Assembly: GCA_964036665.1 (NCBI GenBank)
Contig: OZ038529.1
Coordinates: 124,001-188,000, forward strand
Source of the DNA: Gordius sp. MW1
Taxonomy: Eukaryota > Nematomorpha > Gordioida > Gordea > Gordiidae
DNA length: 64,000 nt
Direction of reading: 5' to 3'
The first letter of the stretch is position 1. Every line of letters starts with the position of its first letter. Shown one piece after another: positions 1 to 64,000 of this stretch. The notes beneath the pieces are model-generated. The model saw nothing but the letters and a program-made list of their open reading frames with translations, was not told where the DNA came from and searched no databases. Made by a program: the position numbers and the translations under genes.

Positions 1-323
1 ACATTTTACACCAGAGATTTTAGTGCTGAATGATCAACAAAATGGTAGTTAAAAATCATAAACAACTTACACAATATGAGACCGAAACTAAACTTGGCTC
101 ATATCAAAAAATTAGTTTAAAATAGTTTTTAACCCTCTCGCTACCCCCAAATCGCAAAATAGATTTAGAAAGATAGATTATTGGCGTCTCTTTGTTCGAT
201 AAAAATTTTCACCCATGACACACCTAAGGGCTAAGCAGCTAACAATGAAGTAATAATGATAATCTGATCAATAGATAAAATACTGGTTCAAAAAATGATT
301 TTAGTTGAAATAATAAAATTAAC

Positions 324-3300
324 CTGCAATAATTGAGGTTCGGAAAGGTGTTTGCTAGCCACCGCTAATTCCGCGTACAAAAACCAAACGGTACCATTGT
401 CGCATACCTTCAAAATCATGAACAGTTAGTATTTATATTTTTCCCGGTCTAAATTACCCTCTCCAGTAGTATCAAATGTTGTTTAACAGGGGAGGCTAAA
501 AGTTTTAATGATTAGAAAAAAAATCATAAATTTTTGATATGTTAACCAACAATTATATTCGGAATGAGCATATGTAGGCAATTAGAAGACACTATAATAA
601 AAAAAGATAACAAGTTACACCCGATTCGACTAGAAAATACCAATCATTGCTATCAAAAACAATATTTAAAGATCAATAAATAATATTCTTTTTCACATAA
701 AAAACCTATATGTACGCACTGAAGCAACGATTTATTAATTATAAATGGAAACCAAAAATTTTATGCACTCAACAAAATGAATATATTTTGATTATAAAAA
801 GGGACAAACAGAGACAGAAAAAAAAATTCAGGACGAGTAAGAATCCCTCTCGTTACCTCGGACGTAAGGGTATGGAACAGCTGTTCGACTTTGGATTTTA
901 GCTTGGCGGCCGGTGTACCGTTGGGGAAGGTTGGTACGTCGTCGCTAACGGTACGTACTACCACCTCTAACATACCAGGCACAATCCGATCAAAGATGGC
1001 AGCACCTCCTCCCGACCGGTTAACACTATCTCCGACGTATCCTTCCGCTTTGCCTAAAATAAAATTATGGGCTCTCTTCATTTTCCATTATAATTTTCTT
1101 TTTAATTTGTTATTTATTGTGTTAAGTTGTAATTTTTAGTTCAAAAATACATATTTTGGGAATGAAGGAAATAGATAAAAAAGTTGAGTATTATAAATTT
1201 TTGGAAAACATTCTGATATTGCTAGTGAATCATATTTACTCTGACTCGTAAAAAAAATCCCCATCACGGGTTAACAAAGAAATTTGTTTCTCTGTTTTTT
1301 CCTTATAATTTTTAAACCTCGGGCTCAAGGGTTGTTGTCGCACGCAATGGTAGTGTTGTAAGAAGGACTGGGTTTTGTTTGGTCGATTGGGCTAACTAAG
1401 AATAACGTTGTGCTATGGTCCTTTTCAAAATTCGACTAAGTCTAGTGTCGACTAAGAAAATAGACCCAAAAAATCTTTGGTCTCTTTATGTTTAGTCGAT
1501 AAAAACGAAAGGTCGACCAAAAAAACCCAGCCGTTTTCATAAAACTACGCAATGGGATAAATAGACTAATATTATAAACTGGCGAACAGCTGTTTTTTGC
1601 ATAGGAGCAACTTAGTCCGCCATATGTTGTTCTTCTTGTTCTACACAATATTAACTCTTTACAGTGTAGTTTCAATTTTTTTCACCGAAGATAAGTTTTC
1701 TTCTTAGTTAAGGGCTTTGGTAAGGTGATATTAACAAAATTTATTAAGATAAATATTAAACTTTGGCAAAATAGGTACAGCGTTTAGTTTGTTAGTATAT
1801 AGACGTCAAAGATGGCGAACTATACCCTTACTCAAACATTATCGTTTGCCAGTCTATAGTAATATTAGTCATGGCATTTGTTCATTAACAATTAGTTTTA
1901 GTACTTTTATCATTCAAATCGATGAAAGAGTCCGTGGGGGTAAGAGCGGATCCGCCCGTCGATTTATCACGTGATAACAATAATTCGCGCAGGCGCAAAA
2001 GACATTCGATGACGTCACTAATGGCCAGGAGCCGCGCGCTGACGTAAGCCAAATTTTCCCACATCTGCCAGGCCCCGTGATAATTGTACTTCAAAGCCTC
2101 CTAAGTCACATAATGAAGTAAACAAATGTATAAATAAATTAATAAATAAATACAAAAAAAACAAAGCGAAAAGTAAATAGATGATGGGTTTATAATTATT
2201 CATTGATATACGTTATTGCCTTAGACTACACACGTAAAGTAGTAAGGTAAATGAATGAATAAAAATAAGCTAATAAACAAAGTAAAAAGATGTATATAAA
2301 TTTAATAGGGGTTTAGGTAGGGTTCATTTTGAGGTCCAAGACCTGGATAGTACCTGAATCTGGAACTTGTGAGAGGGATAACATTTTATCAAGCAATAAT
2401 AATATATACTAATTTTAATATACTCGTCGCGACGTCATGGACGTAGCCAGAGGAAAGGGGGGGGGGGAGGAGCGGCTGCCCCCTTCTAAATACAAAAATA
2501 TATTGAAATTTATGAAAATCATGGCTAAATTTTAAAAATTGATCATTTTGCCCCTCCATAAATCATTATAACCCCCCTCTAATTTCAATGCTGGCTACGC
2601 CCATGCGCAACGTTAAGACAATATTTTTCTTTAAGTATACAAACCATTACAAATAAGTTTCCACTGCAATTATTAAACCAGCCCATATATCAATAATAAC
2701 TATACATAAAATAAATCTAAGCGACTTAAAAAAGATTTCTATTGCACTTTATTATCCATACATAGACTAGTAATAGTAATACAATCGCCTAACCAACAGC
2801 TGATTTTTGCATCAAAATTTTGCATTTTGAGTGGACTTTTTCGGTGGGCGCACTTGTGCAGTGAAAAATAGCAAAAGGTCTGGAAGAAGTAATCCGTTGA
2901 GAAGATTTGCCTATCTTTCCATATGTAAGTTTAACTTTCATTTACACTGATCAACAATAATGAACTTTTAAAATAGATCGGCAAACTGTTTACTGATCCT
3001 AGTACAGTTTTTCGCGGTAAACATTAATATACTTTTAATTTTCCCTACGCATCAAGTTTTCGATATATTTGCTGTCAAAGTTGATAAAAAGAGCGATTTT
3101 GGCGTTTTTCAAACGTCAACAACTTGCAAATTAAGCGGTAAAATTTGTAAAATTCTAGTTTAATCAATATAGAGTAATGCCTCAACATGGTGGAAACTTT
3201 GTTACTCAATGTATATTGTGTTATTAGTCTATACTAGAGTTGCGAAAACGGCTGGGTTTTGTTTGGTCCACCTTTGGTTTAACTAAAACTAACGGTCGAC

Positions 3301-6300
3301 ACTGGTCCGTTTTCAAATATCGACTAAGCCTTGAGGTCGGCTAATAAAAACAGACCAAAACCTTTGGCCTGTTTAAGTTTAGTCGATAAAACCATAGGTC
3401 TGCCAAACAAAACCCAGCCATTTTACAACACAAATCTATACTTTGATCTACATTCGTATACATTCTTAAATAGTTTTGCTTACTTTTAAGGTCCAATAAG
3501 CAGATTCGAAAAGGTTTCTCTTCATTTGAACCGTAGCTAAATTGTTCCAAGCCCTAAAATTATCTGGTTCTATCATGAGACTTTTCCTGAAACAAGATTC
3601 CGCAAATTCGTAGTCGCACAGACCACCTTCGACCCCAACGGGTTGGCGGCCCGCTAGGGTTAGAGCCAAGCAGCCGGTCGTAAATAAAACTTCGGCTTGG
3701 GCGGGCACGACTTGCAATGATTTTTCGAAATGCGACAACGCTTTTATACTCTGAAAACGAAAAGGAATCACATTAGTGCATCATAAGCTACAAGACCCAG
3801 CAAAATGTAATAGGGGGCAAAAATAGTTATTCATATTGAGTTTTAGGGTGTTAAAACAGAAATCTATGGACTTTTAAGGTTGAACATCATAGATTGATTG
3901 CTTAGTTCTAACCAAAATGCGCAAATAAACTCTCGAAACTTAGGTCATGTTTATCCTTGAGACTGGTAATACAATGGGCTGGCGAACAGTTGATTTTTGC
4001 ATTGCCATTTATTAAGTAAGTAACTCAGGGAGCCCCATTTTTGGTGGTGTTTTTTCAATATGCTCAATCGCGCGGTGAAATATGGCAAAAGTTATGGTAG
4101 AAAGAATAATGACAAATAATCTTACCAAACGTAAGGCGTTTAGATTGTGGGAGGGGGGGGGAGGGTTATAGTTATAAGTACATAATGCGCTTCTTATAAC
4201 AATTTTATAAGGCCCATCCCTAAAAAGTAACCCTAGTCCTTTTCGAAAGTAAGACAAGATGACGCGCGAATTGCGAATCAACTTGCAAAAAAATAACAAA
4301 TGTATTAATTAAATAGGAGGCATAGTGAAACCGCAGGCGATTAAATTCGCCCGCGGCAAAAAGCGAACGAAAATAAGATACAAATCATTTTGTACTTTTC
4401 GCGCGATGTTTAAAAAATTGAATTTGGTATGTATGTATTTTTGATTAATTTTATATATTTATAGAATAATTACAATCTTATCAATGATATTCGTGCAATA
4501 CCATTGATATATGATAAATTTCACGATAAATATAAAGACATTAAGAAAAGAATGGAGAGTTTGATATATTAGCCCAAGAATTCGCTTTTTTCGCTTCGCG
4601 CTTCATCACGCACGCCCCGTAATGCAATTGGCTGGCGAACAATTAATTAGTGCATTAAAATTAAATAAATAACTTATATTTACTATCTTTATAGTTTATA
4701 GAAAATCATTTATAAATGGCGCTAACGTTAATTTTGGCCATAACACAACAGCTCCTCAAAATTGTGAATGTTTTACATAATTTTAACTAATATAGAGCAG
4801 TCTATCTAGTCTGATGTTAATTGATAATAAGCATCTGTTAGGCAGTTTAATATATTATTAGTCTAACGAAATTCAATGCAAAAAAGCGGGTTCAAGGGTG
4901 ATTACATCTTTTTGAACGCGGAGATAGTAATAGCCGAGGGATCTTTGGGCTCGTGCACTCTTGCCCTGGGACAGTTGCCAAGCCTTTTCGTAAGAGGTCG
5001 GATCGGATTTAATGTCACCCAGGGCACACCATAACTCCGCATTTTCTCCGAGTTCTAACCTTTCCCTGATAACTGCCTCGGCCTAAAAGAAAAATTAAAG
5101 TTGTATATTAAATTAAAATTGGTGTAGATGATGTATATCGAAGTAAAATAATATACTTTAATAACAGCTCCGGTTAAATATGTACAAGTTATGAAATTTT
5201 GCTTGAAAAAACATGAAACAATAACAAGTAATGTAGAAACACTTTTAAAACTCAAAATTTAAATATCTGCAAGGAAGCCAATTTGGTAAAAACAAATCTC
5301 TCATTTTTATAATAACAAACCCTTGTTTATAATTTATAAAACACGAATAAAAATCGAATTGATTTTATAACAAGCTTTTAGCGGACCTTACTTATATCTA
5401 GGCCCGCTCCGATCCCCATGAGTTATATTAAGGCCCGTCCAGGCCAGGCTCGAACCAAAGTAAAACGAGTTTAAACAAAAATACTTTAAATTAAACAACT
5501 TTGAGCTCATTCCGCCGTTATTTAACAAAATTACACCAGGATTTTAGGTAACTTCTAATAGGCAATTTTGAGGAAAAATTACTGATACGAAGTTAAAATG
5601 AGAAACCTAATAAATAAATTGCAAAAAAATACTTTAAATACAATTCAAATGGCAATAAAATAATTTTTTAAGAATTTGATAAATATTTTTTGGTAACAAA
5701 CTTACTTTTTCCCTACGCCCCAGAGAATTGTAACAGGATACCATATCTTCCCAAAAATTGAGTCTTTCGAAAATTTCAAGGGCAGAATTGGGACATCCCA
5801 TCTTGAGGTAGTTGTAAGCCAGTGTTCTCTGCAAAAAAATACCAGCGTTAGCCATATTTTATATTAAATAATATCCAATAAAGTAGTGCATATATGGCTT
5901 ACGCATTAAAAGGATGAAATTTCTATAATTCAAATTTAAAAATTTTCCTAACTTTGGCAGAACATCGTTGATAAGGACGTAGTTAAAAAAATGTTTAGTT
6001 TAAACTTAATATCTAAAGCCTAAATTTATTCATAATCTTCTTCTTCATAGATCAGTAATCGATAATGAATAGCAATGAAATAAAAAATTTAGATTAATCT
6101 AAAACCTTGAAAACCTTATAAATTCAAACACAAAAATCACTATATATGCTACAATGCCCTTCTATAATTTCCCCTATTAATGTAAACTTATAATTATTTC
6201 AAAATAACCTTTTTATAAATCTACCTACTAAATCCCAAATATATAAAAAATTCTAAAAAAAACTAATGCAAAATTTACTTCCAACTTCCAAAGAGGGGGA

Positions 6301-9300
6301 CTGGGCCCAGCAGCATAGAACCAGGGCATCCTTTGTCCCATAATTTGGGCATAATTTTGAGCTGCGTCAGTGGATTCAAGTAGCGCTATTTGACGCGCGC
6401 TATCAACTAACTCCTGCAATTGCAGTGAAGCTCGTTCAATTTTGCGCTTGTGCTCCGATTCCAACGCGCTCCTCTGATAGAGCGCTTCGTATTTAATGCT
6501 CCATTCCGAACAAGCTTCATTTGACAAGAGGAGCTGGGGTAAAATTAATGTGATATCAATAAATGCAATTTATGCACATTTCATGCGTAAGCATATATAT
6601 GATAACAAGGTTTAATGATGATAAATTTGACCTCAAAACAGTTTTAGAGATAAAAAATCCTTTTTGTGCGACATACTCTTTCTTGTAATGAAAGTTTATA
6701 CTAAATGTTATAAGGTATAAACTAATCATTAGACAAGGTGACAAAGGGAATTTATTTGTATAAAGATAATCAGTGGGGCCCAAATACAGGGCGCTGTCGA
6801 AAAAGGCATCCAGCGGTCATTAGCTAGTCTACATGCGAGAGGAAATAAAACTTGCTTGCAAAAGCATAAGTTTCCACATCAACTAAAAGGCTTATAAGAT
6901 TCCATAGCGATGATTAAAAAGCCAAATTGGACAGTAAACTCAAAACAAATAGAGGTTTCAACACTAACATCAAGACAAGTTTCATTATGTAAAAAATATT
7001 TAAGCATAAAAATATTTAGGGTTCCATTTCAATAACATTTTTTAAACATTTTTGTAATGAATAAAATTGACTATCGCACTCTTTGTATTTTAGCTTCTTT
7101 TAGAATCTACATTCATTTGTAAGAAATAAATATAAAAAGGACACATTTATAGAATTTAACTCATGATCAGCTAAAAGGGGCCAAAAATCGACAAAACTTT
7201 TAAGTTATATTGAGCTATAAAAATTCCAAATTGTTGTCTAATTAAAAATCAATTGAGATATCTTGTTTTCCAAGAACCTTTGTCAATTTCGTTCATAATT
7301 TTCACAAAAAATTCAATAATAAAAAAATAAGAAAGTACATGCAAAATAGATGGGGAAAAATGTAAGATTTAGAGACCTGCACGGCCCGGCCCGGCCCGCG
7401 GGCCGGGTATGGGCGGGCTTTGGACTTAAAAAAAAACAACGGGCCGGGCTTGGGCGGGCCGACAAATCAACGGGCCGGGCTTAGGCGGGCCGACAAATGA
7501 AGCGGGCCGGGCTATATTTAGCTAGGCCCGTTAAAAGCTCGTTGCAAAATAGTTAATTTTTTATTTGTGTAGTAATAAATACTTTAAAATAATTACAACT
7601 TAAACAAAGACAAACGTCTTATATTTAAACTGTTTTTTTATTAATTTAAATTGATTTTTTTGTGTCCTAATAATCAACACAAACACACTTACTTTTCATT
7701 TTTCATTCATACATTTACAAAAAGTACTGCGAAATTTGAATTGTACTCAACTCAATTGAAATAAAATGGTGGAAAGGCAAAGAAGCTAAGTAAATAAAGT
7801 AAAATCAATATAACCTTTAATTAGGTACCCAAAATTATCTCATTTGGCATTTATGGTTTCATGTATCCCGGCTACAAGTGCCACAAGTGAACGAAATTTC
7901 TCTAAGGCTGGTCGCTTATTAGAAGAGTGAAGAACCCGATTAAGACCGGAAATAATTAACGATTTGTTGTTTTTACATGACTATTATTGATGTTTTTAAC
8001 ATATATTACTGAATATTGAATTAACTTTTTAATAAAAAAATAACAATCGTTTAAAAATTTGCAAAAAAAATTTCTACGGGCCCGGGCCGGGCCTGGGTTT
8101 TGCAAAAAATGTTAAGGGCCGGGCCCGGGCCTAGAAATTTTCGAAGCGGGCGGGCCGATCAAGCAAAATAGGCCCGTTGCAGGTAGAGGCCTGCACGGGT
8201 CACCCGAAACCCGAACCCGACCCGAGGTCGGGTCGGGTTGAAAATTTTAGAATGCATTCGGGTCGGGTCGGGTTGGATTTATAGAGTCGGGTCAAAGGAT
8301 ATGAATCTTACATTACAAAATGAACGAAACGTATTTGTTAAATTAATGCTATTTTCTATAATTTTAGTTATACAATATCGAATTGTATGACTAAACTAAT
8401 TATATTCATTCATTCATAGAATCAATTTCCTTTTCGATTTTTTAATTCGTTTAATTAAATTAAATGATGGTTTAATCAATAATGTGCCTTTTGAGCTAAA
8501 AGACTTGGCCAAAAGGTGCCAAAAAATTTTGAATGAAAAAATTGATTTGGATCTGTATTATAAAATTGCAACATTTTTGAGTCCAAAATATAAAGCACTG
8601 AAGATGTTGATGCCCCAGGAGCTCAATAATGTTTATGATGAGATTCAATTATTGCTTAGTGAATGTGAACAAAAAAACCGGTAGTTGGTGAAAGGGAAAC
8701 ATTGAAGGGAACTCCTCAGCTAGGTATTTAACATATAATTATTTGTTTATTGTGTAGAAAATAAGGATGCCCAATCCACGTTTCTCGATTTTTCTGGGTG
8801 GGAAGAAAATTGTATGGACGATAATGTGGAAGGAAAGGGCGAACTCGAAGAATACATTAATCATAAAATCACGAAGAAGGATGAAAATTGCGAGCTTTTG
8901 GAATGGTGGAAGATTAATTCATGTAAATATCCGACATTGTCCCTATTGGCTCGTAAATTTTTGGCCATACCAGCTTCTTCTACCAGTAGTGAGAGGTCCT
9001 TTTCCACTGCTGGAAGAATTATAGAAGAGAGAAGGTCTAATTTACGCCCCGAAATTGTAGACGCCATAATATTTATACATAATTATAGTAAATCAATTTA
9101 ATAAATTTATTAATCAAATTTTGTATGATCATTTCTGTCGAATAAATTTTTCATCCTCAAATTTTTCTACTGGTTCGAGTCGTTGAAAATTTAAAAACGC
9201 TTTCGGGTCGGGTCGGGTCGGGTTCGGGTTGAAAATTTAAAAACGCTTTCGGGTCGGGTCGGGTTCTGGGTTGAAAAAAAGTGAATTTGCAGGCCTCTAG

Positions 9301-12300
9301 TTGCAGGTCTCTAGTATGATTTTATAAATGTGAATTACATCTAAGTAAGGTTGAATTTGTTCTGATAATAGGGGATCATTGGGATGAGTCAGTTTTAATT
9401 GATGCACGAGAGATAAGAGGTATGCCCGTTCTAGAGGATTCACATTTTGTGCTGCTAAGCCACTCCCCTCACTTGCTGTGTAGTGTATCTTTTCCAAAAG
9501 AGTGTCATCCCTTAATTTTACATCCTATCATAAAAAGAGGAATAACAGCTAATAAATCTTTGTAAAGATATTAATATAAGATAGCAGACGAAAAAACTAA
9601 AATATTCATAGGAATCATTTGAATTTTCAGAGTTATATTACATAGTAATAATTATAATATCAGTGTTTATGCAATTAACGAACTAAGAAATTTAAATTAT
9701 TCGCCTGCCAAAAGTGATTATTGATTAAGTAATTTAATATTTTAAAATTTGTTTTATTTACCCTAAATAATAAATATAGCTAATTTAAGTAAGCTTTATC
9801 TTTAAAATATTTAAAATTCTATGATAAAATTTTCCGCAACATATTTATAAGGTAAAAAATGTTTAAAGATGTAAATAAATTTTACAATTATCTTTTTAAG
9901 TTTAACTGTCAAAAACTAAAATTTAAAAAAAGGCCTTTTAAATTTTAGACATTTATATTCTTGCAAACCTGTAACTGCCGTCGTCCCTATAAAAACTAAT
10001 AAATGGGCCATTCCAGGACAAATCAAAACGGTTTCGACCGACCATTTCAGATCAGGATAATTTTTGGTGAGGGTGTAGGTCTCATTTATTAGATTAATTT
10101 CTGAAAGTTTTAGCCATTTTGGGCCAATACTTTTTAAGTTATGGACGTTTAAAGGGCCAAAATCACGTTCGGGAGCGTTTTATGGATTTTACTATTTTTG
10201 TCATATTTTTGAAAGTAATTCCGTTATTCACTCAGATTTTGGTGCATTTTGTTTTTAAAAAAATTCTCTATCGAAATAGTTTAACCAAAAACCTCAAACT
10301 TTTGCGGTTAATTTTTTGTGGTACAATTAGTGAAAAATCATAAAAACATATTTCTCCGGTATATGAAATCACCAATTTCACAATGTGAACTCCTTTATGA
10401 CCCATTATCATATTTCAATCATAAAAAATTTAGGCGCGGCTACGAGATGGTCAAAAATTCAAAAAATTGCATTTTCAACAAAAATATTTATAGATGGCGG
10501 TATAATCAATTATCACAAGAACATATTATGGTGTTTATTTTTTATCAAATTGCAAATTTATAAAGAATATATGGTAAATAAATAATATTGGAATAAAAAT
10601 AAACTTAAATTGAATTTTTTTTTCTGCGCAATTGGCAATTATCCGAGTTTGAAAATTAGATCTTGAATTTTAACTTAAATGATGTAGGGGTATGCTAAAA
10701 TTAATATGAGGTTGAAAAAATAAATAAATACTAATATGATGGCAAAATTGCTCACATCTTTTTATTTTTATACTGATAATCCATGCTAAAAATAAAAAAT
10801 TATGCAGGATGAAATGTATTTTAACAAAAAATTTCTTGCTAGTTGTGACCATTTTTTATCTTAATTAAACCTAGTTATTTTCAAACTCGGTTACTTGCCC
10901 ACCGCGTAGATAAAAGTTCAAAATTTAAGTTGATTTTTAATCCAATATTATTTATTTACCATATATTTTTTAAAAATTTGGAATTTGATAAAAAGCAAAC
11001 ACCATAATATGTTCTTGTGATAATAGATTATACCGCCATCTATAAATATTTTTGTTGAAAATTCAATTTTTCGAATTTTTGACCATCTCGTAGCCGCGCC
11101 CAAACTTTTTATGATTGAAATATAATAATGGGTCATAAAGGAGTATACATTGTGAAATTGGTGTTTTCATATACCGGAGAAATATGTTTTTATGATTTTT
11201 CACTAATATTACCACAAAAAATTAACCGCAAAAGTTTGAGGTTTTTGGTTAAATTATTTCGATAGAGAATTTTTTTAGGAACAAAATGCACCAAAATCTA
11301 AGTGAATAACGCGATTACTTTCAAAAAGATGACAAAAATAGTAATATTCATAAGACGCTCCCGAACGTGATTTTGGCCCTTTAAACGTCTATAACTTAAA
11401 AAGTATTGGCCCAAAATGGCTAAAACTTTCAGAAATTAATCTAATAAATGAGGCCTACACCCTCACCAAAAATTATCCTGGAAATGGTCGATTAAAAATC
11501 GTCTTTTTTTGACGAATCGACATGGAATGGCCCAAATATAATATTCTAATAGACAAGGGATTAAGTAGAGGCAAACAACATAATTTATTAAAATTAAAAA
11601 ATGGAATCAATTATCGCTAAGGGTTCGTCTTTATATACACGTAAAATGATTATTTATATGGATTAATTGCAAGGTATTCAAATATCTAAAATTCAATTAC
11701 TTTGTACTCAAATTATAATGAGGAGCGTGAAAAGAGCGATAACAAATATTCAAATTAGTAAAATAAGGGATATTAATAAAGCGATCATAATATAAAGATA
11801 CCATAACCCAATGTATAATTAAGTGTATTATGTGTTAAGTATTCAATTAGTTGTTTTATACCTTGGGAAGATTTTTGCTCTCATTTAAAAGATTTGGATT
11901 ATTTGACATTTTTGATTTGCCATTATCAATATTTAATCTTCTAATCTGCACCAGCATTTGGGGGAGTTCATTAATTTGAAATTTAGTTCTTTTTCCCATT
12001 GCACCTAATAAGACAACAAAATCTAAAGTTAATTTAATTCATAAAATAAATTTATATTTTGTATTTAAGCCTTTTAAAGTGTAGCTTTCATGAACAGTTC
12101 TTTCGAATGATTTAAAGCAAACAACTGCTATAAATTTTAAATTTTTTAAAAAGAAACCAAATTAATCTTGTATTCTATTTTGATACCTTCAAATTCTTTA
12201 GATATGACAACTAATAATATTTAATAAATTGTACATCCAATGAATTATAAGCAGAAATAGTGTAACTACAAAAATAATTAAGTAATATATAATACAACCT

Positions 12301-13349
12301 TATAGGGTAGTTTTAATATATCTGTTTAAAAATAAGTTAATAACAGACAATAATAGCTGCTTTCATATTGAAATATCATATAATATTGTAATAAATATTG
12401 TAATATTGTCATAAAATTATGGGTCAACTACCAGTGAGTATAGGTTCAAAATAAGGTAAAATTACGATTGAAAGTTTGGTAGCAATTTTATTGCACAAAG
12501 TTATATCACCAAACAATGAAGCCATATTTTGGGATTCCATTAAAAATACAGCCGCTAATTGTTCCTTGTAAATATCATTATCTTGTAAAGTCATGCCATT
12601 TTCTGTGGATATATCTTGAAATTTAGCATTGATTTGAGCAAAATAATGGTCTGTATCAAATTTATGTAAAATTGATTCAAAAATTGGCCTTAGATTTTGT
12701 TGATATTCTTCTATAAAGGAGCTTTGATATAAAATCAAAAATCTTAATTGCCAGAGATAGAAGCCCTTTCAAAATAAAGAATAATGTTCAAAATTTAATA
12801 TCTTATAAGAAAAATTATTATCAAATAATTAATTATAATATATATATTACTGGACAATCTTTTAATTGATCCTGCATGTCAATAAATACAAGTTTTGGCA
12901 GATATAATAAGTTAGTATTTTTCATATGAGAGCTATATCGACCTGGCAATATTGATTGAGACATTTTTATCTAGTAAAATATGACTCAATTAAAGAAAAT
13001 TTACTTTAATATACTGAAAAAGTTAAGAAAATATATTAACTCACCACATTCTCTATAGCATTAATGTCTTTAAAAATATTTGATACATTTAAGTCCCACC
13101 AATTTGTAATAATATAGGTATTCAATAAAAATATGGATGCTGATAATAGCTGAAAACTATTTTTTTAAACACAAAAGTACAAAATATAATTATTTTCATA
13201 ATTCAAAAAATTATAAAGTGTTTTTATCTGTATATACTTGTCAAAGTTGGCCAATGTCGTTTCAATAAATACTTTAGATCCTAAATGATCGCATTCAATA
13301 TCCTTGTTCTCAAATAAGTCTTCAATAAAATTCAAAACCTCCTGAACAT
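324..13349 (-). CDS. TTC27: TTC27 (tetratricopeptide repeat protein 27), multi-exon, C-terminus cut by window edge
   Basis: Orthologue of TTC27, a conserved cytoplasmic/nuclear TPR protein of about 840 residues whose biochemical role is poorly defined. Exons read 5' to 3' on the minus strand: 13349-13238, 13156-13045, 12970-12851, 12765-12432, 12004-11862, 9524-9339, 6533-6279, 5828-5706, 5082-4906, 3750-3484, 2100-1971, 1053-857, 407-324. All junctions keep phase and use GT donors and AG acceptors, giving about 747 residues. Family landmarks seen in order: TNWW near the N-terminus, TGAMGKRTKFQ, DDTLLEKI, NFWEDMVSCYNSLGR, SYEKAWQLSQGKSARAQRS, the TPR core EPDNFRAWNNLATVQ, NYHGAWQMWEN, KLKSKVEQLFHTLTSE and NGTVWFLYAEL. 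About 100 C-terminal residues are missing and presumably lie left of base 1; nothing convincing was found in bases 1-323. Introns carry many mobile elements. Confidence 0.94.
1351..1547. mobile_element. hAT-type MITE (TAGTGTTGTAA family), copy 1
   Basis: A 197-bp element with terminal inverted repeats. The left end begins TAGTGTTGTAAGAAGGACTG and the right end reads as its complement (CCCAGCCGTTTTCATAAAAC). It is flanked by a perfect 8-bp target duplication CGCAATGG at 1343-1350 and 1548-1555. Eight-base duplications are typical of hAT transposons. It has no coding capacity and lies in the 1054-1970 intron of TTC27. Confidence 0.85.
2436..2605. mobile_element. MITE with CATGGGCGTAGCCA termini, copy 1
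   Basis: A 170-bp element. The left end is CATGGACGTAGCCAG, the right end CTGGCTACGCCCATG. Inside the left end is a run of about ten G. Related copies lie at 22658-22821 and 57558-57727, with shorter remnants at 25594-25664 and 30921-30991. The family is non-coding. Confidence 0.8.
2945..3170 (+). repeat. Partial copy of the CACTGGTCAACAA foldback family
   Basis: About 225 bp match the left arm of the foldback at 50186-50998: a CACTGATCAACAA start, ATCGGCAAACTGTTT, a GATTTTGGCG word, then TTGCAAATTAAGCGGTAAAA. No second arm is present. Confidence 0.6.
3235..3433. mobile_element. hAT-type MITE (TAGTGTTGTAA family), copy 2
   Basis: A 199-bp non-coding element. The left end is TAGAGTTGCGAAAACGGCTG and the right end CAGCCATTTTACAACACAA. 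Flanks GTCTATAC (3227-3234) and ATCTATAC (3434-3441) match at 7 of 8 bases, supporting a hAT-type insertion. It ends only about 50 bp from the splice donor of the 3484-3750 exon of TTC27. Confidence 0.8.
7826..7981 (+). pseudogene. Relic hAT transposase C-terminal dimerisation domain (outer element)
   Basis: Translation gives YPKLSHLAFMVSCIPATSA, then SERNFSKAGRLLEE, an in-frame TGA, then RTRLRPEIINDLLFLHD. This is the conserved hAT C-terminal dimerisation motif (tyrosine/proline start, SER..S.AGR, LRPE..N). The TGA and absence of the rest of the transposase show it is dead. Nearest relative in the window is the copy at 8814-9101. Confidence 0.85.
8184..9299. mobile_element. Inner hAT transposon inserted into the outer hAT
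   Basis: Termini TAGAGGCCTGCA and TGCAGGCCTCTA form perfect inverted repeats. A perfect 8-bp target duplication GTTGCAGG (8176-8183 and 9300-9307) falls inside the outer element near its right end, so this insertion is the younger. Subterminal regions carry tandem GGGTCGGGTC-type repeats (8200-8290 and 9205-9265). A hAT transposase remnant lies inside. Length 1,116 bp, shorter than an autonomous element, so it is internally deleted. Confidence 0.92.
8484..9101 (+). pseudogene. Truncated hAT transposase (inner element)
   Basis: First part (8484-8684) reads KIATFLSPKYKALKML, matching the hAT region just before the C-terminal domain. Second part (8814-9101, another frame) reads LLEWWKINSCKYPTLSLLAR, then LAIPASSTSSERSFSTAGR and LRPEIVDAIIFIHN: an intact hAT dimerisation domain. 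Frames are separated by a break around 8685-8813. The N-terminal BED finger and most of the RNase H-like core are missing, so it cannot be autonomous. Confidence 0.88.
10004..11534. mobile_element. Large foldback (long inverted repeat) element in TTC27 intron
   Basis: Two arms of about 600 bp in inverted orientation (about 10004-10660 and 10880-11534) around a centre of about 220 bp. Outer ends are TGGGCCATTCCAGGACA and CATGGAATGGCCCA. Matching blocks include ACGTTCGGGAGCG / CGCTCCCGAACGT and TATGGTAAATAAATAATATT and its complement. Each arm carries a related peptide-like frame (10385-10585 plus and 10948-11136 minus) only because the DNA is palindromic. I see no transposase. It occupies most of the intron between the 9339-9524 and 11862-12004 exons. 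Confidence 0.85.
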
Positions 13350-13465
13350 CTGCAATCTTTATTTAATTTAATAAAATTTTGATTTACCAATCTTTTGCCA
13401 GATGGAAGGGGCATACAATTTATATAAATCCATGTTAGTAAATACAAATTTAAAAAAGACCTTAC

Positions 13466-13735
13466 GGAATTAATTGCCAACTCGTTACAATGCATACTAT
13501 GGTTTTTTCTAGCCATAAGGACGCTGACTTACACTAATGCTATATAAATCCAAATATTAAAAATAAACAAACATACCCTTATACTCCTTGGCTTCCTTTA
13601 AATATATAATTACAAGCTCCTTGTTACTATCAATAATTTGAATGAAATATTTCTTTTAACCATATGTGAACATGGATTAGTTTTTTTAGCTCATTAGCAT
13701 AAAGTGTCAAGTTATCTATTTTCCTCTGCCGAAAT
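13466..13735 (-). CDS. TTC27: Probable N-terminal exons of TTC27 (tentative)
   Basis: Upstream of the first firm TTC27 exon two short open stretches look coding. One ends at 13466 before GTAAGG and reads MARKNHSMHCNELAINS at its end. The other ends at 13577 before GTATGT and reads FIQIIDSN then YLKEAKEYK, which resembles the family's N-terminal FLQLLLEGNYE segment. A further open frame (about 13735-13640, including LTLYANELKKLIHVHIW) would join the second stretch only if one base were removed near 13645. The initiator methionine and exact junctions are not settled. Confidence 0.4.
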
Positions 13736-13739
13736 ATAG

Positions 13740-14607
13740 GTTTAGACAATGATTAGGGATAACCGTTAAGATCAATAAAATCTATAAAGACAGTGGTACC
13801 TAATATTTTGGATCGTGTATATTCGAGACGATTGTATTTTGACGAGTTTTAAGGCATAACAATTGAGTGCAAATTTATAAGTTCCTGTACAAAAAAAATT
13901 TAAAGCTTTTATTTACCTAGACATTCTATTCATGGTCTAATTAGATCAAAATTCGTTTTAAAAAGTTATTATACACTAAAAGATTTTTTTATCTATTTAT
14001 TCAAAATTAAAAAAAAAACATATAAAACCTGGTGTACTTTTTATAAACCAAATATTTCTGTTAGTCATTAATAGCAATAGAGGTAGCAGGATCTAACGCT
14101 TATATCACTCCTTCAACCCAACTTGATTATTTTGATTAAAAATCTAGGAAAAAAAATAATATTTATTTTAAGTTCTTTTACTATTTATATTATTGATAAT
14201 AAAAATATAAGCATTAAATAAATACTTTTATTATTAAATTAGCATTTGAAATTCCTTTTTCTTTCTTTAATAGCAATAAAAGTCTAACATATCCTATGAA
14301 TTTTTCAAATGTTTAATCTCCCCTTCCAGTCTAAATTTCAATAAACTTTTACATTGCAAATTCATTTACTATTCTAAGGCGGGCACACTGAAAACTTTTA
14401 AGAAGCCAAAAATTAACAGAACTTCTACTTTTACAACTAGCGTCAAAGCCTTTGATAATATTGAACTAATCTTATAACCTTACTTTAAAATTACATTATC
14501 CATTACTTTTAAATAAAATCAAAAAATATTTAAAATCATTTGTGACGCAATTCTATCATAAATTCTACAAAAAATTACATTTAAAACTTAATAATGCCTT
14601 CCTGTGG
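13740..14607. other. AT-rich intergenic DNA upstream of TTC27
   Basis: No coding region, RNA gene or clear repeat recognised. It should contain the TTC27 promoter and 5' leader, but no specific element could be identified. Confidence 0.5.
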
Positions 14608-14689
14608 TAACAGTACTGATGGTGAAACGCTTAGCACTAGCACTCTTAGCGCCTCCCCCCTAAGTATCATAGTGGCTTGGATGCGCTAT

Positions 14690-14905
14690 AAGCTATAGCG
14701 CTAGTCACATAAGGCGCTATAAGCTATCGGCACATATTAACTTGGAGGCGCTAAAGCTATAGCACATAGTCACATAAGGCGCTAGAGCTTTAGCACATAG
14801 TCACTTAAGGCACTAGAGCTTTAGCACATAGTCACATAAGGCGCTAGAGCTATAGCACATGTCACTTATGGCGCTAGAGCTATAGCGTGGCGCTAACATT
14901 GTTAT
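14690..14905. repeat. Subterminal tandem repeats, left arm of the 14.6-16.4 kb foldback
   Basis: About seven copies of a roughly 30-bp unit with core GGCGCTAGAGCTATAGCACA followed by TAGTCAC. The core AGCTATAGCT is itself palindromic. Mirrored at 16222-16412. Confidence 0.8.
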
Positions 14906-16221
14906 AAAATTATAGGTTAAATTGCATTATTATGCGCACATGTGGTTTAAACTAAGTATCCAGGTTATTTAATTGATAAGCTCAGGGCTATAAATAAGTT
15001 AAATATTTAAAAAATTTAATTTTGCACCTCCTTATAACATTGCAACTAACTTTTTTAATAATTTATTTTAACTTTGATTTTCCATTCCCTTAATCGAAGA
15101 ATCAAGTTCTAAATGTAATTTTTATTTACGCGTCCCCCCCCCCCGATTCCCTTGCAAAGATTGCACATAAAATTAACGAAATTATAAAAAGTGAAACTTG
15201 ATTTATAAGGCATTAATTTTAGCTCTCCAGCTTGCTTGAGTTATCTTAAAGGGTTTGTGGGTGTTTCCGGTGCCGTGTTTGTGCAATTGTTATTGATATA
15301 TTCTCATATTTACCAAATGCTTACTAAATTTTAAAGGTAGAATTTGAAATAATTCAAAAAATATTGTGCAATTAATAAAGTCGTTATTAACCCCATCTGC
15401 ATGACGAGCTACTCCATTTTTCACGTACAAACTTATACACATATGAGGGGGGGGGGGGGGGGTTATCATATCACATAAACAAAATTATCATAAGGGCTAA
15501 TTTCAGGTCTCATTTGACAAATTGCAATATGTTACGTAAAGGTTTGTAGGTATTTCCGATGGCGTGTGTATGCGATTTGTTAATAATATCGTCATGATAT
15601 TAATAACATAACAAACTCAGGTAATATTTTTAAAAACCTCAAAGGGCCATATTTGCCATTGTTTTTTGCCCCTATAAAAGTCTAGCAAGAAAAACAAAAA
15701 AACCCATCGAATGCCTCAGAACATTTAGCCTTAAAACTTCCGTCACTAACATTAGAACACATTATAATAACGTCTATCCGGGAAAATTAATGAGCCAGTA
15801 TTATTTGACAAAGTATTTTGAAATTAAAATATCATGCCTAGTTGTTAATAATTTTTAACATACTTATAAGTTTTATAATAGATTTACTTGGAAACTATGA
15901 CGTTTTATAGTTGAATTTTAATCCTTAGAACCATGGTAAAATGACTAAAACGCCTAAAGTATAAAAATCAAATTATTTAACGAGAAATATAGATTGAAAA
16001 ATCTTGTTTGTAGATCGATTGGAATTAGTTATTTTTTAACTTAAGATCTTTTGAATATATAAATGTATCGTCAGACCAGATTCTATTTAGTTATATGCCA
16101 GCGTCTCTCATATTAAATTTTTATCACTTATTTATAGCCCTGAGCTTATTAATTAAATAACCTGGATACTTAGTTTAAACCACATGTGCGCATAATAATG
16201 CAATTTAACCTATGAATTTTA

Positions 16222-16412
16222 TAAGAGTGTTAGCGCCACGCTATAGCTCTAGCGCCTTAAGTGACTAAGTGCTATAGTTCAAGCGCCTTATGTGACTATG
16301 TGCTATAGCTCTAGACCCTTATGTGACTATGTGCTATAGCTTTAGCGCCTTTAAGTGACTATGTGCTATAGGTTTAGCGCCTCCAAGTGACTATGTGCTA
16401 TAGCTTTGGCGC
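16222..16412. repeat. Subterminal tandem repeats, right arm of the 14.6-16.4 kb foldback
   Basis: About six inverted copies of the same unit (GTGACTATGTGCTATAGCTC then TAGCGCC), mirroring the left-arm array. Confidence 0.8.
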
Positions 16413-16449
16413 CTATCAAACGCTATTTCCCCATCACTAGTTAACAGTA

Positions 16450-18535
16450 AGGATGGTCAAAATATGTAGAAATATGGAATCCTTTAGTAGTGTCAAGTAT
16501 ATGAGTTTAAACCTACTACCCCTCCCCCCTGTGCCGACTAGCTTTAATTATTGGCCGTGAATTTTTATTGCTCGCGCGTGTAGATCTCGACCATTTTGGT
16601 GAGCTTGCATTCTTTTGTGTAGGGCAATAAAAATCCGCCATCAATAAATTAAGGCTGGTCGACGCAAAGGTGGGGTGAAGGAAAGGGGGTAGTAGGATTA
16701 AATAAAATTCATGTACATGACACTTCCCTCTTTTATAATATGGTCGGTGTCTTCATAACCCTCTCAAGAGTACGTCGTAATCCATCAGGGTGTGCTGTCC
16801 CTCTATTGCCACGTTGTCTATTGACGTTGTTCAGGGCGAGGTTGTAAGCAGTGCGGTAATTGCAGCATTCTGGGGCAGGAGGATTGAGAACTCCTGAATC
16901 CGATCTGATGCGCGCAATAGGAGATATTAGGGACGGTACGTCAAAAATCACCTTCATCCCCACGGAGGCACCAATTCTCTAATATATCCCCAACGCTTCA
17001 ACTGGACGCCTTCCTGCACTTATCTCCTGGCCTCTGCCGTAACCCGTTGCAGAACTATGTTCCTCCCAGTTCCATGGGGGCAGATATCATTAAGCTTCGC
17101 ACTTTCCTAGTTCCACGTGCACCCCTATGGCAAACGATATTGTAGTCTCTCCAACTATTTTTTTAATTCTGTTTATTTATTAATTGCTCTTGGTTAGTCG
17201 CAATGCCATTGTACATAAATTATTATGATAGTTTAATCACGAAACAAACTCGTGGCGATAAGTTTCGCAAGGCCAGTGGTATATAGGGTTTTTTACCGTA
17301 GGGGAGGGGTAAAGAGTTTGTTGAAAATTATAATAATAAAATGTAAAGAGCGGTCAGATTATGGCTTAATCTTTAATTAGCTAGTCGGTGCCTTCATCTG
17401 TTTCTAGTCATTAAAACAATTTTAAGCAGCATTAAGGATATTTTACATTACTAAATCATGCTAACTCGATTAGATGCAACATCATAAACTCTTTTGAAAA
17501 ATCAAACTTATATGCTAAATAATTTATTAGAACAATTATTATCAAGATACATAAATTTAGAGGCACATTTGGCTAAAATTATAATTTTCTTAACAACTCA
17601 AATCACATTGCTGACTCATAATTCACACACTGCCAACCAGAACTCTCAAAAAACTTTCCAAATTGAATAAATAAAAGTATTTGAATTTAGTGTTATATAA
17701 TTCTAGTATAAATTACACAGGTCCATTGACTTTGTGATTACATTCAAGAATCTGTCAAATACAATAATTAATAGAGAATTTTACGATGAACACTAATATG
17801 TTTTTAGTTTATGAGGTTAAAGGTGCAAAAAATGTTCTTTCCAACTTTTTTTGAGGCTATAAATTCATCTTTATTAATATTTATTTAATTCTATGGACCA
17901 TTGATTGATCTACACATATTTTAATTTTCCTTGCTACACATCAACTTTTAGATATATCCCTGTCCCGTTTCTCTGTACCTCCTCCTATAAAATTCCTCCC
18001 ACTATGTCTAGGAAAACAGAGTACACAGCGTTTTTGCGATGTTTACTAACACATTACACTCCTTTTAATCTCACTCCTTCTTTTCCACTCCCGCCTCTCA
18101 AAATTTTTGTTCAAAATGTTCAGTTTTTTGAGCCATTCTTAAATTTTGTATTTAGTACGTAATTTTGTAAGAAAATGCAAAATTTTTCTTATTGCTTAGA
18201 GTAACTTTGAAGCAACCAAAGCCAACACCTATTCAGCGCGTTGCAATATTTAAAGTGACTTGTAACATTTCTTCCTTAGCCTTACAATTTAGTATCAACT
18301 ATTATAAGTTGCCAGTTATTTCTTAAATTATACTTTTTTCCACCATAATTTTAGTGTGAAAACCACCCAAAACACTCCCTAAGATTTAATAAAAAGTCAA
18401 TAACATGAAGGAAATTTATCTTTTAAATTTGTTGGTTAAAAGATTATTTATGATATTGAATATGAGGGAAACAAAGGATCTATTGGTACAGGAATGAAAA
18501 TGATCAAAACACAAATGTGTTAGGTATGGCCCTTG

Positions 18536-18567
<32 letters not shown>

Positions 18568-19092
18568 ATGAAGCTTGGCAAAAATATTGAATATAATTTT
18601 ACGTTATATTTACAAGCATTTGGCGGAAGCAATCAAGCTTTTATTAGAGGCTAAATAAGTGCTATAAGAATTAAGACCCTCTCAAACTAAAAAGCTCTGA
18701 TAGTCGAATAAGTCAATTAGTCTTGATTATAAATATGTCTATATACATATATAATTGTTTAAATATATTTATTAAAATAGTTAGTAGGTAGTTTCATAAC
18801 AAATCTTTGTTAAATTTTCTTTTTGCAAAATACATTTGTTATTGGCAAAGATAAACGGCATATGAAAATAAGTGTCAGGAAAGAAACTGGCGGATATTTC
18901 TACCCTAACTAATCGAATTGAAAATTTAATTATAAAAATAATAATTCAAATTCGCACTTTGTTGCAAAGAATATTAAGAAAAAATTTTGTTTTAAGACAT
19001 CTTAGCTATTTATATTAAAAAGCTTATTATTTGTTTTAATAATTACTACAAAACTCTTATCAGCACTTTTGTAATTGAATATTTTAATTCAA
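16450..19092. other. Intergenic DNA with a GC-richer island and a poly-C tract
   Basis: The 16540-17160 part is richer in GC than its surroundings and holds an open frame at 16733-16963 (minus) with no recognised family; it may be a retroelement remnant. From 17160 the sequence is AT-rich without features, apart from about 20 consecutive C followed by an A-run at 18538-18568. Confidence 0.4.
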
Positions 19093-19333
19093 AAATTAGA
19101 ATATTGCTATGGAAGCAGATCAAGTTTAAAAGTTTCCACGAAAATAAAAAGAATAAGCCAACAATGTTTATTAAAATAGGCTATGAACTATTAAACAATC
19201 AAGAAAAAATGTTATAACATCTTATACAAAATTATTGTGTTATATGATAGCCAAACTTCACTCTAAGGTAATTATTATCAAAAGCCATATCATACTCTAT
19301 TAAATGGAGATACACATTTTATACTTATTTTAG

Positions 19334-20530
19334 GCCAACGAGTCCATAATTTTACCTTTTGAGCGCGAGGATATAATCTTAGAGGTCTTAAAATATTTAG
19401 ACCTGAATGATATACGCACATTTTCAAGAACTAATCGAAAATGGTATGAATGCGCTAAAACTTTATGTAATAGCTGGAAAACTTGGAAGAGATTTTGTAT
19501 TAATTTGAGCCCAGCGTTTAATGATTTTACGGAAATAACGGGAATCAAGAGAGAAGACATTGATATAAACCCCAAAACGGATACATGGAAAGATATATAT
19601 CGACATTTAAACGTCGGAAATCTAATCTCTAATAGGCGACCTAATTCAAATTTAATAGCTATTGAATCGACTTGTGCAGATATATCTTCCGACCACTTAG
19701 TGTTAGGACAATCAGATGGTGCAGTTATAATAGTGGCATTAGATGGCAACTCCATTAATGAGAAAGTAATCGAGGTTGCGAAACACAATGCAGAATTGAC
19801 GAGTGTCAATTTATTTATGAGAGATTCATGGACAGGTGGTTGCTCACTCAACAGCTTCAACTACGTAGTGTCTTTGTCGATGGATGGTAAGCTCAAGATG
19901 ACAACTTTGCGCTTGATCCACGAGGAAAGTAGGCAGCAAGGTTGGGAAATTACGTTACGGTACGCTGATTATGTTAATGTCATGACGACTGCCACTCATT
20001 TAGCCACGATCCGAGATGCATCGCTGTGCATTTATCAGGCACGAAAATTTAAAACTGGTGAGGATATATGTCCACTTAAAGTGGCCGAAGTTGATATCAG
20101 TCAATTGTCCATTAAAATTTCCGCCCTTAGCGACACCAATCTCTACCTTTACGGGCAAGGTGATAAGGAGCAAATAATAGAACTCTTTGAAGGTAAGGCA
20201 TCGCATTTACTCGATAGGGTCTGTGAAGAGTTAGTCCAAGGAAAGACTGATTCTTCTGCAGCGCCCATGTTACCGTTGGGCCAACATGTTATAGTTGCCA
20301 TATACAAAATCAAATACGCCCTTTGTCTTACTCCCAGCAAAGCCTACCTGTTCGGTAGCGATCAGAATGAGTTAATCGCCTGTTGCGATTACGGTCCTCG
20401 TAATAGTCTCTCGAAATCAAGTTGTTTAGGACTACACGGCAAAGGCTTGATTGATGCACAGATTTTAGGTAGAAAGTTTCGCATGGTTCTTAAGGCCAGA
20501 GAAAACTTTTTATTTTCAAAGGATTTTTAA
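19334..20530 (+). CDS. F-box protein with probable beta-propeller C-terminus (main/last exon)
   Basis: After a TATTTTAG acceptor the frame opens with an F-box near its start: LPFEREDIILEVLKYLDLND, then RTFSRTNRKWYECAKTL. It continues 398 codons to TAA at 20528-20530. F-box proteins dock to Skp1 and bring substrates to SCF ubiquitin ligases. Downstream, blocks such as DHLVLGQSDGAVIIVALD, YVVSLSMDGKLKM and HLATIRDASLCIYQA look like WD/propeller blades, inferred from pattern only. I cannot assign a named family. The start codon must lie in an upstream exon; ATG at 19109 (MEADQ followed by GTTTAA) fits by phase but has a weak donor. Confidence 0.78.
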   Translation, partial: ANESIILPFEREDIILEVLKYLDLNDIRTFSRTNRKWYECAKTLCNSWKTWKRFCINLSPAFNDFTEITGIKREDIDINPKTDTWKDIYRHLNVGNLISNRRPNSNLIAIESTCADISSDHLVLGQSDGAVIIVALDGNSINEKVIEVAKHNAELTSVNLFMRDSWTGGCSLNSFNYVVSLSMDGKLKMTTLRLIHEESRQQGWEITLRYADYVNVMTTATHLATIRDASLCIYQARKFKTGEDICPLKVAEVDISQLSIKISALSDTNLYLYGQGDKEQIIELFEGKASHLLDRVCEELVQGKTDSSAAPMLPLGQHVIVAIYKIKYALCLTPSKAYLFGSDQNELIACCDYGPRNSLSKSSCLGLHGKGLIDAQILGRKFRMVLKARENFLFSKDF

Positions 20531-21122
20531 ATTCTTATTGGTTTCCTTAACTAACATATGAGATCAAAAAGCTGCTATTACTTTATAAATCTATTAGCAA
20601 ATCATTTCATTCAAACTAGTTTTGTAATATAATTTGGATTCTATCAGTTAAAATTTTAAAATGAGGTATTTTAAGATGCAGTAATAGATTATTTAAATTT
20701 ACGATCACGAGATATGGTTATAATATTAGACAATGATTTATACTAATTTATGGATTAGTTCTAATAAAATTCAAGCTAATAAATATATTGGATATATTCC
20801 ACAAGTATCCCACTTAGTCAATTTAACCTCAACATTAGCATAATTTTCCTAGAAATAATTAAGGAAGTTGGGGTTTATAAAATATAATTGCAAATTGCAA
20901 TAAGACATATTTAGATTTTAGGTACCTTTTTAATATAATTGTCAAAATTTTGTGCTATTAAAAGTAAGACTATCATTTGACTTATATTTGACGTCAACAT
21001 ATAAAGGTTTAAACGCATTAACGTTTAATAATAATGTTAGTTATAATAAACATAAAAGGCTATTTTTTAGTCATTATTGATAATACCCTGACCATTCATC
21101 TAAATGAAATTGGTTATTATAT
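20531..21122. other. AT-rich 3' flank of the F-box gene
   Basis: Contains candidate polyadenylation signals (for example AATAAA within 20764-20770) but no gene or recognisable repeat. Confidence 0.4.
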
Positions 21123-21452
21123 TTGATAGGTAACGTGTTTGTTATGGTGTCCGCGGGACCTGGCAAGTGTACCAATATAATCGTGCTAAATTTTGAAGAG
21201 TATGAAAAGCTTCCCCATCAAATAGGAGCTGTTCATAGGACAATTATAGCTGATCCTAAATTGATAACCAACAAAAACAAGTCTGATAATAGCATTCAAC
21301 AATGTACTTCCTCACATGGTCAATTTTGGCTATTTAATGTAAATCAATATCCTTGGTGCTATAACAGCATCAAAATTATATATTGTCTTAATATGGTGAA
21401 CATTATCTTGTCATTTCGTGAGAGATCCTATGTAATTACCTTTAACAATTAA
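21123..21452 (+). other. Unrecognised open frame, partly duplicated downstream
   Basis: A 109-codon frame (MIGNVFVMVSAGPGKCTN..., later FEEYEKLPHQIGAVHRTII). No family recognised. It is preceded by TTGATAG and could be an exon. About 120 bp of it (from AATAGGAGCTGTTCATAG) recur diverged and broken at about 22970-23090. That may be an exon duplication or an unknown repeat. Whether it is transcribed cannot be told from sequence. Confidence 0.25.
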
Positions 21453-21639
21453 TGACCCTTTGTGAAATAAAAGTCACAAATGTATGATTATCAATCTAGT
21501 TTTTAGATGCTATTTTAAAATTTCACGCTTATTATTTTAATTTAAAACCAGCATTGCGGGGCGGTAAGGCTATCTACTTTTTAATTTTTATATTCGCTCA
21601 TACACTGCGGCTTTAAGACAAGTTATGTAATTGTCAACG

Positions 21640-21915
21640 TTAGGGTGCGTCTTAATACGCGATTTTGAATCTAGATTAAAAAAGCGAATGCATGTTTAAA
21701 CATTGCCGCGTCTTAAAACGAGCGTCGCGTCATTTTTGTTCTGTTTTTGTGTTTTTGCTCACAAAACAAATATTTATCCTTTAATTACGCTTATTAATTC
21801 ATATTCATATGGTAACTAAACTAAAATTGTTAATTTCGCGACATGTATATTGCATATTTAGACAAACAAAAATATAGCGCTTTGAAGTTGAATCCTATAT
21901 TAAGACGGGCCCTTA
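21640..21915. mobile_element. MITE of about 275 bp (TTAGGGTGCGTC family), copy 1
   Basis: Ends TTAGGGTGCGTCTTAATACG and TATTAAGACGGGCCCTTA are inverted repeats. Shares an internal block (GCGTCATTTTTGTTCTG, CCTTTAATTACGCTTATTAA, GACAAACAAAAATATAGCGC) with the inverted copy at 57971-58233. No coding capacity. Confidence 0.75.
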
Positions 21916-22657
21916 GAGATTTTTGTTGTTGTGTTTCGTAATATACATTATTCAATATCACATTTTTACTTGACACTTCATTTAATTTGTTAAATTTTAT
22001 TGAAACGAAAGTTTTTTTCTCGTGTTGCTATTACATATATGTATTTCAAGTAATTGTTCCGATATAGAAATTTTTATGGTTGAGATCTTGGCCCCTCGTT
22101 GCTTTAGTTGTAATAGAATGAGGCACGTCAAAGCAAATTATGGTTAATAGACAGTTCTTCAGTGGTTAATATAATAAAGTTAATTAAAGTAATTCATGAC
22201 TTTGGAATCCGGGCCATGCAGGAATATGTCATTAATCAGAATCCACTTAACATCAATTGTCACGTTAGTTGGCACGGGTAGCAACGCTGATATTTTTTTT
22301 ATTAAACATTTTAATTCGTCGCAAACTTCGTAGGTTAATTTATATATTAATGAAAAAATTAAACAACTATAGCGTAGTCACTAACAACTTAACTAAGGTC
22401 CACTTATAGGTAGTACGTACTTTATAGATTAATTCTAGAAATCTGTAAAAATAGAAAGAGCGAGTAAGAAATTTAAACTTAATAATTGTAACCAGATCTC
22501 CTCAAAAAAACTGTTGTTGCCTCTTCGTTTTTTATAAAAATGTAGCGCGATTTTTTAGTCGCTTCTATATGTTTCTTTTACAATCGTGTTACTAATTTCA
22601 TAAATTCCGGGTTTGGGGAAATTAGAATTCTGTCATAAAAATACAATCATCCATATA

Positions 22658-22821
22658 CATGGGCCTAGCCATGGGTTCAAGGGAAGGGCCGCTGCCCTCC
22701 TCAAAATTCAAAGTATTTTAAATATTTAATATAATTATGGCCAAAATATCAAAAAATAACCTTTTACCCCTCCCTAAATCATTATTGCCCCCTTCTAAAT
22801 CCAATCCTGGCTACGCCCATG
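22658..22821. mobile_element. MITE with CATGGGCGTAGCCA termini, copy 2
   Basis: A 164-bp copy. The left terminus CATGGGCCTAGCCATGG and right terminus CTGGCTACGCCCATG form the inverted repeat; inner GGGCCGCTGCCC and CCCTCCCTAAATCATTATTG blocks match the other copies. Confidence 0.8.
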
Positions 22822-22969
22822 CCTATATACGAAGCTACAGGACTTGGTTTTGTCTACACCTCTATAAGGGTTAGGTTTTTATAATCAAATTTAAAGTCCG
22901 GGAATAATCAAATTTAACCGCTCCATGCTGCCAATTCAAAATTTTAATAGATTTAAAAGAAAAAAAATA

Positions 22970-23090
22970 GGAGTTGTTCATAGAGCAATATTATTTTATC
23001 TGAAACAGATAACCAGCAAAACCATGTCTTTTTTTTAAACAGTGCATCTTCCCGTGGTGAATTGTGACAAAATATTATAAATCAGTTTCC
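22970..23090 (+). repeat. Diverged duplicate of part of the 21.1-21.4 kb open frame
   Basis: GGAGTTGTTCATAGAGCAAT, GATAACCAGCAAAACCATGT and a CATCTTCCCGTGGTGAATT block align with 21231-21345. The reading frame is interrupted. Confidence 0.5.
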
Positions 23091-23387
23091 TTCTATATCG
23101 TCAGAATAGAATAGGTTGAGTTGCGTGCTTACCTGGTAGACCTGCTCCTGCAGATCTCTAGATGTTATTAAAAAACACCTAAAAATAAACAAGATTTTTT
23201 GCTAGTTTAATTTCAAAATTTTGCAAAAATAGGGAACATGTCGCATGGATGGGTGGAGTTAATTGTCATAAATTTTATCACAAATCACGATGGTCAAAAA
23301 ACAGAAATACTATTAACTTGCAAAGTTAATTATAAACTAAATAAATTTTGTAATGCTCATGTTCGTTTAGTTTTCTTGAATTCGATT

Positions 23388-26300
23388 TTATTCGATTTTC
23401 TTGTAAACTCTCGTACATACAATCCGTCCAGCGGTGAGTGTCTAAAAAATATTAAACTTATTATTGTGTAAACATAGACTAGATAGACTGCTCATCAACG
23501 CACAAAATGTGTACCCTTTTTTCCACCATTTTGAAAGGCACATTGTAAAGTGGTGATCATATAAAAATTCGTAATTTTCGCAAATTAAATAATCTTAAAA
23601 AGGTAAATAAAAAAATATTGAATTGGGTAGATATCAAAAACTGCATTTTAAAATAAATATCATTTAAAAAATACATAAAAATTAAAAATGTAAAAAATGC
23701 GATTAAAGTTTGTTTAATAATATAGCGCCATCAATATTAATTGCTATTTTGTATAATATTAATTTATTGACGTTCGTTTTAATTCATAAACTAGTGAGGA
23801 AGGTAAATTGACTGTTATAGGGCAAATTACGTGGTTGAAATACATTAGTTGCCCTCTTCAAAATGGAGGAAAATTTGACACACAATTTACCATATGCAAC
23901 ATATGGCATGAACAGTCTATCTAGCCTATGAGTGTAAATTATACGTATATTAAAGCTTTCTTGTTAATAACTATTCAAGTCACGTATTTCCATAGACTAC
24001 ATAGACTGCTCATCACGGTATAAAATGTGTGTGTTTTTTTCCGCCATTTTGATGAACAATACCGTCCTATATCACATAATGGCGTTTTGCGCTCTGCCGT
24101 CTTTTTCGAACAGGGGAGGTAAAGAAAAAAGGTTTTGATTCCATAAATAAGTAAGATATTACTAAATATATGATATTTTTAAAAAATTTTAATAACATTA
24201 CAGTTTTTACATTTTTAATTTTTATGAAATGTGTCAATAATAAATTTTTTAAAAATATCATATCAGTAATATCTTACTTATTTATGGAATCAAAACCTTT
24301 TTTCTTTACCTCCCCTGTTCGAAAAAGACGGCAGAGCGCAAAACGCCATTATGTGATATAGGACGGTATTGTTCATCAAAATGGCGGCAAATTTCACACA
24401 CAATTTGCCATATGGAATATATGACATGAGCAGTCTATGTAGTCTATGCGTATTTCAGACATAGAGTATGATTTTTGCAATTCTTATTAGATATAAGCAG
24501 TCTTGAAAATTTTTGTATACAAAGCTTCTAAATATTAGAAAATTTAACATTGGAATACTATCTAAGGTCCACTTATGTTAGCTATTTTGAGAACAATATA
24601 TGCTTAGTTACAGGAGGGGGGGGGGAAGGAGAGGCAATATCCCCCTCCCCTTCCCCCATCCAAATTAATAAATTATTTACTTAAAAAATTAGAGTAAATA
24701 AAAATTACCATTTTCATTTCTTTTCCACTAAATTCCCTTATGTTGGTGGAATCTTTAGCTCCCTCCTTTTGTGCCTTTTGTACGTGGATCAACTTATCGC
24801 CGTCCCGTGTTATTACGGACTTGTGGAGATAAATGGATGATTTTTAAAATTTATAAATAAAGGCCCTATACCGAATCTTAGAAAATTTGATGTTGAGTGT
24901 CTATTCGGTAATTCTACATTTTAAAATTAACTAACGCCTAACGGCCTAAGTAGATTCATTAATTACAAAAACAATCATTTTAAAGACATATGTTATGTAT
25001 CAATGGCCTAAGCTAAGCATGATTTAAATAGAAATTTGGCAACCGAATTTTTATCCCAAATTTTAGCTCTATTTTTAATGATTTTTAAATAATTTTTACT
25101 GCCCATAGTGCTTCCGCTGACTACGCCCATGTATGTTTTTATATTCGTTAAATCTACACAACATCCTAGGTCATTTGTAAATGACGGAGATAGATACTAC
25201 TTATTTATTAAAATAAGTTGGATAAAATTCAATTCTGACCAAGAAGTGTTAAGGATTAATTACCTCGTCAATCATTTTAACGTAGAGTTGCAACTTTATA
25301 TATAACCACTTTTACTTCATATGTATAAAATTGCTGAAAACTGAACATGTAAAGTAATGAAGTGAACTTTATGAAAAAGCAAAAACATGGGAGGGATGTA
25401 CCTAAATTAGTTCCCTATTAAGAAAAAAGATTTTTCGCGGATCTACAACAACTCTAACTACTCAAAAGCACCGCAAAAACTTTACGAAACTTGATAGGAT
25501 TTTGTATAATTTTAAGAAAATCTCGATGTGGTCTTATAACTTTCGCAAACTTTTCAACGGCTAAACTCGAACGTGTTAGGTAGCGATGCTGCACATGGGT
25601 GTAGTCAGGGGGTGGCTAGAAGGAACTCCCCCCCCCTTGCTTTTTGATCTTGGCTACGCTCATGTTGATACTTAAATGTACAAGAAAATGAAATAAATTA
25701 TTATAAACAAAATTCTCATCCTCGAGCACATACCTTACATTTGACCCCATCGGCGCGGTCCTCTTCAAATTCTTGACCCAAGTGAAACTTGATCGTGCTA
25801 CTCTTGAATAGCATATCCGTTTTTATCGTCCATTCTCCGCTGCTTTCTTCTATGGTTGTCACAGGTGTCGCCGCGCATGCCATTTTACGGGTCACCAAAC
25901 CCACCCCTTAATGATATAAATACGTTTATTATTCGTTTAAAATAAATATTTTGCCAATAAAAATTAAGTATTGTAAATTCTTGAAAACATTCTGATATTG
26001 AGATTGAATCATATTTACAAACATGCCAATTTTTTGTTTTATAAAAAAAAGGATTAATAGTAAAAAATTTGACAGACAAAAAACAAATTTGATTTAAATT
26101 TAGGAAAACAATATTGTAGCATTATAGAACTATTGTGTAACCTTCAAACTTCTATAGAGGAAAAACGGTTTTTGGGGTTATTAGTAGCCTTAACAAAGAA
26201 AAATTTTTGCACATAAAAATAAAAATTATTTGCTTATATATTTAAAACTAATTTAATTTTATCCTACAAAGGGATATTTTTCTATAACAACCGTCTATTA

Positions 26301-27584
26301 AATTTATATTTGCAATATAACATGTTAAATTATTAATCATTTAAAAAATAGGGGTCGGGGCTAATAGGAGAGGGGCCAGGGTAAGCCTTTCTCATTGTAT
26401 CTTACCTCGTAAAGAAAAATGACAATATTTGAAAAACAAAAATTTCATTTTATTATTTAACTTATTGTAATTGAAGAAAAATAGATTTAATGATACATTA
26501 GTAAGGTATTAAAAGAGATTTTCCATTGCAGAGTCTGTCTTTTATGGGTACATAATTCAAATTGTCATCTTGATTTTTTCCTATTTGAATTATCTATATA
26601 CCCATCTTTCAATAGCATTCTCAATGTTTTTTTTTATTAAAAAACAATCTTATTATTAATATGAGTTGCCACTAATAAGAAGTGAAAACGTCAGGGATAT
26701 TCTATCCCCCGAACAGGGGTATGATTAGCCCCGGGCATTTTTAAAAATGTTAGAATTTTGATTTTTTAAACCCAATTCATGAAAAAACTATCAGCTTTTC
26801 TAAATTTTTGTCCTATAGTAGAAATAGATAAAAATTTGTTTGAATAAAAAAATTATAAAAAACTTTTTTAGTTTTTTTAAAACGTGATTTAATTTTTTAT
26901 GGCTATTTAATCCCCGGTCTCCTTTATTCGTTAAATTGTAATTTTATAATATATTTTAAATATTAAGCTAATATCACATAATAAAAACACCTAAGAAAGA
27001 AAAAAATTCATACTAAGTAAGGATATGAAACTACATTGTAATAGTTAAGATTATGTAAAACATTCACATATTTGAGGACATATAATGTTATTGCCAAAAT
27101 TAGCATTAGCGCCATCTATAACATATTTTTACAAGTTATAAAAATAATATAAATCCTCACTTATAAAGGCGTCCTAAGTCAGTTAATAAATTTGATGGGG
27201 TCAGTTGTTAGTCAGCCAATTGCATTATTCCATATTTTCAACAACAAAAACTATCTTTTATTAGGGATAATAAGCTTGATAAAATGTTATAAGAAACATA
27301 ATGTAAGGACAACTTTTGCAAACTAATTAGGCTACCATATCCGAAAATTGCTAGAGGTATAGGTAGGGTAGTACCTACCATTCATAAAAGCACATTAAAT
27401 TTTAATGAGTGGACTACCATAAGTGTAGTAGACCTTGATAACTTAGCTCTAAGATTTCAAATACAAAAATCAATAGTTGTGTTTTGAAAGTTTATAAATG
27501 ACAAAAAAACATACCTAATTCAGACATGTATTCGTCAAAGTTTTGACTATCTATCAATTGATATTTTCCCACTATGGTAGCCAT
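23388..27584 (-). CDS. Fatty-acid-binding protein (FABP/intracellular lipid-binding family), four exons, complete
   Basis: Cytoplasmic lipid carrier with the ten-strand beta-clam fold, predicted 135 residues. Exons: 27584-27515 (starts MATIVGKYQLIDSQNFDEYM), 25906-25734 (GVGLVTRKMACAATP, WTIKTDMLFKSSTIKF, FEEDRADGVKCK), 24819-24709 (SVITRDGDKLIHVQKA), 23441-23388 (TLTAGRIVCTRVYKKIE then stop). Splice phases match throughout. The terminal arginine and tyrosine (CTRVY) are the residues that usually hold the ligand carboxylate. Introns interrupt the same places as in vertebrate FABP genes: after about residue 24 within a glycine codon, and exon 2 is exactly 173 nt. Intron 3 holds two 458-bp foldback elements. 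I do not assign a subtype. Confidence 0.95.
23473..23930. mobile_element. Foldback element (CATAGACTAGATAGACTGCT), copy A, 458 bp
   Basis: Starts CATAGACTAGATAGACTGCT and ends AACAGTCTATCTAGCCTATG, an inverted pair, with inner arms TTTTTTCCACCATTTTGA and TTCAAAATGGAGGAAAA. It lies in intron 3 of the FABP gene, some 30 bp from exon 4. Confidence 0.8.
23991..24448. mobile_element. Near-perfect foldback element, copy B, 458 bp
   Basis: Same termini (CATAGACTACATAGACTGCT and AGCAGTCTATGTAGTCTATG) and same length as copy A, but a different interior. Its arms are very similar to each other; 24081-24162 and 24268-24349 are exact reverse complements. The identical peptides read on opposite strands here (24067-24261 and 24170-24361) result from this palindrome and are not genes. 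Confidence 0.9.
25594..25664. mobile_element. Internally deleted CATGGGCGTAGCCA MITE
   Basis: Only 71 bp remain: both termini (CATGGGTGTAGTCAGG and TTGGCTACGCTCATG) around a C-run, showing internal deletion. It lies just 3' of the FABP exon 2 splice donor, in FABP intron 2. Confidence 0.65.
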
Positions 27585-29459
27585 TTTGTCCACAAATTAT
27601 CGATCGTCTAGTTTAAATAAAATCTTAAAAAAATATATTTGTTCAGAACTGCACAAGTTGATTTATCTCATTTGTAAATGCTTTAAAATTTAGAGAATAG
27701 CAAATAAAACAATCATTTTACAAAAAATGTTAATAATAATTTAATCTTTGAAATTTCTATCTTAATTATACTAACTAGATGACAGGAAAAAAGATCTAAA
27801 ATAAAATATTATATAACATTCACTTTTTAAAAATTGAGCGTTATGGTAATCCTATGAGACAGGAACGAATCTAATTTTTGTTTAATTTACTAAGGTTTTA
27901 GTTAAAATCAAAATTTGTTTTTGCTTTCCTGCCTAATCATTTCAAATTATTTTTTGTCTCGCATTTCTTAAATTTCAACTTTAAAAGTTTGAAAATGAAA
28001 TTGATAGATTGAGCAGTTGTTTTTGAAAATAATATTAAAAAATACCAGATTAATTATAACAGCTGGTAAAGTTTCTTCACATCGACAAAGTAATTGCCTT
28101 GCTCCCGAAGTATATTAAATGGCAAAAATAAGTGATTAGTTTTTTGAATAAATTATCGACGCCTCTTAGTGAAAAAAGATAAAACTGTCACAAATTCTTA
28201 TTCACAAAATTTTAAAATAAGACTTTATATTTTAAAGTATTTAAAAGAAGGTTTATAATTATTTTTAATTATTTTTAATTATAAGAAACACTTACTCATA
28301 TATTTAGAATAATAGTCGAAGGCAATAGAGTCTTAGTATATTGCACAGTGAATTTTAATGATAAATTTTCTATTAATAGGAGGGGTGATTGTGTGCCTAA
28401 AGCGAATGTACAACTTGATTAAACATAGGTTAATATAGGCCCCTCGTAATTATATTTTGCCAACACTAAGTAAACAGTGCGCCGTTGGAATCATCCCATT
28501 GGATCAGGTGATTTTGTTAACGGAAACCTTAGCAAAGATCTAAACTTATGTTTAAACTACAATAATGGTTAGATAAATTTTAAAAAAAATTTGAATTATA
28601 CAAAAAGTTTAGAAATATCTTACTTTTAATATAACAAGTTCAAACTCTTTATAAAGTTGTAAAGTATGGTAACTGGTTAATATTAAAGGCACTCCAGCTA
28701 AGCGGGATATGAATTTTTTAATGTGTTTTAGTAGATTTTAAAAAATATTTTTACATGTAAAACTTTTTCACATTAGTTATAAAGTACCTATTTTGAGAAA
28801 TAAAATTAATATCTAAAAATATTGTATAAAGTTTGATATATTTTTGGAACTTACTATTTAGGGTGGTAAAGTTTGAAGGTGGAATCAAGAATATTATTTT
28901 ATGAAAGGCTGATGTAGTTAACGAGCAAGGAAAAGGGGGGGAGTTGAAAACCTTGAGATCAATTTTTTTATAAGGCAAATTTAGTATGGAACCTTGATGT
29001 AGGAGTCCTTATGCTTATACACGATAGGGAAAAAGCTGATAAATTATATGAATTTCAGTTTAATTAGGTGGAAAATAGGTTTTAAAATTGGACAAGCTTA
29101 ACTTTTTTATAAAGTAACTTTTTACAACATAAATCTTTAATATTTTATAAAAAAAATACATGGCAAATAGAAGGCGGAATGCAGATATTACTTAATAAAG
29201 CATTAAAGTTTGGCCTATATGTATAAATTTGAGAAATATAATTATAAAGTAAAAATAACAAATAAAATAGCATGAAAAGAGGTATATCAAAAAAAATAAA
29301 AACCCTTAATAAAATATTATTGAATTTTAAAAAAATTACAAATAGTACACTGATCTAAATAAATACTTAGAAGCAAAGTTGGAAATATGTAAAATGATAA
29401 AAAGCATTAAAAAAACTTATAAAAATTAAATTTTTAAAAATTTATAATATAAATTTGAT
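27585..29459. other. AT-rich intergenic DNA upstream of FABP
   Basis: Should include the FABP promoter on the minus strand. No coding region, RNA gene or clear mobile element was recognised. Confidence 0.4.
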
Positions 29460-29519
29460 TCTCGAACCCACGGCCTTTATGAAGATAAGAAAAGACCCTG
29501 TAGTCAAACCCTAGCTGCT

Positions 29520-29760
29520 TGGGAAAATGGACTCTGTTTAGCTTGGGACTATACATGTATCGCCGTGTTTGCCCCCATCTAATCAAAACAAAGATCCTCT
29601 CTCTTCAGCCGAGGCAATAAAAATTTCAAAATATTCGGAACTTAACAACACTATAAATCTGTACCACTGCGACAATGTCTCTAAAAACCTTTGCCCTCCC
29701 CCCAACCTTGAAATTATTTTAAAAAATAGGGAAACTAATTTATTTGCTATCTCATGATAA
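29520..29760 (+). pseudogene. Fragment of the C-terminal domain of the 36-39 kb reverse-transcriptase element family
   Basis: Reads WENGLCLAWDYTCIAVFAP in one frame, then NKDPLSSAEAIKISKYSELN in the next. The same WDYTCID and K-KYS signature occurs in the reverse-transcriptase relic at 38560-38700. This region in the family looks like a nuclease-type fold (inference). Only the 3' end is present; it is frameshifted and therefore dead. Confidence 0.6.
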
Positions 29761-29769
29761 TCGCAATTT

Positions 29770-30420
29770 TTTTTTATAAAACATAAAATCGGCATTACTA
29801 TTTGTAAATGTAATGCAATAGAAATTTCGGCCATATATTTATAATACTTAACTTTTTTTATTTATTTTAATCATGTTTACAAAATATATATTTTTACCTT
29901 GACAAATTAAATAAGAAATAAAAAATTAAATAATATATAAGATTTAATAAGAAAATTTATTCCCAAACATGTAAATAATACCCAAATCAAATAAAAAAAG
30001 GAAAATTATGTAAAATGTTTAAGAATTTGTTCAAATATGAGTGTAAAAAGGAGATAACAATTTAATCTTATTACGAATTGCACCTTAAAAAATTAAAATA
30101 AAATTTCTTAAAATTAAAATTATAAGTTTAGGTTTAATATTTGATTAAACACATTTATATTATTAGTAATTACTTGGCGCTAAAATCGTTATATTGAAAA
30201 TTAATAAATATAATTTGCAGAATTATTTAGTCAGTTTCGCAATTATCCAAGATAATTCGACAACCTAGACAGGTTGCCAAAAGAAATTCACTAAGCAGCA
30301 AAAATAAAAGTAACAAGGAGTTTGGCCTCTGGCCGGGATCATGCTAAGTAAAGCAAGGGTTATCATTAATTTGCATGGGAATATAGAGCCAATTTCGCAG
30401 TAATTCGATATATAGCAACG
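29770..30420. other. AT-rich intergenic DNA without recognised features
   Basis: No gene or repeat seen. Confidence 0.4.
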
Positions 30421-30427
30421 CCGGGAC

Positions 30428-30658
30428 CGGGTCAAAATAGCAGAAAAAAACAGCAGAATTGGTCAGAACTGGTCAGATCAAGATTGGTCAGGAGGGTTAA
30501 GGTTTGGGTTAGTGTTGTCAGCGTTTTAGGTTAGGGTCAGGGTTAGGATTAGATGCACATCAAATTCCCTCCCCATTTGAGATTTAATTCTAATATATTG
30601 ATTATCTAAAATCTTGTTCTGACCAATTCTGCTGTTTTTTTCTGCTATTTTGACCCCG
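30428..30658. mobile_element. MITE of about 230 bp (GGGTCAAAATAGCAGAAAA termini)
   Basis: Inverted termini GGGTCAAAATAGCAGAAAAA and TTTTTCTGCTATTTTGACCC, continued by AGCAGAATTGGTCAGAAC and its complement. The centre has irregular GGTTAGGGT-like words. Non-coding. Confidence 0.75.
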
Positions 30659-30764
30659 ATTCAGCAACGCCCTAGACAAATTGTCAAAATAAATCTATCA
30701 ACAAGGGTAACAGTAGGGCACAAAAACAATTAACGAATTCGGGCGCGGGCGAGGTCGAAAAAAA

Positions 30765-30895
30765 TAAAAGACAACTAGCGGTCATTAGCTGGTGCATTTG
30801 CGAAAGCAAAATAAAAGTCTTTAAAAAAGCACAATGCACAGCCATTAAAAATCCCTATAAATTTCTATAGCGATTATTAAAAAGACAAGAAACCC
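30765..30895. repeat. Dispersed repeat shared with 6790-6930
   Basis: AGCGGTCATTAGCTGGTGCA, TTTCTATAGCGATTATTAAA and neighbouring words recur at 6810-6920 in a TTC27 intron. Family unknown. Confidence 0.45.
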
Positions 30896-30920
30896 TTAAA
30901 AATTAAATAAATTTATGTTT

Positions 30921-30991
30921 TGCCCCCCCCCCCTCCAAATTAAACTTTAAAAATTCCCCCCCCCCTAATCCAAAACATGGCTAAGCCCATG
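30921..30991. mobile_element. Fragment of CATGGGCGTAGCCA MITE
   Basis: Two long C-runs, the AATTAAACTTT spacer and the right terminus ATGGCTAAGCCCATG remain; the left terminus is missing. Confidence 0.55.
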
Positions 30992-31028
30992 AATCCTACT
31001 TATCCGTAGCAATATTAAAATCACTTCT

Positions 31029-31279
31029 GTGCAAATCGTAATATGTGCATTTCGTAATACAGGCAAGAATTGCTTATGCGCATGCGCAGTTATAACCCTC
31101 CGCGTTTGGTAAGTTTTCTAATATTATTATCTTTTATTTTGTAAATATTATTATCGTTTATTTTGTAAATTTAATGTAATCTAGGCAAAATGTAATATAG
31201 GCAAGGGTTAGGGTTAGATTAATGATTTATTTGATAATATGTATTACTTATTACGAAATGCACATATTACGAAATGCAC
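31029..31279. mobile_element. MITE of about 250 bp (TGCATTTCGTAATA termini)
   Basis: Each end carries two closely spaced copies of GTGCATTTCGTAATA (or its complement TATTACGAAATGCAC). The middle includes GGGTTAGGGTTAGATT and a GCGCATGCGC palindrome. Non-coding. Confidence 0.7.
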
Positions 31280-31744
31280 CAGATTCTATTAAAATAGTCA
31301 AATATCTGCATTTAGAAAAATATGTTTTAATAAAGTTTTTATTCCGTCAATGGTTTCCTGTCCTGCTATTTTTGACACAAAGTCATTGGCGCCTTAATAT
31401 AATTAATATGAAATGCTTGAGGTTACATTCTTACGCAATACATTTTGAATGAAAAGGTAATTCCTAAAGCAAAACTAAAAAGCTTGTTATTTGGCCTGTG
31501 CTCCTTGATAAATTCCACTTATTATTCATATTTTTAAATTTGTAACTTTACAAAAGTTTATCCGAAAAATGTTTCCGTCAAACGTTTTTTGGATGATATA
31601 AACTTTAAATTTTTATTCAATAATTGAACAAATAAGTATAACGTATAGGTAAAACAGTATAATATACTTTTTTAGTCAAGGAACAAAACGTAACAAGCAA
31701 CAAGCGATAAACTATATAGGGATATAAATGGAAAGAGGGATGGA

Positions 31745-32559
31745 TTATGGATCAATGCATTGACAAGTTGGACATCCTTTATTATTAAGGATACGACCGT
31801 ATTTACAATGGGTTACTGCAAAGCACTCCAAGATCGGACAGGGATTACAAGTGCAAGTGGGGCAGCCTCTTCTATTTAAAACATGACCGTGTTCACAATC
31901 CGTGTCATCTAAACAAGGTAGCTTGATGCATGGTCTACAGGAGCAAATAGGGCAGCCCTGTTCATTCGTATTGTGGCCGAAGTTGCAATTGGAATTCAGG
32001 AGACAGGGCAAGTCAGTTGGACACAATTTGCAATCGCAAATGAGACAATTGGTGATGGGATCTACAGCGTGACCCAGGGTACAATTGGTGTAACTCAAGC
32101 AGGTTAGGGTTGGACAGGCTACAAATAAATATGTATCAAATGGGTGGGAAAAATATGATTGACGATTGCTGAGTATTCTTGAATTTTGTAAAAAGAATGT
32201 GATATTTAATACTACTTACGCAGGCATTCGCACAATTGACACCCGTCAATATCGGTTTTGAATCCGTGAAGGCAAACTATATCACAAGGTGATACGTGGC
32301 ACTCCACTAAAATGGAGAAAACATTTATGAAGGATATCCAACATAAAATTTCAATATATTTATGTTTAATATGTAAAATTGAATTTAAAAATACGTGATT
32401 CTAAAAGTTGTATATAATCAGAATATTTATAGACTTACCTATAAATAAATGGATGAATAATCAATATTATCAAAAAAATACGTATATGAAATCTGTATAT
32501 TTACCAGTTGGACGAATTTGACACAGAAAAAGGCCTAAGAAGATAGGAAAAGCAATCAT
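31745..32559 (-). CDS. Secreted cysteine-rich protein with five antistasin-like repeats
   Basis: Three exons: 32559-32505 (MIAFPIFLGLFLCQIRPT, a signal peptide), 32306-32220 and 32118-31745, with matching phases. The mature protein is a string of five repeats with the antistasin pattern C-x-C...C..G....GC..C.C: CHVSPCDIVCLHG..., CPTLTCLSYTNCTLGHA..., CLLNSNCNFGHN..., CLDDTDCEHGHVLNRRGCP, CFAVTHCKYGRILNNKGCP. Total about 167 residues. Antistasin-type domains generally act as extracellular serine-protease inhibitors; the actual target here is unknown. The gene stands alone, on the same strand as the ATPase downstream of it. Confidence 0.88.
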
Positions 32560-33960
32560 TTGAGAGAAAATAATTATTAAAATATAAGGAGATTAAAACT
32601 TAGCAGAATAACCGCTTTAAATACCTCATTACATGATATGTATCAACATCAATAAATTTAGCAAATTGACATGATAGTAATTGTCATTTATCCAATTACT
32701 TGGTCATAAATTTGTGTCACATTCTCTTTCCCCTTTGGCATTTTATCGCAAATCCGATGTTGCATTATAAATTAAAGCGTAGAATTGAAGGATAACAATA
32801 AGTTTTGAGGGAAAATTATGATTTTTTGTTTAAATTATTATAAATACTTTAAACATAAAATAAGATTTATACATATGATAAACTATCTCCAGGCCGATGT
32901 GCAAGAAGAAATCTTTTAATTATTCGACCAAGTATTTTATCCGGCACCTTTTTTTTATTATTATCATAACAAATATCTCGAAATATTCACTCTTTATATG
33001 TGGATTGAACTGTTTTAGCAAAAAAAAAGGTGAAATTATTTTATTAATTGTCAAACATTTTTAATTTAAATTCTACTTTAAACTTATTAGTTGTAATATT
33101 TAACCAATTCATGTTCGAGTATTAGTATAAAAAACTGGCTTATGGCTTTTTCACGATAGTAAATATAGAAAAAATAAGAAAATTATAAATCTTTGAAAAT
33201 ATTTCACAATTCTCGTTTTAAAATGTCCTATAAATAGTGCAAAATTATAACTTAAATTTATTTAAAAAAATTAATTTGCTACCTAACCTTATCATACTTT
33301 TATAGTTGCAACAAATCGTTTAAAGTGTCACTTATCTGACCTAAAATTTCACTTAGTGAGTATTTCGCAGATATATATGACTCCCCAGGCAAAGCTCAAT
33401 TTTAATGCGCTCTCATGGATGCGTTTAAAATTATAATAGTTGGAAGGGAGGGGCGGTCAAGTACTTTTAAAATAGGGTTTGAAAGTTGTAACAAATATAG
33501 TAGATAACAGGAAATTTTTCTGCCATTTGGATTTTCCTATAAAATTATTGTGCTAAGCACGAAATATAGATTTACAACCACCTTCATAAATCAAATTAAT
33601 TTATTTGCGTTTGAATTTTTAAGAAATAATCCTATTGACAAAAATCAGTCCTTTCTTAATAAGTAGAAAAACCTTGATTTCCTTCTTGAAAAATTTATAT
33701 CTTAACTGCATTTAGTTTTAAGTCATTGCAAGAAATCCAATATTTCATTTACAAAATGTAAAATAATCGCTTTATCGTCTTGGCGATCATATACCCTAGG
33801 AATAACTATTACTTGACGATTTGTTTAAACCAAACCATATTAAGAATAAATGAAAAAATCCTTGCATTTGAAAAAAACCATGAATTTATTATTTAATTTC
33901 GATAAAATTCAATACGATTCAGTATTTGTGCACAAAAAATTAATTGCAGTGAAGGCAGTT
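32560..33960. other. Intergenic DNA between the ATPase 3' end and the antistasin-like gene
   Basis: AT-rich. It should hold the 3' untranslated region of the ATPase (adjacent to 33961) and the promoter of the antistasin-like gene (near 32560-32700). No further gene or recognisable repeat seen. Confidence 0.45.
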
Positions 33961-36900
33961 TTAGTAATATGTTTCTCTTTCGATAAATCCTCCTCTATTG
34001 TGGCGAATGACCCATCTCCTCAATTCGTCATACACGAATATCAATAGACTGAACGGAGTGGGGGCAGCCACCAGAAAAATCTGAAATAGTAAATAATAAA
34101 TTTTTTAAAATAAAATCAAATTTAATTATGTTTAAAGAAGCATTAACATATTATTCTAACGTTGCAACACTATTATCTTACTTAAGGGGATACATTTTGA
34201 GGCCTCTGTCCATGCCTGGACAGTATGACAAAAAGGCAGCAACCGCGGTCTCAAAGAAAAGCCCAAAGTTAAGAACTTGATTTCTAAGGGAAAAAATAAG
34301 AGAATTCATTAAGAAGTCATTCTGCTAGCAAAATGTTAACAACTCAACATAATTTGTGAAGTTTACCCCATGCCTTGTTTGAATAAAGAATTTATCCGCG
34401 TTTTGCAAATGATCAGATCTGCCCATTGCACTATGACAATTGATATGAAGAATGCCGTATGACAGGTATGCTCTAAAATCTTTCGCTGTTCATAAGTCTA
34501 CCATATTGAATATTACAGATTAAACCATATTTAAGTTCAAAAAGCCTAATGTACATGGTCAATTACAATTTTAATTATTAAATTTTAACAAGATTGGTCA
34601 AAGCGACGTATATAGTGAACGGAGCCTATTAATGACTGAGTATTTAATTTTCAAATTGTATTTAACACTAAAAGTTAATAACATCTATTATCTTTGTCAA
34701 TAATTAGTTTACATCGTCACACCTTATGACTTTTCACTTACTATATGCAATAAATATATGTTAAATAGACTCTACTACGCATAAATTCCATTAACGGTAT
34801 TCAAGCACGCAAAGTAATCTTAAAACTTCTCAATTTTTTAACAAATTCATAATATTACTTTAACGTTAATTTAGATTTTAGATTAAAAAGGTATTTTATC
34901 AGATCTTACCCATTCTTGTCCGTAAGAATCTCTTAGGTCATTTATGGCACCGCTGTCCCACGATTTTCTAATACCGAAAAGATGCCTTGGCCAAAACCCA
35001 TTTTCCCCCATTATAACAAAATAAACGAAAAATCCGGCACAAGCCTGGATCATTCCCACTTGACCATAGGCCACACTTATTAACCTTTAAAGCGTAAAAG
35101 ATGCATTTAAATTTGGGCAAAACCATTAGTCCTAATAAGTTTAGAAGTAATATTATGTAATACTCCTATCTGAGAAAAAGTTAGTTCAATAAGTCTATGT
35201 ACATATGTTAATTTTCTCCCAGCAATTTTAAATTTTTTCATAGTGGTTAAAGGAACTGCAATAGTTGAGTCTTTAAATTTGTGAAACATATCTCTAATTG
35301 GAATTGGTATACGATATATATATATACAATTAATATAAATATATATATATTGATTCATGTATGTGTCCAAAATGAGCTAGTTTTGCAAAATTGTAATAAT
35401 AAATTATACTTTTTAAAGTGTTTTATAAATGCAAATATCCAAGGTATGTTTTATATAAAACCTTTCGTTGACTAATTTGTCGTATTTAGGATTGCGCGGT
35501 TTCCTTAACATAATATCACTTTCAGCTTTTTCATAGGCTAATGATATTGCTGGCACCTAGGAAAATTTAATGAGAGCTTTCATAACATCAGGATTTGATT
35601 AGAGCATTCGAAATTCGAAGTTACAGATTAAACATTTGGTTATACTTTTAACAGGTCATTCTATGTAAATAGCTTAAAACTGTAAAAATCACTATTCAAA
35701 TTTAAGAAACTTAACTTTGTACAAATTCTGTTTATTTATATGTTGCCTAATCACGTTTTTCAAAGAACATACTTAAAATATGGTTATTGAGCTTGCAACA
35801 AGTTATAAATGATCATTTTAATTTTGTTTTGATTGACCAATAATGTAGGCAATTGCAATTTCGAAGTCTTTTAATAATGTACTTTAAAGTTTAAACAAAA
35901 ATTTATAATAAAAATTGTGAGATAAATATGTTTATAATATAATTGTTTTATACTAATGATATCACTAATTTTTCCTTACTAAAAACCATCTTTCCAACAT
36001 ACTCATTTACTCAGAATCTTACAAAAAATCATCAGTGTTGACCTGAATAAATTTTTTTTTGTGATAAAATTCTAATACATATTAAATGGTCCTTTTAAAA
36101 GCCCTATGCCCCTTGTGTTCCAGAAATATCTCATAAACAAAATTGTTTTTTACAACATGGCCCTGTTAAAAATAAATGCTTCTCCTCAGGGAAGCTCGCT
36201 CCCCCAAACACTATATGTCCACCATCTAAGTTAATGTTGGGAGATAACATTAATATCAGCCCTTCTGGTACAGATATTCCTAATCTAATACCTCATCAAA
36301 CCTACTATACCACAAATGAAAAAAATGACATGACATGGAGCTGAGCCTTTTTATCTCAAGCATTTCCACCAACTATATCCAGAATTCCAAGGGGGGCCCG
36401 GGCGTTCATGCAACAGTTTTTAATAAACTTACTTAAAAATATTATTTCTCTCCCTTAGAACCTATCCTATTGGATTCTCTTTTTACATTTTATCTATTCC
36501 TCAAGACAAGGAAACAAATATCACTTATAATATTAAACAATCAGTTTTAAATTTTGACAGTCAAAACAGCCCTCCATCATATAACTAGAAAGGAATCCCA
36601 AATATTAACCCCCAAACAAAAAGCGAATGTAATCTCTAGAAAAATTCACTCATTCAACATCAAAAGTGCAATGAGATACCTTGAAGAAGACAATTCATTT
36701 TTAAGTCCTTCACAAAAATCATATGAAGAAATGGTTCTCAAGCATCCCCAGAGTCTATCTTCTACTTACCTATCGCCCTCGCAACCTTCAGATATTGCTT
36801 TTAAGTCATCAGACATTCGAGATGCCATCTTATCCTTTCCTATGGATTCTGCAGGTGGTCTCGACGGCATAAAACCAATTTTTTTAAAAGATCTTATAAC

Positions 36901-39900
36901 AATTGATAAAAATAACTCCTCCATCTTACTAGACTTACTCACAAAATTTTGTAACCTTTTCGTCAATGGGTGTATACCTAAAGATATAACGCCCATAGTC
37001 TTTGGAGATAAGCTTTTAGCTATAAGGAAGGCCGACAATTCAGAGGCATCGCTATCGGCGGTGTCTTTCGAAGAATTATTTCTAAATTAATTTGCTCGGC
37101 AATCAAACCCATATTGACCCCTACTTTAATTCCGCATCAACTAGGCTTTGGAGTCAAAGGAGGGTGCGAGATAGCTACCCATGGCGCACGCTTAGCCCTG
37201 AAACACCTCCCTCTGGGTGACTCCTTTATAAAACTGGATTTTTAAAATGCTTTCAATAGCATTCGCCGCACAGCCTTCATTAATGATTTTATCAAGCTAT
37301 TTCCCCAATACACCAACTACATCATTTTAAGTTACGGATGTCCTTCGATTTTGAAATTCGGAGAATTCTTCCTTGAATCCGCAGAAGGGATCCAACAAGG
37401 CGACCCCCTAGGCCTCCCTTTATTCTGCTTGGCTATAAATCACCTCTTAACGAAATTAACAAAAAATGTAAATTCACCCTTTATGTCTGGTATCTAAATG
37501 ACGCCACTCTCGTTGGCACCCCTGACAACCTAGTCCAAGCACTAGATGTAATACATGTTTTTTCCTTACTTTAAACTTATGTTTAAACGCCTCTAAAAGT
37601 GAAATATATTCGGACTTGGATAACATCCACCCAAAGTTTTTTAACTTTGCCAAAATTAAAAAAGACAATATGTATGTTTTAGGCGCACCTATCGGGGGCC
37701 CTGAGTGCCTTAAGAACTATTTAGACAAAAACCTCTCTTCTTTAAATACCAAATTAGACATTTTTAATTCTATGCCCTCTCATCATTCCTTTTACATTAT
37801 AATAAATTATTACAACATTAGCAAAATTTTATTCTGCTTCCGCTCCACGCAAGCTTTTTTATTTAAAGATGTCTTACACAATTATGAACATTTTTAAATC
37901 CACACTTGAATTAATTTTAAATATTTCTTTTAACACGAATACTTGGCTCCAAGCCACTCTTCCCACAATATCCGGCGGTCTAGGTATCGCTCCCCAACTG
38001 CGATTTCCTTAGCCGCCTTTATTTCCTCCTCCCTTTCTTTTAAACAATTATTAACGACCTTGTCCCTTTCTCACTCAACCCCTCTATCAATCAAGCCTTA
38101 TCTCTATGGAATGAGAATGTCAATTTAGGAGTTGACATTCCTCAATCATATTAAATGCAAGTTTGAGTCGCGGTTGTTGCTTACCTTCTCTCGACATGCG
38201 ATGCCAAACAGCATTGCAATCTTAGGTCATTGGCTTTCGACCAATTTGGTCATGAATGGCTTGAAGCTTACCCTAGTAAGTTTTCGGGAATGTTTTTAGA
38301 GAACCCCACCCTGTCCTTCAACATAGCCCTCCGCTTGGGCTGTAAATACACGTCCCATACCCCTGCCGGCTTTGTAATTCACTTGTAGATGAGGAAGCGC
38401 GTCACCCTCTAAATTGTAAATTTAACAAAAGCTGGTATAGTAGGCACTAAAAAATAAAACACTGCTTCAAGCTGCCCTCAGGGCAAAAGGTCCTTCCATC
38501 CTTGAACCGTCAGATCCCTCTCTCGAAGGGCGGATGCGTCCTGACGGTTCGTCACTTATCCCATGGGACAAAGGCCTATTCTTAAATGGGACTACACCTG
38601 TATTGACCTGTTTTTCCCCCCTCCAACGATACTCACGACCCCCTTGGATCGGCAAAGCATCGTAAATCCTTAAAATACTCAGCTTTATCACAAACCTCTA
38701 TTTTTATTCCTATCGTCTCGTCGTGCTCAGGGCCGTTTGGGAAGAGCGGATTAAATTTTTTTAAAGAACTCAATAAACGCTCGCCCCCTTCTAAAATATC
38801 AAATAGTTTTTTAGACAATCAATTGACATTGCAATCGCTAAATCCAATTCTTATTCTTTGATGGATTCAATGCCCATTCTTAAAGAAGTTGAAGAAACGG
38901 ATAATGCGTTTTAATCATTTTTTTATATATGTTTTCGTTCTTGTATCTTTTTTATTAATTCTACTCTATATTTTATACTTTTTTTTCTTAATAAAGCATG
39001 TCAATTCAAAAAAAAATCATCTTACCATATCGGTTCCTAAATCAATGCACAATATAGTGACAGTTCCTAATGCCAAAGGGATCCCAGCTATGATGTAGAA
39101 AAGGAAAGGGCTCATTTCAGGTATTTTACTGGTCAGTGTGTAGGCTATTGACTTCTTTAGGTTATCAAAGATTAGCCGTCCTTAGGTAACATATGATTCA
39201 AGCAAAATAATATTGATTAAGCACCAAGCTATAAACTTTGGATATTAAATTGAAAATTAAAATGTACATGTATTCTAAAGGAGTATTATACAATTTTTGT
39301 ATTTTAATTGTAAATGATATGCTTTTTCATCGTAATTTTATAAAGGGGTCGCAAAATATTTATATGATTTATGTTAATAAAAGTTGCCCGAAATGATCTA
39401 ATTCAATGAGCAATCTATTGCTTAACTATTTTAAATAAGTTTCTTTTTAAACAACTAAATTATTCCAACTCAATATTAATGTTATAAAGGCTTGAAATAT
39501 AACATGTCGTATTTGTTAGATATAAATCATATTTAAAAACTAAATTTTCAGAACAAGTTATATTTTGATTCAGAAACAAGGAAAACAAATTTTTAGAATT
39601 CTAACCTTCTTCGACACCAGTAACAATGGAAGCAAAATTATCATCTAACAGAACGATGTCGGCCGCTTGAATACTAACGTCACTGCCCTCTATACCCATG
39701 GCAACACCTAAGAATATAAGATTAAATAAATAAATAAATGCAAATAAATAAATAAAAAAATAAATTAATATATAAATTCCCACACCTATATCAGCTTTTT
39801 TGAGGGCTGGTGAATCATTTACCCCATCACCCGTAACAGCAACTATGGCACCTTGTCGCTGACAACCTTCCACTATGATAAGCTTTTGTTGGGGCGAAGT

Positions 39901-42900
39901 TCGAGCAAATACCATTTCTGGATGAATCCTCAGGGTTTCGTCTAATTCATCGGAGGACATATCTCTCAACTGACTCCCGTGAATTACAGCCGCCTTTGCT
40001 TCTCTACGCCATCAATTTTTTATTTATTTATTTGAAGTTATAAACATTATAGAAACAGATATGATATATAAATGATAAAATAGAAATAAAAAAATCACAA
40101 TGGAAATCGTTAAATCCACCAGGTTCGCGCTTTTAAAGTATTTTAGTCCTAAATGTAATTTCTTTATTTTAATGTAAACATATTGCAACAACAACAAAAA
40201 ATAAGTAAATATATATATTTCAATTAGAGCTCAAAGGTATTACAATTATAATCCGCGAGAAGTAGCCAGCTATCGGCCAAGAATTCGAATCATATTTAGC
40301 GATTAGGATGCAAATTTTTTAAGCAAGAAGTTAAGGGAATATTTGAAAATAAGGCAACCTGCAGATTTCTTTAGAAAATTTAATCGCGCATGGTGCGAAA
40401 GTCCCTGAGCATGAGGCAACAAAAAAATTATCACAAACATTAAAACTATTGTGTGTTGTTGGTTAACTCTAAAATAGAAAGGATCATTTGACCTATTTGC
40501 CCCATCTAACAGCAACAATAATTCTTTAGTTGTTGCCGAGGGGCGAAAAACCAATAAATGCAAAGCCCTTATGTCCTCAAACATTTTATTCCATTGATCG
40601 CTTCGTGTTTGGGCACCTTTGGCAAACAGGCCTTAGCTTTTTTAAAGATGTAGGAAGATGATGTCCCCCGTAACATTCAGTATCCATTTTACTGAAATAA
40701 GGACTTGGTATTCTTATGAAATACAATCTTAAATGGTTCGCGGATTTTTGGCCAATTTTGGAAGATCCTCTCGATGATGCTATATTAGTATGGCATTTAT
40801 ATCATTTTTTAAGGCATTTTATTTTATTGATTTTATGTATTTATTTTATATAATCCTCAACGGAGTTTTAACAAATAAATTTAAAAAAGATTAGCAAGGA
40901 GGGCATGTTAGGCAGATAGAGGATATGGTAGTGAAAAATCATTCAGATGGGGGGGGGAGAAGCAATTTAGATGTGGCGTGGGGCAAACAGAGATGTGATT
41001 GATAGAAGTATGTACGCAGAGCAAAAGACGCGGACAAAAGATAGAGGATTAACAACATTAACAAATGTTAAGCAGCGAAACCACTGGAACTCTCCATTCC
41101 TTACATTAATATTTTTGGTGCTTTTGTCTCGTCTCCAGAATAGTTTGAATAACATAGTAAATTTGTGTATTTATAATACAAGTGTCGGACTTATCATATT
41201 TCATTATCACAAATTAAATTAAAAAAACTATCATCATTTCATTGCACACCACATTAAAATACTTTTAGATCCTAGTTTATCTTTAGTTTAACTTAAGCTT
41301 CAGAATATATTGCTCGTAAGCGACTTGCCAAAACTGACGAGTTGACTCACAATGCATATATTAATATATCTAAGAAACCATTATTAAACTATGCTCACTA
41401 TACAAATGCAAAACACATTAAAACACATTCCTTCGGCCTCCAGTTTGTCTGTGAGTTTAACTTCAAGTCTATGAATATAAGCTCGTAGTCCAGTGTTAAG
41501 CCAAATGACGAGTTAACTCACATCGAATATATTAATGTATATACTGCGGAATGAAAGATCAGAAGACCTAATGTTATTTTGAGGAATTCTATGCCATTAG
41601 AGTTAAACGCGTTTAAATTGTGAGATTCAGTTTTTATGTGTATGATACGTGGAATCATAAATACATGATTACATAATATTATTTAATATCTAACATTGTT
41701 TCGAATCCTAAACCAAAGTTATTGAAGATTAGGACGACAATTTAAAAAAAATTGTAACGATTTTTGACATAAAATTAATAAGCTTTGCATCAATCTCATA
41801 ATTTGCTATTATTATATTTTGGATTAAAACAGTAGGTCTTCTGGAGATTTTATATCATAGAGTCATAAGCATAGCAAGGATTTAATTTAGACAAGCTAAA
41901 TGTATGTTAATTCCTATGCCTCCAATTTAAAAGCATGTAAATGCTAACCTCAATTGAAGTTCAAAAAACTGCCAAAAGTTTCAAATTTGGTTTTTAGAGA
42001 TGGTGTTAATATATTACATATAAAAGGTGATATTGTCAACCAATTGAAGGTAAAAATGATATACTTTAATAGTTCATTTATATTTTTATAACTGTAAATT
42101 TATCCAATAAAAAGCTTTACCAAAAATGTATTCTATTAGGGTGATTTTCGGATTTTTATAACAATTAAAATTCCGGGCCGTATATTTTAATAGGCGAAAA
42201 TTTGGGCCAGGGCCGGGCCCCTAATTTTTTAATTTAAAATTAGGGTCCGGGTCGGGCATTAGAAAATGGATTTTGCAGGTCTCTGGTCAAGGTGTACAGT
42301 CCAGCCCTAATATATTCAAAACCAATTTTCGATGATTCTAAAACATCTTTTAGCCGACACATATAAATGTATTTACTAATGTTTTATTTTAAAATTAATT
42401 GAAATTTCCAAAACAGGAACAGACCATTTCTAATAAGCTTTTACCATTTTTCTATCTATTTACAGCTTTTAATTCTTCCACAACACCTGCCACCCCCTTC
42501 CAAGCCAAAATATTCAATAAAAAAACCGTTGGTTTTAACAATATTAAGCTATTTTAGAAATAATAATTGTAACAAATTGATGTTTATATAATAATATTTA
42601 CCTGGGATTAACTTGTGAAACTGGCACGTCCAATCTTTTCGCAATTTCCTCCACTGTCATACTATCAGGCGATATGATACCAACTTGGCGGGAAATAGCC
42701 TCAGCCGTTATCGGATGGTCCCCAGTCACCATTATAACCTGCACAATTCATATAAAATTTAAATTTTATGCATTAAAAATGGTTAAAATGCTTTCAATTC
42801 TACACCACTGCTGGGAAACTATTTTGAAATGCTATGACAAAATTTCATAACATAATTAAAAAATTTGAAGACGTAATATTGAAAATTTGTTAATTTATAT

Positions 42901-45900
42901 ATTTACACATAATTTGACCCCCCCCCCCCCAAAAAAAAAAGAAGAAAAAAAACTTGCTAAAAGGACTTTTACTAACTTTTATGCCAGCGCTACGACATTT
43001 CGCTACTGCATCTGGCACGGCTGCCCTAGGTGGATCTATCATAGAAATCAAACCGACAAACCTGAAACCGGCTAAAGGAAAATTTATTTTTTCTTCATCA
43101 AAAGGGTACCCCCTTGGGAATTCTTCCAGTGGGAGCCAGTAATCACAAAATCCCAAAACTCTTTCACCCCTACCTCCCAATTCTGCGTAAGCTTCATTGA
43201 AATCAGCTTTTAATTTATCCGTTATAGGAATTTCTTTGCCATCTAACAATATAGTGTCGCATCTTTCTAAAATTGTTTCTGGAGCCCCTTTCATAACTAA
43301 TAAGTATCTAGCATCATCTGGTGTCTCGTGTATTGAAATCTATTATAAAACACATTTAAAATTATGATCTTTGGAAAATCTTATTGATAAATTACATAAT
43401 TCAGTTGGCATCTCATCGGCTTGAAAAAGCAATAAATTAATAAAAAATTTCATTTTTTTATATAAGTGTATGTACTTTTTTAATATGGTATTAAGCATAA
43501 ATTACCATAATATTTTATCGTTAAAATAATGTGAAATTTGAATTTATTTACTTGGTATTTGTTTGCGGAATTGAACGGAATTTCTAATATTTTTCTGTAT
43601 TTTAATCTCAGAGCTTCAACATCCCCATATGTTAATGTTACAGATTTTAATAGAGCCGTTTCCGATGCATCCCCCTGACATTCCCTTTTTATTCATTTTT
43701 TAAAAATTAACTTATAAATACAAAGTACTAAGTTTGTTTTTACAAAAATAAAAAAACATGCAAAAATTTTATTTTAATTTAAAATATGTAATAATATCTA
43801 GAAATAAAAATTAAAAAACCTGCGTTGAATTGGTATTTCGTTTTGACCTGGTTTAAAAAATGCACGATTGCATAGACCAGCAATGATTTCTAAAGCATTT
43901 CTTGTCTCATTATGAATTTTGTTTCCCGTCCCGGCAGTGGCTAAAATTCATTTTAATCATTTGCAATTAGGAATAAACTTGTATTAATTATATTTTTGGG
44001 GTATTTATTGAAAAAATAGAAAATTTTCGAACTAAAAATATTTTGTTTTTCCACCAAAAGTATACCTATCTGATTTTCTGAAGTGTCTGTCTCCCATATT
44101 TTGTCATCGTACCACATATGAGCTACTGTCATGCGATTTTGGGTCAGGGTTCCAGTTTTATCCGAACATATGGTAGAGGTTGAGCCCAATGTCTCTACCG
44201 CCTCCACATTTTTGACTAAGCAATTTTTAGCCGCCATTCTTTTAGCCGTTAACGTCAGGCAAACCTGTGATTTAAAAATTCAATTATTTATAAATCATGT
44301 TGAACATATTTTAAATTTTTTTTACATTTATCTGCAATTATTAAAAAATTAAATTGATATCTTATATGTATATTTTTTATTCCTTAATAGTCCAATCGTT
44401 AGCAATCGAGCATATTGAACAATTTTATTAATATTAAATTAAATAAATAATTAACCAGAAGTCAGTCAAACCAAAATTATACAATACATATACAAAAAAA
44501 ATAAATTGTTTACAACATTGGAGCCAATTATTCAGTTATTGAAATTTCACCTAGTCTACAGCAACACATATTTTAACTGGAATTATAGTATTAATTGTAA
44601 AAATCCAGGGAAAATTATTGAAAAAAATGATTTTGAGATAATGTTTACGGTGACAGTAGGTAAGAGGCCTTCAGGAACGTTGGCCACAATAATTCCAATG
44701 AGAAATATAACGGATTCTAACCAAGTGTAGCCCATAGTTAAGGCTATAATAGCGAAAGTAATTCCTAGGAAGAAAGCTACGGCCGTTATAATATTAATGA
44801 AATGATCGATTTCTTTATGAATTGGAGTTTCGCCTGCCTCTATATTAGAGGCTAAATTGGCTATCCGCCCCATAACTGTTCTGTCACCCGTCGATATTAT
44901 CACTCCTCTGGCGGTACCTTTGTCAAAACATTTTTTAATAAAATCTTTTATTTATTAATTATTTTATAATATATGCAAAATTCTCAAAGAAAATACAGCT
45001 TTTTATGGGCTTAAATTAATAAGTTAATTGTGATTTATTGAAATTACCTTCCACTGCATTAGTGGAAAAAAAGGCCAAATTTTTTGTTTCGAGAGGATTA
45101 TCACTTGTTTTGATAGGGGATCTGGATTGTGGTTCAGATTCACCCGTCAATGAAGAATTATCAACCTAGCAATGTATGTAAAACTTACTTCTACGAAAAC
45201 ATTTAATTTCTGTCTCTAGCAATACTTAAGTAACAATCTTATAAGTGTAATGATATAAAAAATTGAAAAGTTAGGATTTTTCTAAATATAATGTCAATTA
45301 ATAATCTATATCGTAAAGCGAAAAAATAATTTATATAATAAAATGGAATTACTTTAAAACCGTGACTATTGATGATACGTATATCAGCAGGGACCCTGTC
45401 CCCAAATCTAACTTCGACAACATCTCCAACAACTAAATTTTCCACGCCCATCGCTTGCTTAGCTCCATCTCGCCACACCACCGAATGCTAATAGAATTGC
45501 AATAATAAATTTGTAGAGGCTACGAATTAAATTGAACGCGCTAATTGGAATCAAAAACCTTCTTTCGCACGCTACTTTCCCTTGACCCCGTCTAGGCGAA
45601 TTCTAACACGTTACTTTATTTAATAGCCCCTCGCTTTTACTTAACCATCACGTTATTTTTATTTTAATAGCCCCTCGCTTGTACTTAACCATCACGTTAT
45701 TTTTATTTTAATAGCCCCTCGCTTGTACTTAACCATCACGTTATTTTTATTTTAATAGCCCCTCGCTTGTATTCAACCATCGCCTGATTATTCAAATGAT
45801 AATGGGCTCGCGCAGCTACATAAGCACAACCTTTAAAACATTATTATTCATTTTTTTGCAATAAGTATCTCTTCTAAATAATGAAATAAACCACTTCACA

Positions 45901-48900
45901 TTCTAAAAAATCTTTAATTTTTTCATTTTTTTAAAAAATTAAATTGCCCTTTCTAATTTTTTTTGTTTTTTATAAGCAGATTGATTTTTTTTGTCTATTA
46001 ATTGTATGCAAAACGTGCGAAAATATAATTAATAAGTAGGCATGGAGCCATGGATCAAAAATGTATTAGAATTTACAATTTCCATGGTGATATAATGCTT
46101 AACACAGAAATTTTTTGGGGTCGTGTGTAATTGAGATTTTACCATTTTATTATTTCTTTATTTTTATTTCATTAAGTCCATTTTTGATTGAACACTACCA
46201 ACGACGGTCCCAAGTCCGTGTGAAAAAAAGTGAAGGGTTAGCGTCAGGTCGGAAGCCGGCTGTAAAAAAGCAACTCCAAACAACATGGCAGCTTCAAATA
46301 CGAACTTATACCAGAATGCTAGGGCGTCCTCCTCAAACGACGCGCATTGCATCACCCGCCCGTGCAATGTGAAGAGTATACAAGGGTTACCGCCTCACTC
46401 ACAACGAAGGCGGTTAAGAAATCTAGTTATCGGACGGACAAGAGTGGCCAGCTGGAATGTGGGCACGCTGACGGGGAAGAGCATTGAGGTTGCGCAGATG
46501 CTAAAAAGGCGAAGGATACACATAGCGTGTCTACAAGAAACGCGGTGGCATGGAACAAAAGCCAGGGAGCTAGGAGATGGTTACAAGTTATACTACTCGG
46601 TTCCCCATCACGGAAGAACAGGGCCGGTATACATAGCGATTCCTTTAAGGACAAGGTAGTCGAAGTTAAACGATGCTCGGATAGATTGATGTGCATAAAG
46701 CTGGCGGATCAAGGCGGCCTTGTCAATGTTATTTGTGCGTATTCGCCCCAGGTTAAATGTTCCGAAAATGAGAAGGACGAATTCTATGAGAAGCTCGAAA
46801 AAGATACGCTACGTGAAGACTGACGAGAATCTCACCATCGGAGCAGACTTTAATGGGCACGTTGGGAAAGAAAGGGGAGTGTACGAACGAAATCACGGCG
46901 GGCATGGCTATGGGGTGAAGAATAAAGAGGGAGAGAAGTTACTACAGATGGCGCAAGCTTACGATATGGCCATTGTGAATACCTTCTTTCAGAAGCGTAC
47001 CGAACATTTAGCGACGTACAGCAGTGGGGATCACCTTACACAGGTCGACTACATCCTAGTGAAGCGCAAAAATTTGTGGCAAGTTAAAGATTGCAAGGTT
47101 ATACCGGGGGAAGAAATCGCCAAACAACATCGGCCAGTTGTCCTCGATATAGCAAGAAAGATTCTTCCCGAAAGGAGAAAAGTCTACACACCAAGGACAA
47201 AGTACGAAAAGCTTAAGGATGATCGTGCAAAGAAATGTTTCACGCTCGAGCAACTCCGCTCTTCAAGGTTGCAGGCTTGGGGGGGGGGCGACATTAACAA
47301 AAGGTGGGACACCGTTGCAAATGTTCTAAAGGAAACGGCCTTTCAAATCTTGGGACGAACTAAGGGCGGCATAGCTCACAAGCGTGAACTATGGTGGTGG
47401 AATGACTCGGTCAAAGAGGATATAAAAGAAAAGAAGGCGTTGTATCTACGATGGTACAAAACGAAGAAAGGAGAAGACTACGTGGCATATCGTGAAGCGA
47501 AACGCAAAGCTAAGATACCGGTTGCGATAGCGAAGAACGAGGCTTACACCGAGATGGCAAACAAGCTCGATACCAAGAGCGGCGACATAGTCATGTATAA
47601 ACTCGCAAAGATTAGGGAGAAAAAAAGTCGAGATTGAAAGTCATTAAAAGTGAAGAGGGACGAACGTTGTGCAAACCGAAGGAAGTCATCAAAAGATGGA
47701 AAGATTATTTCCAAAATATGATGAACAAAACGAATGATAGAAGACCGCTAGAGAGGGTGGAACCGAACTCGAACTTGGTTTTACCATTGCAGGCTTATGA
47801 ATTAGGCGCGCAACTAACGAAGTTGCGGAAAGGGAAAGCGCTAGGTCCCGATGATCTACCGATCGAAGCTTGGCTTGGGTGCAAAGGAGAAGGAATCGAC
47901 ATAATGACAGGCCTATTTAACGCTATGCTGTATGAGAGTCGTATCCCTGACCAATGGGAAAGTACGATCATACCCATATACAAAGGCAAAGGAGACGCGC
48001 AGGAATGTGGCAACTTTAGAGGTATCATGTTGACCTGCCACTCACTAAAACTACTAGAAAGGGTGCTAGTGAAAAGGCTGAATGACGAAGTATGTCTCTC
48101 GCCTAATCAGTTTGGATTCGTGGCCGGTAAATCAACGATGGATCCAATCTTTGCGTTGAAGCAGACGATGGAAAAATATGGCGACATAAGAAAGAACTTA
48201 CACATGGTCTTCATCGATTTAGAAAAGGCCTACGATACGGTTCCGAGAGACTTAATATGGTGGTCCCTTTGAGCCAGAAATATACCCAAAGGATATGTTC
48301 GACTTATCAAGGAAATGTATAATGGCGCGGTTGCATCTGTTAGGTCTACCGTAGGAGAAACGAAACCTTCCGAATAATAATGATTGGACTAAATCAAGGG
48401 TCAGCGTTAAGCCCATTCTTGTTTAATCTAATTATGGATACAATAACAAAGGACTTGCACAAGCCAGCCCCTTGGACTATGCTATATGCCGATGATATTG
48501 TCCTATGCGATGTAACAAGAGAAGGGGTTTTTCATCAGGCGAAAAAATGGTCAGAACGTTTTTCGGAATTCGGGTTAAAGGTCAGCGAGAAGAAAACGGT
48601 TTACGTGCAAACGATGGGCGGTAGTCCGCAAATGACAAAAATGACGGTCCAATGTACACGGAGGTTGATAAGTTCACATATCTTGGCTCGCTATTACATC
48701 AGGAGGGAGGATGTACCGCCGAAGTCCATTCTCGGATCAAGAAAGCATGGCTCAAGTGGCGCAGCATCTCCGGTGTTATGTGTGACAAAAAGATACCAAT
48801 TTGGTTGAAAAGCAAGGCGTACAAAACCATCGTGCGACCGGTCTTTCTTTACGGGAGCGAAACATGGGCTGTAACCACCGCGGAGGAGAAACTCTTGCAA

Positions 48901-51900
48901 GTCACGGAAATGAGAATGGTGCAATGGAGCTTAGGCTACACCAAGCTGGATCGCAGGACGAACGAATCCTTGATGACAAAGATGGGTATACAAGCGACGA
49001 AGTTCGGTGGTACGGCCATGTATTACGAAGAGACGAGGACGATGTCACACGGCGAACGCTGGAGATGGACGTGCCTGGAAGAAGAGGAAGGGGCAGACCA
49101 CGTGCCACTTGGAAACGACTGGTCAAAAAGGATATGGACGTCAAACAGATGGAAATTGGCATGGCATTTACGCGACTCAGATGGAAGAGGCTGCTGAAAA
49201 CTTACCCCACGTCTGTGGGATTTTCAACACGATAAAGAAGAAGAAGAAGTCCATTTTTGATTGAAAATTTCGTAATTAAAAATAGATAACGAATGTATTA
49301 TTATCAAAAAATTTGTATTAATTAAATTTATGTCAAATATGTTTTGGGCCTTTCATGATAAAATATTATTTTGCACAAAAATTTATATTTTACTTGTGGT
49401 ATCATTTTAGCAAATGATTCCATAATCCTAGAACTTTTAGCCTCTTGATAATATGAAAAACAACCAGAAACGACCACCACAACCGTTAGCACAATCCCCA
49501 AGTACAACTAATCAAACAAAAAATTACATGTATTATATTAACATTAAAACGGGTTTTTAAAAATAATGTTTGAATTTAAATTGAGAAAATTATTGCATGA
49601 TTTATAATATTATATATATATTTGTAAATATCATTAAGTATAAAGATCGTATTTATTTTGCATGTCCGGACTACTTGTGTAAAAATAATATTATTATTAT
49701 TAGATTAGATTTAGTGGCATAAGATTAGTTTAAATTATTCTGCCCAAACCAGGCCCGGTTTACTTAATTTCCCACTGGCCCGCCTGAACTCATCTAAGTG
49801 CCCACCCACTCATGCCCGAATCCTTAGAACTGCCCGAATTGCCCGACCCAAATTATGATTTTTTTAAATTTATAGTGATAATTTGGTCATATTTTCCGAA
49901 AAATTTTAGTCTGATACACGGTGTTTTTTTGATAAGAAATAAGATAAGTAAATATTATACAATCAGTTAAAAAGGTGACAAAATAATACTCAAAGACAAA
50001 ATAACACATTATATAAAAAATCTCTTAAAATCAGAATTGCCCGAACGTTAGTGTGTCCGCCCGGGCCCCCTCCCTCCCCCCCCCCCCCCCTAAAAAAAGC
50101 TGAATATATTGGGACAGCGAGCCCGACCGGTCTTTTCTAGGCTATGATAAATTTTTTTTAAAAAATTAATCTGCTAAACTAAAAAATTACACGGTTCAAC
50201 AAGAAAAATCAACCGGCAAACTTTTTGCAGATTCTAGTAGAGTTTTTTACGGTGAACACAAATATATTTTTAGTTTTTCCCCTATACGTCAAGTTTTTTA
50301 AATATTCTTTGTCAAAGTTGCCGAAAACGCGATTTTAGCGCTTTTCAAACGTCAATAACTTGCAAATTAGTCGGTAAAAATTTTATTTAATAGATTTAAT
50401 ACGTAGATATAGGGGAGAGGAATGTATTTAAAATTTTTTTGTATTCTAGCACTTTTATTTTTAAATATTATACAAAATTAATTATCCCTATCTTTTACAT
50501 TGACAAATTACACCAGACTTGAGGGCGCCCTCCCTTCTCTTCAACACTAGGAATTAAGTGCGTGTTGTTGTTTTGGTAATAGTAGTAGAAGGGTAGATAA
50601 ACAACAACTCAAACAACAACACGCACTTAATTCCCAGTGTTAAAGAGAAGAAAGGGCGCCCTCAAGTCTGGTGTAATTTGTCAATGTAAAAGATAGGGAT
50701 AGTTAATTTTGTATATAATTTAAAAAGTAAAAGTGCTAGGAAAAAAAATTTGTGAATACATTTCTCTCCCATATATCTACGAATTAAATATTTTAAACAA
50801 AATACCGACTAATTTGCAAGTTATTGACGTTTGAAGAACGCTAAAATCGCGTTTTTGGCAACTTTGACAGCGAATATTTAAATAACTTGACGTATAGGGA
50901 AAAAATTAAAGACATGTTTGTGTTCACCAACTCTACCAGAAGCTGCAAACAGTTTGCCGGTTGATTTCACAAGTCCATTATTTGTTGACCAGTGTTATTT
51001 AATGTTTCTGTTTTTAAATAAGTCTTCATTTAAATATTCTCTTTATATCGCGTTATGTTTACGCTGTAAAAAAAGTAGAGGATGTCTTTTTAAACAATAC
51101 TAAAGGCTAGGCAATACGATTGCTATAAAGCGTTTTCTATTAATTTTATTCGCCTGCAGCAATATTGATCTTTTAAGTAACTATATTTAATTACTGGATT
51201 TTAATGGTAAATCTATTTTTTTTTAAATTTGTTGTTCCAAATTTTTTAGAACTATGTATAAAATGTAAAAATTGATAGAAAAGGTAAATTGATTCTTAAT
51301 GTCCAATTTATAATAAAAATATTCTTGTAAAAAACCGAAAATATATTCTAATTGCGTAAAAATTAAATTAAAAACTTAAAAGTATTTTTAATTTAGTACA
51401 ATTAAAGCTTATAAAAGTCTTAATTCAAAGTTAAACATCTAAAATATTGTCGTTTTTTCCAATTTCCTCACTAATATTAATTTTTTTATTAAAAATCAAA
51501 ATTTAATATATATTTTGATAAAGTGAATATACGTTATCTTTTGACACCACTCTCATGGAAGATGCTTGAATGGCATAAGCTATAAAACATAAGATGGCAC
51601 CCATCCATAGTAAAGTCGCGAATCCACCAAAAAGTTGTTTGCAAAATTTAACCCATTCCGGTGTTTGTGGTGGCAAACTTAAAGCGTTCGGACCATCTCT
51701 CGCCAGGACCCGAGCCGCTTGTTCGCTGGATAAACCCTAAGTTTGTTATATTTTTTTAGTGTAATTTAATTCAAAAATTAGTAAAAAATTATCCTAACGT
51801 TTATTAAAATGTTGGTATTAGTGCAAGGAACTTTTGATATTCTATCTATCAATTTTTTATAAAATAGTTTATTTAAAATATTAAAAATTTAATCTAATAA

Positions 51901-53267
51901 TAATAATGGTTAAATTCCCAAATTATGCTATATTTTTCATAATTTATCCGTAATAAAATGTGAATGATTCAAGCTTCAATCAGGGCAGAAATTAACATAA
52001 GATCAAGAGCTCAGCCTAAGTTGGACAAGACAGGACAGGACGAGACAATCTTTTTTAAATAGCAATTATTTTAATTATCATATTATAATAATAATAAATA
52101 GCTCTAAATAGTTTGAATTCTATAACACCATCAGCCAGGACATAGTTTTAAATGCAAGTCATATTTAAGTTATTACCTTTTCCGATGTCCCAAAGCGTCT
52201 ATAAATTTCTTCCAATGGAATTTGATGAAAATCCTATTGATAACGTACATATAAACAACTAATAATAAAAAAATAATATTAAAAGTATAATAGCAGTAAT
52301 GCATAAATTTTAACATTAAACAAATATGAATCTTTTTTTTGAAATACTAAAATAATAAATAAAATATATGTATGTGCTTAAAACAATTGTGAAAAATAAA
52401 AAAATTAAATATATTTACTATATCTAATTCTTTTTTCAAATCGGCAATATCTTCTTTATCCGGTTCATCTTTGTTAGGAGTGTACCAATGGGCCTGGGAC
52501 ATTTTTCGTCTCATAGATATTTTTCTCAGCCTTTCATCACTATCCGGTATTGGGTCATAGCCATCCGGCCTACTAGGCCTCTAAAATAATTTTTTTTCGT
52601 TAATATTAGTGTTGTAAAAACGGCTGCGTTTTGTTTAATCGGCCTTTCGTTTTAGTCGACTAAACATTTACAGAATTTTTTGGTCTGTTTTTCTTAGTCG
52701 ACCTCTTAGTTAAAATTAGACCAGAAGCGACCGTTAAGGTCGATTAAACAAAACCCAACCATTTTTACAATAGTTAGTATCATAAAAATAAATTAAAGTT
52801 TATAACAGCTATATTTTGTCTGATGTTTTGTTTCCAATATTTCGGATAAAATGACATTTTTCATGATACTAATTAGAGGTTTGAAAATTTTTTATATTTT
52901 TAAAAACATATAATAATACATTTTTACTAATCTTCTTTTATTCATTATTTAGGTATATTTTTATATAAATCTGTAAACGCACTAATATTCGTCAATAATT
53001 TATCTTTCTCTTTAAGCTTGAATTCAATCCATGAATTTATGTAAGTATCAATATTTTGCAAAATAAATTTATTATTTATAGACTTTTCCTTATTAAAAGC
53101 TTTATGAAATCTATGAAGATTTTAGCAATTGAATAGTATTATACATTACTTGAGTTAATTTTATTTTTTTGCAAATTCCAAAATTTAGAAAATATTTTTA
53201 TTTAAAATCATTTTTTAAAAGTTATAAAAACATTTACCATAATATAACGGTTGCGGTCATCCATCAT
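33961..53267 (-). CDS. Na+/K+-ATPase alpha subunit-like P-type (P2C) ATPase, 21 exons
   Basis: Plasma-membrane cation pump. Exons: 53267-53238, 52580-52419, 52233-52177, 51736-51533, 49507-49394, 45487-45353, 45165-45048, 44917-44649, 44264-44066, 43940-43820, 43684-43552, 43339-42977, 42738-42602, 40003-39786, 39707-39606, 39180-39026, 35556-35462, 35084-34910, 34497-34367, 34283-34182, 34080-33961; about 1,046 codons. Seen: TGES loop ([10 protein letters not shown]), phosphorylation site [45 protein letters not shown]6 CIDLGTD, TM8 VQWADL, C-terminal ETYY. Odd points: TM5 TSKIPE where the family has TSNIPE; TM4 [10 protein letters not shown] (usually LLATV); M1-M2 loop [12 protein letters not shown]; unusual N-terminus [16 protein letters not shown] in place of KTRRNS; one-base frame conflict in the last exon at 34060-34064. 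Introns hold an RTE LINE, an RT relic and MITEs. Confidence 0.97.
35107..35380. repeat. AT microsatellite and intronic sequence
   Basis: A TATATATA-rich tract around 35310-35352 inside a short ATPase intron. The open frame reading through it on the minus strand looks accidental. Confidence 0.5.
36100..38880 (+). pseudogene. Decayed non-LTR-type reverse transcriptase element with C-terminal nuclease-like region
   Basis: In an intron of the ATPase, opposite strand. In order: [20 protein letters not shown] (36820-36890), [12 protein letters not shown], then after a frameshift [26 protein letters not shown]-stop-[41 protein letters not shown], and a LGAPIGGPE block near 37680. Downstream comes [15 protein letters not shown] (38530-38580), [15 protein letters not shown] and [10 protein letters not shown] motifs are clear; the YxDD box is lost in the broken stretch around 37490-37530. 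Several stops and frameshifts make it dead. The RPDG / WD / K-KY spacing suggests a PD-(D/E)XK-like nuclease (inference). No poly-A tail or target duplication was found. Confidence 0.8.
40010..41250. other. Large ATPase intron segment, no recognised gene
   Basis: AT-rich intron DNA. An open frame at 40303-40584 (minus) and another at 40971-41222 (plus) resemble nothing I know and overlap repeat-like sequence; a G-run lies at 40949-40958. Confidence 0.35.
41255..41545. repeat. Diverged tandem duplication, unit about 180-200 bp
   Basis: A GTTTAACTTAAGCTTCAGAATATATTGCTCGTAAGC-like block (first half 41288-41323) and GACGAGTTGACTCACA (41337-41352) recur as AGTTTAACTTCAAGTCTATG and GACGAGTTAACTCACA (41455-41523). 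Function unknown; lies in an ATPase intron. Confidence 0.55.
42160..42300. mobile_element. Relic terminus of the outer hAT family (GGGCCGGGC subterminal repeats)
   Basis: CCGGGCCG, GGGCCAGGGCCGGGCCC and GGTCCGGGTCGGGC lead to TTTTGCAGGTCTCTGG, matching the right end of the 7370-9313 element (TTGCAGGTCTCTA). The other end was not found. Confidence 0.6.
45622..45785. repeat. Tandem repeat, 44-bp unit, about four copies
   Basis: Unit AATAGCCCCTCGCTTGTACT followed by TAACCATCACGTTATTTTTATTTT-like sequence, repeated nearly identically with the last copy diverging after CGCTTGTATTCAACCATCGC. Lies in the ATPase intron that also holds the RTE LINE. Confidence 0.9.
46193..49246 (+). mobile_element. 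RTE-clade non-LTR retrotransposon (LINE), near full length
   Basis: A 3,054-bp insertion bounded by a perfect 19-bp target duplication AAGTCCATTTTTGATTGAA at 46174-46192 and 49247-49265. It ends in a short GATAAAGAAGAAGAAG-like tail, as RTE elements do. It lies antisense in the ATPase intron between exons 5 and 6 and is clearly more GC-rich than its surroundings. Confidence 0.95.
46285..49235 (+). pseudogene. RTE-type ORF: apurinic-like endonuclease plus reverse transcriptase, interrupted
   Basis: Single polyprotein broken into pieces. Endonuclease: [35 protein letters not shown], then [14 protein letters not shown] (46830-46875) and QVDYILVKR. Reverse transcriptase: [17 protein letters not shown] (47820-47880), [71 protein letters not shown], catalytic [10 protein letters not shown] (48480-48510), then [13 protein letters not shown] and [14 protein letters not shown]-terminal: [20 protein letters not shown]. 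Breaks: frame changes near 46610, 46805, 47630, 48375, 48640 and 48965, plus a TGA at about 48271. Catalytic residues are intact between the breaks. Confidence 0.93.
49735..50130. mobile_element. Relic of a GC-repeat hAT-like element
   Basis: Runs of CCCGAATTGCCCGACCC-type words (49745-49855) and CCGCCCGGGCCC with poly-C (50057-50090) flank an AT-rich middle, much like the subterminal repeats of the hAT elements at 7.4-9.3 kb. No clear inverted ends or duplication. Confidence 0.4.
50186..50998. mobile_element. Foldback element of about 0.8 kb in ATPase intron 4
   Basis: Almost the whole length is one inverted repeat. Left arm: ATCAACCGGCAAACT, ACGGTGAACACAAATAT, GTCAATAACTTGCAAATTAG, ACTTGAGGGCGCCCT. 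Right arm: the complements in reverse order, ending TTGTTGACCAGTG. The hairpin turn is near 50575-50600 (AGTAGTAGAAGGG). Single-arm relatives lie at 2945-3170 and 56100-56235. Confidence 0.85.
52607..52772. mobile_element. hAT-type MITE (TAGTGTTGTAA family), copy 3
   Basis: Element of about 166 bp starting TAGTGTTGTAAAAACGGCTG and ending with the complementary CAACCATTTTTACAATA. Flanks GTTAATAT and GTTAGTAT match at 7 of 8 bases. It lies in the first intron of the Na+/K+-ATPase gene, about 25 bp upstream (in gene orientation) of exon 2. Confidence 0.8.
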
Positions 53268-54060
53268 TCCCAAAGATTTGATTGGTCAAGTTCTAGGCCC
53301 ACGTGAATGTGGGAAAATCAGTGATTGGTCAAAAGTATCGATAAAGGTTAATTTAAAAATTGATGAGAAAAAAATTGCTTCGAGTCGATTACATAACTAA
53401 ACATGTTAATTCTACAATTTCCTCTGCTTTAATAAGATCCATAAATTTGTTTGCCTCAAGGGTCAAGACTAAACCACGCCCATATGTTAATTAGATATCC
53501 CCCCCCTTATTTTTTACCACCAAACCTATTTTTGTAGTTAATTAATTACAAATTTATACTTTATTCGACCCTGAATGAAATTGAAAAGTAAGACAAATAA
53601 GGATACGTCAATAATCTATCTCGAGAAGTATGCTTATACTCTCAAAAAGCTTTGGCGCCTGAGGGCAATATTAAAAAATAATTTATTTGCGGTTTTACCC
53701 TGGCAAGTGTTAACTATAAAACTTGAAAGTGTTCTATTAGAGTTATTGACTTGTTCATAATAATAATTACTTTGGAAAGTTTCAAGTTTTTAATGAATGT
53801 TGAGTTAAACCATGAAAAATAAGTACTTAGTTTTAATAACTATAAAGTATTATATTAAATATGTCCGCGGCAAATTACAGCCCCGGTTATAAAAAAATAG
53901 CTTTGTATATTTTTATTATTTATTTTATATTTGGTTATTTTACATGTTTTAAATAGTATATCAAATAAACATTTAATTTGTTATAGATAAAAAAAATTTT
54001 ACACAAAATACACATTGGTCAAAATGCAACCAATTTATATCTTCCCTGCTGTTTTCGTTC
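53268..54060. other. ATPase 5' flank and intergenic DNA
   Basis: Bases just right of 53267 should contain the ATPase leader and promoter. No further gene was recognised; the open frame at 53575-53760 has no known family. Confidence 0.4.
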
Positions 54061-54073
54061 AGCCTATTACAGG

Positions 54074-54238
54074 TAGTGTCATAAAAATGGCTAGGTATTA
54101 ATTGGTCAACGTCAACCTTTGGCTTAGTCGATTAATCATAAACAGATGGAGTTTGACTAAACCCTTTAATCTGGTAATGCGAATTATGTTGTCGACTAAC
54201 CAAAGGTCGATAAAAAACCCAGTCATTTTTACATATGT
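54074..54238. mobile_element. hAT-type MITE (TAGTGTTGTAA family), diverged copy 4
   Basis: Diverged copy starting TAGTGTCATAAAAATGGCTA and ending AAACCCAGTCATTTTTACAT. The inverted termini and the internal TTGGTCAACG / GGTCGAT motifs are those of the other copies. I could not find a clear target duplication. Confidence 0.65.
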
Positions 54239-54539
54239 CTTGTAATATCTCACCAAACAAACAATCCGAAGGGGCCACACACACTTCGTTGCCATAAAGA
54301 AATAAATTTTAGCATAGCTTAAAATAGAAAGCACAAAGATTTATAACAATATCTCAATTATTTGTCAAGATAATAAATTTTCAAAAATTTTACCATCTGT
54401 TTGTTATTTATAAAATCTATAGATTGCTCAATATAAAAGACATGATATCTTGAGTTATAAAAAGTTGGTAAAGAGTTTATTATTAAATAATCACGGAAAT
54501 ATCCATAAGATTCGAAGAAAATGCATAAAACAGGAAAAA

Positions 54540-54745
54540 ACATCAAACCAAGGGCTTCGCCCCTGGTGGGAGGGGGGAAGGGGTCCGACTTGGAGTACGT
54601 TTTTTCGTTTTGGTACATTTGCCTATTTTGATCTATTGTTTTTACTAAACTCATGTATACCCTATATAAACGCAGCATATTTGCTATGCAATTTATGGGC
54701 GAGAAAGGTGGGAAGGGGCGAGAATGCCTAGGGGGGGGGCAATAG
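54540..54745. repeat. G-rich repeat related in inverted orientation to 63438-63600
   Basis: GGGAGGGGGGAAGGGG, GCTATGCAATTTATGGGC and GAGAAAGGTGGGAAGGGGCG occur here; the complements CGCCCCTTCCCACCTTTCTC and GCCCATAAATTGCATAGC occur at 63458-63500. Confidence 0.65.
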
Positions 54746-54904
54746 TCAAGCAGGGAGTCAGATAATACTCGTACAACGTTAAAATTGTTTTTTTAAATAT
54801 ACCATTTTCATCTTAATAATTTACCTCAATAAATTAATTTCATAGCAATTAAAAAAATAATAAATGTTTTATAACAGTTTATTATTACAAAAATTTAAAC
54901 GAAA

Positions 54905-55160
54905 AAAAAGTGCAATCACACTTTGGCCAGAGGTCATTTTTTCCATTGGTCAGTAGCCAGCAGACGGCCAAATAGCCTATAATTAAATATAGAAACAAAA
55001 ATTGATGCACATTTTACCAGTGGTCATTTTTTGTAATGGTCAGCAGTCAGCAGGTCAAAAAGCTTCTAAATACAAAAGGGCCAATTATTAAAATAAATGA
55101 AAAAAATTTCAATCACATTTTGGCCAGTGGTCTTCCATTGGTCAGTAGCCAGCAGAGCCT
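54905..55160 (-). repeat. Satellite-like array, about three units (minus orientation)
   Basis: Units of about 95-105 bp with core TTTGGCCAGAGGTCATTTTT then CCATTGGTCAGTAGCCAGCAG, near 54921, 55012 and 55118. Reverse complement of the repeat at 61815-63410. Confidence 0.75.
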
Positions 55161-55404
55161 ATATGATTGTTGTTGTTTTTTTGGCTAAAAAGTTTATTTT
55201 CACGAAACAAAGTTGCATAAATAAGCGAAATACAAAAATAATGACATATTGGTAGAATACAAAGATCTATATCATTATCATCTGAAATGGGCCATGAGTC
55301 GGCAAAGGATTTAAAGTTGTATCGTACAACAAGATAGATTAAAAAAAATAATACACATTGGTCAAAATAATCAATTTATACCTCCCCTGCTTGTTCATAT
55401 CAGA

Positions 55405-55542
55405 TCGTGTTGTAAAAAGGGCTGTGTTTTGTTGGTCAACCTTTGGGTCAAAGTTTTGACCAGAAACATAGACGAAAAAATTGTTGGAGTCGATTAAAAC
55501 TAAAGGTCGACCAAACAAAACCCAGCCTTTTTTACAACACTA
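55405..55542. mobile_element. hAT-type MITE (TAGTGTTGTAA family), short copy 5
   Basis: Short copy of about 138 bp with termini TCGTGTTGTAAAAAGGGCTG and CAGCCTTTTTTACAACACTA and the internal GGTCGACC-like arms. No target duplication is evident. Confidence 0.7.
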
Positions 55543-55549
55543 ATTACAT

Positions 55550-57557
55550 GTTTCTGTTTGTAAAGCTGACCTAAAAAACGAATCATACCTCGTTGCCAAC
55601 GTTTAACTTAGCTTAAGATAGAAAGCACAATGAATTTTAACTATAACTCAATAGTTTGTAATATTTGAATTTTTATATTATTAAAACAATATTCTCATAC
55701 TTAACTTTTGATAAATTAGACAAATCTGAATTTAATATTGATTTTAGATTGTTACTAGGAATGTAAATTTAAGTTACGCCGGTTTATAACTATCCCGAGG
55801 TTCTTTTGGACTAATTTTTACACATTTGTTAATTAATATTTTAAAACTTTAGTTATAATTTATTAAGTCAATAAAAGGCACGCGTCCCCCATCATATTAT
55901 CTTAGTGCCATGTCGAACTAAAGAAAATTAGTTAAAAACAAAGCCTTTAACTTTTATGAAAAGCAAGTTTAACCTACTTGCATGTAACAAAAAAAACAGT
56001 AAAATTATAGCCGGAAATAAAATTTAACACTTTATTTTAATACACCCACGGCGCTTTCGCTTGTGACCTATCCTATAAAAATGGATCGTCTTTTTTGGCA
56101 AATTACACTGGTCAACAAATATTGGAGTTAAAAAATCAACCAGCAAACTGTTCTCGTAGTTTTACGGTGAACACAAACATATTTTTAATTTTTCCTTATA
56201 CATCAAGTTTTTAAAATATTGGTTAAAACGTTTATTTTTATGGTAAAAAAATTCATAATACAATAAAAGCATATAGATCAAAAACAAAGATCCTTTTATT
56301 TTCATCAAAATGAGCCAAGAGTCGGCAAATGATTTAAAGTTGTAAAGTACAACAAGCAAGAATCCCAATTTGTAGCATAGGTAAAAAGGATGCGGAAATT
56401 TTAATTTTTGTGAACGTTTTCCGATTTCTTTAAAAAATTCTATTGCATGTTTACCGAAGGACCAGAACACGAGGCAACAACAGCTACTACTTACTTAAAG
56501 CAACGCACTGCCATCTAGCGAATATTATATTAAAGCATGATTATTAAGATTTACATCTAAAATCCTATAAAAACTATTTTTAAAGTTCAAAATGTAACTT
56601 AAAAGAATTATTTTAAATGCAAGGCTAAGTAATTCTTTGTTATAGAATCATATTTTTTACCGAGGTTAATGTTTAATCTATTACACCGTAAGAGACTCAA
56701 ATTTTGGTATAACCATAACAGTATATTCTTACCTCTAAATCTAAACTAAACAAAAACCCTAAAATCCGAAGCCTTAAAAAGCTCCAATTTTTTGATTTTT
56801 TGCAACCTACACAATCAAATAAATATAAGATAAGAAAGAATTAAGATTTTGCACATGGCCTTTTGAGTTGCCTTAAAAATTTTAAATCAATAAACAATTA
56901 TAAAACAATTTTGCTTAATTAATTCAACTATATTTATAAGAAATAGAAATTTTGATCAGTGTTTTTGAATTAATTTAGCTGATCTTTTTGTTCAATATTA
57001 AAGGATTGTGTTCTCAATTTTTGTTTGTTTTTTTCTTCATATTTTGTAAAGGTAAAAGAAGCAAATAAATTGAAAAAATAAGTGTTATTATTCAGATATT
57101 TCAAGTGAATTACATTAAAAAGTGGAATGCCGATTTTCTGTCTTATTAAATTTTTTTTGTGATTATCATGCATGGGATAGATTTTAATAAATTTTATAAA
57201 TACGAGTAATTTTAACTTTAACAAATAATAAGTTATGGCTTTTTAAGAGTTAAAATAACATAGGCGTTTACATTTTAATAATTTAATTGATTGAATTGTA
57301 GCAATATTAATTGGATTCGTAATTCATCATCAATTAAGCAACAACAATTAAATGGGCATTGAACTAATGACGTTAGTATCGCTACTTAAAATGATATCCT
57401 TGATAATTATTCTAGGATTAATTTATTTTAGCCAAAAATAGGTTGATTTATCAAATGTTGACTGAAATGAATTAGTGATCTTTCGGGACTTGCAATAATC
57501 ACTTTCTTTACTTTTAAATACAAGACCTGTTAAGGAGTACATAACCTAGATTCTTTC
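55550..57557. other. AT-rich intergenic DNA
   Basis: Apart from a single-arm foldback relative at about 56100-56235 (TTACACTGGTCAACAAATAT, ATCAACCAGCAAACTGTT), nothing recognisable was found; the open frames here are low-complexity. Confidence 0.4.
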
Positions 57558-57727
57558 CATGGGCGTAGCCAGTATTGGAATTAGAGGGGGGCAATAATGA
57601 CTTAGGGAGGGGTAAAATGATTATATTTTGAAATTCTAGCCTTAATTTTAATAAATTTCAACAAATTTTTGGATTTAGAGGGAAGCAGCCTCCCCTCCCT
57701 GCCCCCCCCCTTTTGGCTACGCCCATG
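57558..57727. mobile_element. MITE with CATGGGCGTAGCCA termini, copy 3
   Basis: A 170-bp copy in the opposite internal orientation to copy 1, from CATGGGCGTAGCCAG to GGCTACGCCCATG, with the same CAATAATGACTTAGGGAGGG and G/C-run blocks. Confidence 0.8.
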
Positions 57728-57970
57728 ATTCTTACTATAGCTAAAATATGGTGTCGAGAAAAATTAGGCCTGTTAACCATATCCTTAGGCCAATTATTAT
57801 TTTGATGAACAAATTGTTAACGACTTAAAGACGGAAACACATTTACAAACAAGCTCTACAATGATTTAAAGGCAACTTAGCTTAATTTTTTATTTACCCT
57901 TAACAAAATAACTATTATTGAAAGAAAGGGGAAGGGGGTAAATTATTTTCCTCAAGGAATTTTACGCACT

Positions 57971-58233
57971 TTAGGGTCCGTTTCAACTTCAAGCGCCATA
58001 TTTTTGTTTGTTTAAATATGCGATAAACATGTCGTGGAATCAACAATTTTAATTTAATTGCCATATGAATAAGCATTAATAAGCGTAATTAAAGGATAAA
58101 TATTTGTTTTATGAGCAAATAAACAAAAATAGAAAAAAATGACGCGACGTTCATATTAAGACGCGGCTATGTTCTAACATGCATTCGTTTTTTTTTGCAT
58201 CTATGCAAAATCGCATTTTAGGACGCACCCTTC
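57971..58233. mobile_element. MITE (TTAGGGTGCGTC family), inverted copy 2
   Basis: Reverse-complement relative of 21640-21915: starts TTAGGGTCCGTTTCAACTTC, contains TTAATAAGCGTAATTAAAGG and AAAATGACGCGACGTTC, ends GGACGCACCCTTC. Confidence 0.75.
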
Positions 58234-58255
58234 TTTAACATTTGTATTGTGTTAC

Positions 58256-59640
58256 GCCTCTGGGAAATATTCGATTCGAGATTCGATTCGGATTCGATTC
58301 TAAACGAATTCGAACGCTGCTAAAATTCGAAAATCCGAATCGAATTCTAGAAATAATCGAATTTTTTTAAAGTTCAATTTAAATAGACGAGCCGCAAATA
58401 TTTAGCTATTTTTATCTTACCGCATTTTAGTTATTTTTCCTGCTACAATTGGAAAAAGTTTAATTAAAAATTTATCAAACTTACATAAGTTATGGAGAAC
58501 GAGGATCACAATTTAATTAAATGACTTTGATATTGCAAGACAGCCCAAAAATATCTCACGATTAAAGGCTATATGTAAAAAATTTGACCCACAATTAATT
58601 ACATAAAGGCAAAACTGACATGGTAGTCGGGTGGAACAGCACTTATAAAATGATAGAAAAGGCTATTTTGGATTTGGCCTTTAAATTTCTCTTAGGAGGA
58701 ATTACTACCCAATATTGAATGGGATAAAAGGTTACATTTATATTTTTCCCTTTTACAGTCCAACTAATTTAGTATCCGGGGGGGGGGGGCAAATTCCATA
58801 ATGAACTTGGTATTACCGGTATATTTTCAACCAGGCAGATAAGATCATGCTGTTAAATGGCCAAATCAGAAGAAAATATATGGCATTCAAAAAGAAGATA
58901 GTCTTATTAGCGAGTGTCGTCGATTTAAGACTCAAAATTTGAGTGTTTATCACCAGTACATGCCATATATTGGAGAAAAATTAAAGATGACTAGGAAACT
59001 GTTATAGGAAGTCAGCCCGATTTTGTATCAACTAGCGAGGTATCAACACTGGATCATCTGTTAAGAACGACATGAGCGCGAAGTCTCCATTGGAGACATT
59101 TTTGCGCAAATAACGTGGCCTCCAATGTTGAGCCATTACAATAGTGGAAATTGAATCAACGTCGTTTTCCAGCCATCAAAAATTGGCAATAAATCTTCTC
59201 TCTTACCTGAATCATTTACCCCGTGAGAATATTTTCAACCGGAACCAATTTATTGACCAAACACAAGCAATCGTTTAGGGGCATAGGAAGATAATTTGCC
59301 TTAAGAACTGCCTAAAAACGGTTCTTGATTGTCCTACAAATATCGCCATAGTTTTTTTTATTAATTTTCAATGAGTGTATTTTTTAAATGTCTTTCAAAT
59401 AAAATTTTCAAATGTATATGTAAATTAATAATCATAGTAGCCTTTTTAATGTGTTTTTTTATTAATAAAAGAAAACTTAATTATTCGTATTGATTTCGAA
59501 TCCTTAAATTTTTTTCGAATCGAATTCAAATCTTCATTTTAATATTCGACGAATCTCGAATCGAATATTTTTTTTTAAAAAAATTCGAATCCGAATCGAA
59601 TATCAAATATATTCGATTCGATTTGAAATCCAGAGGCATA
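58256..59640. mobile_element. Decayed hAT transposon with ATTCGAATCG subterminal repeats
   Basis: Outer ends GCCTCTGG and CCAGAGGC are inverted. Both subterminal regions (58270-58365 and 59485-59632) are dense in ATTCGATTCG / CGAATCGAAT words. The interior carries fragments of a plus-strand hAT transposase: GWNSTYKMIEKAI (58630-58670), LLASVVDLRLK (58905-58940) and an ERVFS-like IFSTGTNLLTKHKQSFRG near 59230-59280, with many stops. Target duplication not clear. Confidence 0.75.
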
Positions 59641-59816
59641 ATTGTACAGGTTGCAAGCAACCCTATTAAAAAATCTAAAGGCTAGCATCCCTAAACCCTA
59701 AGCTAGCTTTAGCGTCCCCTGCCTTTCTAGCGACAAAGTCTAGCAATAAGCCAGTAACAACCAGCCTGCTTTTCTTAACACCGCTGTAAAAAGTTATAGG
59801 TTTTAAAACCTTTTAA

Positions 59817-61000
59817 TAGTGCTGTAAACATTTGTAAAAAATCGAACGCGTTCGCGTTTAACGTTCATTGACAAAAATCGAACGCGTTCACGTTCACGTT
59901 CGTTTAAAAAAAGGAACGCGTTCACGTTCGTTCAAAATTTTATGATAAATATTTTTAAAATTTAATTTAATATAAATAAATGTCTTATATTTTTTAATAC
60001 AATAAATAGCCATGATATAAAATAATAGTTTTATTTCGACAATATAACTATAAATCAATATTATTGATTTTTAATAATAATTTTTCAAAATTGTCGTCTG
60101 ATAAGCAGGATCGCTTGGCAGTTAATACAATATTAGCTATACTAAAAACCCGCTCCATAGGAGCAGATGAGGGGATTGGAGTATTATATTTAATAAACAA
60201 ATTTTTTAAAGGAGGAAATTTAATAAAAACATTTAATGTTTTGTCCCTCGCTTCAAAAAATTGCGACAAGATATCATCCTCCAATCCGCCCTCTACTTCC
60301 TCGTCAAAAAATGATATCTCGGAATTGACAGCTCTTTCATTATCAATTCTAGGGGTTTCAATCCCCTTTTTCAATAACATTAAAAGTTTATTCTTTAAAG
60401 GTTCATTTTCTCGAAGTTTAATCCAAGGTCATTGAAACTTGAACATTGGATGTATAATGGCCGAAAGAAAATATTGATCTTCAATATGTTGAAATCTTTA
60501 AAAAAAAAGAAAATATATGTAATTAATTTTATAGTAATATGTTTATTACCTTTTATTAATCCCATTTAAATACAGCGTCACTCAATAATTGACCATATTT
60601 TAGGCTAGTAATTTTTTTAAATTTCAAAATAACTATTGTTATTGTTGGGGTCAAATAGCCCAAATGCATATTTTCCTCACTTTCTAAAATAGTGAGAGCG
60701 GTAGCAACAGGTTCCATAATCTATTTTAATATTTAAAATTTATTATAATATTTATCCTAAAAATTTTTATTAGGACTTACAGTGCAGTATTCTTCCAAAA
60801 ATATTTTATCATTGATTGTAAGCCTAGCTAATCCTCCCATGTCAAATACTTTGTCAAATAAATGAGGTTTATCTTTTATTAATGAGTCTATAAATTTTAA
60901 GGAATTATAATATGAATTCCATCTTGTAACAACAGGTCTTATAAGCATCCTTGATAAACGACGGCGATATAATATTATGTATAAGTTTTAACTTAAATTT
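59817..61000 (-). mobile_element. hAT transposon, 3' portion, with GAACGCGTTCACGTTCG subterminal repeats
   Basis: Left terminus TAGTGCTGTAAACATTTG at 59817 is followed by repeats of GAACGCGTTCACGTTCGTT (59845-59935) and then a minus-strand transposase gene. The opposite terminus was not found, so the right part is missing or beyond recognition. Its terminus resembles that of the TAGTGTTGTAA MITE family. Confidence 0.75.
60048..60993 (-). pseudogene. hAT transposase, C-terminal half
   Basis: From high to low coordinates: RRRLSRMLIRPVVTRWNSYY (about 60965-60915), FIDSLIKDKPHLFDKVFD, then a stretch with MEPVATALTILESEENMHLG and LTPTITI (60720-60640), IEDQYFLSAIIHPMFKF (60490-60440) and finally FIKYNTPIPSSAPMERVFSI with LSDDNFEKLLL at 60150-60060. 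Order and motifs are those of BED-type hAT transposases. Breaks near 60440 and 60500-60560 could be an intron or lesions. The N-terminal part is absent. Confidence 0.82.
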
Positions 61001-61440
61001 ATATAAAAAATTATGATAAATTTTTAATAAATAGAGAGTATATATAGATTCCCATTACGTTCAAAGTTGGTTTGCTAATATGAGTTCAACATGGCGGTAA
61101 AATTGGCATCACTTTTTTATAGGGAATGAGCAGTCTATTTAAGTCACCACTATGGTTTCCGAATCGTATATGAAAGGATTTTAAATCTTGTGTGGTTTAC
61201 AACATATACAATGTTTAAATAGAAGTTTAAGACAATAGCAATTCAAATGTTTTTTCTATAAATTGCAGATAATTTTTATTATCCAAATTATAAGCATAGA
61301 TATTTTGGAAATAAAAGAAATACAATAAAACTTCATATTATTCCTATAAATTTATCCGCTAGATGGCAGTATATGCTTTAATCTAATCTAATGCACTTTG
61401 ACATTGAAGTTTATTATATATTGTACTACGACAATTCTAA
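61001..61440. other. AT-rich intergenic DNA with a repeat fragment
   Basis: AACATGGCGGTAAAATTGGC and GGGAATGAGCAGTCTATTTA (61088-61143) resemble the ends of the foldback family at 23.5-24.4 kb. Nothing else recognised. Confidence 0.4.
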
Positions 61441-61673
61441 AAATAATGTGATAGCCTTAAGTTTTAATTGCTATGCAATTTATGGGCTCGCTTTTGATTT
61501 TGTTTCCCGATGTCTTGTCACGCTGTTCGTGTCACGCGCACCGAATGGCACCGAATGTCTTGCACCAACAGTATAGAAAAGGAGGAGAATTTTTTATCGA
61601 TTTTTTAAATTAATGCATAAGAGGGGCCCTACCTACCTCATCTCTATCTCCCTCGCAGTTTAATTAACACGAG

Positions 61674-61742
61674 ATACGTGTGGGAATCGAACCTAGTATC
61701 TATTGCTAAGTCAGACGTTTAATCCACTGAGCTATTAGACCT
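61674..61742 (-). repeat. tRNA-like sequence (probable SINE head or tRNA pseudogene)
   Basis: On the minus strand it reads GGTCTAATAGCTCAGTGGAT (A box), and 35 bp later AGGTTCGATTCCCAC (B box), the internal polymerase III promoter layout of a tRNA. The acceptor stem does not pair properly with the 3' side, so a working tRNA is unlikely. Together with nearby orphan B boxes it suggests tRNA-derived SINEs. Confidence 0.55.
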
Positions 61743-61814
61743 GAAAATTTTTTTGGGATAATATCACTTAATAGCTATAACATTTATTTTTTTTAAATTA
61801 AATTAATATTATGT

Positions 61815-63410
61815 TCTTGTTACTACCATTGATAATATGACTGTTTGACCGTCCGCAGGCTACTGACCAATGAAAAAAATGACCATTGGCCAAATAAATC
61901 GAAATTTTTAATTTTTCGTTGGTTAACATTGATATTTACCCTATGCCCTCCCCTACAAAAGACAATGCCTCTATTTTTAATGTGGGTCGAATCCCGTTTT
62001 TTTAATTAAATGGAAAATTTTTATAATGTTTTTGTTAATACCATTGATAATATGATTTTTTGGCCGTCCCCTTGCTCCTGACCAATGGAAAATTAATTGC
62101 TATGCGATTTATGGGCTCACTTTCCATTTTCCGAATGTCTTGTCACGCACCGAATGTCTTGCACCGAATGTCTTGTCACGCTTTTTTTAACAGTATAGAT
62201 ATTGCTATTATTAATTTAACTAGTTTTTGGGTTCGAATCCCGGTTAATTTATTAATTGCTATGCAATTTATGGGCTCGTTTTTTTTTTGTCCGTCCGTTG
62301 TCCGTCCGTCCGTTGTCCGTCCGTTACCCTCCACTGTTTTTTATCGATTTTTTAAAAAATTAATGCATAAGAGGTGCCCCACCCCTCATCTCTATCTCCC
62401 TCGCTGTGTTAGAATAGTAATACATACACGTGTCTCCTCCCCACATCATCTCTCTCTCGTTATCGATTTTTCGGGCGGGGTCGGGTTTTAATAATATTAA
62501 TTGCTATGCAATTTATGGGCTCACTTTCCATTTTGTTTTGTCCCGCTATTCGGTGTCTTGCACCGAATGTCTTGTCACATTGTTTACTTTTAATTGTTAA
62601 TTTAACTAGTTTTTGGGTTCGAATCCCGGGTTTTTTTTACTCTTATGATTGTTCTTGTTACTACCATTGATAATAAGACTTTTTGGCCGTCCGTTGGGTG
62701 CTGACCAATGAAAAAAATGACCATTGGCCAAAATGTGAATCCAAGTTTTTTTTCGTTTTTTTTTGACTATTATGATTGTTCCTGTTACTTCCATTGCTAT
62801 TATGACATTCTGGCCGTCCGCTGGCGTCTGATTGATGGAAAAAAATGATCATTGGCCAAAATGTGAATCGAAATTTTTTTTCCGTTTTTTTTTGGCTAAC
62901 ATTGATAATTACCCTATGCCCTCCCCTAGCAGAGCCTATGCCTCTACTGATATGGGTCCCTGTGCCCCCCCCCCCCTACAAACGCCTATGCCTCTCCTGA
63001 TGTGGGTTCGAATCCCGGAGAGGCCAAATTTATTTACATTTTTTATGTTTAAATTAATATATTGTTCTTGTTAATACCATTGATAATAAGACTTTTTGGC
63101 CGTCCGTTGATTGCTGACCAGTGAAAAAAAATGACCATTAGCCAAAATGTGAATCGAAAATTTTTTTTTCGTTTTTTTTGACTCTTATGAATTTATATCC
63201 ACTTTTACAGTGTCCTGGCTGCTGACCAATAAAAGAAAATGACCATTGGCCAAAATGTGAATCGAAAAATTTTTTTTTCGTTTTTTTTGACTCTTAAGAA
63301 TTTAGATCCACTTTTACCATATCCTGGCTGCTGATTAATGAAAAAATGACCATTGGCTAAACTGTGAAACGAAGTTTTTTTTTCGTTTTTTTTGACTCTT
63401 TTTGTATAAA
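61815..63410 (+). repeat. Satellite-like units, about seven copies (plus orientation)
   Basis: Core TTGTTACTACCATTGATAAT, TTTTTGGCCGTCCG, CTGACCAATGAAAAAAATGA then CCATTGGCCAAAATGTGAAT, with cores near 61850, 62064, 62686, 62811, 63100, 63211 and 63321. Copies at 62640-63410 are in near-tandem order; the first two are separated by other repeats. The CCAATGAAAAAAATGACCATTGG part is an imperfect palindrome. Confidence 0.8.
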
Positions 63411-63605
63411 TAATTAACTAATCATTTTGCATTTAATACCCCCCTATAGGCATTCTCGCCCCTTCCCACCTTTCTCGCCCATAAATTGCATAGCAAATAT
63501 GCTACTTTTATACAGAGTATAGAAGAGTTCGCCCTTCCCTTCCCCTCTTCCCTTCCCCCCTTCCCTCCTTCTCTTCCCCCCTCCCCCTTTCCACGAGGGC
63601 CGAAG

Positions 63606-64000
63606 GCCCGAGTTTTTTATAATTTTTAACTTTTCGCCAAAGTCTTACTTTTAATGAATACATTTTAAAATTTTAAAAATTTGTTTTGCTAAACAATTTT
63701 AATTAACCTCCAGCAGACTAAAAGGCATGAATTTATTTGTTATGTTAAAACATTATTTATACGCAAAGTCACATATATAAGCTAGGCGTGTTGGTTAAGT
63801 ACAAAAATCTACATCATTGTCGTCTAAAATAGGCCAAGGGTCGGCAAAGGATTTAAAGTTGTATCGCACAAAAAAATTTCAAGGGGCTAATAATATAAGT
63901 CTCAAAGTTAGCGACCATAAAAAATCAAATATATAATGCCACCCCACCCCCAAGGTCTCCCAAAAATATTAATGCTTATTTAAAGAATTAGTACATGATA
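63606..64000. other. AT-rich end of window
   Basis: GGCCAAGGGTCGGCAAAGGATTTAAAGTTGTA near 63833-63863 (first half GGCCAAGGGTCGGCAAAGGA) recurs at 55288-55320 and, diverged, at 56314-56347, so a dispersed repeat is present. No gene seen. Confidence 0.45.

Follow-up and report, generated by a model that had tools for sequence, protein, structure and literature searches.

Single-lysine forms of the Na+/K+-ATPase alpha1 subunit, with lysine instead of asparagine in transmembrane segment TM5, have been described in fish, mostly of fresh water (PMC4006040 and PMC6987325, in their accessible portions, both citing older work). The teleost examples are salmonid alpha1a, Anabas alpha1a and alpha1b, Heteropneustes alpha1b, and zebrafish atp1a1a.3 and atp1a1a.5. 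According to excerpts of PMC6987325, citing Jorgensen 2008, lysine for asparagine in these fish isoforms lowers the Na+:ATP ratio. In salmonids, alpha1a is described as high in fresh water and as reduced in seawater (PMC4971688, available sections), and in Anabas the lysine is present in both the freshwater alpha1a and the seawater alpha1b (PMC4006040, available sections). In the H+/K+-ATPases a lysine is placed one residue away, at position 775 (extracts of PMC9463140). More generally, a TM5 lysine serves as a built-in counter-ion in other P-type ATPases, as stated in parts of PMC10654040.

Here we describe a pump gene in a 64,000-nucleotide stretch of DNA from the hairworm Gordius sp. MW1, called the window throughout. 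It is an intact Na+/K+-ATPase alpha gene on the minus strand, recognised from 33961 to 52580. Its reading frame stays open from the N-terminal region as far as the terminal ERETYY (33964), and the TGES, DKTGT and GDGVND motifs as well as the C-terminal ETYY all lie within open exons. The gene begins with an N-terminal cytosolic exon (52419..52580; its 5' limit, about 52580, and the start codon are not fixed) and a small exon of 20 residues (52174..52233). The TM3-TM4 exon (44646..44918) and the exon with the phosphorylation motif (44070..44261) are followed by two P-domain exons within 39604..40002, namely 39784-40002, which carries GDGVND, and 39604-39705. The TM5-TM6 exon (39026..39180) is bounded by an acceptor ending in CCTAAG and by the donor ATG/gtaaga, both good, and the last exons (33961..35556) run from the TM6-TM7 linker to TM10, ERETYY and the stop; all of them lie on the minus strand.

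The acidic residues of the cation sites are kept (TM4 Glu, TM5 Glu and the TM6 Asp pair), and TM8 Gln and Asp, TM9 Glu and the C-terminal YY are present as well; the site roles and the pig numbering of these residues are assumed throughout. In trees, the window alpha nests inside the animal Na+/K+-ATPase alphas. Judged by its sequence, the window protein is a Na+/K+-ATPase alpha subunit of the animal P2C group, among whose accepted members the Asn776 position is variable.

TM5 of the gene reads TLTSKIPEM. In the assembled window sequence the lysine codon is AAA on the minus strand (39125..39127; TTT on the plus strand), at the position that we take to be Asn776 of pig alpha1. A previous sequence-only reading of this DNA had reported this lysine, omitting its strand, together with a retained TM4 asparagine; both are borne out, the TM4 codon being AAC (44681-44679). 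It had missed the second lysine copy in the genome, the hairworm relatives with the same change, and a proline in TM4. This proline, at the 331 position, is encoded by CCT (44660-44658), and the segment reads GLLPT. The usual TM4 is Asn..LA, found in 140 of 148 Ser-Asn forms with a readable TM4, and GLLAT is the reading in most animal pumps examined. In addition, the TM5-TM6 exon carries Met, Gly and Ala at positions 780, 790 and 794, a trio common to 27 of the 104 tabulated lysine forms, counting the two of this genome.

In having a TM5 lysine and a kept TM4 asparagine, the window gene is of the single-lysine alpha1 kind. The teleost rows that we read have the same combination, and there too asparagine isoforms coexist, as far as the partial sources describe them; carp, zebrafish and perch-family lysine forms also have the TM4 proline. 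Unlike the teleost lysine pumps, the window gene is placed separately in the tree, and unlike salmonid alpha1a, in which TM8 Asp and TM9 Glu are replaced, it keeps both of these residues.

The sequence-only reading had looked to Artemia alpha2(KK), and rightly stated that this pump has two lysines, one in TM4 and one in TM5: they are seen in PDB 8k1l (VAKVPEGL and TSKIPE). The Artemia pump has lysine at the same TM5 position as the window gene, and Ala at the 794 position. In TM4, however, 8k1l reads VAKVPEGLLAT, whereas the window gene has asparagine (AAC) and, seven residues on, proline, so that a pair of TM4 and TM5 lysines is absent here; the residue after IPE is Leu in 8k1l and Met in the window gene. 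Because 8k1l is double-lysine and fish alpha1 has a single TM5 lysine, the closest model is provided by the fish pumps; Artemia alpha2(KK) was dropped from that place after the TM5-region search. The idea of a single-lysine version stands as a pattern; as a new category it does not, since the fish isoforms were already described. Gastric and non-gastric H+/K+-ATPases likewise have a basic residue in the TM5 ion pocket. Their lysine lies at 775 beside a kept asparagine (TKNIPE in P0094), whereas the window gene has its lysine at 776 and keeps serine at the Ser775 position (TSKIPE). Fish are already known to have the single-lysine kind. What is new is that hairworms have it too, probably through two gains, together with parallel companion changes. 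The partial texts that we found on Nematomorpha or hairworms with sodium or ATPase contained no report of a hairworm pump.

In the genome (212 Mb in 12 contigs) a search located at least eight loci of the alpha type, and contig C3 carries all of them. Weaker matches on contigs C2 and C4 (PEGLPAVITT, PEGLPIVVTV, PEGLPLAVTL) presumably represent Ca2+ pumps. TM5 reads TSKIPE at two loci, the window gene and a copy at 3.03 Mb of C3, and TSNIPE at three (21.47, 23.53 and 23.60 Mb); the other readings are SSNIPE (25.07 Mb), THNIPE (18.88 Mb) and TSNVPE (21.51 Mb). In TM4, GLLPT is found at both lysine loci and in the 18.88 Mb copy, and GLLAT at 21.48, 23.53, 23.60 and 25.07 Mb. The copies at 21.47, 23.53, 23.60 and 25.07 Mb are of the Asn type and coexist with the lysine copies, a coexistence that the sequence-only reading had raised as a point to check; among the Asn copies, only that at 23.60 Mb was read nearly whole (973 of 990 positions).

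Two further copies are unusual. The one at 18.88 Mb (C3 18.877 Mb; L024, L050) combines a histidine at the Ser775 position with the TM4 proline, an uncommon ion pocket. The one at 21.51 Mb (C3 about 21.508-21.520 Mb; L027, L029, L037, L057, L058), read in part, has DANGL for DKTGT and has lost PEGL; from its sequence, it is likely a catalytically dead or non-pumping relative of the Na+/K+-ATPase.

The two lysine copies differ mostly at synonymous sites. Between the window gene and the 3.03 Mb copy dS is 0.726, dN 0.034 and dN/dS 0.047 (932 codons), and an unbroken run of 199 identical residues starts in the P domain, spans TM5 and TM6 and reaches into the TM7 exon. The window gene is intact and maintained by purifying selection. 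That it should be a decaying duplicate, its lysine the product of neutral drift, is scarcely credible given this ratio at a dS of 0.73, the unbroken identity around TM5-TM6 and the open exons; a pseudogene is ruled out because dN/dS is low and the exons are open. The lysine recurs in the second locus, where the neighbouring codons differ synonymously, and again in two proteins of Gordionus; this goes beyond chance and makes an error in one codon unlikely.

Gordionus is a hairworm (Nematomorpha), and three proteins of Gordionus sp. m RMFG-2023 were used: P0029 and P0171 have the lysine, P0023 the asparagine. In a 33-protein tree, the two lysine copies of our genome and its 21.47 Mb Asn copy join these three proteins (100/97), and a 17-row tree with the trait residues masked gives the same grouping (99/97); judged on this single gene family, the genome is that of a nematomorph. 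The two Gordionus lysine copies join the Asn copy of Gordionus (100/99). Support is only moderate (94/82 in 33 rows, 85/79 in 17 rows) for the union of the window gene and the 3.03 Mb copy with the 21.47 Mb Asn copy of the same genome. Because a single clade of all four hairworm lysine copies is rejected (p-AU 0.00135; 17 chosen rows, TM4/TM5 trait residues masked, the tested group having been picked after a first tree was seen), the sequences suggest that the TM5 lysine was probably gained twice in hairworms.

Gene conversion is the alternative to these two gains, which are the simpler reading. A single ancient hairworm lysine copy, with conversion by Asn copies mimicking two gains, would account for Lys together with Met780 in both lineages and for the moderate grouping of the window's copies with the 21.47 Mb copy, and conversion is possible as all eight loci lie on one contig. 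The AU rejection speaks against it, with the caveat on the choice of group, as does the TM4 proline, which stands at different residues in the two lineages (GLLPT here, GLPAT in Gordionus); we regard this history as rather unlikely. It concerns history only and is compatible with the explanation of function that we favour. As a separate observation, TM6 of the Gordionus lysine copy P0029 is CIDLETD, with Glu in place of Gly between the two ion-binding Asp.

Over the window TM5-TM6 exon, identity amounts to 51/53 residues with the Metynnis and Pangasianodon lysine pumps and 50/53 with the crayfish one. It is 48 and 49/53 with the Gordionus lysine copies, 48/53 with the Gordionus Asn copy and 46/53 with three of the Asn copies of the same genome. 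Among the residues in common are Lys776, Met780, Gly790 and Ala794. The link of the lysine with the last three is biased, because the TM5 segments used in the searches carry those residues; Met780 occurs in 16 Asn forms and Ala794 in 25.

None of the segments used in the three protein searches covers TM4, so that its state is less biased. Among the matches listed whose TM4 is readable, 21 of 95 lysine forms carry a proline at 330 or 331, as against 0 of 148 Ser-Asn forms; this genome's copies are not counted, near-copies inflate both groups, and TM4 was not readable in 7 lysine and 25 Ser-Asn rows. Two proteins combine the proline with Asn776, and in both it is residue 775 that is basic: His in the 18.88 Mb copy and Lys in Darwinula P0016. 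When 8 proline gains are placed on the tree, 8 of 8 map to branches with a basic 775/776 (binomial p 0.0064), a wider trait defined after the two exceptions had been seen; for Lys776 alone the figure is 6 of 8 (p 0.059). In gastric P0094, residue 775 is basic and the TM4 proline is absent. Sign tests on independent pairs were not significant for K776 against proline (median p 0.5), for basic 775/776 against proline (0.125), or for a basic residue against any TM4 change (0.0625).

Bacterial and archaeal relatives (L063-L142, the best 80 of 578 in a ranking whose query has GLLPT of its own) have GLLP in 80 of 80 loci; TM5 is Ser-Asn in 69 of these and other or unread in 11. A strict tie of the TM4 proline to the lysine is weakened by the pairs tests and by these prokaryotic loci that join GLLP with Ser-Asn. 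Because every prokaryotic relative kept has GLLP, the Ala331 of animals looks derived, and the proline in animal TM4 looks like a return to an old state.

The spread of the lysine across animals was followed in three protein searches, which kept the best 120 of 7986 scored matches, the best 120 of 2819 (window TM5 query) and the best 120 of 273 (leech TM5 query). They gave 277 distinct proteins, many of them near-copies, from carp above all; among these matches, 102 have Lys at 776. As the lists are ranked and hold the best rows only, they are no census of lysine forms. The fish among the matches listed are catfishes, characins, carps, zebrafish (atp1a1a.3 and.5), pike, perch, tilapia and salmonids. 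The other animals are the frog Rhinophrynus, the leech Helobdella, the crayfish Procambarus, the snails Physella and Biomphalaria, the ostracod Cyprideis and the nematode Rhabditophanes. Lysine is also found in the choanoflagellate-like P0146 and in unnamed metagenome proteins, one of them double-lysine (P0181). Two near pairs, Homarus (Asn) versus Procambarus (Lys) and Plakobranchus (Asn) versus the two snails (Lys), are consistent with a freshwater link, the habitats of the lysine-bearing animals being general background.

A tree of 73 rows requires 14 changes for the lysine; the starred branches force at least 9 of them, and one reconstruction has 11 gains and 3 losses. For this tree, 30 of the 277 proteins were dropped for lying outside 800-1260 aa, the 21.51 Mb copy was excluded, and 11 of 254 rows were unreadable (the leech included). 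Removal of near-copies left 108 rows, at the cost of the 3.03 Mb copy, and 36 of the 108 were dropped by hand as redundant, mostly arthropod Asn rows along with five fish lysine rows; Drosophila was re-added. The double-lysine P0181, an ENA protein (VAKVPEGL and TSKIPE), groups with the acanthocephalan P0273 and the tyrosine-lysine P0261, and scores slightly lower to 8k1l than to vertebrate pumps. It is not established as Artemia because of that score and that grouping, and is perhaps a second origin of the KK pocket.

We now propose that the window gene probably encodes a functional, specialised hairworm alpha subunit whose lysine fills a cation site, so that fewer ions would be moved per ATP in the service of uptake from a dilute medium. 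The published TM5-lysine pumps and the TM5 lysine of 8k1l suggest that the lysine amine would occupy one cation site as a built-in counter-ion. With fewer ions moved for each ATP, most likely 2 Na+ out and 1 K+ in, the pump would gain force at the expense of its coupling ratio. Its likely use would be ion uptake up a steep gradient in dilute medium, as argued for freshwater fish alpha1a. In the least certain step, the TM4 proline would probably re-tune TM4 for the lysine-filled pocket, as the second lysine reportedly does in Artemia, to which GLLP in the 80 prokaryotic loci (best 80 of 578), 69 of them Ser-Asn, is a counterpoint. Fewer cations per ATP is the best-supported reading by analogy with described pumps; the precise ratio, what the proline does and which tissue is involved are what we infer.

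As a point against this reading, the second, TM4 lysine of the Artemia pump reportedly helps to keep K+ affinity, and a single-lysine pump may for this reason bind K+ poorly. It is improbable that the window protein is a Na+ pump with little or no K+ counter-transport, its lysine replacing K+ fully, or one that transports H+ instead of one of the ions: the acids that we take to form the K+ site (TM4 Glu, TM5 Glu, TM6 Asp pair) are kept, and the H+/K+-ATPase lysine sits at the neighbouring 775, not at 776. In favour of such a pump, TM5 lysines replace counter-ions in P1B-2, P3A and P4A pumps (PMC10654040, in part). Under the preferred reading of reduced stoichiometry, the link to fresh water is not clean: the Anabas seawater isoform has the lysine, as do Rhabditophanes, which lives in soil, and the brackish Cyprideis.

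On a broader and more tentative reading, which we hold to be possible while leaning against it, the TM5 lysine would have arisen independently in many, mostly freshwater, lineages (twice in hairworms), the pocket then being re-tuned by a few recurrent changes: Lys, Tyr or Val at TM4 324, or proline at 330/331, and Met780, Gly790 and Ala794. It would then be a predictable route to low stoichiometry, the TM4 proline replacing the second lysine of Artemia. The steepness of the Na+ gradient that an animal can maintain is set by its pump stoichiometry, and hairworms pass from the body fluid of a host into open water. Should the lysine and its companions indeed have been reinvented in fish, crayfish, snails, leeches and hairworms, natural replicates would allow a test of how residue, stoichiometry and dilute water are linked, and hairworms may supply two such replicates in one phylum.

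The window also holds broken open frames within the introns of the pump gene and antisense to it (46285-49235 and about 36554-37897, plus strand), which by eye resemble non-LTR retroelement proteins. Downstream of the pump gene lie cysteine-rich repeats (31748-32400, minus strand) that, again by eye only, resemble antistasin-like domains.
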